Assembly (NCBI GenBank): GCA_030145325.1
Contig: JAQYVW010000023.1
Span: 1 to 40,507, forward strand
DNA from: Desulfurivibrionaceae bacterium
GTDB taxonomy: Bacteria; Desulfobacterota; Desulfobulbia; Desulfobulbales; UBA5123
DNA: 40,507 nt
Direction: 5' to 3'
Shown piece by piece: positions 1 to 40,507 of this stretch (its first letter is position 1; the number at the start of each line of letters is the position of its first letter). A program made the position numbers and the translations under genes. The notes beneath the pieces are model-generated. The model saw only the letters and a list, made by a program, of their open reading frames with translations, was not told where the DNA came from and did not search any database.

Positions 1-1
1 G

Positions 2-331
2 CTCAGAAGGCAACAGGGGCTGCGGGCGAAGATGATCCACGGTGTTTTGCTCCCCGAATTACTGGGGCGAGTGGCGCGATACTTTGGGCTTGATAGCAGT
101 AAACTCCGACGAAGGAGCAGAAGCCGGGATGTGTCTAATGCGCGGGATGTGTCTAATGCGCGCGATGTGTTTTGTTCCTTGGCGGTACGTCTGCTGCGTC
201 ACAGCGGCACCAGAGTTGGAGATGAGCTCGGTGTGAAGCGCTCGGCGGTCAGCCATGCGGTTAAGCGTGGAGGGGAGATTGCAGAAAGGATCGGTGGGAT
301 TGTTGAGGAAATCTTTGAGGGTGTAACTTAA
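2..331 (+). CDS. RAYT-like transposase, C-terminal part (5' partial)
   Basis: The frame is open to the left edge, so this is the 3' end of a longer gene. The visible part ends in a helix-turn-helix resembling the DnaA C-terminal DNA-binding fold, with residues like ARDVFCSLAVRLLRHSG followed by a second helix containing LGVKRSAVSHAVKRG. This tail is typical of REP-associated tyrosine (Y1/HUH) transposases; the catalytic HUH domain would lie outside the window. Just before the helix, an 18-bp unit is duplicated in tandem and in frame, adding RDVSNA twice. It is unrelated in function to the divergent operon that follows. The HTH tail is seen; the RAYT assignment is inferred from this tail alone. 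Confidence 0.6.
   Translation, partial: LRRQQGLRAKMIHGVLLPELLGRVARYFGLDSSKLRRRSRSRDVSNARDVSNARDVFCSLAVRLLRHSGTRVGDELGVKRSAVSHAVKRGGEIAERIGGIVEEIFEGVT
126..161 (+). repeat. 18-bp perfect tandem duplication inside the RAYT-like gene
   Basis: Two identical 18-bp copies (126-143 and 144-161) lie end to end, followed by a degenerate third beginning at 162. The unit is a multiple of three, so it inserts six residues (RDVSNA) without breaking the frame. It looks like a recent slippage product. Confidence 0.9.
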
Positions 332-405
332 ACAAATAAACAACGTCCCCCCGCCCACGTTTACTACGGAAGGCGTTTTTTTTATTTTCAACATCAGCCG
401 GAAGG

Positions 406-696
406 CTAATGCGCAATCATCGCATAACCGATCAGGCCGACACTCATCACCGTAGCGCCATACAACATGATCTTATCAAGACGACTGGCTCTCCCTGCCC
501 GTTGCCAGTGATGCCAGTGAGCAAAACCAAGCAACAACACCGTGGCAGTTAGAAAATAGTAACGGTATTCGACAAACCAAACCGCAAAGGTCAAACTTCC
601 CAGGCCGAACCCGGCCAGGATAAAGGGCAGCTGTCAACAGAAGGCAAAGACAAAGGCCGAGGTGACAGCACTGGTGTTGGCAAGTTTTGTTTTCAT
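406..696 (-). CDS. MerT-like membrane selenoprotein (Cys-Sec pair)
   Basis: From ATG at 696 (good Shine-Dalgarno GGGGAGGAAAG) the frame reads 20 codons, meets TGA at 636-634, and continues without another stop to 406, giving 96 residues. The N-terminal membrane helix ends in C20-U21, followed by QLPFILAGFGLGSL. MerT mercuric transporters have a vicinal Cys-Cys pair at the matching place in their first helix, so UGA replaces the second Cys. The rest holds two further hydrophobic helices (around residues 35-60 and 72-93). A SECIS-like hairpin starts 13 nt after the UGA. The TlpA-like gene lies 21 nt upstream on the same strand, suggesting a redox or metal operon. Sec-containing MerT-like proteins are, as I recall, a reported selenoprotein family. 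A plain nonsense mutation is the alternative, but frame conservation and the hairpin argue against it. The substrate (mercury or another soft metal) is inferred. Confidence 0.75.
598..620 (-). promoter_or_regulatory. SECIS-like hairpin of the MerT-like selenoprotein
   Basis: On the minus strand the UGA at 636-634 is followed by a hairpin with four G-C pairs (GGCC/GGCC, 613-616 with 603-606), a U-U mismatch and three more pairs (two C-G, one U-G) below. The apical hexaloop is GGGUUC (612-607). The loop begins 21 nt after the UGA, within the usual range for bacterial SECIS elements, and starts with G as SelB-binding loops do. Confidence 0.65.
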
Positions 697-717
697 AAGC
701 TTTCCTCCCCTTGAGAC

Positions 718-1173
718 TTACAGCAATTTCTCGATTCCAGCCTGCAAGTCGTCAAAAGCGATCTTGCCTGGGTACCGCTGCCGTACCACCCCTTCCCTAT
801 CAATAAAAAAAGCCACCGGCACTCCCTTGACTCGAAACTGCCGAGCCATTGCCTCGCCAGAACCGAACGGGAAGGTCAGCCGGTATTTATGAACAAAAGA
901 TTTAATATCCGCGACTTCACCCATCACAAAAGCATTGAGAAAAAGCACATCCTTTTCCTTATACGCCTGATACGCCCGTTCAACATCGGCCGCTTCCGCC
1001 TGACAGATCGGACACCAATGCGCAACAAAATTAAGCACTACCACCTGCCCACGCAGTTCGGCGGCGGTATAGGTTTCTCCGGCCAGGCTGGTGAAGGTGA
1101 AGTCCACGGGCGCGCCCAGGGCAACAACCGGCCAGAGGAGACAGAACATGATCAACAACAATTTTCGTTTCAT
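718..1173 (-). CDS. TlpA-like periplasmic thioredoxin
   Basis: This is a 151-residue TlpA/ResA-type thiol-disulfide oxidoreductase. An N-terminal signal peptide (residues 1-20, ending VVALG) directs export. The thioredoxin fold carries the active-site CPIC at residues 54-57, preceded by VAHW, and the conserved cis-proline segment KGVPVAFFIDREG near residue 117. The start at 1173 has the Shine-Dalgarno GGAGG. Such proteins reduce or oxidise specific partner thiols outside the cytoplasm. The MerT-like selenoprotein follows 21 nt downstream, so this protein may keep its Cys-Sec pair reduced (inference). Confidence 0.85.
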   Translation of the reverse strand: MKRKLLLIMFCLLWPVVALGAPVDFTFTSLAGETYTAAELRGQVVVLNFVAHWCPICQAEAADVERAYQAYKEKDVLFLNAFVMGEVADIKSFVHKYRLTFPFGSGEAMARQFRVKGVPVAFFIDREGVVRQRYPGKIAFDDLQAGIEKLL

Positions 1174-1192
1174 GATAGCTACCCTCCGTTTA

Positions 1193-1202
1193 ATACGCGT
1201 AT
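1193..1202. promoter_or_regulatory. Palindrome ATACGCGTAT upstream of the tlpA-like gene
   Basis: A perfect 10-bp palindrome sits 20 bp before the tlpA-like start, in the promoter or leader. It could be a small operator. No regulator in the window can be assigned to it. Confidence 0.3.
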
Positions 1203-1263
1203 ATCATTCTCAAGGTTTCCCTCTCCCGCAACCACCAACCGACACTAACAACTCCTTGTATCC

Positions 1264-1284
1264 TTGACAAACACCCCTTGTCAA
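1264..1284. promoter_or_regulatory. Inverted repeat TTGACAA-N7-TTGTCAA between the divergent tlpA-like and gltB operons
   Basis: Two perfect 7-bp arms (1264-1270 and 1278-1284) flank a 7-nt spacer, about 170 bp before the glutamate synthase operon. The left arm also resembles a -35 box. A dimeric repressor site or a promoter element is possible; no sigma-54 core was seen in this gap. Confidence 0.3.
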
Positions 1285-1456
1285 CAGACGCTTCCCCCAT
1301 CTTTACCGCCAAGACAAAATCTCTACTTCTCGCAAATCAGCTCGAAACCAAATTTTCCCGCCAAAACCCTTGCAGTTACGCTAAAAAATTATTATTGGTG
1401 GGGGTTACGTTTATGCAGAACCGCTTTTTTGTACCCAGTAATTTTTTGGAGAAACC

Positions 1457-2572
1457 ATGTGCCGTTTAAGCGCAATAACCGCCAGTGAATATACTTCCGT
1501 GATGGAAGCAATCATGGCGTTGGATACCATGAAGGAAGGCCATGACGGCTCGGGCCTTGGTGTCACCCTACATGACCTGGGTGGCGAGTTCGAGCAGTTG
1601 AAGGAATATCCAATCCTATCAGGGATTTGCAACCCGGTGGGCCGCAAAAAGATCGATGACTACATGGAGGCCAGGGGATTCAAGGTCAAGTTCATGTGGG
1701 AGCCACGGATCACCGAAGTACCCGGCTCCAGCGTCGTAAAACGGGGCCAGTACCTGGCCACCGCCTATCAGTATCCCGATAATTATATGGATAAAAGCGA
1801 GGCGGAAAAAGGGACGCTACTCACTCAGACCCGCCTGGAACTGCGGCGACTTGGCGAGGTAGATGGCTCACTGTACGTCTTCTCGTTCTGGCCCGACGTC
1901 CTAACCTTAAAAGAGGTGGGCGATCCTCTGGAAGTAGGCGAATTCTTCGGCTTTGACAAGGAACCACTGCTGGCCCGCACCACCCTGGCCCAGGGACGGC
2001 AGAACACCAACTACGCCATCTACCTCTATGCCTGTCATCCCTTCTTCCTTGAAGGGTATTGCACCATGACCAACGGCGAGAACACCGCCTTTGTCCCCAA
2101 CCGCGACTATCTTTTGAGTCGAGGCGTTGCAGGCTATAACGGCTACAACTCTGATTCGGAAGTCTTCTGCCACATAATGCATTTCATGCACAAGCAGCTC
2201 AAGTATCCCATCCAGTACTACAAAGACGTGATAACCCCGCTCAAAGACAGCGAGATCGCCCAACGACCAGAAAAAGACGCCCTGCTGCTGATGAAACGGT
2301 CACTGCGGCAACTGTGCATCGACGGCCCCAACTGCGTCATCGGCTTCATGCCTGACGGCACTGTTTACATGACCCAGGACTCCAAAAAGCTTCGCCCCGG
2401 CATCGTCGGTGGCGGTCCCGGCAAGTATGCATTGATGAGCGAGGAGTGTGGCGTGGATCAGGTTATCCCCAATCGCAACAAGGAAAACGACATCATCCCC
2501 ATGCGGAATGATTTCATCACCATCGCGCCCGGCGCACAGGAGGTCCAGGTATGGAATCAGCTGGAAGGCTAG
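1457..2572 (+). CDS. Glutamate synthase, class II glutamine amidotransferase subunit (split GltB1)
   Basis: This 371-residue protein is the stand-alone glutaminase part of an archaeal-type split glutamate synthase. It begins MCRLSAIT, so Cys2 becomes the N-terminal nucleophile after Met removal, as in Ntn-type GATases. It releases ammonia from glutamine for the synthase subunit encoded next. The start is supported by GGAGAAACC just before ATG 1457. Its last 22 nt overlap the start of the synthase gene (2551), which points to translational coupling. In most bacteria this domain is fused into one ~1500-residue GltB; separate genes are known in archaea, Thermotogae and many Desulfobacterota. Confidence 0.88.
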   Translation: MCRLSAITASEYTSVMEAIMALDTMKEGHDGSGLGVTLHDLGGEFEQLKEYPILSGICNPVGRKKIDDYMEARGFKVKFMWEPRITEVPGSSVVKRGQYLATAYQYPDNYMDKSEAEKGTLLTQTRLELRRLGEVDGSLYVFSFWPDVLTLKEVGDPLEVGEFFGFDKEPLLARTTLAQGRQNTNYAIYLYACHPFFLEGYCTMTNGENTAFVPNRDYLLSRGVAGYNGYNSDSEVFCHIMHFMHKQLKYPIQYYKDVITPLKDSEIAQRPEKDALLLMKRSLRQLCIDGPNCVIGFMPDGTVYMTQDSKKLRPGIVGGGPGKYALMSEECGVDQVIPNRNKENDIIPMRNDFITIAPGAQEVQVWNQLEG

Positions 2573-4206
2573 ACCACAACGGCGAACTTTCGCTACTGGA
2601 ATTCCCCTATATCATCCGCTGGCGTGAAGATCGCTGCACCCGCTGCGGCAAATGCACCGCCGTCTGCCCCACCAAGGCCATTGAACCGTCGGCCATGGTC
2701 CAGCGCATCATTCAATCTGACGGCGCCACCCCCTTGCCGGATACCATCCGGAGGGTCAGCCACATCATCCGCCAGGTCTGCGACATCGACCGCCATTGCG
2801 TGGGCTGCGGCACCTGCTCGTTGGTCTGCCCCAACATGGCCATCGTCCCAGAGTACAACCCCAATCACAAATTCCTCTTCCACAAGAACCGGGGCGGGGT
2901 TCCCTATAAACGCGGGGGGCGCAGAAACGACCCGGCCACCAGCACCATCGACAAGCTTAAATTTACCCGCATCTCCATGCTCACCGACCCGGCTCTGGAC
3001 GCTGGTCGCCACGAATTTCATATCCGCACCTTGATGGGCCGGATTCCGCCCGCCGAGTCCTTGCAGATGCGCACCGAAGGCAACCGATTATACCTAGCCG
3101 AAGATGGCTTCATCCCGCCAGTAAGAGAAATCTTCCCCATCAGGATCGGCGGCATGTCCATCGGCGCCCTCTCGCCTCCCATGTGGGAAGGGATGGCCAT
3201 GGGAGTGGCCTACCTCAACGAGGTGGAGAACATTCCGGTGGTGATGTGTTCCGGCGAAGGTGGCCTGCCGCCGCGCCTGCTTAAATCGCGCTATCTCAAA
3301 TACTTCATCCCTCAGATCGCTTCCGGCTACTTTGGCTGGGATGAGATCATCCATGCCCTGCCCGATATGATCGAAGACCCGGCGGCCATTGAGATCAAGT
3401 ACGGCCAGGGGGCCAAGCCTGGAGACGGCGGCTTGCTGATGGCCTATAAGGTTCTGAAGCTCATCGCCAAGATTCGCGGGGTACCCATGTATGTGGATCT
3501 CGCCTCGCCGCCCACCCACCAGACCAAGTACTCCATTGAGGAGGCGGTGGCGAAAATGATCCAGTCGGTGAGCATGGCTTGGGGCTTTCGGGTACCGGTG
3601 TATCCGAAGATCTCCGGCACCAAGACGGCACTGGCGGTGTTGAACAATCTGGCGCGCAATCCTTACGCGGCAGCACTCACCATCGACGGCGAGGACGGCG
3701 CCACTGGCGCTGCTTTCAACGTCTCCATGGACAAGATGGGCCATCCCATTGCTTCGAACCTCCGCGACTGTTACCTGGAACTGGTGAAACAGGGCAAGCA
3801 AAATGAACTGCCCCTCTTTGCCGCCGGTGGCGTGGGCAAGGATGGCCATTTGGCCGCCAACGCTGCGGCCCTGATCATGCTGGGCGCTTCCGGGGTAGAT
3901 ATCGGCAGGTACATCCTCCAGGCCGCCGCCGGTTGCTTCGGCGATGAAAAGAATCGCTGCAACCTCTGCAACCTGGGCAAATGTCCGCGCGGCATTACCA
4001 CCCAGGACCCTCGCCTCTATAAACGTCTTAATGCCGACCATGTGGCGGAGCGGGTTGTTGATGTCTTCAAATCAGCCGAGGTGGAATTAAAGAAGATCTT
4101 CGCCCCCTTGGGTCGCTCCACCCAGCTGCCCATCGGCATGTCCGACGCCCTGGCGGTTACCGACCAGGCCATCGCCGACCGACTGAAGATTAGTTATGTA
4201 TGTTAA
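2551..4206 (+). CDS. Glutamate synthase, ferredoxin-FMN synthase subunit (split GltB2)
   Basis: A 551-residue protein. The N-terminus carries two 4Fe-4S motifs, CTRCGKCTAVCP (about residues 30-41) and CVGCGTCSLVCP (about 87-98). The rest is the FMN-binding synthase barrel, with landmarks CSGEGGLPPRL, KYGQGAKPGDGG, ISGTKTA, TIDGEDGATGAA and FAAGGVGKDGHLAANA. A cysteine cluster near residue 470 (CNLCNLGKCPRG) matches the 3Fe-4S site of glutamate synthases. It makes two glutamates from 2-oxoglutarate and glutamine-derived ammonia. The start overlaps the upstream GATase gene. The N-terminal ferredoxin extension is typical of the archaeal-type enzyme. Confidence 0.9.
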   Translation: MESAGRLDHNGELSLLEFPYIIRWREDRCTRCGKCTAVCPTKAIEPSAMVQRIIQSDGATPLPDTIRRVSHIIRQVCDIDRHCVGCGTCSLVCPNMAIVPEYNPNHKFLFHKNRGGVPYKRGGRRNDPATSTIDKLKFTRISMLTDPALDAGRHEFHIRTLMGRIPPAESLQMRTEGNRLYLAEDGFIPPVREIFPIRIGGMSIGALSPPMWEGMAMGVAYLNEVENIPVVMCSGEGGLPPRLLKSRYLKYFIPQIASGYFGWDEIIHALPDMIEDPAAIEIKYGQGAKPGDGGLLMAYKVLKLIAKIRGVPMYVDLASPPTHQTKYSIEEAVAKMIQSVSMAWGFRVPVYPKISGTKTALAVLNNLARNPYAAALTIDGEDGATGAAFNVSMDKMGHPIASNLRDCYLELVKQGKQNELPLFAAGGVGKDGHLAANAAALIMLGASGVDIGRYILQAAAGCFGDEKNRCNLCNLGKCPRGITTQDPRLYKRLNADHVAERVVDVFKSAEVELKKIFAPLGRSTQLPIGMSDALAVTDQAIADRLKISYVC

Positions 4207-4234
4207 TTAGTTGTTAGCCAATAGCCAATAGCCA
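4207..4234 (+). repeat. Heptanucleotide tandem repeat, 4 units (consensus WTAGCCA)
   Basis: Four 7-bp units (TTAGTTG, TTAGCCA, ATAGCCA, ATAGCCA) begin right after the stop codon of the synthase subunit. The same family recurs, in the same orientation, after nifH and after nifI2. Confidence 0.85.
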
Positions 4235-4258
4235 ACAACTTAATCCAGGTTTAAGACC

Positions 4259-6220
4259 ATGAATATCGAAGGCACTATAGACGGCAGACGGATCCCCTCA
4301 CGGGTTCTGGAAGAGACCGTACAGGCCGCCATCAAGGATGGCGCAAAAGAACTGGTCATCAAGGCCCAGGGCCAGCACGGCATCGGCGGCAGAATCTGGC
4401 CAAAGTATGGCCCGATCAAGATTACGGCCAGCGGCCCCATCGGCCAGCGAGTAGGAGCCATGGGGATGTTCGGTACCGAGATCGTTGTCGATGGCGGCGC
4501 TTCCGACGATGTGGGCTGGCTCAACTGCGGCGCCACAATCACCGTTCTGGGTGACGTTACCAACGGTGCCCATAACGCCGGAGCCCAAGGCACCCTCTAC
4601 GTGCAGGGCGGCGGCGGTGCGCGTTGCGACACCATGACCAAGCAAAACCCCCGTTTCGAGCCCCTGCAATCATGGTATTTCCGTGATGTGGGCGATTCCT
4701 TCGCTGAATTCAAGGCCGGCGGTATCGCCGTGGTCTGCGGGGTCACCCCCCGCCACCCAGACAATATCCTCGGCTACCGCCCCTGTGTGGGAATGGTGGG
4801 CGGCACCATCTATTTCCGGGGTAGCACCAAGGGATACAGTGACAAAGACGTCCAGTTACTAGACCTCACCGAACAGGATTGGCAGTGGCTTACCGAGAAC
4901 ATGAAACCGTACCTTGAAGCCATCAAGCGTACCGACCATCTTGGCGAACTGACCAAGGACAAGGGGGATTGGCAGAAGCTGGTCGCCTATACCCCGGCAG
5001 AGAAAAAGAATCTGGCTGGCAAACGCATGTCGGCCAGGGATTTTCGTCGCCAACACTGGGAAAAAGAAGTGGGCAAGGGCGGCATCTTTGCCGACATGGT
5101 GGAAGAGACCTTTACCCTGGCTCCCTACATCACCACCGGTAAGAACCGCCGACAAAAACCTCTATGGCAAAATGAAGAAAAACTCGCCCCCTGTGTAGCT
5201 GCATGCCCGGCAGGAATTCCCTCCCACAAACGCTACCAATTACTGCGCGACAACAAACAAAGCGAAGCGTTACGGCTGGTACTGGAATACAGTCCACTGC
5301 CCGCCTCGATCTGCGGTGAACTCTGCCCCAACCTGTGCATGAAGGCTTGCTCCAGAAAGCTTCTCGACAAAGCCCTTGACATCAAGGGGTTGGGCAAACT
5401 AAGCGGCGAAGTCACACCTCCTGAGCCATGCCAGAACACTGGCCGCAAGGTGGCAGTAATCGGCTCCGGCCCGGCAGGCCTTGCCGCCGCCTGGCAACTG
5501 ACCCTCCTTGGTCACCAAGTCACGGTTTACGAAGGAAAAGAACAACTGGGCGGCAAATTGCTCACCGCCGTTGACCAGGACAAACTCGCCTCCACCATCC
5601 TTCAACGCGACTTGGCCCGCATCACCACGACGTTTACCTGCAAAACCGGGGTAACAGTGGACAACAAGCTTTTGGCCAAACTCTGCACAGACAACGACGG
5701 CATCATCATTGCCTGCGGTGCCCAAGACAAAGAAGGCAAGGGACTATCCTTTCTCACCACCGGGATCAACCACGCCAAAGGAAAGATCAAGGTCAACGAG
5801 ATGGGCCAGACCGACGAACTCAAGGTCTTTGCGGTGGGCGATGTAATCAGCAGAGGGCTGGCCACCCACGCCATCGGCAGCGGTCGCCGTGGGGCCGACG
5901 CCCTCAGCAGCTTGATGATGGGTAACGACTACCAAGCAGAGAAACGAGAAACCATCGCTTACAAACAACTGAATCTTGTCTACTACGAAGCAGGGCAAAC
6001 CCCGGCTTCTCTGGCCGACGAAGCGCAACGGTGCGTCTCTTGCGGATCATGCCGTGACTGCCACCTCTGCGAATCCGCCTGCTACCACAATGCCATCACC
6101 CGCCGAGGCACGGAAAACGGCGAATTTGAATATATTGTCGATGAACAAAAATGTATCGGTTGTGGTTTCTGTGCCGGAATCTGCCCCTGCGGGGTGTGGA
6201 TAATGAGCGACAACCCTTAG
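4259..6220 (+). CDS. Glutamate synthase GXGXG domain fused to a GltD-like flavoprotein and a C-terminal ferredoxin (split GltB3/GltD)
   Basis: This 653-residue fusion has three parts. Residues 1-260 are the GXGXG beta-helix that normally closes GltB. Residues about 300-580 resemble GltD: a cysteine-rich 4Fe-4S region (CVAACPAGIPSHK, then CGELCPNLCMKAC) and an FAD Rossmann motif GSGPAGLAAAWQL near residue 400. Residues about 591-645 hold two ferredoxin motifs (CVSCGSCRDCHLCESAC and CIGCGFCAGICPCG). The segment that normally carries the NAD(P)H-binding Rossmann motif is missing: the chain runs from DGIIIACGA almost directly to KVFAVGD. The electron donor is therefore probably ferredoxin or a partner protein, not NADPH (inference). 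It lies 52 nt after the synthase gene, separated by heptamer repeats. Confidence 0.88.
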   Translation: MNIEGTIDGRRIPSRVLEETVQAAIKDGAKELVIKAQGQHGIGGRIWPKYGPIKITASGPIGQRVGAMGMFGTEIVVDGGASDDVGWLNCGATITVLGDVTNGAHNAGAQGTLYVQGGGGARCDTMTKQNPRFEPLQSWYFRDVGDSFAEFKAGGIAVVCGVTPRHPDNILGYRPCVGMVGGTIYFRGSTKGYSDKDVQLLDLTEQDWQWLTENMKPYLEAIKRTDHLGELTKDKGDWQKLVAYTPAEKKNLAGKRMSARDFRRQHWEKEVGKGGIFADMVEETFTLAPYITTGKNRRQKPLWQNEEKLAPCVAACPAGIPSHKRYQLLRDNKQSEALRLVLEYSPLPASICGELCPNLCMKACSRKLLDKALDIKGLGKLSGEVTPPEPCQNTGRKVAVIGSGPAGLAAAWQLTLLGHQVTVYEGKEQLGGKLLTAVDQDKLASTILQRDLARITTTFTCKTGVTVDNKLLAKLCTDNDGIIIACGAQDKEGKGLSFLTTGINHAKGKIKVNEMGQTDELKVFAVGDVISRGLATHAIGSGRRGADALSSLMMGNDYQAEKRETIAYKQLNLVYYEAGQTPASLADEAQRCVSCGSCRDCHLCESACYHNAITRRGTENGEFEYIVDEQKCIGCGFCAGICPCGVWIMSDNP

Positions 6221-6486
6221 GAGGGCGTCGGGGAATTACAATCGTAACGAAAAATTGAGGCATCGAGAACAAAATTTCAGGAATTTGAGGCGAAAAGCAC
6301 CGCTATTTAAGCAACAGCCCTGGAGTTTTGGGCCGATTCTTTCGATTTTGCAATGGATTTGGAATCCATCCGCCCCGCTCCCAATGTCGCGACAAGGATT
6401 AAATGCCGTAAATTTGTACAGCATTTCAGAGTTGACCTGACCCTAGATCATCTCGCCAACCTTACCAGCCGCCAACAAAGGCAGAC
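6221..6486. other. Intergenic region, possibly degenerate repeat
   Basis: No convincing gene. Short frames exist on both strands (about 60 codons) but lack ribosome-binding sites and family features. The sequence between 6240 and 6400 may be a degenerate interspersed element; no boundaries or terminal repeats are visible. Confidence 0.3.
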
Positions 6487-6519
6487 ATGCTACTCGCGCC
6501 ACCCCATGGGAACCTAACG

Positions 6520-7074
6520 ATGACCGGCACCTTGCGTAGCAACAAAGCACTAATCATCCTTGCTTGCCTAATCGCCATCCTGGCGGGATCGGCCCCCTGC
6601 TTGGCCGCCGGAAACACCGACAACGCTGCTGACATCCTTCGCATCGTCATCCCGGCTACGGCTTACGGAATGACCTTTCATCACCATGACCAGGAAGGTC
6701 GCGGCCAATTCAGCAAGGCCTTCCTCACCACCGTGGGCATAACTTACGGACTCAAGACGGCCATCAACCACGACGGCCCTAACGGCCACCAACAATCCTT
6801 CCCTTCCGGACATGCCGCCACCGCTTTTTCCGGAGCCTCGTTTCTCTTTCAACGCTACGGCTGGCAAACAGGTATCCCCGCCTATGCGGCTGCCACCTTT
6901 GTCGGCTGGAGCAGAATAGACTCGGACGATCACGATCTTATCGACGTAGCCGCCGGTGGTGCCATCAGTATCATCAGCACCCACCTGTTCACCACCAGGC
7001 TTGATAACAGCCTGCAAGTAATGCCCACCATCAGCGATGACTCCCTTGGCGTAAAAATATTCGGCAGATGGTAG
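6520..7074 (+). CDS. PAP2-family (acid phosphatase-like) periplasmic protein
   Basis: A 184-residue protein with a signal peptide (hydrophobic residues 9-28, ending APCLAAG). PAP2 motifs are in order: KTAINHDGP (first motif, with the usual Arg missing), PSGHAA (second, catalytic His) and SRIDSDDHDLID (third, SRxxxxxHxxxD). Such enzymes hydrolyse lipid phosphates or pyrophosphates at the membrane, but the substrate cannot be told here. ATG 6520 is preferred over an in-frame ATG at 6487 because the signal peptide starts there. The loss of the motif-one Arg is unusual and could lower activity. Confidence 0.8.
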   Translation: MTGTLRSNKALIILACLIAILAGSAPCLAAGNTDNAADILRIVIPATAYGMTFHHHDQEGRGQFSKAFLTTVGITYGLKTAINHDGPNGHQQSFPSGHAATAFSGASFLFQRYGWQTGIPAYAAATFVGWSRIDSDDHDLIDVAAGGAISIISTHLFTTRLDNSLQVMPTISDDSLGVKIFGRW

Positions 7075-7222
7075 CAGCCGCCACCTCTGCTGATGAGCCG
7101 AAAAAGAAATGCAAAACCCAGTCAGATCCTTTTACTTTATGCTAAGATGATTTCCGAACCACTGCTAACCACAGCAATGGACATTTAACCTTTGCACATT
7201 TTCAAAAACCTGGAGGAGATAC

Positions 7223-7855
7223 ATGGCAGCATCAGAATCTGAGCCCAACGGTACCGTCAAAAAAGAAACCATGATGATCATCGCCGTCACCGCCTTGCTG
7301 ATCGGCTTTTTGGGCGGCATCGTTTTTAGCGCCTACAAGACAGGCCCTACAACTCATCCCACCCCACAGACAAACACATCGTCACCCTTTATCAAGGCCC
7401 CGGCAAACGGAGGCATCAGCGCCCAAGACAGCGCCGCCATCCTTTCCTTGGAACGCGAGGTAGCTGTCAACAAAGACAACGTCATGGCCTGGACTCAACT
7501 CGGCCACAAATTCTTCGACACCAACCAACCGGCCAAAGCGATACCAGCCTATCAGCACGCCTTGGAACTCGACCCCAACACCCCTGACGTCTGGACGGAC
7601 CTGGGCGTCATGTTCCGCCGCACCAGTCAGCCCATGGAAGCGCTCAAGGCCTTTGACCATGCACGGCAAATCGACCCCAACCACCAACAGAGTCGCTTCA
7701 ACCGGGGCGTAGTCTTCCTTTACGACCTTAAGGATCCACAGAGCGCGGTGGCGGCATGGAAAGAACTCTTGGCCATTAAGCCCGACTCCATGGCTCCCAA
7801 TGGTCAACCGCTCTCCAAATTAATTGCTGATGTTGAGAAAACGATCAAGAAATAA
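7223..7855 (+). CDS. Membrane-anchored TPR protein
   Basis: This 210-residue protein has one N-terminal membrane segment (about residues 18-40), a Pro/Thr-rich linker (45-65), then two clear tetratricopeptide repeats and a degenerate third (about 85-190), for example AWTQLGHKFFDTNQPAKAI and VWTDLGVMFRRTSQPMEAL. It has a strong Shine-Dalgarno (CTGGAGGAG). The topology suggests a periplasmic protein-protein scaffold. No enzymatic domain is visible. A strong hairpin follows about 60 nt downstream. Confidence 0.75.
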   Translation: MAASESEPNGTVKKETMMIIAVTALLIGFLGGIVFSAYKTGPTTHPTPQTNTSSPFIKAPANGGISAQDSAAILSLEREVAVNKDNVMAWTQLGHKFFDTNQPAKAIPAYQHALELDPNTPDVWTDLGVMFRRTSQPMEALKAFDHARQIDPNHQQSRFNRGVVFLYDLKDPQSAVAAWKELLAIKPDSMAPNGQPLSKLIADVEKTIKK

Positions 7856-7916
7856 AGCCCACCTGAAGAACAATGGCGAGACGTAGGGATACGACTGGCT
7901 TTTACCAGACAATCAC

Positions 7917-7961
7917 AAATAAGAAAGCTCGCATATCTGTAATATGCGAGCTTTCTTATTT
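7917..7961. terminator. Perfect 20-bp hairpin, likely terminator
   Basis: Two 20-bp arms (7917-7936 and 7942-7961) are perfectly complementary around a 5-nt loop. The outer ends are A/T-rich (AAATAAGAAAG and its complement), so the right arm supplies a partly U-rich tail on either strand. It lies about 60 nt after the TPR gene and probably ends that transcript. Confidence 0.75.
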
Positions 7962-8641
7962 ACATAGCCATGACCAGTAAGATGTCGCGCATGAATAATG
8001 CACCGGCAGGAAACCTCCAAACGGTGCGCAAGGAGTCCATCCCGGCCAACTTCCGGGCCTAAACATGGAAGACCGTAACGATCACCGACCGTTGCCCTTC
8101 CCCCCAGAGGGAACAACCTTAAACAACCCATAGCGACCATTAACCAGCAAAGACTCCCCCCCCCGTGCCCCCCCCTTTAGCCTGGCTTGCACAAACAATA
8201 CTGCCCGCCAAGGTGAATTCAAGAATTCCGTCAACCATCTTTCCCACCGTCTAAAATTTAAAATTTCTCCCCATGTTAAAATCCACACCCAAATATCAAT
8301 TACAGTTTTTGGGTCAGGGGGAGGGAGAACACAAATAAACAATTGACATAACGCCAAAAAGGCGGCTTTTAGAATATACATTTCTCCCCCATCTGCCGTG
8401 GCCATGGTGAACAACAAAGGATATGGCAATATCCAAAAAGGTTACATCGCAGATAAAATAATTCATTTTTCACTTGTGTTTTGACGGTACTGAAAATATT
8501 ATGGCTCGCTTTTTCATTGCTTAAAATGCATCCTCTGCATATATGCGCGCAAAAACAGCCAGTTGGGCACGTTTTGGTTTTCCAAAAAACCTTATAACTA
8601 GTAGCTACCCCTAAATACGGACATGGCTTCGGACAGAAAAA
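7962..8641. other. 680-bp intergenic region upstream of speA
   Basis: No supported gene. It contains two adjacent C-tracts, C9 (8156-8164) and C8 (8168-8175), then A/T-rich DNA. At 8342 a TTGACA box is followed by CGCC-AAAAA-GGCG, a small dyad in what would be promoter spacer. The speA promoter must lie here, but no convincing -10 at correct spacing was found. Short frames on the minus strand have no ribosome-binding site. Confidence 0.4.
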
Positions 8642-10564
8642 ATGAAAATTGTAAAAAAAACCCTGGAGCGCTGGACCAGCGAAAAATCCAGAGAACTATA
8701 TGGTGTTCGCAACTGGAGCGGTGGGTATTTCGGAATCTCCGATAAAGGCGAGGTAACGGTAAGCCCGTCCGGCAAGGGAAAAGGGCCATCCGTGAGCCTG
8801 ATGGATATCATCTCTGGAATGACCGACCGGGGCCTCAACATGCCGGTACTACTGCGTATTGAGAACATCCTCCACTCACGAATTCGGCAGTTGCATGAGA
8901 GCTTTGCCAAGGCGATCAAGGAGTCTGGCTATCAATCGGTTTACCGTGGCGTTTATCCCATCAAGGTCAACCAACAGGAACAGGTGCTGGCCGAAATCAC
9001 CAAGTTCGGTGAGAAGTATCACCACGGCCTGGAAGCGGGCAGCAAGGCAGAACTCATCGCCGCCATCTCCTTTATCACTGATCCAGAGGCTTATATCATC
9101 TGTAATGGCTACAAGGATGAGGAATTTGTGGACCTCAGTCTCTATGCCTTAAAGATGGGGATCCAATGTTTGTTGGTGGTTGAATCGCCAGAGGAGTTAC
9201 CGCTCATCCTCCGCCGGGCCGAGGCCCTGGGGATCCGCCCCCGAATTGGTGTCCGTATCAAGCTGGCCAGCAACGCCGGTGGCCGTTGGACCGAATCCGG
9301 CGGCGAACTCAGCGTCTTCGGGCTCAACACCGCCCAGGTTATCGATGCCGTTGACACCTTGCGGGACAAAGAGATGCTGGATTGCCTGCAACTGCTCCAC
9401 TATCACCTTGGTTCCCAGATCCCCAATATCCGGGATATCCGGGCGGCGGTGATGGAGGCGAGTCAGATCTACGTCGGCCTGGTGCAAGAAGGGGCGGCCA
9501 TGGGCATTCTCGACATGGGCGGCGGTCTCGCCGTGGACTATGACGGCTCCCATGCCAACTTCGGCAGCAGCCGCAACTACAGTCTCAATGAGTACAGCGC
9601 CGATATCGTTGAGCAGGTGATGGCCACTCTGGACAAATCCAAGGTGGCGCACCCAGTGCTGGTAACAGAGTCCGGGCGGGCCACCGTGGCCTATTATTCG
9701 GTGTTGCTCTTTAATATCCTCGATGTGAGTCGTTTCGAGTCCCACCCCCCTCCGGAAAACCTGCCCAAGGACTCGCACCGTTTTTTGCAGAGTCTCTTTG
9801 ATATCCCCGGCGATATCTCCTCTCGCAACGTCCAGGAATACTATCACGATGCGCTCTATTACCGGGATGAGATCCGCCAGCTCTTTAAACACGGGGCCAT
9901 CACCCTGCGGGAGCGGGCTCTCGCGGAGCAAATGTTCTGGTACATCATGAAAACGGTGTCACGCTACACCGAAAAGATGAAACATGTCCCCGATGAGCTG
10001 GAAGGACTAGCCACCCGCCTAGCCGATATCTATTACGGGAACTTCAGCGTCTTCCAGTCCTTGCCGGACTCGTGGGCCATCGGCCAGCTCTTTCCCATCA
10101 TGCCGGTACATCGCCTTAACGAAGCGCCAACCTGTCAGGGGATCATTGCCGACATCACCTGCGACAGCGATGGCAAGATAGATCGCTTTATCAGTCTCCA
10201 CGAGGAAAGCCGCACCCTGGCCCTTCATCCTTTGCTGCCGGAAGAGGAGTACTACATGGGTGTATTCCTGGTCGGTGCTTACCAGGAAACCCTTGGCGAC
10301 CTGCATAACCTGCTGGGTGATACCAATGTGGTCAGCATCAGCATCGACGACGACGGCCATGTAGAGTATGCCCGAGAAATTGAAGGCGACTCGGTGGCTG
10401 ATGTGCTTAATTATGTTGAGTACGACACCAAGGCCATCATCACCAGACTGCGCCAAACCGCTGAAAACGCAGTACGGGAAAAGAAAATGAATGTTCGGGA
10501 ACGCAAAACCGTCATGAAAGCCTTTGAAGACGGCCTGCGTGGCTATACCTACTTTGAGAGATAA
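8642..10564 (+). CDS. speA: Biosynthetic arginine decarboxylase
   Basis: A 640-residue fold-III PLP decarboxylase of the usual SpeA length. It converts arginine to agmatine. The PLP lysine is in YPIKVNQQ (Lys108); HHGLEAGSKAEL and GVRIKLAS follow as in SpeA. Near the C-terminus TCDSDGKID supplies the second active-site cysteine donated across the dimer. It is the first gene of a four-gene operon that carries the rest of the route to spermidine. The 40-nt gap to the next gene has a GAGGAAAAACA ribosome site before the following ATG. Confidence 0.93.
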   Translation: MKIVKKTLERWTSEKSRELYGVRNWSGGYFGISDKGEVTVSPSGKGKGPSVSLMDIISGMTDRGLNMPVLLRIENILHSRIRQLHESFAKAIKESGYQSVYRGVYPIKVNQQEQVLAEITKFGEKYHHGLEAGSKAELIAAISFITDPEAYIICNGYKDEEFVDLSLYALKMGIQCLLVVESPEELPLILRRAEALGIRPRIGVRIKLASNAGGRWTESGGELSVFGLNTAQVIDAVDTLRDKEMLDCLQLLHYHLGSQIPNIRDIRAAVMEASQIYVGLVQEGAAMGILDMGGGLAVDYDGSHANFGSSRNYSLNEYSADIVEQVMATLDKSKVAHPVLVTESGRATVAYYSVLLFNILDVSRFESHPPPENLPKDSHRFLQSLFDIPGDISSRNVQEYYHDALYYRDEIRQLFKHGAITLRERALAEQMFWYIMKTVSRYTEKMKHVPDELEGLATRLADIYYGNFSVFQSLPDSWAIGQLFPIMPVHRLNEAPTCQGIIADITCDSDGKIDRFISLHEESRTLALHPLLPEEEYYMGVFLVGAYQETLGDLHNLLGDTNVVSISIDDDGHVEYAREIEGDSVADVLNYVEYDTKAIITRLRQTAENAVREKKMNVRERKTVMKAFEDGLRGYTYFER

Positions 10565-10603
10565 TTTCACTCCGGGAACTGCCGGTGAGATCGAGGAAAA
10601 ACA

Positions 10604-11788
10604 ATGGCAAGAGTATTGATTATTGGCGCAGGCGGAGTAGGTGCAGTGGTGGCAAGGAAATGCGCCCAGTTGGAGGATGTTTTCAGCGAAATCATGCTGG
10701 CCAGCCGGACCAAATCAAAATGTGATGAGATCGCCAAGTCCATCAACCGCACCATCCAGACCGCCCAAGTGGATGCGGACAAGGTCCCGGAACTGGTGGC
10801 CCTGATCAATAGTTACCAGCCTGATCTGGTGATGAACCTGGCTCTGCCTTATCAGGATCTGACCATCATGGATGCCTGTCTGGAGACCGGGGTCGATTAC
10901 CTGGATACCGCCAATTACGAGCACCCGGACACCGCCAAGTTTGAGTACAAATGGCAGTGGGAATACCATGAACGTTTTAAAGAGAAGGGGATCATGGCCC
11001 TCTTGGGCAGCGGATTCGATCCGGGGGTGACCAGTGTTTTTTGTACCTATATCCAGAAACATTATCTGGACGAGATTCACTATATCGACATCATCGACTG
11101 CAATGGTGGCGACCACGGCCAGCCCTTTGCCACCAACTTCAACCCGGAGATCAATATCCGCGAGGTGACTGCCAAGGGCCGCTACTGGCAGGAGGGGCAA
11201 TGGATCGAGACCGAGCCGCTGTCGGTGCAAGAAAAGTTTGCGCAGCCCGAAAATCTCGGCACCATGAATATCTACCTCATGTACCACGAAGAACTGGAGT
11301 CTTTGGCCCGTTTCATTCCGGGGCTCAAGCAGGCCAGATTTTGGATGAGTTTTTCTGATAACTACCTCAAACATCTTGAGGTGCTGGGCAATGTGGGGAT
11401 GACCCGCATTGACGAGGTGGAGTTTCAGGGGCAAAAGATTGTACCGTTGCAATTCTTGAAGGCGTTGCTGCCCGACCCTGCCTCCTTGGGGCCACTAACC
11501 AAGGGTAAGACCTGTATCGGTTGCAAGGTCTCGGGCCGCAAAGACGGGCTGAAAAAAACCTACTACATCTACAATATCTGCGACCACGAAGAGTGCTACC
11601 AGGAGGTGCAATCCCAGGCCATTTCTTACACCACCGGCGTGCCAGCTATGATCGGGGCAAAAATGCTGCTGGACGGTAACTGGCGTGGCAAAGGGGTCTT
11701 TAACATCGAACAACTTGACCCCGACCCTTTCATGGATGCCCTTAACGCCTACGGTCTACCGTGGAAGGTCGTGGAGCTCGCAAACTGA
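10604..11788 (+). CDS. Carboxynorspermidine/carboxyspermidine synthase (saccharopine dehydrogenase family)
   Basis: This 394-residue enzyme starts with a Rossmann motif (VLIIGAGGVGAVVA) and carries saccharopine dehydrogenase-family features, including TANYEHPD and DCNGGDHGQPFATN. It condenses aspartate semialdehyde with putrescine, or with diaminopropane, and reduces the imine with NADPH. The identity is reinforced by nspC overlapping the 3' end: TGATG joins the stop at 11786-11788 to the next ATG. With speA and speB supplying putrescine, carboxyspermidine is the likelier product (inference). Confidence 0.88.
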   Translation: MARVLIIGAGGVGAVVARKCAQLEDVFSEIMLASRTKSKCDEIAKSINRTIQTAQVDADKVPELVALINSYQPDLVMNLALPYQDLTIMDACLETGVDYLDTANYEHPDTAKFEYKWQWEYHERFKEKGIMALLGSGFDPGVTSVFCTYIQKHYLDEIHYIDIIDCNGGDHGQPFATNFNPEINIREVTAKGRYWQEGQWIETEPLSVQEKFAQPENLGTMNIYLMYHEELESLARFIPGLKQARFWMSFSDNYLKHLEVLGNVGMTRIDEVEFQGQKIVPLQFLKALLPDPASLGPLTKGKTCIGCKVSGRKDGLKKTYYIYNICDHEECYQEVQSQAISYTTGVPAMIGAKMLLDGNWRGKGVFNIEQLDPDPFMDALNAYGLPWKVVELAN

Positions 11789-12939
11789 TGCGGTTGCCCA
11801 CCCCCGCTTTCGTCGTTGATGAGGTGCGGTTGCGCCGAAATCTTGAAATTCTGGCGCAGGTGAAAAAACACACTGGCGGTAAGATCCTTCTCGCCCTCAA
11901 AGGTTTTTCCATGTGGAGCGTGGCTCCTCTGGTGGGTGAATACCTCGACGGAGTTTGCGCCAGTTCGCCGTGGGAAGCGCGTCTGGGCCGCGAGAAGTTT
12001 GGCGGCGAGGTACATGCCTTTGCCGCCGCCTACAGTGAAAGCGATGTTCAAGAACTGGTTAAGGTCTGTGACGAGATAGATTTTAATTCCTTTGCTCAGT
12101 GGCGACGCTTCGGCCATCTTCTTCCGAGCCAGATCAAGTGCGGCCTGCGTATCAATCCTCAGTGTTCAACCCAAGACCACCCCATCTACGACCCCTGCGC
12201 CCCCAAATCACGCTTGGGGATCAAGACCACGGAGTTTCGCGGTCAGTCATTGGCCGGGATCAGCGGCCTCCATTTCCATACCCTTTGCGAACAGAATGTT
12301 GATGCCTTGACCCGCACCCTGGTGGCGGTGGAAGAGAATTTTGGCGAGTATCTCGGTGGGATGGAATGGGTCAACTTCGGTGGTGGCCATCACATCACCC
12401 GCGATGATTATGATCTCGACCGGCTCTGTAGGTTAATCAATGATTTTCAGGATAAATACCAGGTCCAGGTAATCCTGGAACCGGGCGAGGCGGTGGCCCT
12501 CAATGCCGGGGTACTCACCGCCGAGGTTTTGGATGTGGTGCATAACGAGATGGATATCGCCATCCTTAATGTATCTTGCACCGCCCACATGCCCGACGTA
12601 CTGGAGATGCCATATCGTCCCAATATCTGTCTTACCAACGGTGAGTTTTTTCCCGATCCAGCAAAACGGGCCGGGGAGGCCAAGGAAAAACCACACACCT
12701 ATCGGTTGACCGGCCACAGCTGTCTGGCTGGCGACGTGATCGGCGATTATTCTTTTGACCACCCCCTCGCCCCCGGCCAACAACTGATCTTCGAGGACAT
12801 GGGCCATTACTCCATGGTCAAGACCACCATGTTTAACGGGGTACAGCACCCGGCGATAATGCTTTACAATTCCCATACTAAAAAACTCAAAACCATCCGC
12901 ACCTTTACCTACCAAGATTTCAAAGGGAGGCTTTCCTGA
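11788..12939 (+). CDS. nspC: Carboxynorspermidine decarboxylase
   Basis: A 383-residue PLP decarboxylase of the alanine-racemase-like fold. It starts MRLPTPAFVVDE, with the PLP lysine at Lys38 in LLALKGFS. Other landmarks are GLHFHTLCEQ, NFGGGHHITRDDYD and the PLP-phosphate-binding LEPGEAVALN. ATG 11788 is chosen over an in-frame ATG at 11761 because it forms a TGATG overlap with the upstream stop and matches the family's N-terminus. It removes CO2 from carboxyspermidine to give spermidine. Its own stop overlaps the agmatinase start in the same way. Confidence 0.92.
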   Translation: MRLPTPAFVVDEVRLRRNLEILAQVKKHTGGKILLALKGFSMWSVAPLVGEYLDGVCASSPWEARLGREKFGGEVHAFAAAYSESDVQELVKVCDEIDFNSFAQWRRFGHLLPSQIKCGLRINPQCSTQDHPIYDPCAPKSRLGIKTTEFRGQSLAGISGLHFHTLCEQNVDALTRTLVAVEENFGEYLGGMEWVNFGGGHHITRDDYDLDRLCRLINDFQDKYQVQVILEPGEAVALNAGVLTAEVLDVVHNEMDIAILNVSCTAHMPDVLEMPYRPNICLTNGEFFPDPAKRAGEAKEKPHTYRLTGHSCLAGDVIGDYSFDHPLAPGQQLIFEDMGHYSMVKTTMFNGVQHPAIMLYNSHTKKLKTIRTFTYQDFKGRLS

Positions 12940-13805
12940 TGGCTGATCCCGCCCCGAGCCGTTTCCTCGCTGCCGAGATCCCTGACCTCGCCCCTGAGCA
13001 ATGTCTTTTTCAGGTGATCCCAGCTCCATACGAAAAAACCGTCTCCTACGGAAGTGGCACCCGACAAGGTCCTGAAGCTATCATTGCGGCCTCCAATCAG
13101 CTTGAAGCCTATGACGGCGCCAGTTGCCCCTGCGAGCATGGCATCCATACCCTGCCCCCCGCGGTATCCCTTAAAAGCATCGAAACCGCTGTTGCCAGGG
13201 TGGCGGCCGGGGGTAAAATCCCGGTACTGCTGGGCGGTGAGCATACGGTTACTTACGGAGCGCTGAAAGCCCTGCGGGAGCAAGGAGAAGAATTCGGGGT
13301 GATCCAGTTCGACGCCCATGCCGACCTGCGCGACACTTACGAGGGTGATCGGTTCAGCCACGCCTGCGTCATGCACCGCGCCCTGGATATGAACCTGCCC
13401 CTATTGCAAATAGGGGTACGATCCCTGTCGGCGCCAGAGGTGGAGTTACGCCAAACCCGCGCCATCCCCCATCACGACGCCGACAAAATTGCTCACCATG
13501 GACTGCCACTGCAACTAATCCCGGCTGATTTCCCGCCGAAGGTGTACATCACCTTTGACGTGGACGGCCTGGACCCCTCCATCATGCCCGCCACCGGCAC
13601 CCCGGAACCGGGCGGCCTCACCTGGTGGCAGGCCATGGACTGCCTCGCCACCATAAGCTCATCCCGCACCATTATCGGCTTTGATGTGGTTGAACTGGCC
13701 CCCATACAAAATCTGCACGCAGCCGATTTCACCGCCGCCCGGCTGGTCTATAACCTGATGGGGATGATTACACGGGGCATCGAGATCCCTTTGCGCCTAA
13801 ACTGA
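12939..13805 (+). CDS. speB: Agmatinase
   Basis: This 288-residue ureohydrolase has all binuclear manganese ligand motifs: GGEHT, FDAHADLRD and DVDGLDPS, plus the conserved ELAPI near the end. It cleaves agmatine to putrescine and urea. The start overlaps the nspC stop (TGATG), and AAAGGGAGG lies just upstream. It is the last gene of the polyamine operon; the order speA-synthase-nspC-speB is not the reaction order, since agmatinase acts second. Confidence 0.92.
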   Translation: MADPAPSRFLAAEIPDLAPEQCLFQVIPAPYEKTVSYGSGTRQGPEAIIAASNQLEAYDGASCPCEHGIHTLPPAVSLKSIETAVARVAAGGKIPVLLGGEHTVTYGALKALREQGEEFGVIQFDAHADLRDTYEGDRFSHACVMHRALDMNLPLLQIGVRSLSAPEVELRQTRAIPHHDADKIAHHGLPLQLIPADFPPKVYITFDVDGLDPSIMPATGTPEPGGLTWWQAMDCLATISSSRTIIGFDVVELAPIQNLHAADFTAARLVYNLMGMITRGIEIPLRLN

Positions 13806-13904
13806 CCCTCTCCAAACAAGACAGGACTACGGGGCAATATTATTCAATACCAACGAACAATTTAATAAAAATCCATCCGTCCCCATTGCGCTAGAGGAAG
13901 ACGG

Positions 13905-14891
13905 TTAACACAGCTCCGATAAGCCCTCAGCAAAACGAACCAGGTTTCGGCATCGCAACAACCCTCGCACTGGCTTACTTAAGGCCGGATCATTAACTTG
14001 CACTAGAACCTCTTTCATCTTGCGCAGAATCTGCTGATCACCACAAAACAACTCCCGGTAGCGAGGCAAAAGAGCAACCAGATACTCCTGTAACTCGCCA
14101 AGTCTCTCCACCGGACTGGAAACAACACGGTACTCGCCCCGCAACCGTTTAAACAGAAACGGATCGGCAATGGCGCCACGCCCCATCATCAGACCAGCAG
14201 CGGCTGTTTGCGCAGCGACTCTTTTGCCATCTGCCGCCGTAAAGATATCGCCGTTGGCGATCACCGGTAACCTGGTCTTTCGCACCGCCGCTGCGGTTAT
14301 TTCATGATCGGCAGGACCACTGTATTTTTGCAGCACGGTGCGAGGATGAATAATTAAAAAATCAACCCCAGAATCCTCAAACACTTTAAGCAAGGTAAGC
14401 ACTTGGCCGGGATCATCAAAACCGGAACGAACCTTAACCGAAAAACCTACCTCAATATGATGCCGCAAAACAGCAAGCAACTTCGCCAACGCCACAGGGT
14501 CACGCAACAAAGCACCACCAGCAGAATTCCCGCTCATGCGCCCATATGGGCAACCAAGGTTAATATTAAGATGTTCGCCACCAAGTTCCTGAACGATATC
14601 CGCCGCTGCCACCAAGGCGGCAACATCGGCACCGATAAGTTGCACCACCAACGGCGTTTCACCATTTCTGGCCACCACCTCGGCCCGATCTCTACCAGCA
14701 ATAACCTTTTTTGAACCGGCCTGAACCCGAACAAATTCAGTAAAAACCACATCAGGCCGCACTTTTTCGATAAATAATCCCCGCAGAGCACGGTTGGTCA
14801 ACCCCTGCATGGGCGCTAACATTAAAGGGTTACTGCCAGATCGCCACGGCAACCGAGAAGAATCTTTCCCATCATTCATACTTACCGCCAT
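13905..14891 (-). CDS. tRNA-dihydrouridine synthase
   Basis: A 328-residue FMN-dependent TIM-barrel enzyme that reduces uridines in tRNA. The N-terminal LMLAPMQGLTNRALR is the FMN-binding start of the Dus family. NLGCPYGRMSGNSAGGALL contains the catalytic Cys, followed by VKVRSGFDD, HPRT, VIANGDIF and GLMMGRGAIADPFLF. The longer frame would need a TTG start at 14930; ATG 14891 has AGGCAAGAG before it, and ATG 14879 is also possible. Which of DusA, B or C it matches cannot be decided here. It is a single gene, convergent with the polyamine operon. Confidence 0.9.
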   Translation of the reverse strand: MAVSMNDGKDSSRLPWRSGSNPLMLAPMQGLTNRALRGLFIEKVRPDVVFTEFVRVQAGSKKVIAGRDRAEVVARNGETPLVVQLIGADVAALVAAADIVQELGGEHLNINLGCPYGRMSGNSAGGALLRDPVALAKLLAVLRHHIEVGFSVKVRSGFDDPGQVLTLLKVFEDSGVDFLIIHPRTVLQKYSGPADHEITAAAVRKTRLPVIANGDIFTAADGKRVAAQTAAAGLMMGRGAIADPFLFKRLRGEYRVVSSPVERLGELQEYLVALLPRYRELFCGDQQILRKMKEVLVQVNDPALSKPVRGLLRCRNLVRFAEGLSELC

Positions 14892-14979
14892 CTCTTGCCT
14901 GGGAAATTTTATCAGCACCACCACAAGCAACCAGAAGAAAACAATACCAGTGCAGCACGGATAAATTACCCAATGATTT

Positions 14980-15007
14980 TTGATAAAAAAAAGTGTATCT
15001 GTATAAT
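14980..15007 (+). promoter_or_regulatory. Sigma-70-type promoter (TTGATA-N16-TATAAT)
   Basis: A -35 box TTGATA (14980-14985) and a perfect -10 TATAAT (15002-15007) are 16 bp apart in A/T-rich DNA, about 100 bp before the unknown gene at 15108. A small dyad (ATCATT-G-AATGAT) lies just downstream and might be an operator. Confidence 0.6.
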
Positions 15008-15107
15008 TTAGTTATGCGATCATTGAATGATTAAGCGCATAAAATTACCGACATGACCATTACCGACAGATAAATAATCCGGTCGCCTTGCCCTTCCTGA
15101 ATAGCAA

Positions 15108-16613
15108 GTGATCGTCAGCCACTCACCTTTAACGGCGAGTGACCAATGGATTCACCACCGCATGCAAAACCAAACAAGCACAGAGCTGAAGTCAGCACAA
15201 ACCATCCTGAAAAAATTGGATGCGGCCCTGGCCACCCTCATGCAGAACCAGGCGATCAAGGCATGGAACAATATTGTCATTCCTGAAAATGAAGAATTGA
15301 TCTTCTTTTTCGGCGTCCGCAATGACGCCCAGCTCCACTCCCAAGTCGGTGGCAAAAAAATGCCTAAATTAATCGCCGCCCAGATCGCGTTCAGACTCCA
15401 CACAACAAGCAAGAGCCGAGAAGACATCTACCAGACTATCACCAGCATTCGCCGAACCATCAACAACATCGCCAACGCCATGGCAATGAACGACGACTCG
15501 CCAAAGGTCACGCAACAAATAAAAAAAGAAACGGCAGAGCACCAAGCAAAAACAGAGTATTTACTACTGGCGGGCAAACTTCTCCAGTCCGTTTACCTCA
15601 ACATCAATCAATTTTCCATTCTGGATATGGTCTCTCTCATCCGACAGCGTGGCAGCGCTGGCACCAAAGCGGAAACGGACTTCCTGGAAAACGGCATCCG
15701 CCTGTTTACCTTCTTTGAAGACAAATCATCCGACCCGGATCAGCAGCAACTTCTCCCCATTAGCACCTGCATGGAAAAAGCCGATGCCCTCCTCCAGACC
15801 CTCGGCCAATACCCCAACACTTGCGAAGAACTTACCGCCAACACCTCTCATTTGGTGCTGGCAGTAATCAATGACCGGTTCATCGCGCCGGTGGCGCAAG
15901 TACTGCAAAAAATAAAGGGCAATCTGCATAGCAAAGAAGGGATGATTGACAAACTGACGACCCCGGTCAAAGACGAATTCAGCAAACTCAACCGAACAGA
16001 CAATCCAGCTAACTTCATTGAACAGTTCAAGGAAATCGAAAAAACCACCAACCGGGTCAGAATCTCACTTATCGATCTCGGTCGCAAAAAGGATTTCCTG
16101 ACCATCATTGACACCAGCAACGCCATCATCAATGAGGCCACCGCCTTCAGCAGCTGGCTCAGAAAGATGAACGACGACCTGGAGGATGAATTCCGGCGCC
16201 CCACCTCTACCCTCAACATTCCCCACACCGCCAACTACATTCGTAGTAAATATTACACGGGGGGGCTCATTGCGATGGTGAAACACTTTTTCGGAAAACG
16301 CCTCGAAACCGACCTGATCAGCAAGATTCTCAAAACTTGCCCCGTACTCCCGACGAAAGGAAACAAAGGCAATATCAAGGAGATGAAGGACACCACGACC
16401 CTGAACAACTTTCTCCGCAAACACTTACACGAATACGAAAAAACCATCAACTACACCGACATCAACAATACCATCCGACAGGGCATAACGGACTACGCAA
16501 AAATTCTTACCGCCAGTATCGCCGCCCTCCCGCTCAACTCATCGACCCAGAAAGACTATTACGACTGCGGCGCCCTGCTCAAACAACTCACTGACCCTTC
16601 GCGTCTAAAATAA
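15108..16613 (+). CDS. Unknown helical cytoplasmic protein
   Basis: I do not recognise this protein. From GTG 15108 it is 501 residues; an in-frame ATG at 15162 would give 483. Neither has a strong Shine-Dalgarno. No signal peptide or membrane helix is seen. The chain is rich in charged and polar residues, with long predicted helices and Gln/Lys/Glu-rich stretches, and only a few scattered cysteines with no motif. It has its own promoter and ends 19 nt before the convergent NERD gene. The long uninterrupted frame and neighbour-like codon use support a real gene. A partner role with the NERD protein is possible but unproven. Confidence 0.7.
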   Translation: MIVSHSPLTASDQWIHHRMQNQTSTELKSAQTILKKLDAALATLMQNQAIKAWNNIVIPENEELIFFFGVRNDAQLHSQVGGKKMPKLIAAQIAFRLHTTSKSREDIYQTITSIRRTINNIANAMAMNDDSPKVTQQIKKETAEHQAKTEYLLLAGKLLQSVYLNINQFSILDMVSLIRQRGSAGTKAETDFLENGIRLFTFFEDKSSDPDQQQLLPISTCMEKADALLQTLGQYPNTCEELTANTSHLVLAVINDRFIAPVAQVLQKIKGNLHSKEGMIDKLTTPVKDEFSKLNRTDNPANFIEQFKEIEKTTNRVRISLIDLGRKKDFLTIIDTSNAIINEATAFSSWLRKMNDDLEDEFRRPTSTLNIPHTANYIRSKYYTGGLIAMVKHFFGKRLETDLISKILKTCPVLPTKGNKGNIKEMKDTTTLNNFLRKHLHEYEKTINYTDINNTIRQGITDYAKILTASIAALPLNSSTQKDYYDCGALLKQLTDPSRLK

Positions 16614-16632
16614 CCACCCTGCCAAAACACCC

Positions 16633-17535
16633 TCAAACAATATCGCTGGTCATATTCCGGCAACGCTGCTCGACCTGATAGGCTATCCGCTGGACGCTTT
16701 CGTCATTCAAGAGATTATCACCGCGTGGTTTTCCCAAAAACAGCACGTTCTTTTCATTAACAACGCTTATTTCATGACGACCATTGGCCTCCACTATCCA
16801 GCCAGGCAAAAATATAATTCCCTTAACCAACACTTTCTCCCCCACCACCCGAGTCAACCAATCAGCGAGCCAAGTCGCCTGCCGTTTGACTCGATCAACG
16901 GGACTGGACTCACTCCAGGAGGGAAAAGATAACACCTTGCCGTCGTAAAACACCCGATCCTCAATATCCACCCGACGCTTGTTCGGCTTAGCCCGCCCAT
17001 TGGTTGCAACCGCATACACCCCGGACGGACCAACCAAAACATGATCAATATCAAAGCCATCGCCAGGAAAACCATGAAAAACAGCACACCCTTGCCGCAT
17101 CAGCGAATTCAACTCTTGCCCCACCGCCAACTCGCAATCAAGGTCAAGAGAATATTTCCGGCGAGTTGCCAGCAGCTGTAGGGTGAGAAAGAGAAGAGAG
17201 AGGAGTAAAGCTACCGCTAACAAGAACAAGATAAGAAGCCAGCCAGACAGAGAAGAGGTCGGCACCCCGCAAGTCTCTTGTCCCACAACCAGAAAAGCGG
17301 ACAACAACACCGGTGAAAAGATCAACAACAACAAATAAAGGTCAAGTTTAGCATCAACAATAGCAAGCCGCTGTCGCACCGACTCCCCGGGACCGCGCAA
17401 TAAGCTCCTGATCAGCGATGATTTTTTCTTTCGCAACCTGCCCTTAAGCAAAAAAACGAGAAGGTAGCTTACGGCAACCGCCCCAGCATAGCAGACAATA
17501 TAAGGCAACAGCGAAAGCAACTCCTGACCATCCAT
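16633..17535 (-). CDS. NERD-domain membrane protein
   Basis: A 300-residue protein. Two hydrophobic regions near the N-terminus (about residues 8-30 and 65-85) plus another at 98-125 place it in the membrane. A cytoplasmic NERD (nuclease-related) domain follows: ELAVGQELNSLMRQGCAVFHGF, then DIDHVLVGPSGVYAVATNGR, which holds the family's conserved core. ATG 17535 is chosen because GGGGAGGGG precedes it; the longer frame has no such site. NERD domains resemble Holliday-junction resolvase folds and may be nucleases; activity here is unknown. An unknown 110-residue gene lies 84 nt upstream on the same strand. Confidence 0.75.
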   Translation of the reverse strand: MDGQELLSLLPYIVCYAGAVAVSYLLVFLLKGRLRKKKSSLIRSLLRGPGESVRQRLAIVDAKLDLYLLLLIFSPVLLSAFLVVGQETCGVPTSSLSGWLLILFLLAVALLLSLLFLTLQLLATRRKYSLDLDCELAVGQELNSLMRQGCAVFHGFPGDGFDIDHVLVGPSGVYAVATNGRAKPNKRRVDIEDRVFYDGKVLSFPSWSESSPVDRVKRQATWLADWLTRVVGEKVLVKGIIFLPGWIVEANGRHEISVVNEKNVLFLGKPRGDNLLNDESVQRIAYQVEQRCRNMTSDIV

Positions 17536-17619
17536 GATTCCCCTCCCCAAAGACGGATAACCTCTCACGCATTTACCATTGCCAAACAAGGACAATAATA
17601 ACGCAGCAAAACCTACTTT

Positions 17620-17952
17620 TCAGGCTCGTCCAACCTTTACATCATGGGCAGATCGAAAATAATCGCTTTCTCGAGCAAAATCTTCAACCATCCGCCGCAA
17701 CTCCAGCAACCGCTGCTCGGAATTACTCACCGGCTCACAATCCTCACACATGGGATCGGAACAAGGCTGCCTAGTATAGAGCCAATAATGAATCGCCCCC
17801 ATTAGCAACCCGTCAGATATATCCCAAAGATCAGTATCAGGATGCTCAGCAGCGATGCGATTGGCAAGATCAACAACCTCACGGGCCGCCTCGTCATGGG
17901 GAACATCACTGTCCCCCTGCATCATGAACTTATCCTGTTTCGATAATCCCAT
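17620..17952 (-). CDS. Unknown small acidic protein
   Basis: This is a 110-residue protein that I do not recognise. It starts MGLSKQDKFMMQGD at 17952, after a GGGGG ribosome-binding tract; a longer start at 17979 lacks one. It has a potential metal site (CSDPMCEDC) in the middle and is otherwise acidic and helical, with no membrane segment. It is probably co-transcribed with the NERD gene. Confidence 0.6.
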   Translation of the reverse strand: MGLSKQDKFMMQGDSDVPHDEAAREVVDLANRIAAEHPDTDLWDISDGLLMGAIHYWLYTRQPCSDPMCEDCEPVSNSEQRLLELRRMVEDFARESDYFRSAHDVKVGRA

Positions 17953-18205
17953 AAACATCCCCCAAAAAATTATTGCCATTACCAGCAGCTACGAGTCAGC
18001 CGATAACCCATGGAAATGTGCTCAATGTGCTTTTACAACATATACCTATAGTCGCCATCCCGCCCCACCGCAACCCTGAGCATAATCAACGAGACAACCA
18101 GCAACATCCAAGTTGAGTATTTTACCGCAAGCCGGTATGGTTTAGGCAAAAGAAATTCTATCAAATCGAGCAGAAACTCGAAAAATTCACCAGAGACGAT
18201 GACGG

Positions 18206-18538
18206 ATGAACGCAGAGGAACGACAACAATTTTCACAAAAAATTCAGGCCGCAATCGCGACCACAGAAAAGAACATTACTTCACTTGAAAAACTGACCCG
18301 CCCTATCTCCCCAGACAATGCCATTGGCCGTTTATCAAGAATGGAGGCGCTAAACAGCAAAAGCGTCAATGAGGCCGCCATGATCACTGCCAAACAGAGA
18401 CTGGGCGGACTCAAATTTGCCCTTGCCAACCTGGATGGAGATGATTTCGGCATCTGCATGGAGTGCGGCGAACCCATCCCCATGGCCAGAATCCTGGTCA
18501 TGCCAGAATCAAATCTCTGCGTAAAATGTGCCGACTAG
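18206..18538 (+). CDS. DksA/TraR-family zinc-finger protein
   Basis: A 110-residue protein with a helical coiled-coil-like N-terminal half and a C4 zinc finger at the C-terminus (CMEC at residues 84-87, CVKC at 105-108). DksA/TraR proteins bind the RNA polymerase secondary channel and adjust transcription initiation. It is shorter than E. coli DksA (151) and close to the small TraR/DksA-like group. The acidic pair at the coiled-coil tip typical of DksA is not obvious, so a true DksA role is uncertain. Confidence 0.8.
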   Translation: MNAEERQQFSQKIQAAIATTEKNITSLEKLTRPISPDNAIGRLSRMEALNSKSVNEAAMITAKQRLGGLKFALANLDGDDFGICMECGEPIPMARILVMPESNLCVKCAD

Positions 18539-18617
18539 CGGGATAGACATAAGCAACCCGAGCCGCTGCCCCATAATGGCCGCCGCAGGAACAGATACAA
18601 CCACACCTGCCCTCAGG

Positions 18618-18782
18618 CTACTCATCCCTGGCCAAAGCAGTTGCACCGCGTCGCCCCCGCCTAATCATTCCCCCCGCCAAGACCAGAGCAACCCCGGCCA
18701 GACGCAGTGAACGGAAAGCAATCAGCCCAAGACCGATAACACAGGTAGCAACCACGGCCTTGGCCGGAATATCTGCGCGCAT
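18618..18782 (-). CDS. Small membrane protein, 54 residues
   Basis: A short minus-strand gene starts at ATG 18782 after a strong Shine-Dalgarno (GGAGGGAG) and ends at TAG 18618-18620. The product begins MRADIPAKAVVATCVIGLG and has hydrophobic stretches at about residues 8-23 and 28-40, ending in a basic RRGRRG segment. It looks like a small membrane protein of unknown function. It is independent of the flanking plus-strand genes. Confidence 0.5.
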   Translation of the reverse strand: MRADIPAKAVVATCVIGLGLIAFRSLRLAGVALVLAGGMIRRGRRGATALARDE

Positions 18783-19223
18783 GATTACTCCCTCCTGCCA
18801 ACAAATTGTTTATTCATTACCTTACCAATGAAGATAGCCCCCCCTCCTTTTCACTTTCCCACAAGCAAATATAGCCGATCAATTCCCAGCCAGCAACCGC
18901 GCCAGCCCATCTATCCACGGCAACCACATTATACATTTTTGTACAATAACCCCGCCGCCACAGAAGCCACAAACACCTATAGGTATTGGCTTTTGACAAG
19001 AGGATGACAATTAAGACTCCCCCTGCAAAACTGGAGCTGGAAGAAACCACCGTCGCCCCCATTCTGTGACAATATTGTAATGCGGCCTGCACCAACGAAG
19101 CAGGTTTATTACAAAACAGTATCCACACCCCACCAGCCCCCATACTCTCCCAACAGACACACACAAAGATATTACCCACAGTTACGGGACCTTAGCCAAC
19201 ACCAAAACATTTACGACAAACAA
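18783..19223. other. Intergenic region upstream of the glnK-amt promoter
   Basis: About 440 bp with no supported gene. A palindrome ACAATATTGT lies near 19070-19079. A minus-strand frame of about 120 codons between 18817 and 19179 has no family features and is Cys/Trp-rich, so it is unlikely to be coding. I looked for a NifA site (TGT-N10-ACA) and found no perfect one here. Confidence 0.4.
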
Positions 19224-19239
19224 TGGCACACTCCTTGCT
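19224..19239 (+). promoter_or_regulatory. Sigma-54 (-24/-12) promoter of glnK-amt
   Basis: TGGCAC-ACTCC-TTGCT matches the sigma-54 consensus with exact GG-N10-GC spacing (GG 19225-19226, GC 19237-19238). Transcription would start near 19250, about 60 nt before the glnK ATG. The activator could be NtrC or NifA; no perfect NifA site was found upstream. Confidence 0.85.
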
Positions 19240-19279
19240 CTCTACAACCAACAAATCGCATGCGGCGAAACACAACTAA

Positions 19280-19648
<369 letters not shown>

Positions 19649-19709
19649 CAGGATCGACAACTACCCCAACCGAACCAGTAATTTTTCAGGATATCCAAGG
19701 AGGAACAAA

Positions 19710-21038
19710 ATGAAGAAAAAAGTTTTATTTACGGGAGCCCTGCTAGCTCTAGTGGCCTTACCGGCCCTGGCCTGGGCCGCTGATGAAGTAGCTCCCACCA
19801 TAATGAACAATGCTGACGCGATCAAGGGCGTACAGACCAACCTTGACTACGTCTGGACACTGGTCGCCGCCGCCTTGGTCTTCTTCATGCAGGCAGGATT
19901 CGCCATGGTGGAAACCGGCTTCACCCGCGCCAAAAACGCGGTTAACATCATGATGAAAAACCTCATGGACTTCTCCATGGGCTCTCTCTTCTTCTGGGCC
20001 ATTGGCTTTGGCCTGATGTTCGGCACCACCAGCACTGGCTGGTTCGGCACCAACGGCTTCTTCCTCAGTGACTTCACCATGGGCGGAGACCCCTGGGTGC
20101 TCACTTTCTGGATGTTCCAGTGTGTCTTTGCCGCCACCGCCGCCACCATCGTCTCCGGGGCCATGGCAGAAAGAACCAAGTTCACCAGCTACCTTATATA
20201 CAGCGCCGCCCTCTGCGCCTTCATCTACCCAGTGTTCGGCGGCTGGGCATGGGGCAGCCTGTTTCACGGGAGCGGCTGGCTTGAAGGCATGGGCTTCATC
20301 GACTTTGCCGGCTCCACCGTGGTTCACTCCATCGGCGGCTGGGCTGCCCTGGCTGGCGCCATTGTCCTCGGACCCCGAATTGGCAAGTACGGCAAGAACG
20401 GCGAAGTAAAAGCTATCCCCGGCCACAACATCCCCATGGCTGCTTGCGGTGTCTTCATCCTCTGGCTTGGCTGGTTCGGCTTCAACCCCGGCTCCACCAC
20501 TGCCGGCAACACCGACATCGCCATGATCTTCGTCAACACCAACCTGGCCGCCTGCGCCGGTTGTGTCGCGGGCATGATCACCTCTTGGATCATCTTCAAG
20601 AAACCGGACATCGGCATGAGCCTTAACGGCGCCTTGGCCGGCCTGGTCGGCATCACCGCTGGCTGCGCCAACGTCAGCCCCAACAGTTCCATCATTATCG
20701 GCTTAATCGCTGGCGTTTTGGTAGTAATCTCGGTCATCGTTATCGACCGGATGCACATCGATGATCCCGTCGGCGCCGTCTCCGTCCATGGCGTTTGTGG
20801 CGCTTGGGGCACCCTGGCCGCAGGACTGTTTAACATCGGCGGAATGACAGCCAAGATCGTCACCACCCAGTTAATCGGCATCGGCGCCGCTTTCTTCTGG
20901 AGCTTCGGCTGCGCCTACATCCTCTTCCGGATCATTAAGGCCACGGTTGGCTTACGAGTATCCGCCGAAGAGGAGATTGAAGGTCTCGATTACGGCGAGC
21001 ACGGCTCTCACGCCTACGCCGACTTCCTGACCAAGTAA
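19710..21038 (+). CDS. amt: Ammonium transporter
   Basis: A 442-residue Amt/Mep/Rh channel with a cleavable signal peptide (MKKKVLFTGALLALVALPALAWA) and eleven expected membrane helices. Conserved features include MQAGFAMVETG, the first pore His in FAGSTVVHSIGGWAALAGA, and VSVHGVCGAWGTLAAGLF near the C-terminus with the second pore His. ATG 19710 follows AAGGAGGAACAAA; a longer frame overlapping glnK lacks a ribosome site and would disrupt the signal peptide. It moves ammonium inward and is blocked by GlnK when nitrogen is plentiful. A strong terminator follows. Confidence 0.94.
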   Translation: MKKKVLFTGALLALVALPALAWAADEVAPTIMNNADAIKGVQTNLDYVWTLVAAALVFFMQAGFAMVETGFTRAKNAVNIMMKNLMDFSMGSLFFWAIGFGLMFGTTSTGWFGTNGFFLSDFTMGGDPWVLTFWMFQCVFAATAATIVSGAMAERTKFTSYLIYSAALCAFIYPVFGGWAWGSLFHGSGWLEGMGFIDFAGSTVVHSIGGWAALAGAIVLGPRIGKYGKNGEVKAIPGHNIPMAACGVFILWLGWFGFNPGSTTAGNTDIAMIFVNTNLAACAGCVAGMITSWIIFKKPDIGMSLNGALAGLVGITAGCANVSPNSSIIIGLIAGVLVVISVIVIDRMHIDDPVGAVSVHGVCGAWGTLAAGLFNIGGMTAKIVTTQLIGIGAAFFWSFGCAYILFRIIKATVGLRVSAEEEIEGLDYGEHGSHAYADFLTK

Positions 21039-21053
21039 AGCACAACCCTTCTC

Positions 21054-21097
21054 GGCCCGGCAGGCTCACCAAGGTCTGCCGGGCCAACCCGTTTTTT
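21054..21097 (+). terminator. Rho-independent terminator of glnK-amt
   Basis: Perfect 10-bp arms GGCCCGGCAG (21054-21063) and CTGCCGGGCC (21076-21085) around a 12-nt loop are followed by a T6 run (21092-21097). It separates glnK-amt from the downstream amidotransferase gene. Confidence 0.9.
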
Positions 21098-21205
21098 GTA
21101 CCACCAGACACCTTCACAACTCGAACCAAAGGTATCTTGAAAAGAAATACTTCCACAAGATGACCTAATAAATTTCAACCGGCAACGGAGAGACAGAGGC
21201 GCAAA

Positions 21206-21928
21206 ATGAAAAAACGGCTCATCGTCTTTCAACATGGACCATGTGACGGCATGGGCAAACTTTTGATCGGTGCCGCGCGCAAAACCCATACAAAACTAGA
21301 CATCATCGAGGTATGGCGCCAACCGATCCCACCGCTTAGCCCGTACCAAGGCCTTATTGTCCTGGACGGCACCCCCCACGTAAACCAGGAACAACAATAC
21401 CCTTTTTTACGTGACGAAAAAAAAGCCATTCGGGCTTCCATCGCTGAGAATCGCCCGTACCTTGGCTTTTGCCTGGGCCACCAGTTGCTTGCCGAAGCCA
21501 TGGGAGCCAAAATCGAGAACAATGCCATGGTCAGCCTGGGGGTTATTCGCGGCTACCTTACCCACGATGGCCGAAGCCACCAAATATTTGCCGGGTTTAA
21601 AAAAACCATGCCGCTCTTCAAGTGGCACACCCAAACGATCTGCGAGCCCCTGCCTCGAACCTTACAAATATTGACCACCTCGGCTGATTGTCCGGTGGAA
21701 GCAATCTCGGTACGCGACCGCCCCCACCTTATCGGTCTCCAATTTGACAACCACGCCGCCGCCCCCACTGACGTGGCCGCTAGAATTGCCAAAGATGAAC
21801 GATGGCTGGGAACACTTAACAATGGCGAACTTGACCCCATGGACATCCTAACCCGCATTCAGCGTTACCACGAAACCTTGCAACATGACTTCGAACGACT
21901 TTTTAGCAATTTCCTCAACTACACTTGA
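21206..21928 (+). CDS. Class I glutamine amidotransferase-like protein
   Basis: A 240-residue protein resembling stand-alone GMP-synthase-type amidotransferases. The nucleophile elbow GFCLGHQLLAEAMG is intact (Cys89). The place where the catalytic His-Pro-Glu is expected reads LQFDNHA, so the triad His and Glu appear altered. It may have reduced glutaminase activity, or use a shifted His, or be a different hydrolase. It starts a trio with an unknown gene (39-nt gap) and a NifV-like gene, directly after the glnK-amt terminator. A nitrogen-related role is suggested by position only. Confidence 0.75.
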   Translation: MKKRLIVFQHGPCDGMGKLLIGAARKTHTKLDIIEVWRQPIPPLSPYQGLIVLDGTPHVNQEQQYPFLRDEKKAIRASIAENRPYLGFCLGHQLLAEAMGAKIENNAMVSLGVIRGYLTHDGRSHQIFAGFKKTMPLFKWHTQTICEPLPRTLQILTTSADCPVEAISVRDRPHLIGLQFDNHAAAPTDVAARIAKDERWLGTLNNGELDPMDILTRIQRYHETLQHDFERLFSNFLNYT

Positions 21929-21966
21929 GTCCAAGCCCTGCCGGGCCTGGCCCGCGGAGAGCGACC

Positions 21967-23274
21967 ATGAACACCAGCCGCAAAGATACCCCCTACAACC
22001 TTCTTCTCCAGAGCGGCCCCTTCGCCACCGGCCAGCGCCCGCCATCAACATCACTTTTTTCCACCACCACCAAAGATTGGTGCCGCAACCTGCGTGCGCA
22101 TCATGGCGCCACCACTTTTAGAGTTATTCGCAATCAAATCCTTGAGCTTCTCAACATTCGCTCCCTTACTGAAATCAAGCCCTTACTGATCAACCCAGAA
22201 AAACGGCAACAGGTAACCAAACGCGCCTACCAGCTCCTTGCCAACATGTTTGGCATTACCGGCAACGAACGCGAGACCATCGCCCGTATCAATAGCTTCT
22301 CCAGCACCGCCGACGAGGTGATCCGCTACCTGCAAGGCAAGGTTCTCGCCAACTATGCGTCTTATATCGAGATGACCAACGAAATCGACTCCAGTCGCTG
22401 CCCCATAGAGTTACTCTTAGTGGTTTTCGATGACCGATATCACCAAAAAGCGCGCTTTGAGGCCCAACGGAAACTCATCCTTATGCAACTAGCCGCCGCC
22501 ATTGACCAACGGGAACGGGAAACAAACATTGAAAGCAAATTCTCACATTTCCTCACCTTCCTAAACGAACATGTCTGGAGCCCAGACGTAAAGATCGGTG
22601 AACTGGAGACCTCCTTCCTCCTGAGCGAGCACGCCAAAAGCGATTTTTCATGCCAATCGGTTAAGGTTATCGACCGCCAAGAGGCCCAGCAATTCCAATG
22701 GCAGCCAGGGCGAAAACTTACCTTGGTCAAACGACGGCGCTTTCGACCCAACGGCAAAGAAATACCGATCTACGTCACCATCCGCAAGAAAACTGCTGCC
22801 GCCAAGGTTCTCAAACTAATCCGCAAGGGTGAAGAGAACCCGGCAATGGCCGTGGATGATGAGTTGGGGCTCATGGGAGTGGTGGATTCCATGCCTGAAA
22901 TAAAACTCTTCCATCGCCACCTGAGCAGAAGCGCTGCCCAAGCAGGATCCCTCCTCACCCTTGAGGAAATAAACGACAACCTTAACGGCAACGGTCACCA
23001 GAGCGGCAACATCGGTAGCTCCGCCCATACCCGGATGTGTAAATTCTTCGCACGAATGGGCGGCATGCGAGTGGAATTCATCCTCCACACCAACAAAAGC
23101 TACCTTGACTACCGCTACCGTTGCGACGTTTCCCACGACGAATATGAAGCAAAACGGATCTTCGACTCAGGGGTGGCCGAACTACTCTTCCCCCCAGACA
23201 TCTACCACCTCGACCTCACCGACAAACGCCGGGAGGTACTGCGGCTGATGCGGCGAAATATCGAGGAATCATAA
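21967..23274 (+). CDS. Unknown 435-residue protein between the amidotransferase and nifV-like genes
   Basis: I do not recognise this protein. ATG 21967 follows GGAGAGCGACC and gives 435 residues. No signal peptide or membrane helix is seen. The N-terminal 40 residues look flexible; residues about 45-250 are mostly helical and charged; the C-terminal third is more mixed, with a conserved-looking stretch (MCKFFARMGGMRVEFILHT, then YRCDVSHDEYEAKRIFDSGV) that could be an alpha/beta domain. It lies in a tight operon, 39 nt after the amidotransferase and 23 nt before nifV, so it may share a pathway with them. No nucleotide-binding or metal motif is evident. Confidence 0.75.
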   Translation: MNTSRKDTPYNLLLQSGPFATGQRPPSTSLFSTTTKDWCRNLRAHHGATTFRVIRNQILELLNIRSLTEIKPLLINPEKRQQVTKRAYQLLANMFGITGNERETIARINSFSSTADEVIRYLQGKVLANYASYIEMTNEIDSSRCPIELLLVVFDDRYHQKARFEAQRKLILMQLAAAIDQRERETNIESKFSHFLTFLNEHVWSPDVKIGELETSFLLSEHAKSDFSCQSVKVIDRQEAQQFQWQPGRKLTLVKRRRFRPNGKEIPIYVTIRKKTAAAKVLKLIRKGEENPAMAVDDELGLMGVVDSMPEIKLFHRHLSRSAAQAGSLLTLEEINDNLNGNGHQSGNIGSSAHTRMCKFFARMGGMRVEFILHTNKSYLDYRYRCDVSHDEYEAKRIFDSGVAELLFPPDIYHLDLTDKRREVLRLMRRNIEES

Positions 23275-23297
23275 CCGGACACCAAGGAAGGTCAAAG

Positions 23298-24437
23298 ATG
23301 CAGGGCTTAATCGACAGCACCTTGCGGGAGGGGGCACAGAGCGTCGGAGTACACTTCTGCAGGAAAGAAAAAATAGCGATCATAAAACTACTGATCGCGG
23401 TGGGCATCGAGGAGATCGAATTGGGCCTCGCCACTGACCGCCAACGAATGGCGAACCTTCTCCACACCTGCCACAAACTAGAAAGCAAAACACGCTTTGC
23501 CCTCTGGTGCCGCTGCCGTAAAGACGACATCAGGGCAGCGGCACAATTGCGCCCCGACGTCCTCTCGCTGTCGATACCAACTTCGGATCTCCACCTGGAA
23601 CGACGCCTGCTACGCAACCGCCAATGGGCGATGGAAAGCATGCGGAATGCCATCACACAGGCGCGAGCTGCCAAACTCCCTTACATTTCAGTAGGATTTG
23701 AAGACGCCAGCCGCGCCAACCCCAACTTCTTAAAAGAACTTGCCAGGGAGGCAACCAGGGCAGGGGCAAACCGGATCCGCTTGGCTGACACCGTGGGCAC
23801 CTGCAGCCCGGCCCGGACACAAGAAATGGTCAGAGACTTGCGCAAAGATACCCCCTTGGCCATTGGCGTCCATATCCATAACGACTTCGGCATGGCCACC
23901 GCCAACACCATCGCCGCCCTGGAAGCAGGAGCAGACTGGGGAGATGTTTCGGTACTGGGACTAGGGGAAAGATCGGGAATGGCCAAACTGGAAGAGGTGG
24001 CAGGATTTCTTGCCATCCAAAATCGCCGCCCAGGCTACCGGGCCGACCTGTTGAAAACCTTATGTGCAACCGTGAGCCGGGCGGCAACACGAACCATCGA
24101 ACCTCACCACCCAGTAATCGGCGAAGCGATCTTCACCTGCGAAACAGGTCTCCACCTGCAAGGATTGCTACACGAACCAAGCACCTACGAACCGTTTGCC
24201 CCAGAACTGGTGGGCAGTGAACGACAACTGCTCTTCGGGGTCAAGGTGGGACAACGAGCGGTGGAAGGACTCCTGGCCAGCCAAAAACAAACCGCCACCC
24301 CAACCATGCTTAAGAAACTAACGGAATCAATCCGACAGCGGGCCAAAACAAATCAGCGCCCATTAACCGCTAGCGAAATAATCGCCACCAACAACACCTC
24401 ACCCATCACCCCGAAACGGAAGATTTTTTGCCGATAA
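23298..24437 (+). CDS. nifV: Homocitrate synthase-like (NifV family)
   Basis: A 379-residue HMG-CoA-lyase-like (DRE-TIM) acyltransferase. Family marks are DSTLREGAQS near the N-terminus, HIHNDFGMATAN (metal ligands), and GLGERSGMAKLEEV. NifV makes homocitrate from acetyl-CoA and 2-oxoglutarate, the organic ligand of FeMo-co. The length fits NifV and lacks the regulatory domain of long isopropylmalate synthases. A general homocitrate or citramalate synthase cannot be excluded, but a full nif operon 12 kb away makes NifV likely. Its 3' end overlaps the convergent arsC-like gene by 32 bp. Confidence 0.78.
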   Translation: MQGLIDSTLREGAQSVGVHFCRKEKIAIIKLLIAVGIEEIELGLATDRQRMANLLHTCHKLESKTRFALWCRCRKDDIRAAAQLRPDVLSLSIPTSDLHLERRLLRNRQWAMESMRNAITQARAAKLPYISVGFEDASRANPNFLKELAREATRAGANRIRLADTVGTCSPARTQEMVRDLRKDTPLAIGVHIHNDFGMATANTIAALEAGADWGDVSVLGLGERSGMAKLEEVAGFLAIQNRRPGYRADLLKTLCATVSRAATRTIEPHHPVIGEAIFTCETGLHLQGLLHEPSTYEPFAPELVGSERQLLFGVKVGQRAVEGLLASQKQTATPTMLKKLTESIRQRAKTNQRPLTASEIIATNNTSPITPKRKIFCR

Positions 24438-24867
24438 CCCCGGCCAACACCCCTTCAACAAAGGTACTAATCTCATCCCGGACCCGCCGATATTGCCCCA
24501 ACCCCTCTTCCTCACTACCCACTGCGGCAGCCAGGAATGGCGGATCATCAAAGGCCCGATGCAATCGGCGACCACCACCGGCAAAATAAGGACACTCCTC
24601 TTTGGCATGATCACAAAGGGTGATCACAACGTCAAAATGCTCCAGCGGCAAATCCTCAATAAGTTTGCACTGCTGAGCGGAGATATCAATCCCAACTTCA
24701 CCCATCACCGTCACGGCCTTGGGGTCCAAGCCATGAAGCATAACCCCGGCGGAAAAAACAACAACCGCCTCACCCCCAAAATGTTTCGCCCACCCCTCAG
24801 CCATTTGGCTACGACAGGCATTACCAGTACAAAGAAAAAGAACGGTATGTTTACCGGAGACTTCCAT
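24406..24867 (-). CDS. arsC: Arsenate reductase, low-molecular-weight phosphatase type
   Basis: A 153-residue thioredoxin-linked ArsC. The P-loop CTGNACRS gives Cys13 as the nucleophile, and CDHAKEEC supplies the redox pair seven residues apart, as in the S. aureus enzyme. It reduces arsenate to arsenite for export. ATG 24867 follows a GGGGAG site; upstream in-frame starts do not. It is the last minus-strand gene of the block and is separated from the TauE gene by 214 bp with a terminator, so it probably has its own promoter. Confidence 0.88.
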   Translation of the reverse strand: MEVSGKHTVLFLCTGNACRSQMAEGWAKHFGGEAVVVFSAGVMLHGLDPKAVTVMGEVGIDISAQQCKLIEDLPLEHFDVVITLCDHAKEECPYFAGGGRRLHRAFDDPPFLAAAVGSEEEGLGQYRRVRDEISTFVEGVLAGVIGKKSSVSG

Positions 24868-24961
24868 AAAGTTTCTCCCCATCTTCGTTTTAAGGGAATC
24901 TTGAAAAATTGTCTTTCTATTCAGCCTAGCTGAGTTATCTCGCTCGACCACCAAGTTACGC

Positions 24962-24986
24962 AAAAAATTTATCCTCGGAGATAAAT
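24962..24986 (-). terminator. Terminator of the ArsR1-SelD-TauE transcript
   Basis: On the minus strand, ATTTATC and GATAAAT (7-bp perfect arms, 24986-24980 and 24973-24967) flank the loop TCCGAG and run into a T-tract (24966-24962). It lies about 100 nt after the TauE stop. Confidence 0.65.
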
Positions 24987-25081
24987 GAAACGATATTCAT
25001 ATACTATGTCTACACCATTGCCACCGTTTGCCGAATCAATACTGCCAACAAAAAAAACAACGACAATAACGCGGCAAACAA

Positions 25082-25861
25082 CTACAGCCCCAAAGCACTG
25101 ATGCCCATACGAACGGCGGCAATCCCTACACAGGCCGCAAGCAACATCCGCAGACCAGCCACCGGCACCTTCCGACTGATGAAACCGCCAACCTGCGCGG
25201 CCGGCATCACCACCACCGCAATAACCAAGGCCAAGGGCCAAACAACCTGCCCGGTAACAGCCTTACCCAAAAAGGCGGCTAAAGAAGAAAGGAAGACGAT
25301 GGCCAGGTTACTGCCGATGGCAATGCGGGTGGGAACCTGCACAAAGGAAGTCATCAAAGGGATAAGGATAAAAGATCCGCCCTGCCCCACCATCCCGCCC
25401 AACAAGCCAACGGAACCAGCAGCCACAACCGCCCGACCACGACTGAAAGATAATTCATCCAGGTCGGGGTTCTCGCTATCCTTGGCAGTGGGCACAAAGA
25501 CAAGAGCCACCGCGACCAATGCCAGCAGGGCGAAGATCACCAACAACACCTCATTGGCAACCAGCCCCGCCATTGCCCCACCCGCCAGCGCAGTAATAAA
25601 AATCGGCGCCCCCATCCAGCAGGTAAGCCCACCGGAAACACAGTTAAAACGACGATGAATCAGCACCCCGGAAAGAGAAGCGGCAAGCCCCTGAACAATG
25701 GTTAGGCCAGCCACAACCTGCATCGCCATGGGCTCAAAACCGAACAAGGGCGGCACATAGAGCAGCAGCGGGGCCATGACAATGCCGCCACCTATCCCCA
25801 GCAAACCAGAAAGGAACCCGGCCACCAAAGCAAGTCCGGCCACCAACAAAGATAGGTCCAT
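25082..25861 (-). CDS. TauE/SafE-family membrane transporter
   Basis: A 259-residue protein with seven to eight predicted membrane helices and the internal repeat of the TauE/SafE family (GFLSGLLGIGGGIVMAPLLL in the N-half, GLLGGMVGQGGSFILIPLM in the C-half). Members export sulfite, sulfoacetate or other sulfur anions. The start is 2 nt after the selD stop, so the genes are translationally linked. The link with SelD and DsrE suggests sulfur or selenium oxyanion transport (inference). Confidence 0.85.
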   Translation of the reverse strand: MDLSLLVAGLALVAGFLSGLLGIGGGIVMAPLLLYVPPLFGFEPMAMQVVAGLTIVQGLAASLSGVLIHRRFNCVSGGLTCWMGAPIFITALAGGAMAGLVANEVLLVIFALLALVAVALVFVPTAKDSENPDLDELSFSRGRAVVAAGSVGLLGGMVGQGGSFILIPLMTSFVQVPTRIAIGSNLAIVFLSSLAAFLGKAVTGQVVWPLALVIAVVVMPAAQVGGFISRKVPVAGLRMLLAACVGIAAVRMGISALGL

Positions 25862-25863
25862 TA

Positions 25864-26916
25864 CTAGACCACAGTAATTCCGACCGAATCGTCAACCACC
25901 TCACCTATTTTAACGGCAACGGCGACTCCAGCCTTCCCTAGGGCGGCAATTAAAGCATCGGCCTGCTCGCCAGGAAGAGAAAGCAGCAGCCCTCCTGAGG
26001 TTTGCGGATCGTAAAGAAGCTCCTCTTCCGAGGCATCAAGAGACACCTCAAGACCAAGATGATGCTTGGCGACCATGGCCCGGTTGGCCTTATTACTGCC
26101 AGTGGTCTCACCCTTCCGGTACATGTCGAGAGCGCCGGAATAGAACGGCAGGTTCCGATAGTTAACTATCACCCGGGCATTACAGCCGTGAGACACCTCA
26201 AGGAGATGACCGAGGATACCGAAGCCGGTGACATCGGTGCAGGCATGGAGATCAAAACCAAGGGCCGCTTCCATGGCCTTGCCGTTCAGGGCTGCCAACG
26301 ATGGCAGGGTATCCCGCTCCAGTTCAGCAAAGGGCATCTTACCGGAACGCACTGAGTTAAAAAGCACCCCGGACCCCAGCGGCTTGGTGAGGATCAAGGC
26401 ATCACCAGGCCTGGAACCAGCATTGGTGATTACCCGCTCAGGATGAACAACCCCGTTCACGCATAACCCGTACTTGGGCTCTTCGTCGTCAACGGTATGC
26501 CCACCCACCAAACAGGCCCCGGCTTCAACCACCTTGTCGTGACCTCCACGCAGAATATCCTTCAGAAAGCCCATATCCAAATGCTTGGACGGGAACATCA
26601 CCACATTGAGAGCGGTGAGGGGCTTGCCGCCCATGGAGTAAACATCAGAGATAGAGTTAGCGGCAGAAATCTGCCCAAACCAGTAAGGATCATCAACCGG
26701 TGGGGTGATAAAATCAACGGTATTAATCATCGCAATCTCATCGGTCAACTTATAAACCGCAGCATCATCGGCGGTTTCGATACCAACCAAGAGATTAGGA
26801 TCATTGGGAGGGGTAAGCCCCTCCAGCGCGTCCGACAGATCCGTCGGACCAATTTTGGCCGCTCAACCGCAGGTACGGGCCAAGCCGGTGAGGGTCTTTT
26901 TCTTAAACAGAGCCAT
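25864..26916 (-). CDS. selD: Selenide, water dikinase (SelD), itself a selenoprotein
   Basis: Read from ATG 26916 (site AAAGGAGAA), the frame carries TGA as codon 18 (26865-26863) and then runs open to 25864, giving 350 residues. The N-terminus reads TCGU-AAKIGP, the known active-site pattern of Sec-containing SelD. Downstream motifs include the ATP-binding ETADDAAVY, DFITPPVDDPYWFG, GGHTVDDEEPKYG and TDVTGFGILGHL. It makes selenophosphate from selenide and ATP. A strong SECIS hairpin follows the UGA. The gene begins 10 nt after the DsrE-like gene. Annotating from the first Met after the UGA region would lose the catalytic residue. Confidence 0.95.
26830..26849 (-). promoter_or_regulatory. 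SECIS hairpin of selD
   Basis: On the minus strand, GUCCGAC (26849-26843) and GUCGGAC (26836-26830) form a perfect 7-bp stem capped by the hexaloop GGAUCU. The loop begins 20 nt after the UGA, a typical bacterial SECIS geometry. Confidence 0.85.
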
Positions 26917-26926
26917 GGGTTCTCCT

Positions 26927-27286
26927 TTATATGGTAATGGTTTCCCGATCCATCATCTCAGCGGCAATGGTGGGAAGCTGTACAACTTTTACTCCGGCAA
27001 CCAGATCTGCTTCGGCAACCTCATAGGTCTTAGCGCAAGCGCCACAGAGATACATGGGAACCTCCGCCTCCAGCAGGGCCGGGAAAAGGTCTCGCACCGG
27101 GGCAAGATTTCGACCATGGATCGTCTCCGCCACCCCTTTTTTCGCCAGCAATGCTCCCTCAAAAATGAAAAAGATGACAAGATCCGCTTCCTCACTGAGC
27201 AAAGAAACCGCTAAGCCCACCGCAGCATTGGCCCTATCCTGATTATCAGTGGAGTGAGTAATCATTAACAGGTATTTTTTCTTCAC
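26927..27286 (-). CDS. DsrE-like protein
   Basis: A 119-residue cytoplasmic protein of the DsrE/DsrF-like fold. It has the conserved cysteine segment MYLCGACAKTYEV and a hydrophobic beta-strand pattern (LVIFFIFEGALL). GTG 27286 is chosen because GGAGG precedes it; the frame's first start codon, a TTG, overlaps that site. Relatives carry sulfur or selenium as persulfides. It is co-transcribed with selD (10-nt gap), which makes a selenium or sulfur relay role likely (inference). Confidence 0.78.
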   Translation of the reverse strand: MKKKYLLMITHSTDNQDRANAAVGLAVSLLSEEADLVIFFIFEGALLAKKGVAETIHGRNLAPVRDLFPALLEAEVPMYLCGACAKTYEVAEADLVAGVKVVQLPTIAAEMMDRETITI

Positions 27287-27378
27287 AGTAACCTCCTTCA
27301 ACCATTAGAAATAACAACTCAAGCATCATAACACTTATAACCCAGCAAGTCCCGATACATGCAGCAGAAAACCGAATC

Positions 27379-27828
27379 CTAAATCTTGCCTTCCCGACCA
27401 AGCTTGGCCATGAGAAAAGCGGCCCCACTCCTGGAAAGACCGAGACTTTCCGCCAGTTCCACAGCAGCCCCTGTGGGATGCTCACGCAGATAGGCCACCA
27501 CCTCCTCTTCAAGCTCCGCCAACCAACTTTCGAACAGCAACAGAATGTTTGGGTCGGCCACCGTCAGCAATTGCTTGGACTGCGCGACCTTCTGAACCAG
27601 AGCTTGACACATTTGGGTTGGATCGACACCTTCGTCCATGCATTCAGCCAGTCAGAGATTCACCATACTAACAACCTTGTCGCCACCAGAATCATCAAGG
27701 AGAGAGGTGACAAAGTCAACCCTGACCTCCTCTTCAAGGTGAGCAAGAACCTTCTTGAGCACCGGGCCAATTGCCGACAAGGCTTCGCCCGGCTCCAGGT
27801 TGGCCATAATTCGCTGTAATTCTTCCAT
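27379..27828 (-). CDS. Candidate selenoprotein with C-terminal winged-helix-like domain
   Basis: From ATG 27828, 15 nt after the ArsR stop, the frame reads 58 codons, meets TGA (27654-27652), then runs on for 90 codons to 27379: 149 residues if UGA is read as Sec. The region around it is VVSMVNL-U-LAECMDEG, a U-x3-C pattern. The N-part is helical (LKKVLAHLEEEVRVDFVTSLLDD) and the C-terminal 40 residues resemble a winged helix (VELAESLGLSRSGAAFLMAKLG). The first ATG after the TGA (27639) has no Shine-Dalgarno and lies inside a SECIS-like hairpin, so an independent downstream gene is less likely. The flanking genes are ArsR and dsrE-selD. I do not recognise the family firmly. Confidence 0.55.
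27622..27639 (-). promoter_or_regulatory. Possible SECIS hairpin of the candidate selenoprotein
   Basis: On the minus strand AUGGAC (27639-27634) and GUCGAU (27627-27622) pair with one G-G mismatch around the hexaloop GAAGGU. The loop starts 18 nt after the UGA. It is weaker than the other two SECIS candidates but shares loop size and spacing. Confidence 0.4.
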
Positions 27829-27843
27829 TGCCTTACGTTCCCG

Positions 27844-28194
27844 TTAAAAGGTTGTGCGATTAGCCAGCAGATCCACCGCCAAGCCGTGCATGGTGGCAAC
27901 AATTTCTTCAATCCGACAATCGGCCAGTTCGTAATAAACAAAAGGCCCACGCCGCTCCACAGTCACCAGCAACGCCCTTTTTAGCTCCCGCAAATGGTGT
28001 GAAGCCAAGGGTTGAGAAATCGCCAGATCCGTGACAAGAGTCGACACCGACTTTTTCCCTGTAGCCAGCGCCATCAGGATTCGGAGGCGATTCTCGTCCG
28101 CCAGCGCCTTGGCCAAAAAGGAGACCGTACGAGGATCAATTGTGGATATATTTTTAAGAATCGGGACTTTCTGCAAACGCTTCCTAGCTCCCAT
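27844..28194 (-). CDS. ArsR-family regulator 1
   Basis: A 116-residue winged-helix repressor. Core motifs are FLAKALADENRLRILMAL and the recognition helix AISQPLASHHLRELKRALLV. The ELCVCEL metal motif of classic ArsR is absent, so the inducer is unclear. ATG 28194 is chosen because the predicted promoter (28235-28263) would start transcription near 28228, after the longer in-frame start at 28248. It heads the minus-strand operon leading to dsrE, selD and the TauE gene, and may autoregulate it. Confidence 0.85.
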   Translation of the reverse strand: MGARKRLQKVPILKNISTIDPRTVSFLAKALADENRLRILMALATGKKSVSTLVTDLAISQPLASHHLRELKRALLVTVERRGPFVYYELADCRIEEIVATMHGLAVDLLANRTTF

Positions 28195-28234
28195 CAGGTC
28201 ATTACCAAGACAACATGGCCATCGCCACCCAAAC

Positions 28235-28263
28235 ACATAAGCATACATTTATATGGCTGTCAA
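28235..28263 (-). promoter_or_regulatory. Promoter of the ArsR1-SelD operon
   Basis: On the minus strand TTGACA (28263-28258) and TTATGT (28240-28235) are 17 bp apart, with A/T-rich spacer sequence suited to an ArsR operator. Its -35 box touches the T-tract of the upstream terminator. Confidence 0.5.
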
Positions 28264-28286
28264 AAAAAAGGCTCTCGACCAGCACC
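28262..28286 (-). terminator. Terminator after the DUF2703-like gene
   Basis: On the minus strand GGTGCT and AGAGCC pair around GGTCG with one mismatch and are followed by T8 (28269-28262). It separates the permease operon from the ArsR1 operon, whose promoter follows at once. Confidence 0.65.
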
Positions 28287-28301
28287 CCCCCCCTTGACAA
28301 C

Positions 28302-28685
28302 TTAGCAACAGCCAGTAATGCGGCAAATCGCCTCCCAGATAAATTGTGGTGGAATCGCTTCATGAACAGTGCCGAAACGGACGATGGTTCGACAGGATTC
28401 CTCCTGACCGGTGAGATCACCACAGGAGCAACAGCAACTCGTGGAGACCTTAGCCTCCGGCAAAATATCTTCGATGGGCACCCCGTCGATCAAAATCAGG
28501 TTAGATTGATCGATCTCCGCTACCGCCAACAAGGTTTCGCGAAAAACAATCTCCACCCCCTTGTCCAAACACTCTCCTTGCAACGCCTGCACGGTTTCGA
28601 CAACTCCAACCCCGGTTTCAGCGCAACGGTCACAGGTCTGCCCATCTTTATCCAGATGTTTCCACTCAACAACAATCCGTTTCAC
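28302..28685 (-). CDS. DUF2703-like cysteine-rich protein
   Basis: A 127-residue protein resembling DUF2703: it begins with an IVVEWKHL strand, then TCDRCAETG, and has a later Cys-rich patch STSCCCSCGDLTGQEESC. The fold is likely thioredoxin-like or ferredoxin-like, with thiols for metal or metalloid binding. GTG 28685 fits the spacing to GGGTGAG best; TTG 28688 is possible. It follows the mini-thioredoxin and ArsP-like permease genes, so a metalloid function is likely (inference). Confidence 0.65.
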   Translation of the reverse strand: MKRIVVEWKHLDKDGQTCDRCAETGVGVVETVQALQGECLDKGVEIVFRETLLAVAEIDQSNLILIDGVPIEDILPEAKVSTSCCCSCGDLTGQEESCRTIVRFGTVHEAIPPQFIWEAICRITGCC

Positions 28686-28752
28686 CAACTCACCCTACCC
28701 ACAAAATGTTACTAACAGCCGAAGAAGTAACTAAACAAGCCCGCGCCCCCAC

Positions 28753-28980
28753 CTACAGCCAACCGCTCACCTCAGCAACAGCGGGCACCTTACCAACACA
28801 CTTCACCTGCCCGTCAACCACCACCGCTGGGGTGGAGAATACGCCCAACTTGGCTATGGCCTGAAAATCCGTAACCTTCACAATCTCCACCTGCAACCCA
28901 GCGGCCTCAACCGCCGCCTGTACAACCTGCATTGCCTCGTTGCATTTAGCACACCCAGGACCACATATCTTAATTTCCAT
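28753..28980 (-). CDS. Mini-thioredoxin (redox-active disulfide protein)
   Basis: A 75-residue thioredoxin-fold protein. The active site CAKC follows KICGPG at residues 10-13, and the cis-Pro segment VFSTPAVVVDG lies near residue 50. Such small thioredoxins often sit beside ArsP-like permeases. It starts 15 nt after the permease stop and is clearly co-transcribed. Confidence 0.88.
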   Translation of the reverse strand: MEIKICGPGCAKCNEAMQVVQAAVEAAGLQVEIVKVTDFQAIAKLGVFSTPAVVVDGQVKCVGKVPAVAEVSGWL

Positions 28981-28995
28981 TTCCTACTCCAAAAA

Positions 28996-30084
28996 TCAAA
29001 TAACCAGATTGAAAAGAAAACCAACCAGCAAAATACCAGTGGCCACCACTGCCGCAAAAACCATCACCAAACGCACCTTGAGCACCTTCCGCAAGATCAC
29101 CATTTCCGGAAAGGAAAGCGCGATCACCGACATCATAAAAGCCAGGGCCGTTCCCAACGCCGCCCCTTTCTCTAACAAAGCATGGATAATAGGGACAATA
29201 CCAGCGGCATTGGAATACATGGGCACCCCAAGCAACACCGCTGCTGGCACCGACCACCAGGCATCCTTACCCATGATCGAAGCCATCATCCCCTGGGGCA
29301 CATAACCATGAATCACCGCGCCAACGAAGATCCCGCCCACCACATACGGCCAGACCTTGCCGACAATATCCCGCACCGCCTCACGACCATAACGCAAGCG
29401 AGTGGCCCAGGTATGCTCATCTTCAGATGAGTCCGAGGCGTCCAGCACATCTCGGACCCAATCTTCAACATAATCCTCCATCCCTAGCCGCCCGATAACC
29501 CACCCCGCCACCATGGCCACCAACAGCCCGGTACCCAGGTAAAGAGCGGCAACCTTCCAGCCCAACAGCCCGTAGAGGAGAACCAGGGCAATCTCGTTGA
29601 CCATGGGGGCCGCAATAAGAAAGGAAAAGGTTACCCCCAGTGGCACCCCAGCAGTCACAAAGCCGATAAAAAGCGGCACCGCCGAGCAGGAACAAAAAGG
29701 AGTCACAATCCCCAGCAAGGCAGCCAGCACATTACCTGTCGCCTCATGTCGCCCGGCAAGAAGCCGCCGGGTCCGCTCCGGGGTAAAAAAAGATCGAATA
29801 ACACCAACCCCATAAACCACCAACAGCAGCAGCATTAACACCTTGGGGGTATCGTAAAGAAAAAACTGCACGGAAGCGCCAAGATGACTTTCTGGCTGCA
29901 AGCCGAGTAAGCCGAAAGCAAGATAACCGGAAAGAGGCAGCAGCTGGCGGTAGAGCAGGTACCAGGCCACCACTCCAACCAGGCCGCCACCACAAACACT
30001 GAAGGGCGACAACCTTTTACCATGAACGGGAGGGGGCGAAACAGGAGTCTCAGAATGTTTTTTAAAAGAGGGCAAGGGCTGCAT
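28996..30084 (-). CDS. ArsP/YraQ-type permease
   Basis: A 362-residue membrane protein with eight to ten predicted helices. The hallmark GIVTPFCSCSAVPLFIGF lies in the first half, and VLLGVPMYSNAAGIVPIIHALLEKG in the second, as in ArsP_1 (DUF318) permeases. Known members export organoarsenicals or other soft metal(loid)s. ATG 30084 follows AAGGATTGAG; an in-frame GTG at 30102 is weaker. The mini-thioredoxin and DUF2703-like genes follow. Confidence 0.87.
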   Translation of the reverse strand: MQPLPSFKKHSETPVSPPPVHGKRLSPFSVCGGGLVGVVAWYLLYRQLLPLSGYLAFGLLGLQPESHLGASVQFFLYDTPKVLMLLLLVVYGVGVIRSFFTPERTRRLLAGRHEATGNVLAALLGIVTPFCSCSAVPLFIGFVTAGVPLGVTFSFLIAAPMVNEIALVLLYGLLGWKVAALYLGTGLLVAMVAGWVIGRLGMEDYVEDWVRDVLDASDSSEDEHTWATRLRYGREAVRDIVGKVWPYVVGGIFVGAVIHGYVPQGMMASIMGKDAWWSVPAAVLLGVPMYSNAAGIVPIIHALLEKGAALGTALAFMMSVIALSFPEMVILRKVLKVRLVMVFAAVVATGILLVGFLFNLVI

Positions 30085-30297
30085 CTTCTCAATCCTTAAC
30101 ACCGGCCCAGTAAGCCTTTGGCAGAACTGGAACCGATGAGGTCAAAATTAAATAATGAAAGCGCGAAAGCAAACTCTGCAAGAGGTATATTCACATACAA
30201 CTATATGGTTAACCTGTTTAAAGTCAACCCCCTTTTGCTTTTTAGACAAAGTTACGACCTTCCGATAGATACAACAGGGGTTATGCCGGAACCGGGC

Positions 30298-30672
30298 TTA
30301 CGATAACGCGGCAGGAGAATTATTACTTTTCTTGCCAGCACAAAGGACCAAGCGGTCAACAGACGGCAACTCCGCCAACAACTTTTGCACCTCTGGATCA
30401 TGCGCCAGCCAGCCACGGAGATTTTCCAATAACGTCTTGGCATAAATTGAAGAAGGAGCCAAGCGATAATAAACCCACTGCCCCTCCTTACGACTGATGA
30501 CCAAACCGGCCTCTTCCAGAACCTTAAGGTGCTTGGAAACCGTGGGTTGAGCCAGACCAATAACCGCACGCAGTTCACAAACACAAAGCTCACGAACCTC
30601 AAGGGCCTTGACGACCTTGACTCGACTGGGATCAGACAACGCCTTCATGACCTTAATAAACGACTTCTCCAT
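30298..30672 (-). CDS. ArsR/SmtB-family regulator 2
   Basis: A 124-residue winged-helix repressor. It contains the classic metalloid motif ELCVCEL (alpha3 site) and the recognition helix LAQPTVSKHLKVLEEAGLV. It likely releases DNA on binding arsenite or antimonite. It is the second gene of a two-gene unit, 34 nt after the small membrane protein, and lies upstream of the permease operon it may control. Confidence 0.9.
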   Translation of the reverse strand: MEKSFIKVMKALSDPSRVKVVKALEVRELCVCELRAVIGLAQPTVSKHLKVLEEAGLVISRKEGQWVYYRLAPSSIYAKTLLENLRGWLAHDPEVQKLLAELPSVDRLVLCAGKKSNNSPAALS

Positions 30673-30706
30673 TGTACTCTCCCACCATCTCCATATTCAA
30701 AACGAA

Positions 30707-30904
30707 TCAGCCAAAACGCCAATACAAAAATAGACCCAATAGCAACAACATTGGTCCATTGGCAACATAAACCACATAGACCAGCGGGTAACGGCTACCG
30801 AGAAGACTTTTAAGCCGCGAACGATTACACAAACGTGGTACCCAGAAACCGACGGAAACAAACAACCCTGCCAAGATCAAAACACAAGCAACTCCGGCAC
30901 CCAT
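30707..30904 (-). CDS. Small membrane protein, 65 residues
   Basis: ATG 30904 follows GGAGGTGGTA. The product has two hydrophobic helices (about residues 2-20 and 38-60) separated by a basic loop with RLCNRSRLK. I do not recognise the family. It is co-transcribed with ArsR2. Confidence 0.6.
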   Translation of the reverse strand: MGAGVACVLILAGLFVSVGFWVPRLCNRSRLKSLLGSRYPLVYVVYVANGPMLLLLGLFLYWRFG

Positions 30905-30934
30905 TACCACCTCCGTCCTGCAGCTACAATTCAT

Positions 30935-31242
30935 GGCCAGCCAACTGCTAATTTACTAGAACTAACTCTGCCCCACCCATGCCATAGCTACCGTGGTTAA
31001 GTTATCTTACTCTTTGCTTAAACAACATAGGTGATTATACCTATTTTAGATGAATAAACACTAGTAACAACTACGGTGAGCCCCAAACTCGCTATTTTAA
31101 GGCGTCCAGCAAGGAGTCGACCATTGATAGCTACAGAGCAAAGACGCAGGAGTTGACCTGATCACAATATACAAAAAAAACACCGGGTGATATTACCAGG
31201 AAACAACCAGAGAAGAGCAGAAATAAAGAAAGAGGGGAAGAA
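30935..31242. other. Intergenic region between the ArsR2 unit and the chemoreceptor
   Basis: About 310 bp with no gene. It is A/T-rich around 31000-31060 and likely holds the promoter of the small membrane protein/ArsR2 unit. Confidence 0.4.
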
Positions 31243-31277
31243 TTAGGCGACGCCGAAAATCCTCCGACGTCGCCTAA
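31243..31277 (-). terminator. Terminator hairpin of the chemoreceptor gene
   Basis: Perfect 10-bp arms TTAGGCGACG (31243-31252) and CGTCGCCTAA (31268-31277) flank a 15-nt loop, 10 nt after the chemoreceptor stop. No long T-tract follows. Confidence 0.6.
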
Positions 31278-31287
31278 CCATTTGGGT

Positions 31288-33513
31288 TTAATACTTGCCG
31301 AACTCACTATCATCAAGAGTTATCATTTCTTCAGGCTTAGGGCCTTTAGGTGCTGCCGGGGAAGATGCTCCCCCCCACCCCTCGCTTTTCGCTACGGGCG
31401 CAGGCTGCGGCAACGCTTGTTGCTGAGAAGCCCCGTGCCCCCTATCTCTGAGGATAAAACGGGACATCATTTCTTTCATGGTCATCGCTTGACCAGAAAG
31501 CTCTTCTGAGGCCGCCGCCGACTCTTCGGCGCTGGCAGTATTCTGCTGGGTTACCTGATCAATTTGAGAAAGAGCCTGATTGGTCTGACTGATACCCTGC
31601 GCTTGCTCGTTGGAAGCGGCGGCAATTTCGCCCACCAGATCAGTAACCTTGGAAACGGAAGCAACAATTTCAGCCAACGCTTCACTGGTGGCCTGGGCAA
31701 TATCGGTGCCATTTCTGGTCTTCTCAACTGAACCTTCAATCAGCTCCGCAGTTTCCTTAGCAGCCTTGGCGCTACGGGCAGCTAAGTTGCGAACCTCTTC
31801 GGCAACCACAGCAAAGCCCTTACCATGACGCCCGGCCCGGGCCGCTTCCACTGCCGCATTAAGAGCAAGAAGATTGGTCTGAAAGGCAATCTCATCGATA
31901 ACTTTGATGATCTTCGAGATATTCTGCCCTGCCTCGTTAATCTCACCCATGGCCGACACCATCTCCTGCATCTTGGCGTTGCCGCCCTCGGCTGCAGTTC
32001 TGGTTTGACCGGCTAACTGATTGGCCTGGGTGGCATTTTCAGCATTGAGCTTGGTCTGGGAACCCATTTCGGTCATGGAACTGGTGATCTCTTCCAATGA
32101 TGCTGCCTGCTCAGTTGCACCCTGCGACAACGCCTGACTTGCCGACGAAACCTGCCCGGCACCGCTGGTGACCTGATCAGTGGCCACATTAACTTCACCG
32201 ATAATCTGGTTCAAATTATCTGACATCTCCTTCAGCGCCTCACCCAACACATCCTTATCCGACGCGAGCTTCACATCCTTGGTTAAATCGCCCTTGGCGA
32301 TCTCCAAGGCCAATTCCGCCTTAACCTTCAATGATCCCACCATATCCTGCATGGCCGCAAAGATCCCCACGGATTCGCCCTGACTAACCAGCTCCATGGA
32401 CAAATCACCCTTGGCAACATTCTGCGCCACCTCGGTAATATAGGCAGGCTCCCCACCCAACTGTTTCATAATATTTTTAGTGAGATAAATAACAATGGCC
32501 ATCCCCAGCAGAATCGCCAGCAAAGTGCCAAAGATGGTAATATTAATAGTTCGACTGGCTGTTGCCTTGGCATCCTGCTGCCGCCCTTCCATTAACCCCT
32601 GCTCAATACTGATGATCTCACCGATCTTTACTCGCAGGCCATCCATATACTTCTTGCCCGCACCCTTGCCCATCATGGCAACGATGTCATCCATGGTCAA
32701 TTCGACCTCGTTCATGGCCCGGCGGGCATCTATCTCAGGCTGCGCCGCCTTCTCTGCCCAATCACCGGCAAGCTTTTCAATATCGACAACAAAGCGCTCA
32801 TCTCCTTTTCCCTCTTTCCGCAAATCATCTGCCAACATCCGCAGATGTTTTGCTAATGATTTCTTACCATCATGAAAAGGTTGCAAAGACTCTTCCTTAC
32901 CGGAAAGCAGGAAACCACGCTGGCCGGTTTCCTGATTAACCATATCCATCAAAATCGCGTCCAGGAGAGCCACCCCCTTAGGATTTTTGTCTTTCACCTC
33001 TCTGGCCCGCATTCCGGCTATGACCCCACGCAATTTATCAAAAATCTCCTTGCCGACGATTCGCCCCTGCAATTGTTTGAACAACTTATAGGCCTTATCC
33101 CCTTTAACCACCTCACGGCGGGCTTCAATCTCCACCTTCAGCACTTTATCATCCATTTCATTGGCCAGCTTCTCCACCGCGTCAAATCGACCTACCTGGG
33201 TAGGGTTATCACTAACCAACCCCTTGGCCTTGACAATGGCTTTGGCAAATTCCGCCTTCCCCTGGATATAAGGATCCAAGTAACCATCGTCGCCGGTGAT
33301 CATAAAGCCTCGCTCACCAGTTTCCATGTTGACCAGCGACATCACCAGCTCATTACCCTGGCCAATAACAGCATAGGTATGATCCACCCAATCGTTGGTT
33401 TCAATAAGCGAGTTCACACTCTGATACACCACCACGGAAATCATCACCAGCAAGGCTAAGACCAGGCCGTTACCAGTAAACAATTGTGTTCTGAATTTCA
33501 TATTGGCAAACAT
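31288..33513 (-). CDS. Methyl-accepting chemotaxis protein with two CHASE3-like segments
   Basis: A 741-residue chemoreceptor. It has a membrane helix at about residues 12-30, a long periplasmic region with two CHASE3-type repeats ([16 protein letters not shown] and [16 protein letters not shown]), a second helix near 325-348, a HAMP domain, and a cytoplasmic signalling domain with the CheA/CheW-binding tip [22 protein letters not shown] Gln/Pro-rich C-tail follows without a CheR pentapeptide. Start 33513 has GGGGAA upstream. The ligand is unknown. CheW is encoded 52 nt upstream. Confidence 0.92.
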
Positions 33514-33565
33514 TTAAATTCCCCTTAACTAATTAATATTCAGCGATTCCGGCCTAACCAAACTA

Positions 33566-34078
33566 TCAGGCCGCAACATTGGTGATCTGCTCCAGCTCTT
33601 CTTCATAAAGTAATTGTTCGACGTCAAGAATGATCTTCACCTCGTCGCCCATCTTACCCATCCCCTTAATGAAACGACTGCTGGTCCCCTTGCCGGTTCT
33701 TGGCGCCGGCTCCACATGTTCAGCTGGAATATCAGCCACCTCCCGGACTTCGTCCACAACCAGGCCAATGGCATTGTCAGCGATATTTACCACCACAATA
33801 CAGGTTCGTTCGTCATAGTCCCGCCTCTCCAGCTTAAAACGGATTCGCACGTCCATTACCGGAATCACCTTGCCGCGCAGATTAATCACCCCTTTAACAA
33901 AATCGGGCATATCCGGCACCTCGGTAACCTTTTGGATGCCGATTATCTCAGTGACAAAAGCAATCTCGATCCCATAATCCTCACCGGCCAAATGAAAGGT
34001 GAGATATTTGTCCTTCATGGTATCTTCGTCGTCGTACAGATCCTCTTCCATATCAACGATTTGTTCTTCTGCAGCCAT
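33566..34078 (-). CDS. cheW: CheW chemotaxis coupling protein
   Basis: A 170-residue CheW with an acidic N-terminal extension (residues 1-20) and typical blocks KYLTFHLAGEDYGIEI, GVINLRGKVIPVMDVRIRF and IGLVVDEVREV. It links receptors to the kinase CheA, which is not in the window. AAGGAGATAG precedes ATG 34078. It is co-transcribed with the chemoreceptor. Confidence 0.93.
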   Translation of the reverse strand: MAAEEQIVDMEEDLYDDEDTMKDKYLTFHLAGEDYGIEIAFVTEIIGIQKVTEVPDMPDFVKGVINLRGKVIPVMDVRIRFKLERRDYDERTCIVVVNIADNAIGLVVDEVREVADIPAEHVEPAPRTGKGTSSRFIKGMGKMGDEVKIILDVEQLLYEEELEQITNVAA

Positions 34079-34409
34079 AACTATCTCCTTCCGGTATTCA
34101 TTACTTCAAATGTTTGCAAATACTGAACCATACCTTAATATGGTCGCGCCGACATCCACCAGCACCCAATCAATTCCCCCATGAAACTTTCATTTTGCAA
34201 ACAACTCACACTAGTTGTCAAATAATATTTCCCCCCCATTCGTATTCCAGCAGCTATTAACGATAACAATAGCTACAACTAACCGCACACACCCCACAGA
34301 ACAATACATGCTACCCCCACCCCACACGTATGCACATATACCAATACATGGAAACCATTCACAGTTAATGAACAATCAACCTTAGCAACTAGTAACAACA
34401 AAATATCCA
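34079..34409. other. Intergenic region between cheW and nifA
   Basis: 331 bp without a gene. A dyad (AACT-CACACT-AGTT, near 34205-34218) and A/T-rich sequence around 34190-34250 suggest the cheW promoter. No clear terminator for nifA is visible. Confidence 0.4.
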
Positions 34410-36032
34410 TCAAGGGAAATCAGGAATCACCAATCCATACTTCTTCACCCGATAACCAATCTGCCGCTGGGTAAGCCCCAAGGCGCGGGCAGCCCTGGCC
34501 TGGACCCAGCCATGTCGCTGCAAAGCTTCCTCCACCTGCCGACGCTCCAAATCCTTAAGGGATTCACCGGCCAACAGTGCCGCAGGCATTTGTACCCCTT
34601 GCCCAGCAGCAGGAGTTGAGGCTGCAAACTCCACCTTTGGCACCGGTACAGATTCCGGTTCCGCGACCATATATGCAGGTAAATCCGCCATCAGCACCCG
34701 TTCGTCATCGGCCATGATCACCAACCGCTCTATGAGATTCTGCAATTCACGGACATTTCCAGGCCAGCGGTAGCCATCGAAAAAATCAACCACCTCACGA
34801 CTGAACCGCACCTGTCTGCCATTACGCTTATTACTTTCCCGCAGAAAAAAATCCAGCAGCAGGGGCACATCCTCACGCCGCTCAACCAACGGAGGCAAAA
34901 CAATGGGCACCACATTCAAGCGATAAAAAAGATCGGCACGGAAACTCCCCTCAGCCACCGCCACCTCAAGACTGCGATTGGTGGCAGCCACTACCCGCAC
35001 ATCCACTTCCAGGGTCTGCACCCCACCCAATCGCTCAAACTGCTGTTCCTGCAAAACACGCAACAACTTAGCCTGGAGGTTAAGGGGCAACTCACCGATC
35101 TCATCAAGAAAGAGGGTGCCGTTATCGGCAAGCTCGAATCGCCCCTTCTTGGTGGCGGTGGCGCCGGTAAAGGCCCCTTTTTCATGGCCCAGCAACTCGC
35201 TTTCGAGAAGATTCTCCGGCAACGCTGCACAGTTAACCTTGATGAATCGCTTCTCGTTACGACCACTGACCTGATGGATGGCTCTGGCTACCAATTCCTT
35301 GCCGGTACCGGACTCGCCCAACACAAGGGCCGTGGCCCCACTGGGCGCCACCTTGTCAATGGCCCGAAAAACCTCCTGCATGGGCTTACTCTGACCAATA
35401 ATATTCCGATAACTATAGCGATTTTCCAACTCCGCCCGAAGGAAGAGATTTTCTTCTCGCAGCACGGCCTCCTTACGATCAATGGCTTGATGGAGCTCAA
35501 GAAACTGGGCAATTAGGGTTGTCAACACCGAGAGAAAACGAACATCTTCTTCAAAGGAAATCTCAGGCCCAAAGAGCCGATCCACCGACAACACCCCCAC
35601 TGACTGCTTACCCAACAATACCGGCACGCCAACAAAAGAGATCTTCTCCTTATCAATAGGATTACGCGCCCCGGTACGATTAAGAAACAACGGCTCGCTG
35701 TGCACATCCGGCACCACAAAAGGTGAGCCACTACGAAACACCTTGCCCACCACCCCTTCATTAACGCTATACACGCCCCGCTCCACCTCGGCAGGCGTCA
35801 AGCCGCAGGATGCCCGAATCACCAACCGGGAACCGGAACTATCAAGAAGAGCAAGGGTGCCACGCTCCATCCGTAAAGTGTCATGAAGAACCCGCAGGAT
35901 TCCAGACAAATTGCTATCCAAATCAACAGCTGAACCGATAAGCTGGGCAATTTCGTAGAGAGCCTGCAACTCCAAGGCCTCAATACTACCCAACTCACCT
36001 TGTCCACTTCGCAACGAAACCCTCTCAACCAT
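34410..36032 (-). CDS. nifA: Nitrogenase transcriptional activator NifA
   Basis: A 540-residue sigma-54 activator. The N-terminal GAF domain (about residues 35-180) senses a signal; the central AAA+ domain has the Walker A GESGTGKE (about 238), the sigma-54 loop GAFTGA (about 285) and a Walker B region [10 protein letters not shown]; the C-terminal Fis-type HTH ends the chain. ATG 36032 is preferred because the GAF domain starts soon after and a G8 ribosome tract precedes it. The Cys cluster that makes some rhizobial NifAs oxygen-sensitive is absent, and no nifL is present. It is divergent from nifH, whose promoter has a matching NifA site. Confidence 0.92.
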
Positions 36033-36381
36033 ATGCCCCCCCCACACATTTTCCAAACCTAAAAAACGTATAGAATAAATCCGGTGCCATCCCCATGCGA
36101 GACCAGCTCCCATTTTCAAGATGCAATATTTATTCCCCAAAGGCATAAAACACCACAAAAACACATTTTCCTCTTACATACGGGGAGTTAAGCAATAACA
36201 AAAGCCACACCAAGACGCGACTCCCGTGTTGCCATTTTACAAAAAAGTAACTATCGCAAGCCAAAGCATCACAATTAAGTAACTTAATAACGATTACAAC
36301 CCATGAACCCCTTCCAAGTACTTATCAGAAAGAATCCGAGAAATATCTTCTCCGACAAAACAGTGTGCCAAGACCCACTTT
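36033..36381. other. nifA leader and divergent nifA-nifH region
   Basis: About 350 bp without a gene. A C8 tract (36036-36043, G8 on the coding strand) lies 3 bp before the nifA ATG. No sigma-54 core facing nifA was found, so nifA is probably read from a sigma-70 promoter here. Confidence 0.4.
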
Positions 36382-36397
36382 TGTAAACATCACCACA
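36382..36397 (+). promoter_or_regulatory. NifA upstream activator site (TGT-N10-ACA)
   Basis: TGT (36382-36384) and ACA (36395-36397) are separated by exactly 10 nt, the NifA consensus. The site lies about 100 bp before the nifH -24/-12 promoter. A near copy with ACT in place of ACA starts at 36364. Confidence 0.75.
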
Positions 36398-36497
36398 AAT
36401 TGGTTTGCCTCCCACAAGCTTCAGCACAGCCCACAAGGCACCGCCTCCCCAGCACAACCACCTGGATTAACTGATTAAAAAACATTTTATTAGCCAT

Positions 36498-36513
36498 TGG
36501 CACCCCCCTTGCT
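36498..36513 (+). promoter_or_regulatory. Sigma-54 (-24/-12) promoter of nifH
   Basis: TGGCAC-CCCCC-TTGCT has the exact GG-N10-GC spacing (GG 36499-36500, GC 36511-36512). Transcription would start near 36524, about 90 nt before nifH. Eleven of its 16 bases are the same conserved TGGCAC/TTGCT blocks as at the glnK promoter. Confidence 0.9.
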
Positions 36514-36517
36514 CTAG

Positions 36518-37441
<924 letters not shown>

Positions 37442-37443
37442 CC

Positions 37444-37555
37444 TTAGCGGTTAGTGGTTAGCAGTTAGCAGTTAGCTGTTAGCTGTTAGCCGTTAGCCGT
37501 TAGCCGTTAGCTAATAGCTAATAGCCAATAGCCAATAGCCGTTAGCCGTTAGCTA
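37444..37555 (+). repeat. Heptanucleotide tandem repeat, 16 units (consensus WTAGCNR)
   Basis: Sixteen exact-length 7-bp units run between nifH and nifI1. Variation is confined to the first and last bases of the unit (for example TTAGCAG, TTAGCTG, TTAGCCG, ATAGCCA), and neighbouring units are alike, as expected from local duplication. The same family follows nifI2 and the glutamate synthase subunit at 4206. Confidence 0.95.
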
Positions 37556-37611
37556 CAAGCAAACAAGCGCCAAACAACCTAACAGACAAAAACGAAACTG
37601 GAGAACAAACC

Positions 37612-37962
37612 ATGTTGACTATGATCAGAGCAATCGTCAGGCCGGAAAAATCGGACGCCGTCCTCGCCGCCCTCATGGACGCAGGCTTTCCCGCAGTAAC
37701 CAAATACTCGGTGGCCGGACGCGGCAAGCAACGCGGCATCAAGATCGGCGAAGTTACCTACGACGAAATCCCCAAGACCATGCTGGTAAGTGTGATCAAG
37801 GCTGAAGATAAAGATTTTGTTATTGAAACGATCATGACCACCGCTCGCACCGAAGGAAAAGGCGCCTTCGGCGACGGCAAGATATTTGTCACCGACGTTG
37901 AGGAATCCTACACCATCAGTTCCGGCGTCAAGGAGAATGGCGAGGAAGCCAAGGAGGCGTAA
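37612..37962 (+). CDS. nifI1: Nitrogenase PII-like regulator NifI1
   Basis: A 116-residue PII-family protein, starting MLTMIRAIVRPEK. It has the PII core (KIGEVTYDEIPK, then TTARTEGKGAFGDGKIFV) but lacks the uridylylated Tyr51 of GlnB/GlnK. With NifI2 it binds and inhibits NifDK when 2-oxoglutarate is low. Position between nifH and nifD is the hallmark of this post-translational switch in methanogens, clostridia and Desulfobacterota. Only 2 nt separate it from nifI2. Confidence 0.93.
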   Translation: MLTMIRAIVRPEKSDAVLAALMDAGFPAVTKYSVAGRGKQRGIKIGEVTYDEIPKTMLVSVIKAEDKDFVIETIMTTARTEGKGAFGDGKIFVTDVEESYTISSGVKENGEEAKEA

Positions 37963-37964
37963 TC

Positions 37965-38339
37965 ATGAAAGAAGTAATCGCCGTTGTGCGCATGAATATG
38001 ATGAACCAGACAAAAAAAGCCCTTACTGACGCCGGTATCGATGCCTTCTTTGCCCATGAGGCCCAGGGACGCGGCCTAGGCTTTGCCAACCCCGCCATCC
38101 TGGAAGGAGTTGAGCAAGGCTTCGAAGAGGCAGCTGCTCTACTGGGCGAAAAGGGCAAACTGTACCCGAAACGAATGCTGACTGCGGTGGTCAAAGACGA
38201 TCAGGTTCCCGCTGTGGTGCAAGCCATCATCGCTACCAACAAGACCGGTAAGCCCGGCGACGGCAAGATCTTTGTCCTGCCCATGGGCGACGCCGTCCGC
38301 GTTCGCACCGACGAACGGGGCGAGAAAGCAATCGCCTGA
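37965..38339 (+). CDS. nifI2: Nitrogenase PII-like regulator NifI2
   Basis: A 124-residue PII-family protein. It has the NifI2-type T-loop region (GRGLGFANPAILEG, longer than in GlnK) and the conserved NKTGKPGDGKIFVLP and VRVRTDERGEKAI ends. It forms the 2-oxoglutarate and ATP-responsive complex with NifI1. AAGGAGGCGTAATC precedes ATG 37965. An eight-unit heptamer array follows. Confidence 0.93.
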   Translation: MKEVIAVVRMNMMNQTKKALTDAGIDAFFAHEAQGRGLGFANPAILEGVEQGFEEAAALLGEKGKLYPKRMLTAVVKDDQVPAVVQAIIATNKTGKPGDGKIFVLPMGDAVRVRTDERGEKAIA

Positions 38340-38341
38340 TT

Positions 38342-38397
38342 TCAGCAGTTAGCTATTAGCTGTTAGCTGTTAGCCAACAGCCAAAAGCCAAAAGCCA
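38342..38397 (+). repeat. Heptanucleotide tandem repeat, 8 units, between nifI2 and nifD
   Basis: Eight 7-bp units start just after the nifI2 stop (for example TTAGCTA, TTAGCTG, TTAGCCA, AAAGCCA), grading from TTAGCTG-like to AAAGCCA-like. The nifD ribosome site AGGAGAA follows at once. Confidence 0.9.
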
Positions 38398-38418
38398 CAC
38401 CCACAGGAGAACAGACCA

Positions 38419-40056
38419 ATGGCAACAACCACAAAAAAAATGGTGCAGTGGGACCCCACCGACATCAAGGCGGAATTGCTCAAGAAATATCCGCCCAAGG
38501 TGGCCCGTAGACGTGCCAAGCAGATAATGATTAATGAGGCTCTGGAAAACGAGACCCCGGAAATCACCGCCAACGTGCGGACCATTCCCGGCATCATCAC
38601 CATGCGCGGCTGTACCTATGCCGGTTGCAAGGGTGTTATCCTCGGCCCCACCCGCGATATCGTTAATATCACCCACGGCCCCATCGGCTGCGGCTTTTAC
38701 TCCTGGCTCACCCGCCGCAACCAGACCGATGCCGGCCCGGACGGCGATAACTACATGCCATACTGCTTTTCCACCGACATGCAGGATCAGGACATCATCT
38801 TCGGTGGTGAAAAGAAGCTCCGGCAGGCGATCCAGGAAGCGTATGACCTCTTCCATCCCAAATCCATCGCCGTCTTCGCCACCTGCCCGGTGGGTTTGAT
38901 AGGTGACGACATCCATACCGTCACCGCGCAAATGAAAGAAGAACTGGGCGACTGCAATGTCTACGCTTTCTCTTGCGAGGGGTATAAAGGCGTCTCCCAG
39001 TCGGCTGGTCATCATATCGCCAACAACCAGGTTTTTAAACATCTGGTGGGATTGAACGACGAAGAGAAGGAAGGCAAGTTCAAGATCAACCTGCTGGGCG
39101 AGTACAACATCGGCGGCGATGGTTTCGAGATCGACCGGATCTTTAAGAAATGCGGGATCACCAACATCTCCACTTTCTCCGGCAACTCTACCTACGACCA
39201 GTTCTGTTCAGCGCACACCGCCGACCTGAATGCGGTTATGTGCCATCGCTCCATCAACTACGTGGCGGACATGCTGGAAGAGAAATTCGGCATCCCATGG
39301 ATCAAGGTTAACTTCATCGGCGCCGAAGCCACTGCCAAATCATTGCGCAAGATCGCCGAGTACTTCGGTGACAAAGACCTGATCAAGACCGTTGAGAAGG
39401 TCATTGCCGAGGAAATGCCGGCGGTGGAAAAAATCGCCAACGACGTCAAGACCCGCACCGATGGCAAGACGGCCATGATGTTTGTCGGCGGCTCGCGCGC
39501 CCATCATTACAATGAACTCTTCATGGAAATGGGGATGAAGACCATCTCCGCCGGTTACGAATTCGGTCATCGCGACGATTACGAAGGCCGCCAGGTCATC
39601 CCGCATCTGAAGCTTGATGCTGATAGCCGGAACATTGAAGAACTGACGGTGGAGGCTGACCCCACCCGCTTCAAGCCCCGGAAGACCGAAAAAGAAATGG
39701 CCAAGCTCGAAAAAGCCGGTTTCCAATTCAAACATTATGACGGCCTGAACCCGGATCTAGACAAGGGAACTTTGGTTATTGACGATCTCAATCAGTACGA
39801 AGCCGAAAAGCTGGTGGAACTGATGAAGCCGGATATCTTTTGCGCCGGCATCAAAGAGAAATTCTCCATCCAGAAGCTCGGTGTACCCATGAAACAGCTG
39901 CACAGTTATGACTCCGGCGGCCCGTATGCCGGTTTCCAGGGCGCGATCAACTTCTATGAAGAGATCGATCGTCTGGTTGGCAGCAAGGTGTGGAGTTACA
40001 TGAAAGCTCCTTGGCAGACTGATCCGAAGCTTTCAGCCACCTTCGTCGGGGAGTAG
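38419..40056 (+). CDS. nifD: Nitrogenase molybdenum-iron protein alpha chain
   Basis: A 545-residue NifD. P-cluster cysteines are in RGCTYAGCKGV, GPIGCGF and ATCPVGLIGDDI. The FeMo-co ligand Cys falls at residue 275 (LNAVMCHRSINYV), and the His ligand is in LHSYDSGGPYAGF near residue 495. The protein is about 50 residues longer than A. vinelandii NifD because of an insertion around residues 400-450 (rich in Lys, Glu and Phe), as in clostridial and other group II-type enzymes. It carries the N2-reduction site. Where most NifDs read DYSGPY, this one has DSGGPY. Confidence 0.96.
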   Translation: MATTTKKMVQWDPTDIKAELLKKYPPKVARRRAKQIMINEALENETPEITANVRTIPGIITMRGCTYAGCKGVILGPTRDIVNITHGPIGCGFYSWLTRRNQTDAGPDGDNYMPYCFSTDMQDQDIIFGGEKKLRQAIQEAYDLFHPKSIAVFATCPVGLIGDDIHTVTAQMKEELGDCNVYAFSCEGYKGVSQSAGHHIANNQVFKHLVGLNDEEKEGKFKINLLGEYNIGGDGFEIDRIFKKCGITNISTFSGNSTYDQFCSAHTADLNAVMCHRSINYVADMLEEKFGIPWIKVNFIGAEATAKSLRKIAEYFGDKDLIKTVEKVIAEEMPAVEKIANDVKTRTDGKTAMMFVGGSRAHHYNELFMEMGMKTISAGYEFGHRDDYEGRQVIPHLKLDADSRNIEELTVEADPTRFKPRKTEKEMAKLEKAGFQFKHYDGLNPDLDKGTLVIDDLNQYEAEKLVELMKPDIFCAGIKEKFSIQKLGVPMKQLHSYDSGGPYAGFQGAINFYEEIDRLVGSKVWSYMKAPWQTDPKLSATFVGE

Positions 40057-40096
40057 AAGAAAAACTTCGAGCAGCACCGAATCTACGGCGTTATCA

Positions 40097-40145
40097 GGCA
40101 GCTCGCATAACAGCGAAGCGGTGTCTGCTGCTATAGCGAGCTGCC
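40097..40145 (+). repeat. Long hairpin in the nifD downstream spacer
   Basis: GGCAGCTCGC (40097-40106) and GCGAGCTGCC (40136-40145) pair perfectly, and the inner ATAACAGC pairs with GCTGCTAT apart from one mismatch and a bulged A. It begins 41 nt after the nifD stop and could attenuate, or protect the 3' end of, nifHI1I2D messages. Confidence 0.65.
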
Positions 40146-40372
40146 CTCTGCCTTGTATCTCCGGCACTGCGCGAAGTTTTAGGGTTGTTTTTTGATTAAG
40201 ATCAACTTCCGATGGCCTTCCCCCCATTGGCTCGCCGCCGAGTAGCGGAGATGCTGCCGGAATAGCGTTAAAAACTGTCTGAGCGAAGCGAGTTTTTTTA
40301 ACGCCCGGCAGCATTGAGCAACGCAGGGAACCCGCCGCAGGCGGGCAAGAGACAGGGGTGTCCTTTCTTTTG

Positions 40373-40406
40373 GTTCGTTTTCTTTGGACAAGCAAAGAAA
40401 ATGAAC
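40373..40406. repeat. Inverted repeat GTTCGTTTTCTTTG-N6-CAAAGAAAATGAAC
   Basis: 14-bp arms match at 13 positions around GACAAG. This hairpin is the recognisable end of a dispersed non-coding repeat common in Proteobacteria. Confidence 0.6.
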
Positions 40407-40486
40407 AAGAACATTAATTTCAACCCAAACGGAACCAACAATATCTACACAACAACCTGCCACCACAGGCTTAAGAGGTAATACCA

Positions 40487-40507
40487 ATGCTACTACGACA
40501 CACACCA
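40487..40507 (+). CDS. nifK: Start of the next nif gene, probably nifK (3' partial)
   Basis: ATG 40487 after AAGAGGTAATACC opens a frame reading MLLRHTP to the window edge. NifK chains of this type begin in a similar way, and nifK is expected after nifD. Seven codons are too few for proof. Confidence 0.55.

Follow-up and report, generated by a model that had tools for sequence, protein, structure and literature searches.

The gene tsoA lies on the minus strand at 27379..27828 of the window, the whole stretch of 40,507 nt from a Desulfurivibrionaceae bacterium that was analysed. It extends from an ATG at 27828 to a TAG at 27381-27379 and encodes a protein of 149 aa with a LULAEC motif, in which U stands for the predicted selenocysteine (Sec) 59. 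The UGA at codon 59 (27654-27652) is the sole in-frame TGA, has the context VNL-U-LAEC and is followed by 90 sense codons. The first-pass annotation, made from the sequence alone, had given exactly these coordinates, the single TGA at codon 59, the 90 sense codons and the VNL-U-LAEC context. The strand was absent there, and the gene is on the minus strand. A plus-strand reading of 27379-27828 was rejected, since nothing comparable to the tsoA frame was present.

The ATG of tsoA is located 15 nt past the stop codon of tsoR (27844..28248 as an open reading frame, minus strand), which encodes an ArsR/SmtB-type repressor. Downstream of tsoA and on the same strand follow a gene for a DsrE-like protein in its Cys form (26927..27301; PF02635, 61.9 bits), selD (25864..26916), which itself encodes a selenoprotein (U18) and is the one selD that scores over the cut-off in this genome, and, 2 nt past selD, a gene for a TauE/SafE-type sulfur-anion permease (25082..25861; PF01925). 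Thus the ArsR-family gene next to tsoA and the selD two genes downstream were both present as previously described. Profile matches identified an ArsC-like arsenate reductase gene (24406..24963, minus strand) downstream of this cassette. Upstream of tsoR, the stretch 28302..30672 harbors, all on the minus strand, genes for a DUF2703 protein (28302-28688), an ArsE/MTH895-type thioredoxin (28753-28980) and an ArsP_1 permease (28996-30102), which were assigned by profile matches, and for a canonical ArsR with an ELCVCEL site (30298-30672). This canonical ArsR gene heads the ArsP-thioredoxin-DUF2703 genes and is present besides tsoR, so that one cluster encodes two differently built ArsR proteins.

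The product of tsoA matched the NCBIfam model NF045695 "LULAXC motif selenoprotein TsoA" with 205 bits (cut-off 170) over positions 1-144 of the 144 in the profile, and the L-U-L-A-x-C motif with its in-frame UGA is present as LULAEC. TsoA is named together with TsoB, TsoC, TsoX and TsoY among the predicted selenoproteins in a 2026 review (PMC13188914), which credits TsoA to Haft and Tolstoy (2025, mSystems 10:e0141724). The family had been considered undescribed in the annotation. Since the protein scores above the NF045695 cut-off over its full length and the name is found in the literature, this view had to be abandoned, and the window protein is a new member of the known, functionally uncharacterised TsoA family. 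A literature search for TsoR or LULAXC found nothing past this review, a PDB sequence search with TsoA gave no match, no TsoA was found on plasmids, and Rfam had no match across the window. Pfam alone gave weak HTH matches for TsoA, with HTH_24 at 17.2 bits, under its cut-off of 21.9.

The window shares with the NF045695 TsoA system the full-length HMM match, the LULAEC motif, Sec and the adjoining TsoR (NF045707). It differs in that no TsoB-family protein of the genome reached the cut-off (NF045694, best score 81.6 bits, cut-off 805) and a DsrE-SelD-TauE cassette is found instead. The TsoX profile (NF045809) had no match in the genome, and the control genomes likewise were without a match. 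DsrE-like selenoproteins, TsoB and TsoX occur in the same cassettes as TsoA, many of them with a UGA, but no sequence similarity to TsoA was seen, and the DsrE of the window is the Cys form.

Among 395 genomes of the phylum, 43 genes matched the TsoA profile across codon 59, each with one in-frame TGA. Together with 19 loci from genome contigs they gave a set of 62 distinct full-length homologues. All 62 have TGA at codon 59 and none has Cys, an agreement that goes far past what chance would give; Cys is found at U+4 in 62/62 and at U+15 in 57/62 sequences. The genome encodes SelB (382 bits) and tRNA-Sec (74.9 bits). Homologues with Cys at position 59 had been proposed as support for Sec. This check fails as it was worded, because a Cys59 form does not occur among the full-length homologues. 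A split of the homologues into two genes, which had been named as the finding that would speak against Sec, was seen in 0 of the 62. For the sequences at hand we consider the unanimous UGA together with the covarying SECIS hairpin as stronger evidence than Cys homologues. It is unusual that no Cys form exists among the full-length members seen, and this suggests a need for selenium itself in TsoA.

The SECIS hairpin GGACGAAGGTGTCGATCC (27620..27637, minus strand) begins 14 nt past the UGA and was defined by comparative folding and covariation. It consists of a 6-bp stem with a bulged A and a 5-nt loop, AGGUG (GGACGA-AGGTG-TCG-A-TCC). A hexaloop hairpin had been predicted by the annotation: the hairpin is there (27637-27620), the hexaloop is not. 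A hexaloop, CGGUGU, occurs in the hairpin of divergent relatives, on a different stem (GGATTC-CGGTGT-GAATCC). In the alignment (26 distinct sequences) 97.4% of the cells were paired and 14 cells showed two-sided changes, while 3.3 were expected; these pairing counts lean towards the structure, as the aligned sequences are related and their own folds supplied it. The covariation score was 0.325 compared to 0.144 for shuffled alignments and was reached in none of 500 shuffles, and slid controls had at most 53% of the cells paired. Synonymous codons were frozen at the hairpin (GAA for Glu66 in 54/54, GGT for Gly67 in 56/62, CTG for Leu60 in 52/54), while conserved Glu and Leu codons elsewhere in tsoA were mixed (rank test, p 0.014 on few positions).

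Stability above that of shuffled sequences is a usual supporting feature of bacterial SECIS elements and no strict requirement. When the hairpin region was folded alone, as the annotation had recommended, its stability did not exceed that of the shuffles (z +1.06; 171 of 200 shuffles were at least as stable), which is not significant. As expected for a bacterial SECIS, a conserved hairpin closely follows the UGA, and its loop, AGGUG, contains G residues. The support for the SECIS hairpin is comparative, as read from the aligned sequences, and does not come from single-sequence stability.

The selenoprotein with a U-x3-C motif that the annotation had proposed is borne out by the UGA in 62/62 homologues and by the covarying hairpin, and it is almost certain that UGA 59 is read as Sec with the help of the downstream hairpin. 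That it is a plain stop, be it between two short neighboring genes, in a pseudogene or through faulty assembly, has next to no probability: an ATG does follow at 27639, four codons past the UGA, and the hairpin folded alone is not unusually stable, but the same frame and UGA are kept in 62/62 sequences of many genera, with conserved residues on both sides of the UGA and with SECIS covariation, and for practical purposes this reading is refuted. The annotation had counted two other UGA/SECIS genes in the window. One of them was confirmed as selD (U18); a second UGA gene other than selD was sought in the window and not found. At 16633-17979, a TGA (GRA-U-KVGFAALLL) connects two frames of the minus strand; it is more likely a plain stop with an overlapping start than Sec.

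TsoR of the window matched NF045707 "ArsR/SmtB-type metalloregulator TsoR" with 142 bits (cut-off 115), the ArsR HTH model NF033788 with 78.3 bits (cut-off 55) and PF01022. Wherever the upstream DNA of a TsoA or TsoA-like gene was available, it contained an ArsR-type gene; one locus (L063) begins at the gene itself. TsoR over the cut-off occurred in 32 of the 395 genomes, and TsoA adjoined it in all except G137. Judged from these gene arrangements, the pair tsoR-tsoA is a fixed module of two genes. Measured against the review (PMC13188914), the ArsR-type gene beside every TsoA with upstream DNA is added here. In G137 (L076:1673-2230(+)) tsoR has an internal TAA, tsoA is missing and a DsrE-like gene with a UGA comes next.

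Downstream of tsoA the loci were mosaic, with TsoB rhodanese genes with a UGA, DsrE-like genes, often with a UGA, and TsoX-like, TauE, SQR-like and DUF5714 genes. TsoB, TsoX, SQR-like and DUF5714 were counted here by motif or sequence resemblance to chosen probes and not by profiles. No downstream gene was constant across the tsoA loci, and most belong to sulfur/selenium relay (TsoB, DsrE, TsoX, TauE, SelD). All-against-all clustering of the neighboring frames was discarded in favor of the probe searches, as it chained antisense frames together. In L009, L012, L018, L056 and others, a DsrE-like gene with an in-frame UGA directly follows tsoA (GILQAUGKILD in L018).

The CxC metal site in helix 3 was absent from a 66-row TsoR alignment, and the window protein has KSVSTLV in place of ELCVCEL. 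The same alignment contained no conserved cysteine: at one core position 27% of the rows carry Cys, and there is no conserved second position as in the BigR/SqrR-type pair. Judged from these sequences, the NCBI name "metalloregulator" has no visible ligand residues behind it. That TsoR appears to lack conserved sensing cysteines is a further addition to the review (PMC13188914).

An imperfect palindrome, CATATAAATGTATGCTTATGTG (28234..28255, minus strand), was found by a pattern search of the window, the loci and the genome and represents a putative operator. A candidate -35 box, TTGACA (28258..28263, minus strand), is positioned directly upstream. The consensus CATATAAA-N6-TTTATATG was derived from 64 loci, of which 39 have it before tsoR with at least 12 of 16 positions. 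A search of the window at up to 3 mismatches gave this site alone, where 0.05 hits were expected. When the pattern was loosened slightly to accommodate the two deviations of the site, no other exact match existed in the 3.36-Mb genome. The reversed pattern, used as a control with 2 mismatches permitted, still hit the genome 4 times, and weaker sites there are therefore meaningless. The regions before tsoR were enriched in inverted repeats, and CTTGACA was present upstream in 26 loci, compared to 1.9 in shuffles. Since the ATG at 28248 is inside the operator, the true start of TsoR is probably the ATG at 28194 and not that of the open reading frame list. It is probable that TsoR, acting at this palindrome next to TTGACA, is a repressor of its own operon. 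The putative palindromic operator before tsoR, which the window shares, is also new relative to the review (PMC13188914).

In 22 aligned TsoA proteins V56, Sec59, E62, C63, D65, G67, V68, P70, L87, P93, F99, W102, E105, E107, F138 and K142 were invariant. The AlphaFold2 model (mean pLDDT 77.7, pTM 0.40) was all-helical, with a predicted helical N-terminal part and a C-terminal winged helix at about residues 100-149. The pLDDT was about 90 in the winged helix and 55-70 in the region around Sec59, and the central part is of low confidence. Sec59 and Cys63 are placed by the model in one helix, one turn apart. The C-terminus aligned to the winged helices of Lrp, Z-alpha, DeoR and IclR proteins with Z scores of 6 to 8 over about 50 residues, values that are common for this fold; for 2qz8 (LrpA) Z was 7.7 with an rmsd of 1.5 for 47 aligned residues, and the Foldseek E value was >0.1. 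The model and the structural alignment agree with the winged-helix-like C-terminus postulated in the annotation. For the N-terminal 92 residues folded alone, comparison to 26 chains gave no convincing match, with a best Z of 3.3, which does not imply a new fold.

Profile searches also reached TsoA relatives outside the NCBIfam family, with 94, 60, 57 and 81 bits compared to the cut-off of 170; the divergent and Met-rich relatives were sampled within one phylum. One subfamily, "MVEYUINECTDSGVNP", has UxxxC and a perfect 6-bp SECIS-like hairpin (L005, L018, L059, L062, L063; for example L005:2804-3580(-) and L018:1369-2298(-)), and a DUF5714-like gene often follows it. A short Met-rich form, "MVERUMQMC", with an in-frame UGA was represented by three genes of one genus (L067, L068 and a second copy in G281), and the evidence for this form is thin. 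In L067 and L068 an ArsR-type gene is located about 1 kb before this gene, and the palindrome TTATATGAGCTTATACTCATATAA is present upstream. Short Met-rich relatives of the TsoA C-terminal domain that lack Sec were found in L064, L065, L066, L069 and L070, each preceded by an ArsR-type gene that lacks conserved cysteines; one of these Sec-less relatives has no Cys at all. The alignment of both short forms to Sec59 or to a position 11 residues later is ambiguous. All three forms are located behind an ArsR-type gene, save for L063, the locus without upstream DNA. These relatives under the NCBI cut-off, with Sec forms and Sec-less Met-rich forms, are likewise added to what the review (PMC13188914) contains.

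BigR is an ArsR-type sensor of H2S/polysulfide that senses via two cysteines and has genes for a rhodanese-like enzyme and TauE in its operon (PMC5823870), and ArsR-type relatives without the two cysteines have been noted (PMC12423496). TsoR has in common with BigR/SqrR (PMC5823870, PMC12423496) that it is an ArsR-family repressor, that rhodanese-like and TauE-type genes occur in the operon and that the putative operator is in the promoter region. The two conserved cysteines by which BigR senses have no counterpart as a conserved pair in TsoR, which instead is always adjoined by a Sec protein.

We tentatively favor, at somewhat less than even chances, that TsoA is the sensing partner in a TsoR-controlled response to reactive sulfur, selenium or soft metalloids. 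TsoR, which lacks conserved metal- or sulfur-sensing cysteines, would bind the palindrome beside TTGACA and repress its own operon. Sec59-x3-Cys63 would capture a soft species, which could be a persulfide or polysulfide, selenide or perselenide, or a thiophilic metalloid, and this capture might inform or relieve TsoR. Downstream, a cassette for sulfur/selenium relay or for defence (DsrE, SelD and TauE in the window; the rhodanese-DsbD protein TsoB, TsoX and DsrE elsewhere) would then be made when needed. The fixed adjacency of tsoR and tsoA, the putative operator, the apparent lack of conserved Cys in TsoR, the sulfur/selenium genes downstream and the analogy to the BigR-type sulfide operons are consistent with such a role. 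On the other hand, the contact between TsoA and TsoR is our inference, and their adjacency may also fit tsoA as the first gene of an autoregulated operon. Moreover, about a quarter of the TsoR proteins have Cys at one core position, just 39 of the 64 loci have the operator with 12 or more matching positions out of 16, and the model of TsoA has low confidence in its central part.

Sec is usually a mark of catalysis. It is possible, if rather doubtful, that TsoA is an effector, a Sec redox or sulfur/selenium-transfer protein, and that TsoR merely regulates it and senses by its own means. Such a protein would relay sulfane sulfur or selenide between the rhodanese TsoB, DsrE, TsoX and, here, SelD; the neighbors are sulfurtransferase-like or Grx-like, many with a UGA, and the sole selD over the cut-off in the genome sits in the tsoA operon. 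However, U-x3-C within a helix is no usual redox motif, the Sec-less relatives have Met-rich sequence at the Sec region and one of them has no Cys, and the downstream genes are inconstant, while TsoR is constant.

A small chaperone or buffer for As(III), Hg(II) or Cu(I), with Sec59 and Cys63 chelating the metal from positions one helix turn apart, appears rather unlikely. ArsP, the ArsE-type thioredoxin, ArsC and ArsR are encoded near tsoA in the window, and the Met/Cys-rich segments that replace Sec/Cys in relatives can bind soft metals but are incapable of thiol redox chemistry. The Met-rich relatives argue for ligand binding over thiol redox. In most other loci, however, sulfur genes and not arsenic genes adjoin tsoA, and the canonical arsenic ArsR of the window is a different gene (30298-30672).

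The sensing role of TsoA can be extended to the idea, which we hold to be unlikely as it stands, that TsoR and TsoA are a split sensor: an ArsR-type repressor would have lost its own sensing residues and would rely on a separate winged-helix selenoprotein. If true, the Sec-x3-Cys pair would read reactive sulfur, selenium or a soft metalloid, and TsoR-TsoA would belong as one branch to a larger family of ArsR-paired proteins, where members rich in Met/Cys and free of Sec do the same job. To a selenoprotein family without an assigned function, the module, the putative operator and the wider family add structure that can be tested. With a constant repressor partner that lacks conserved sensing cysteines, and with a defined operator sequence, a so far anonymous selenoprotein becomes a regulatory system of sulfate-reducer relatives that is open to experiment.
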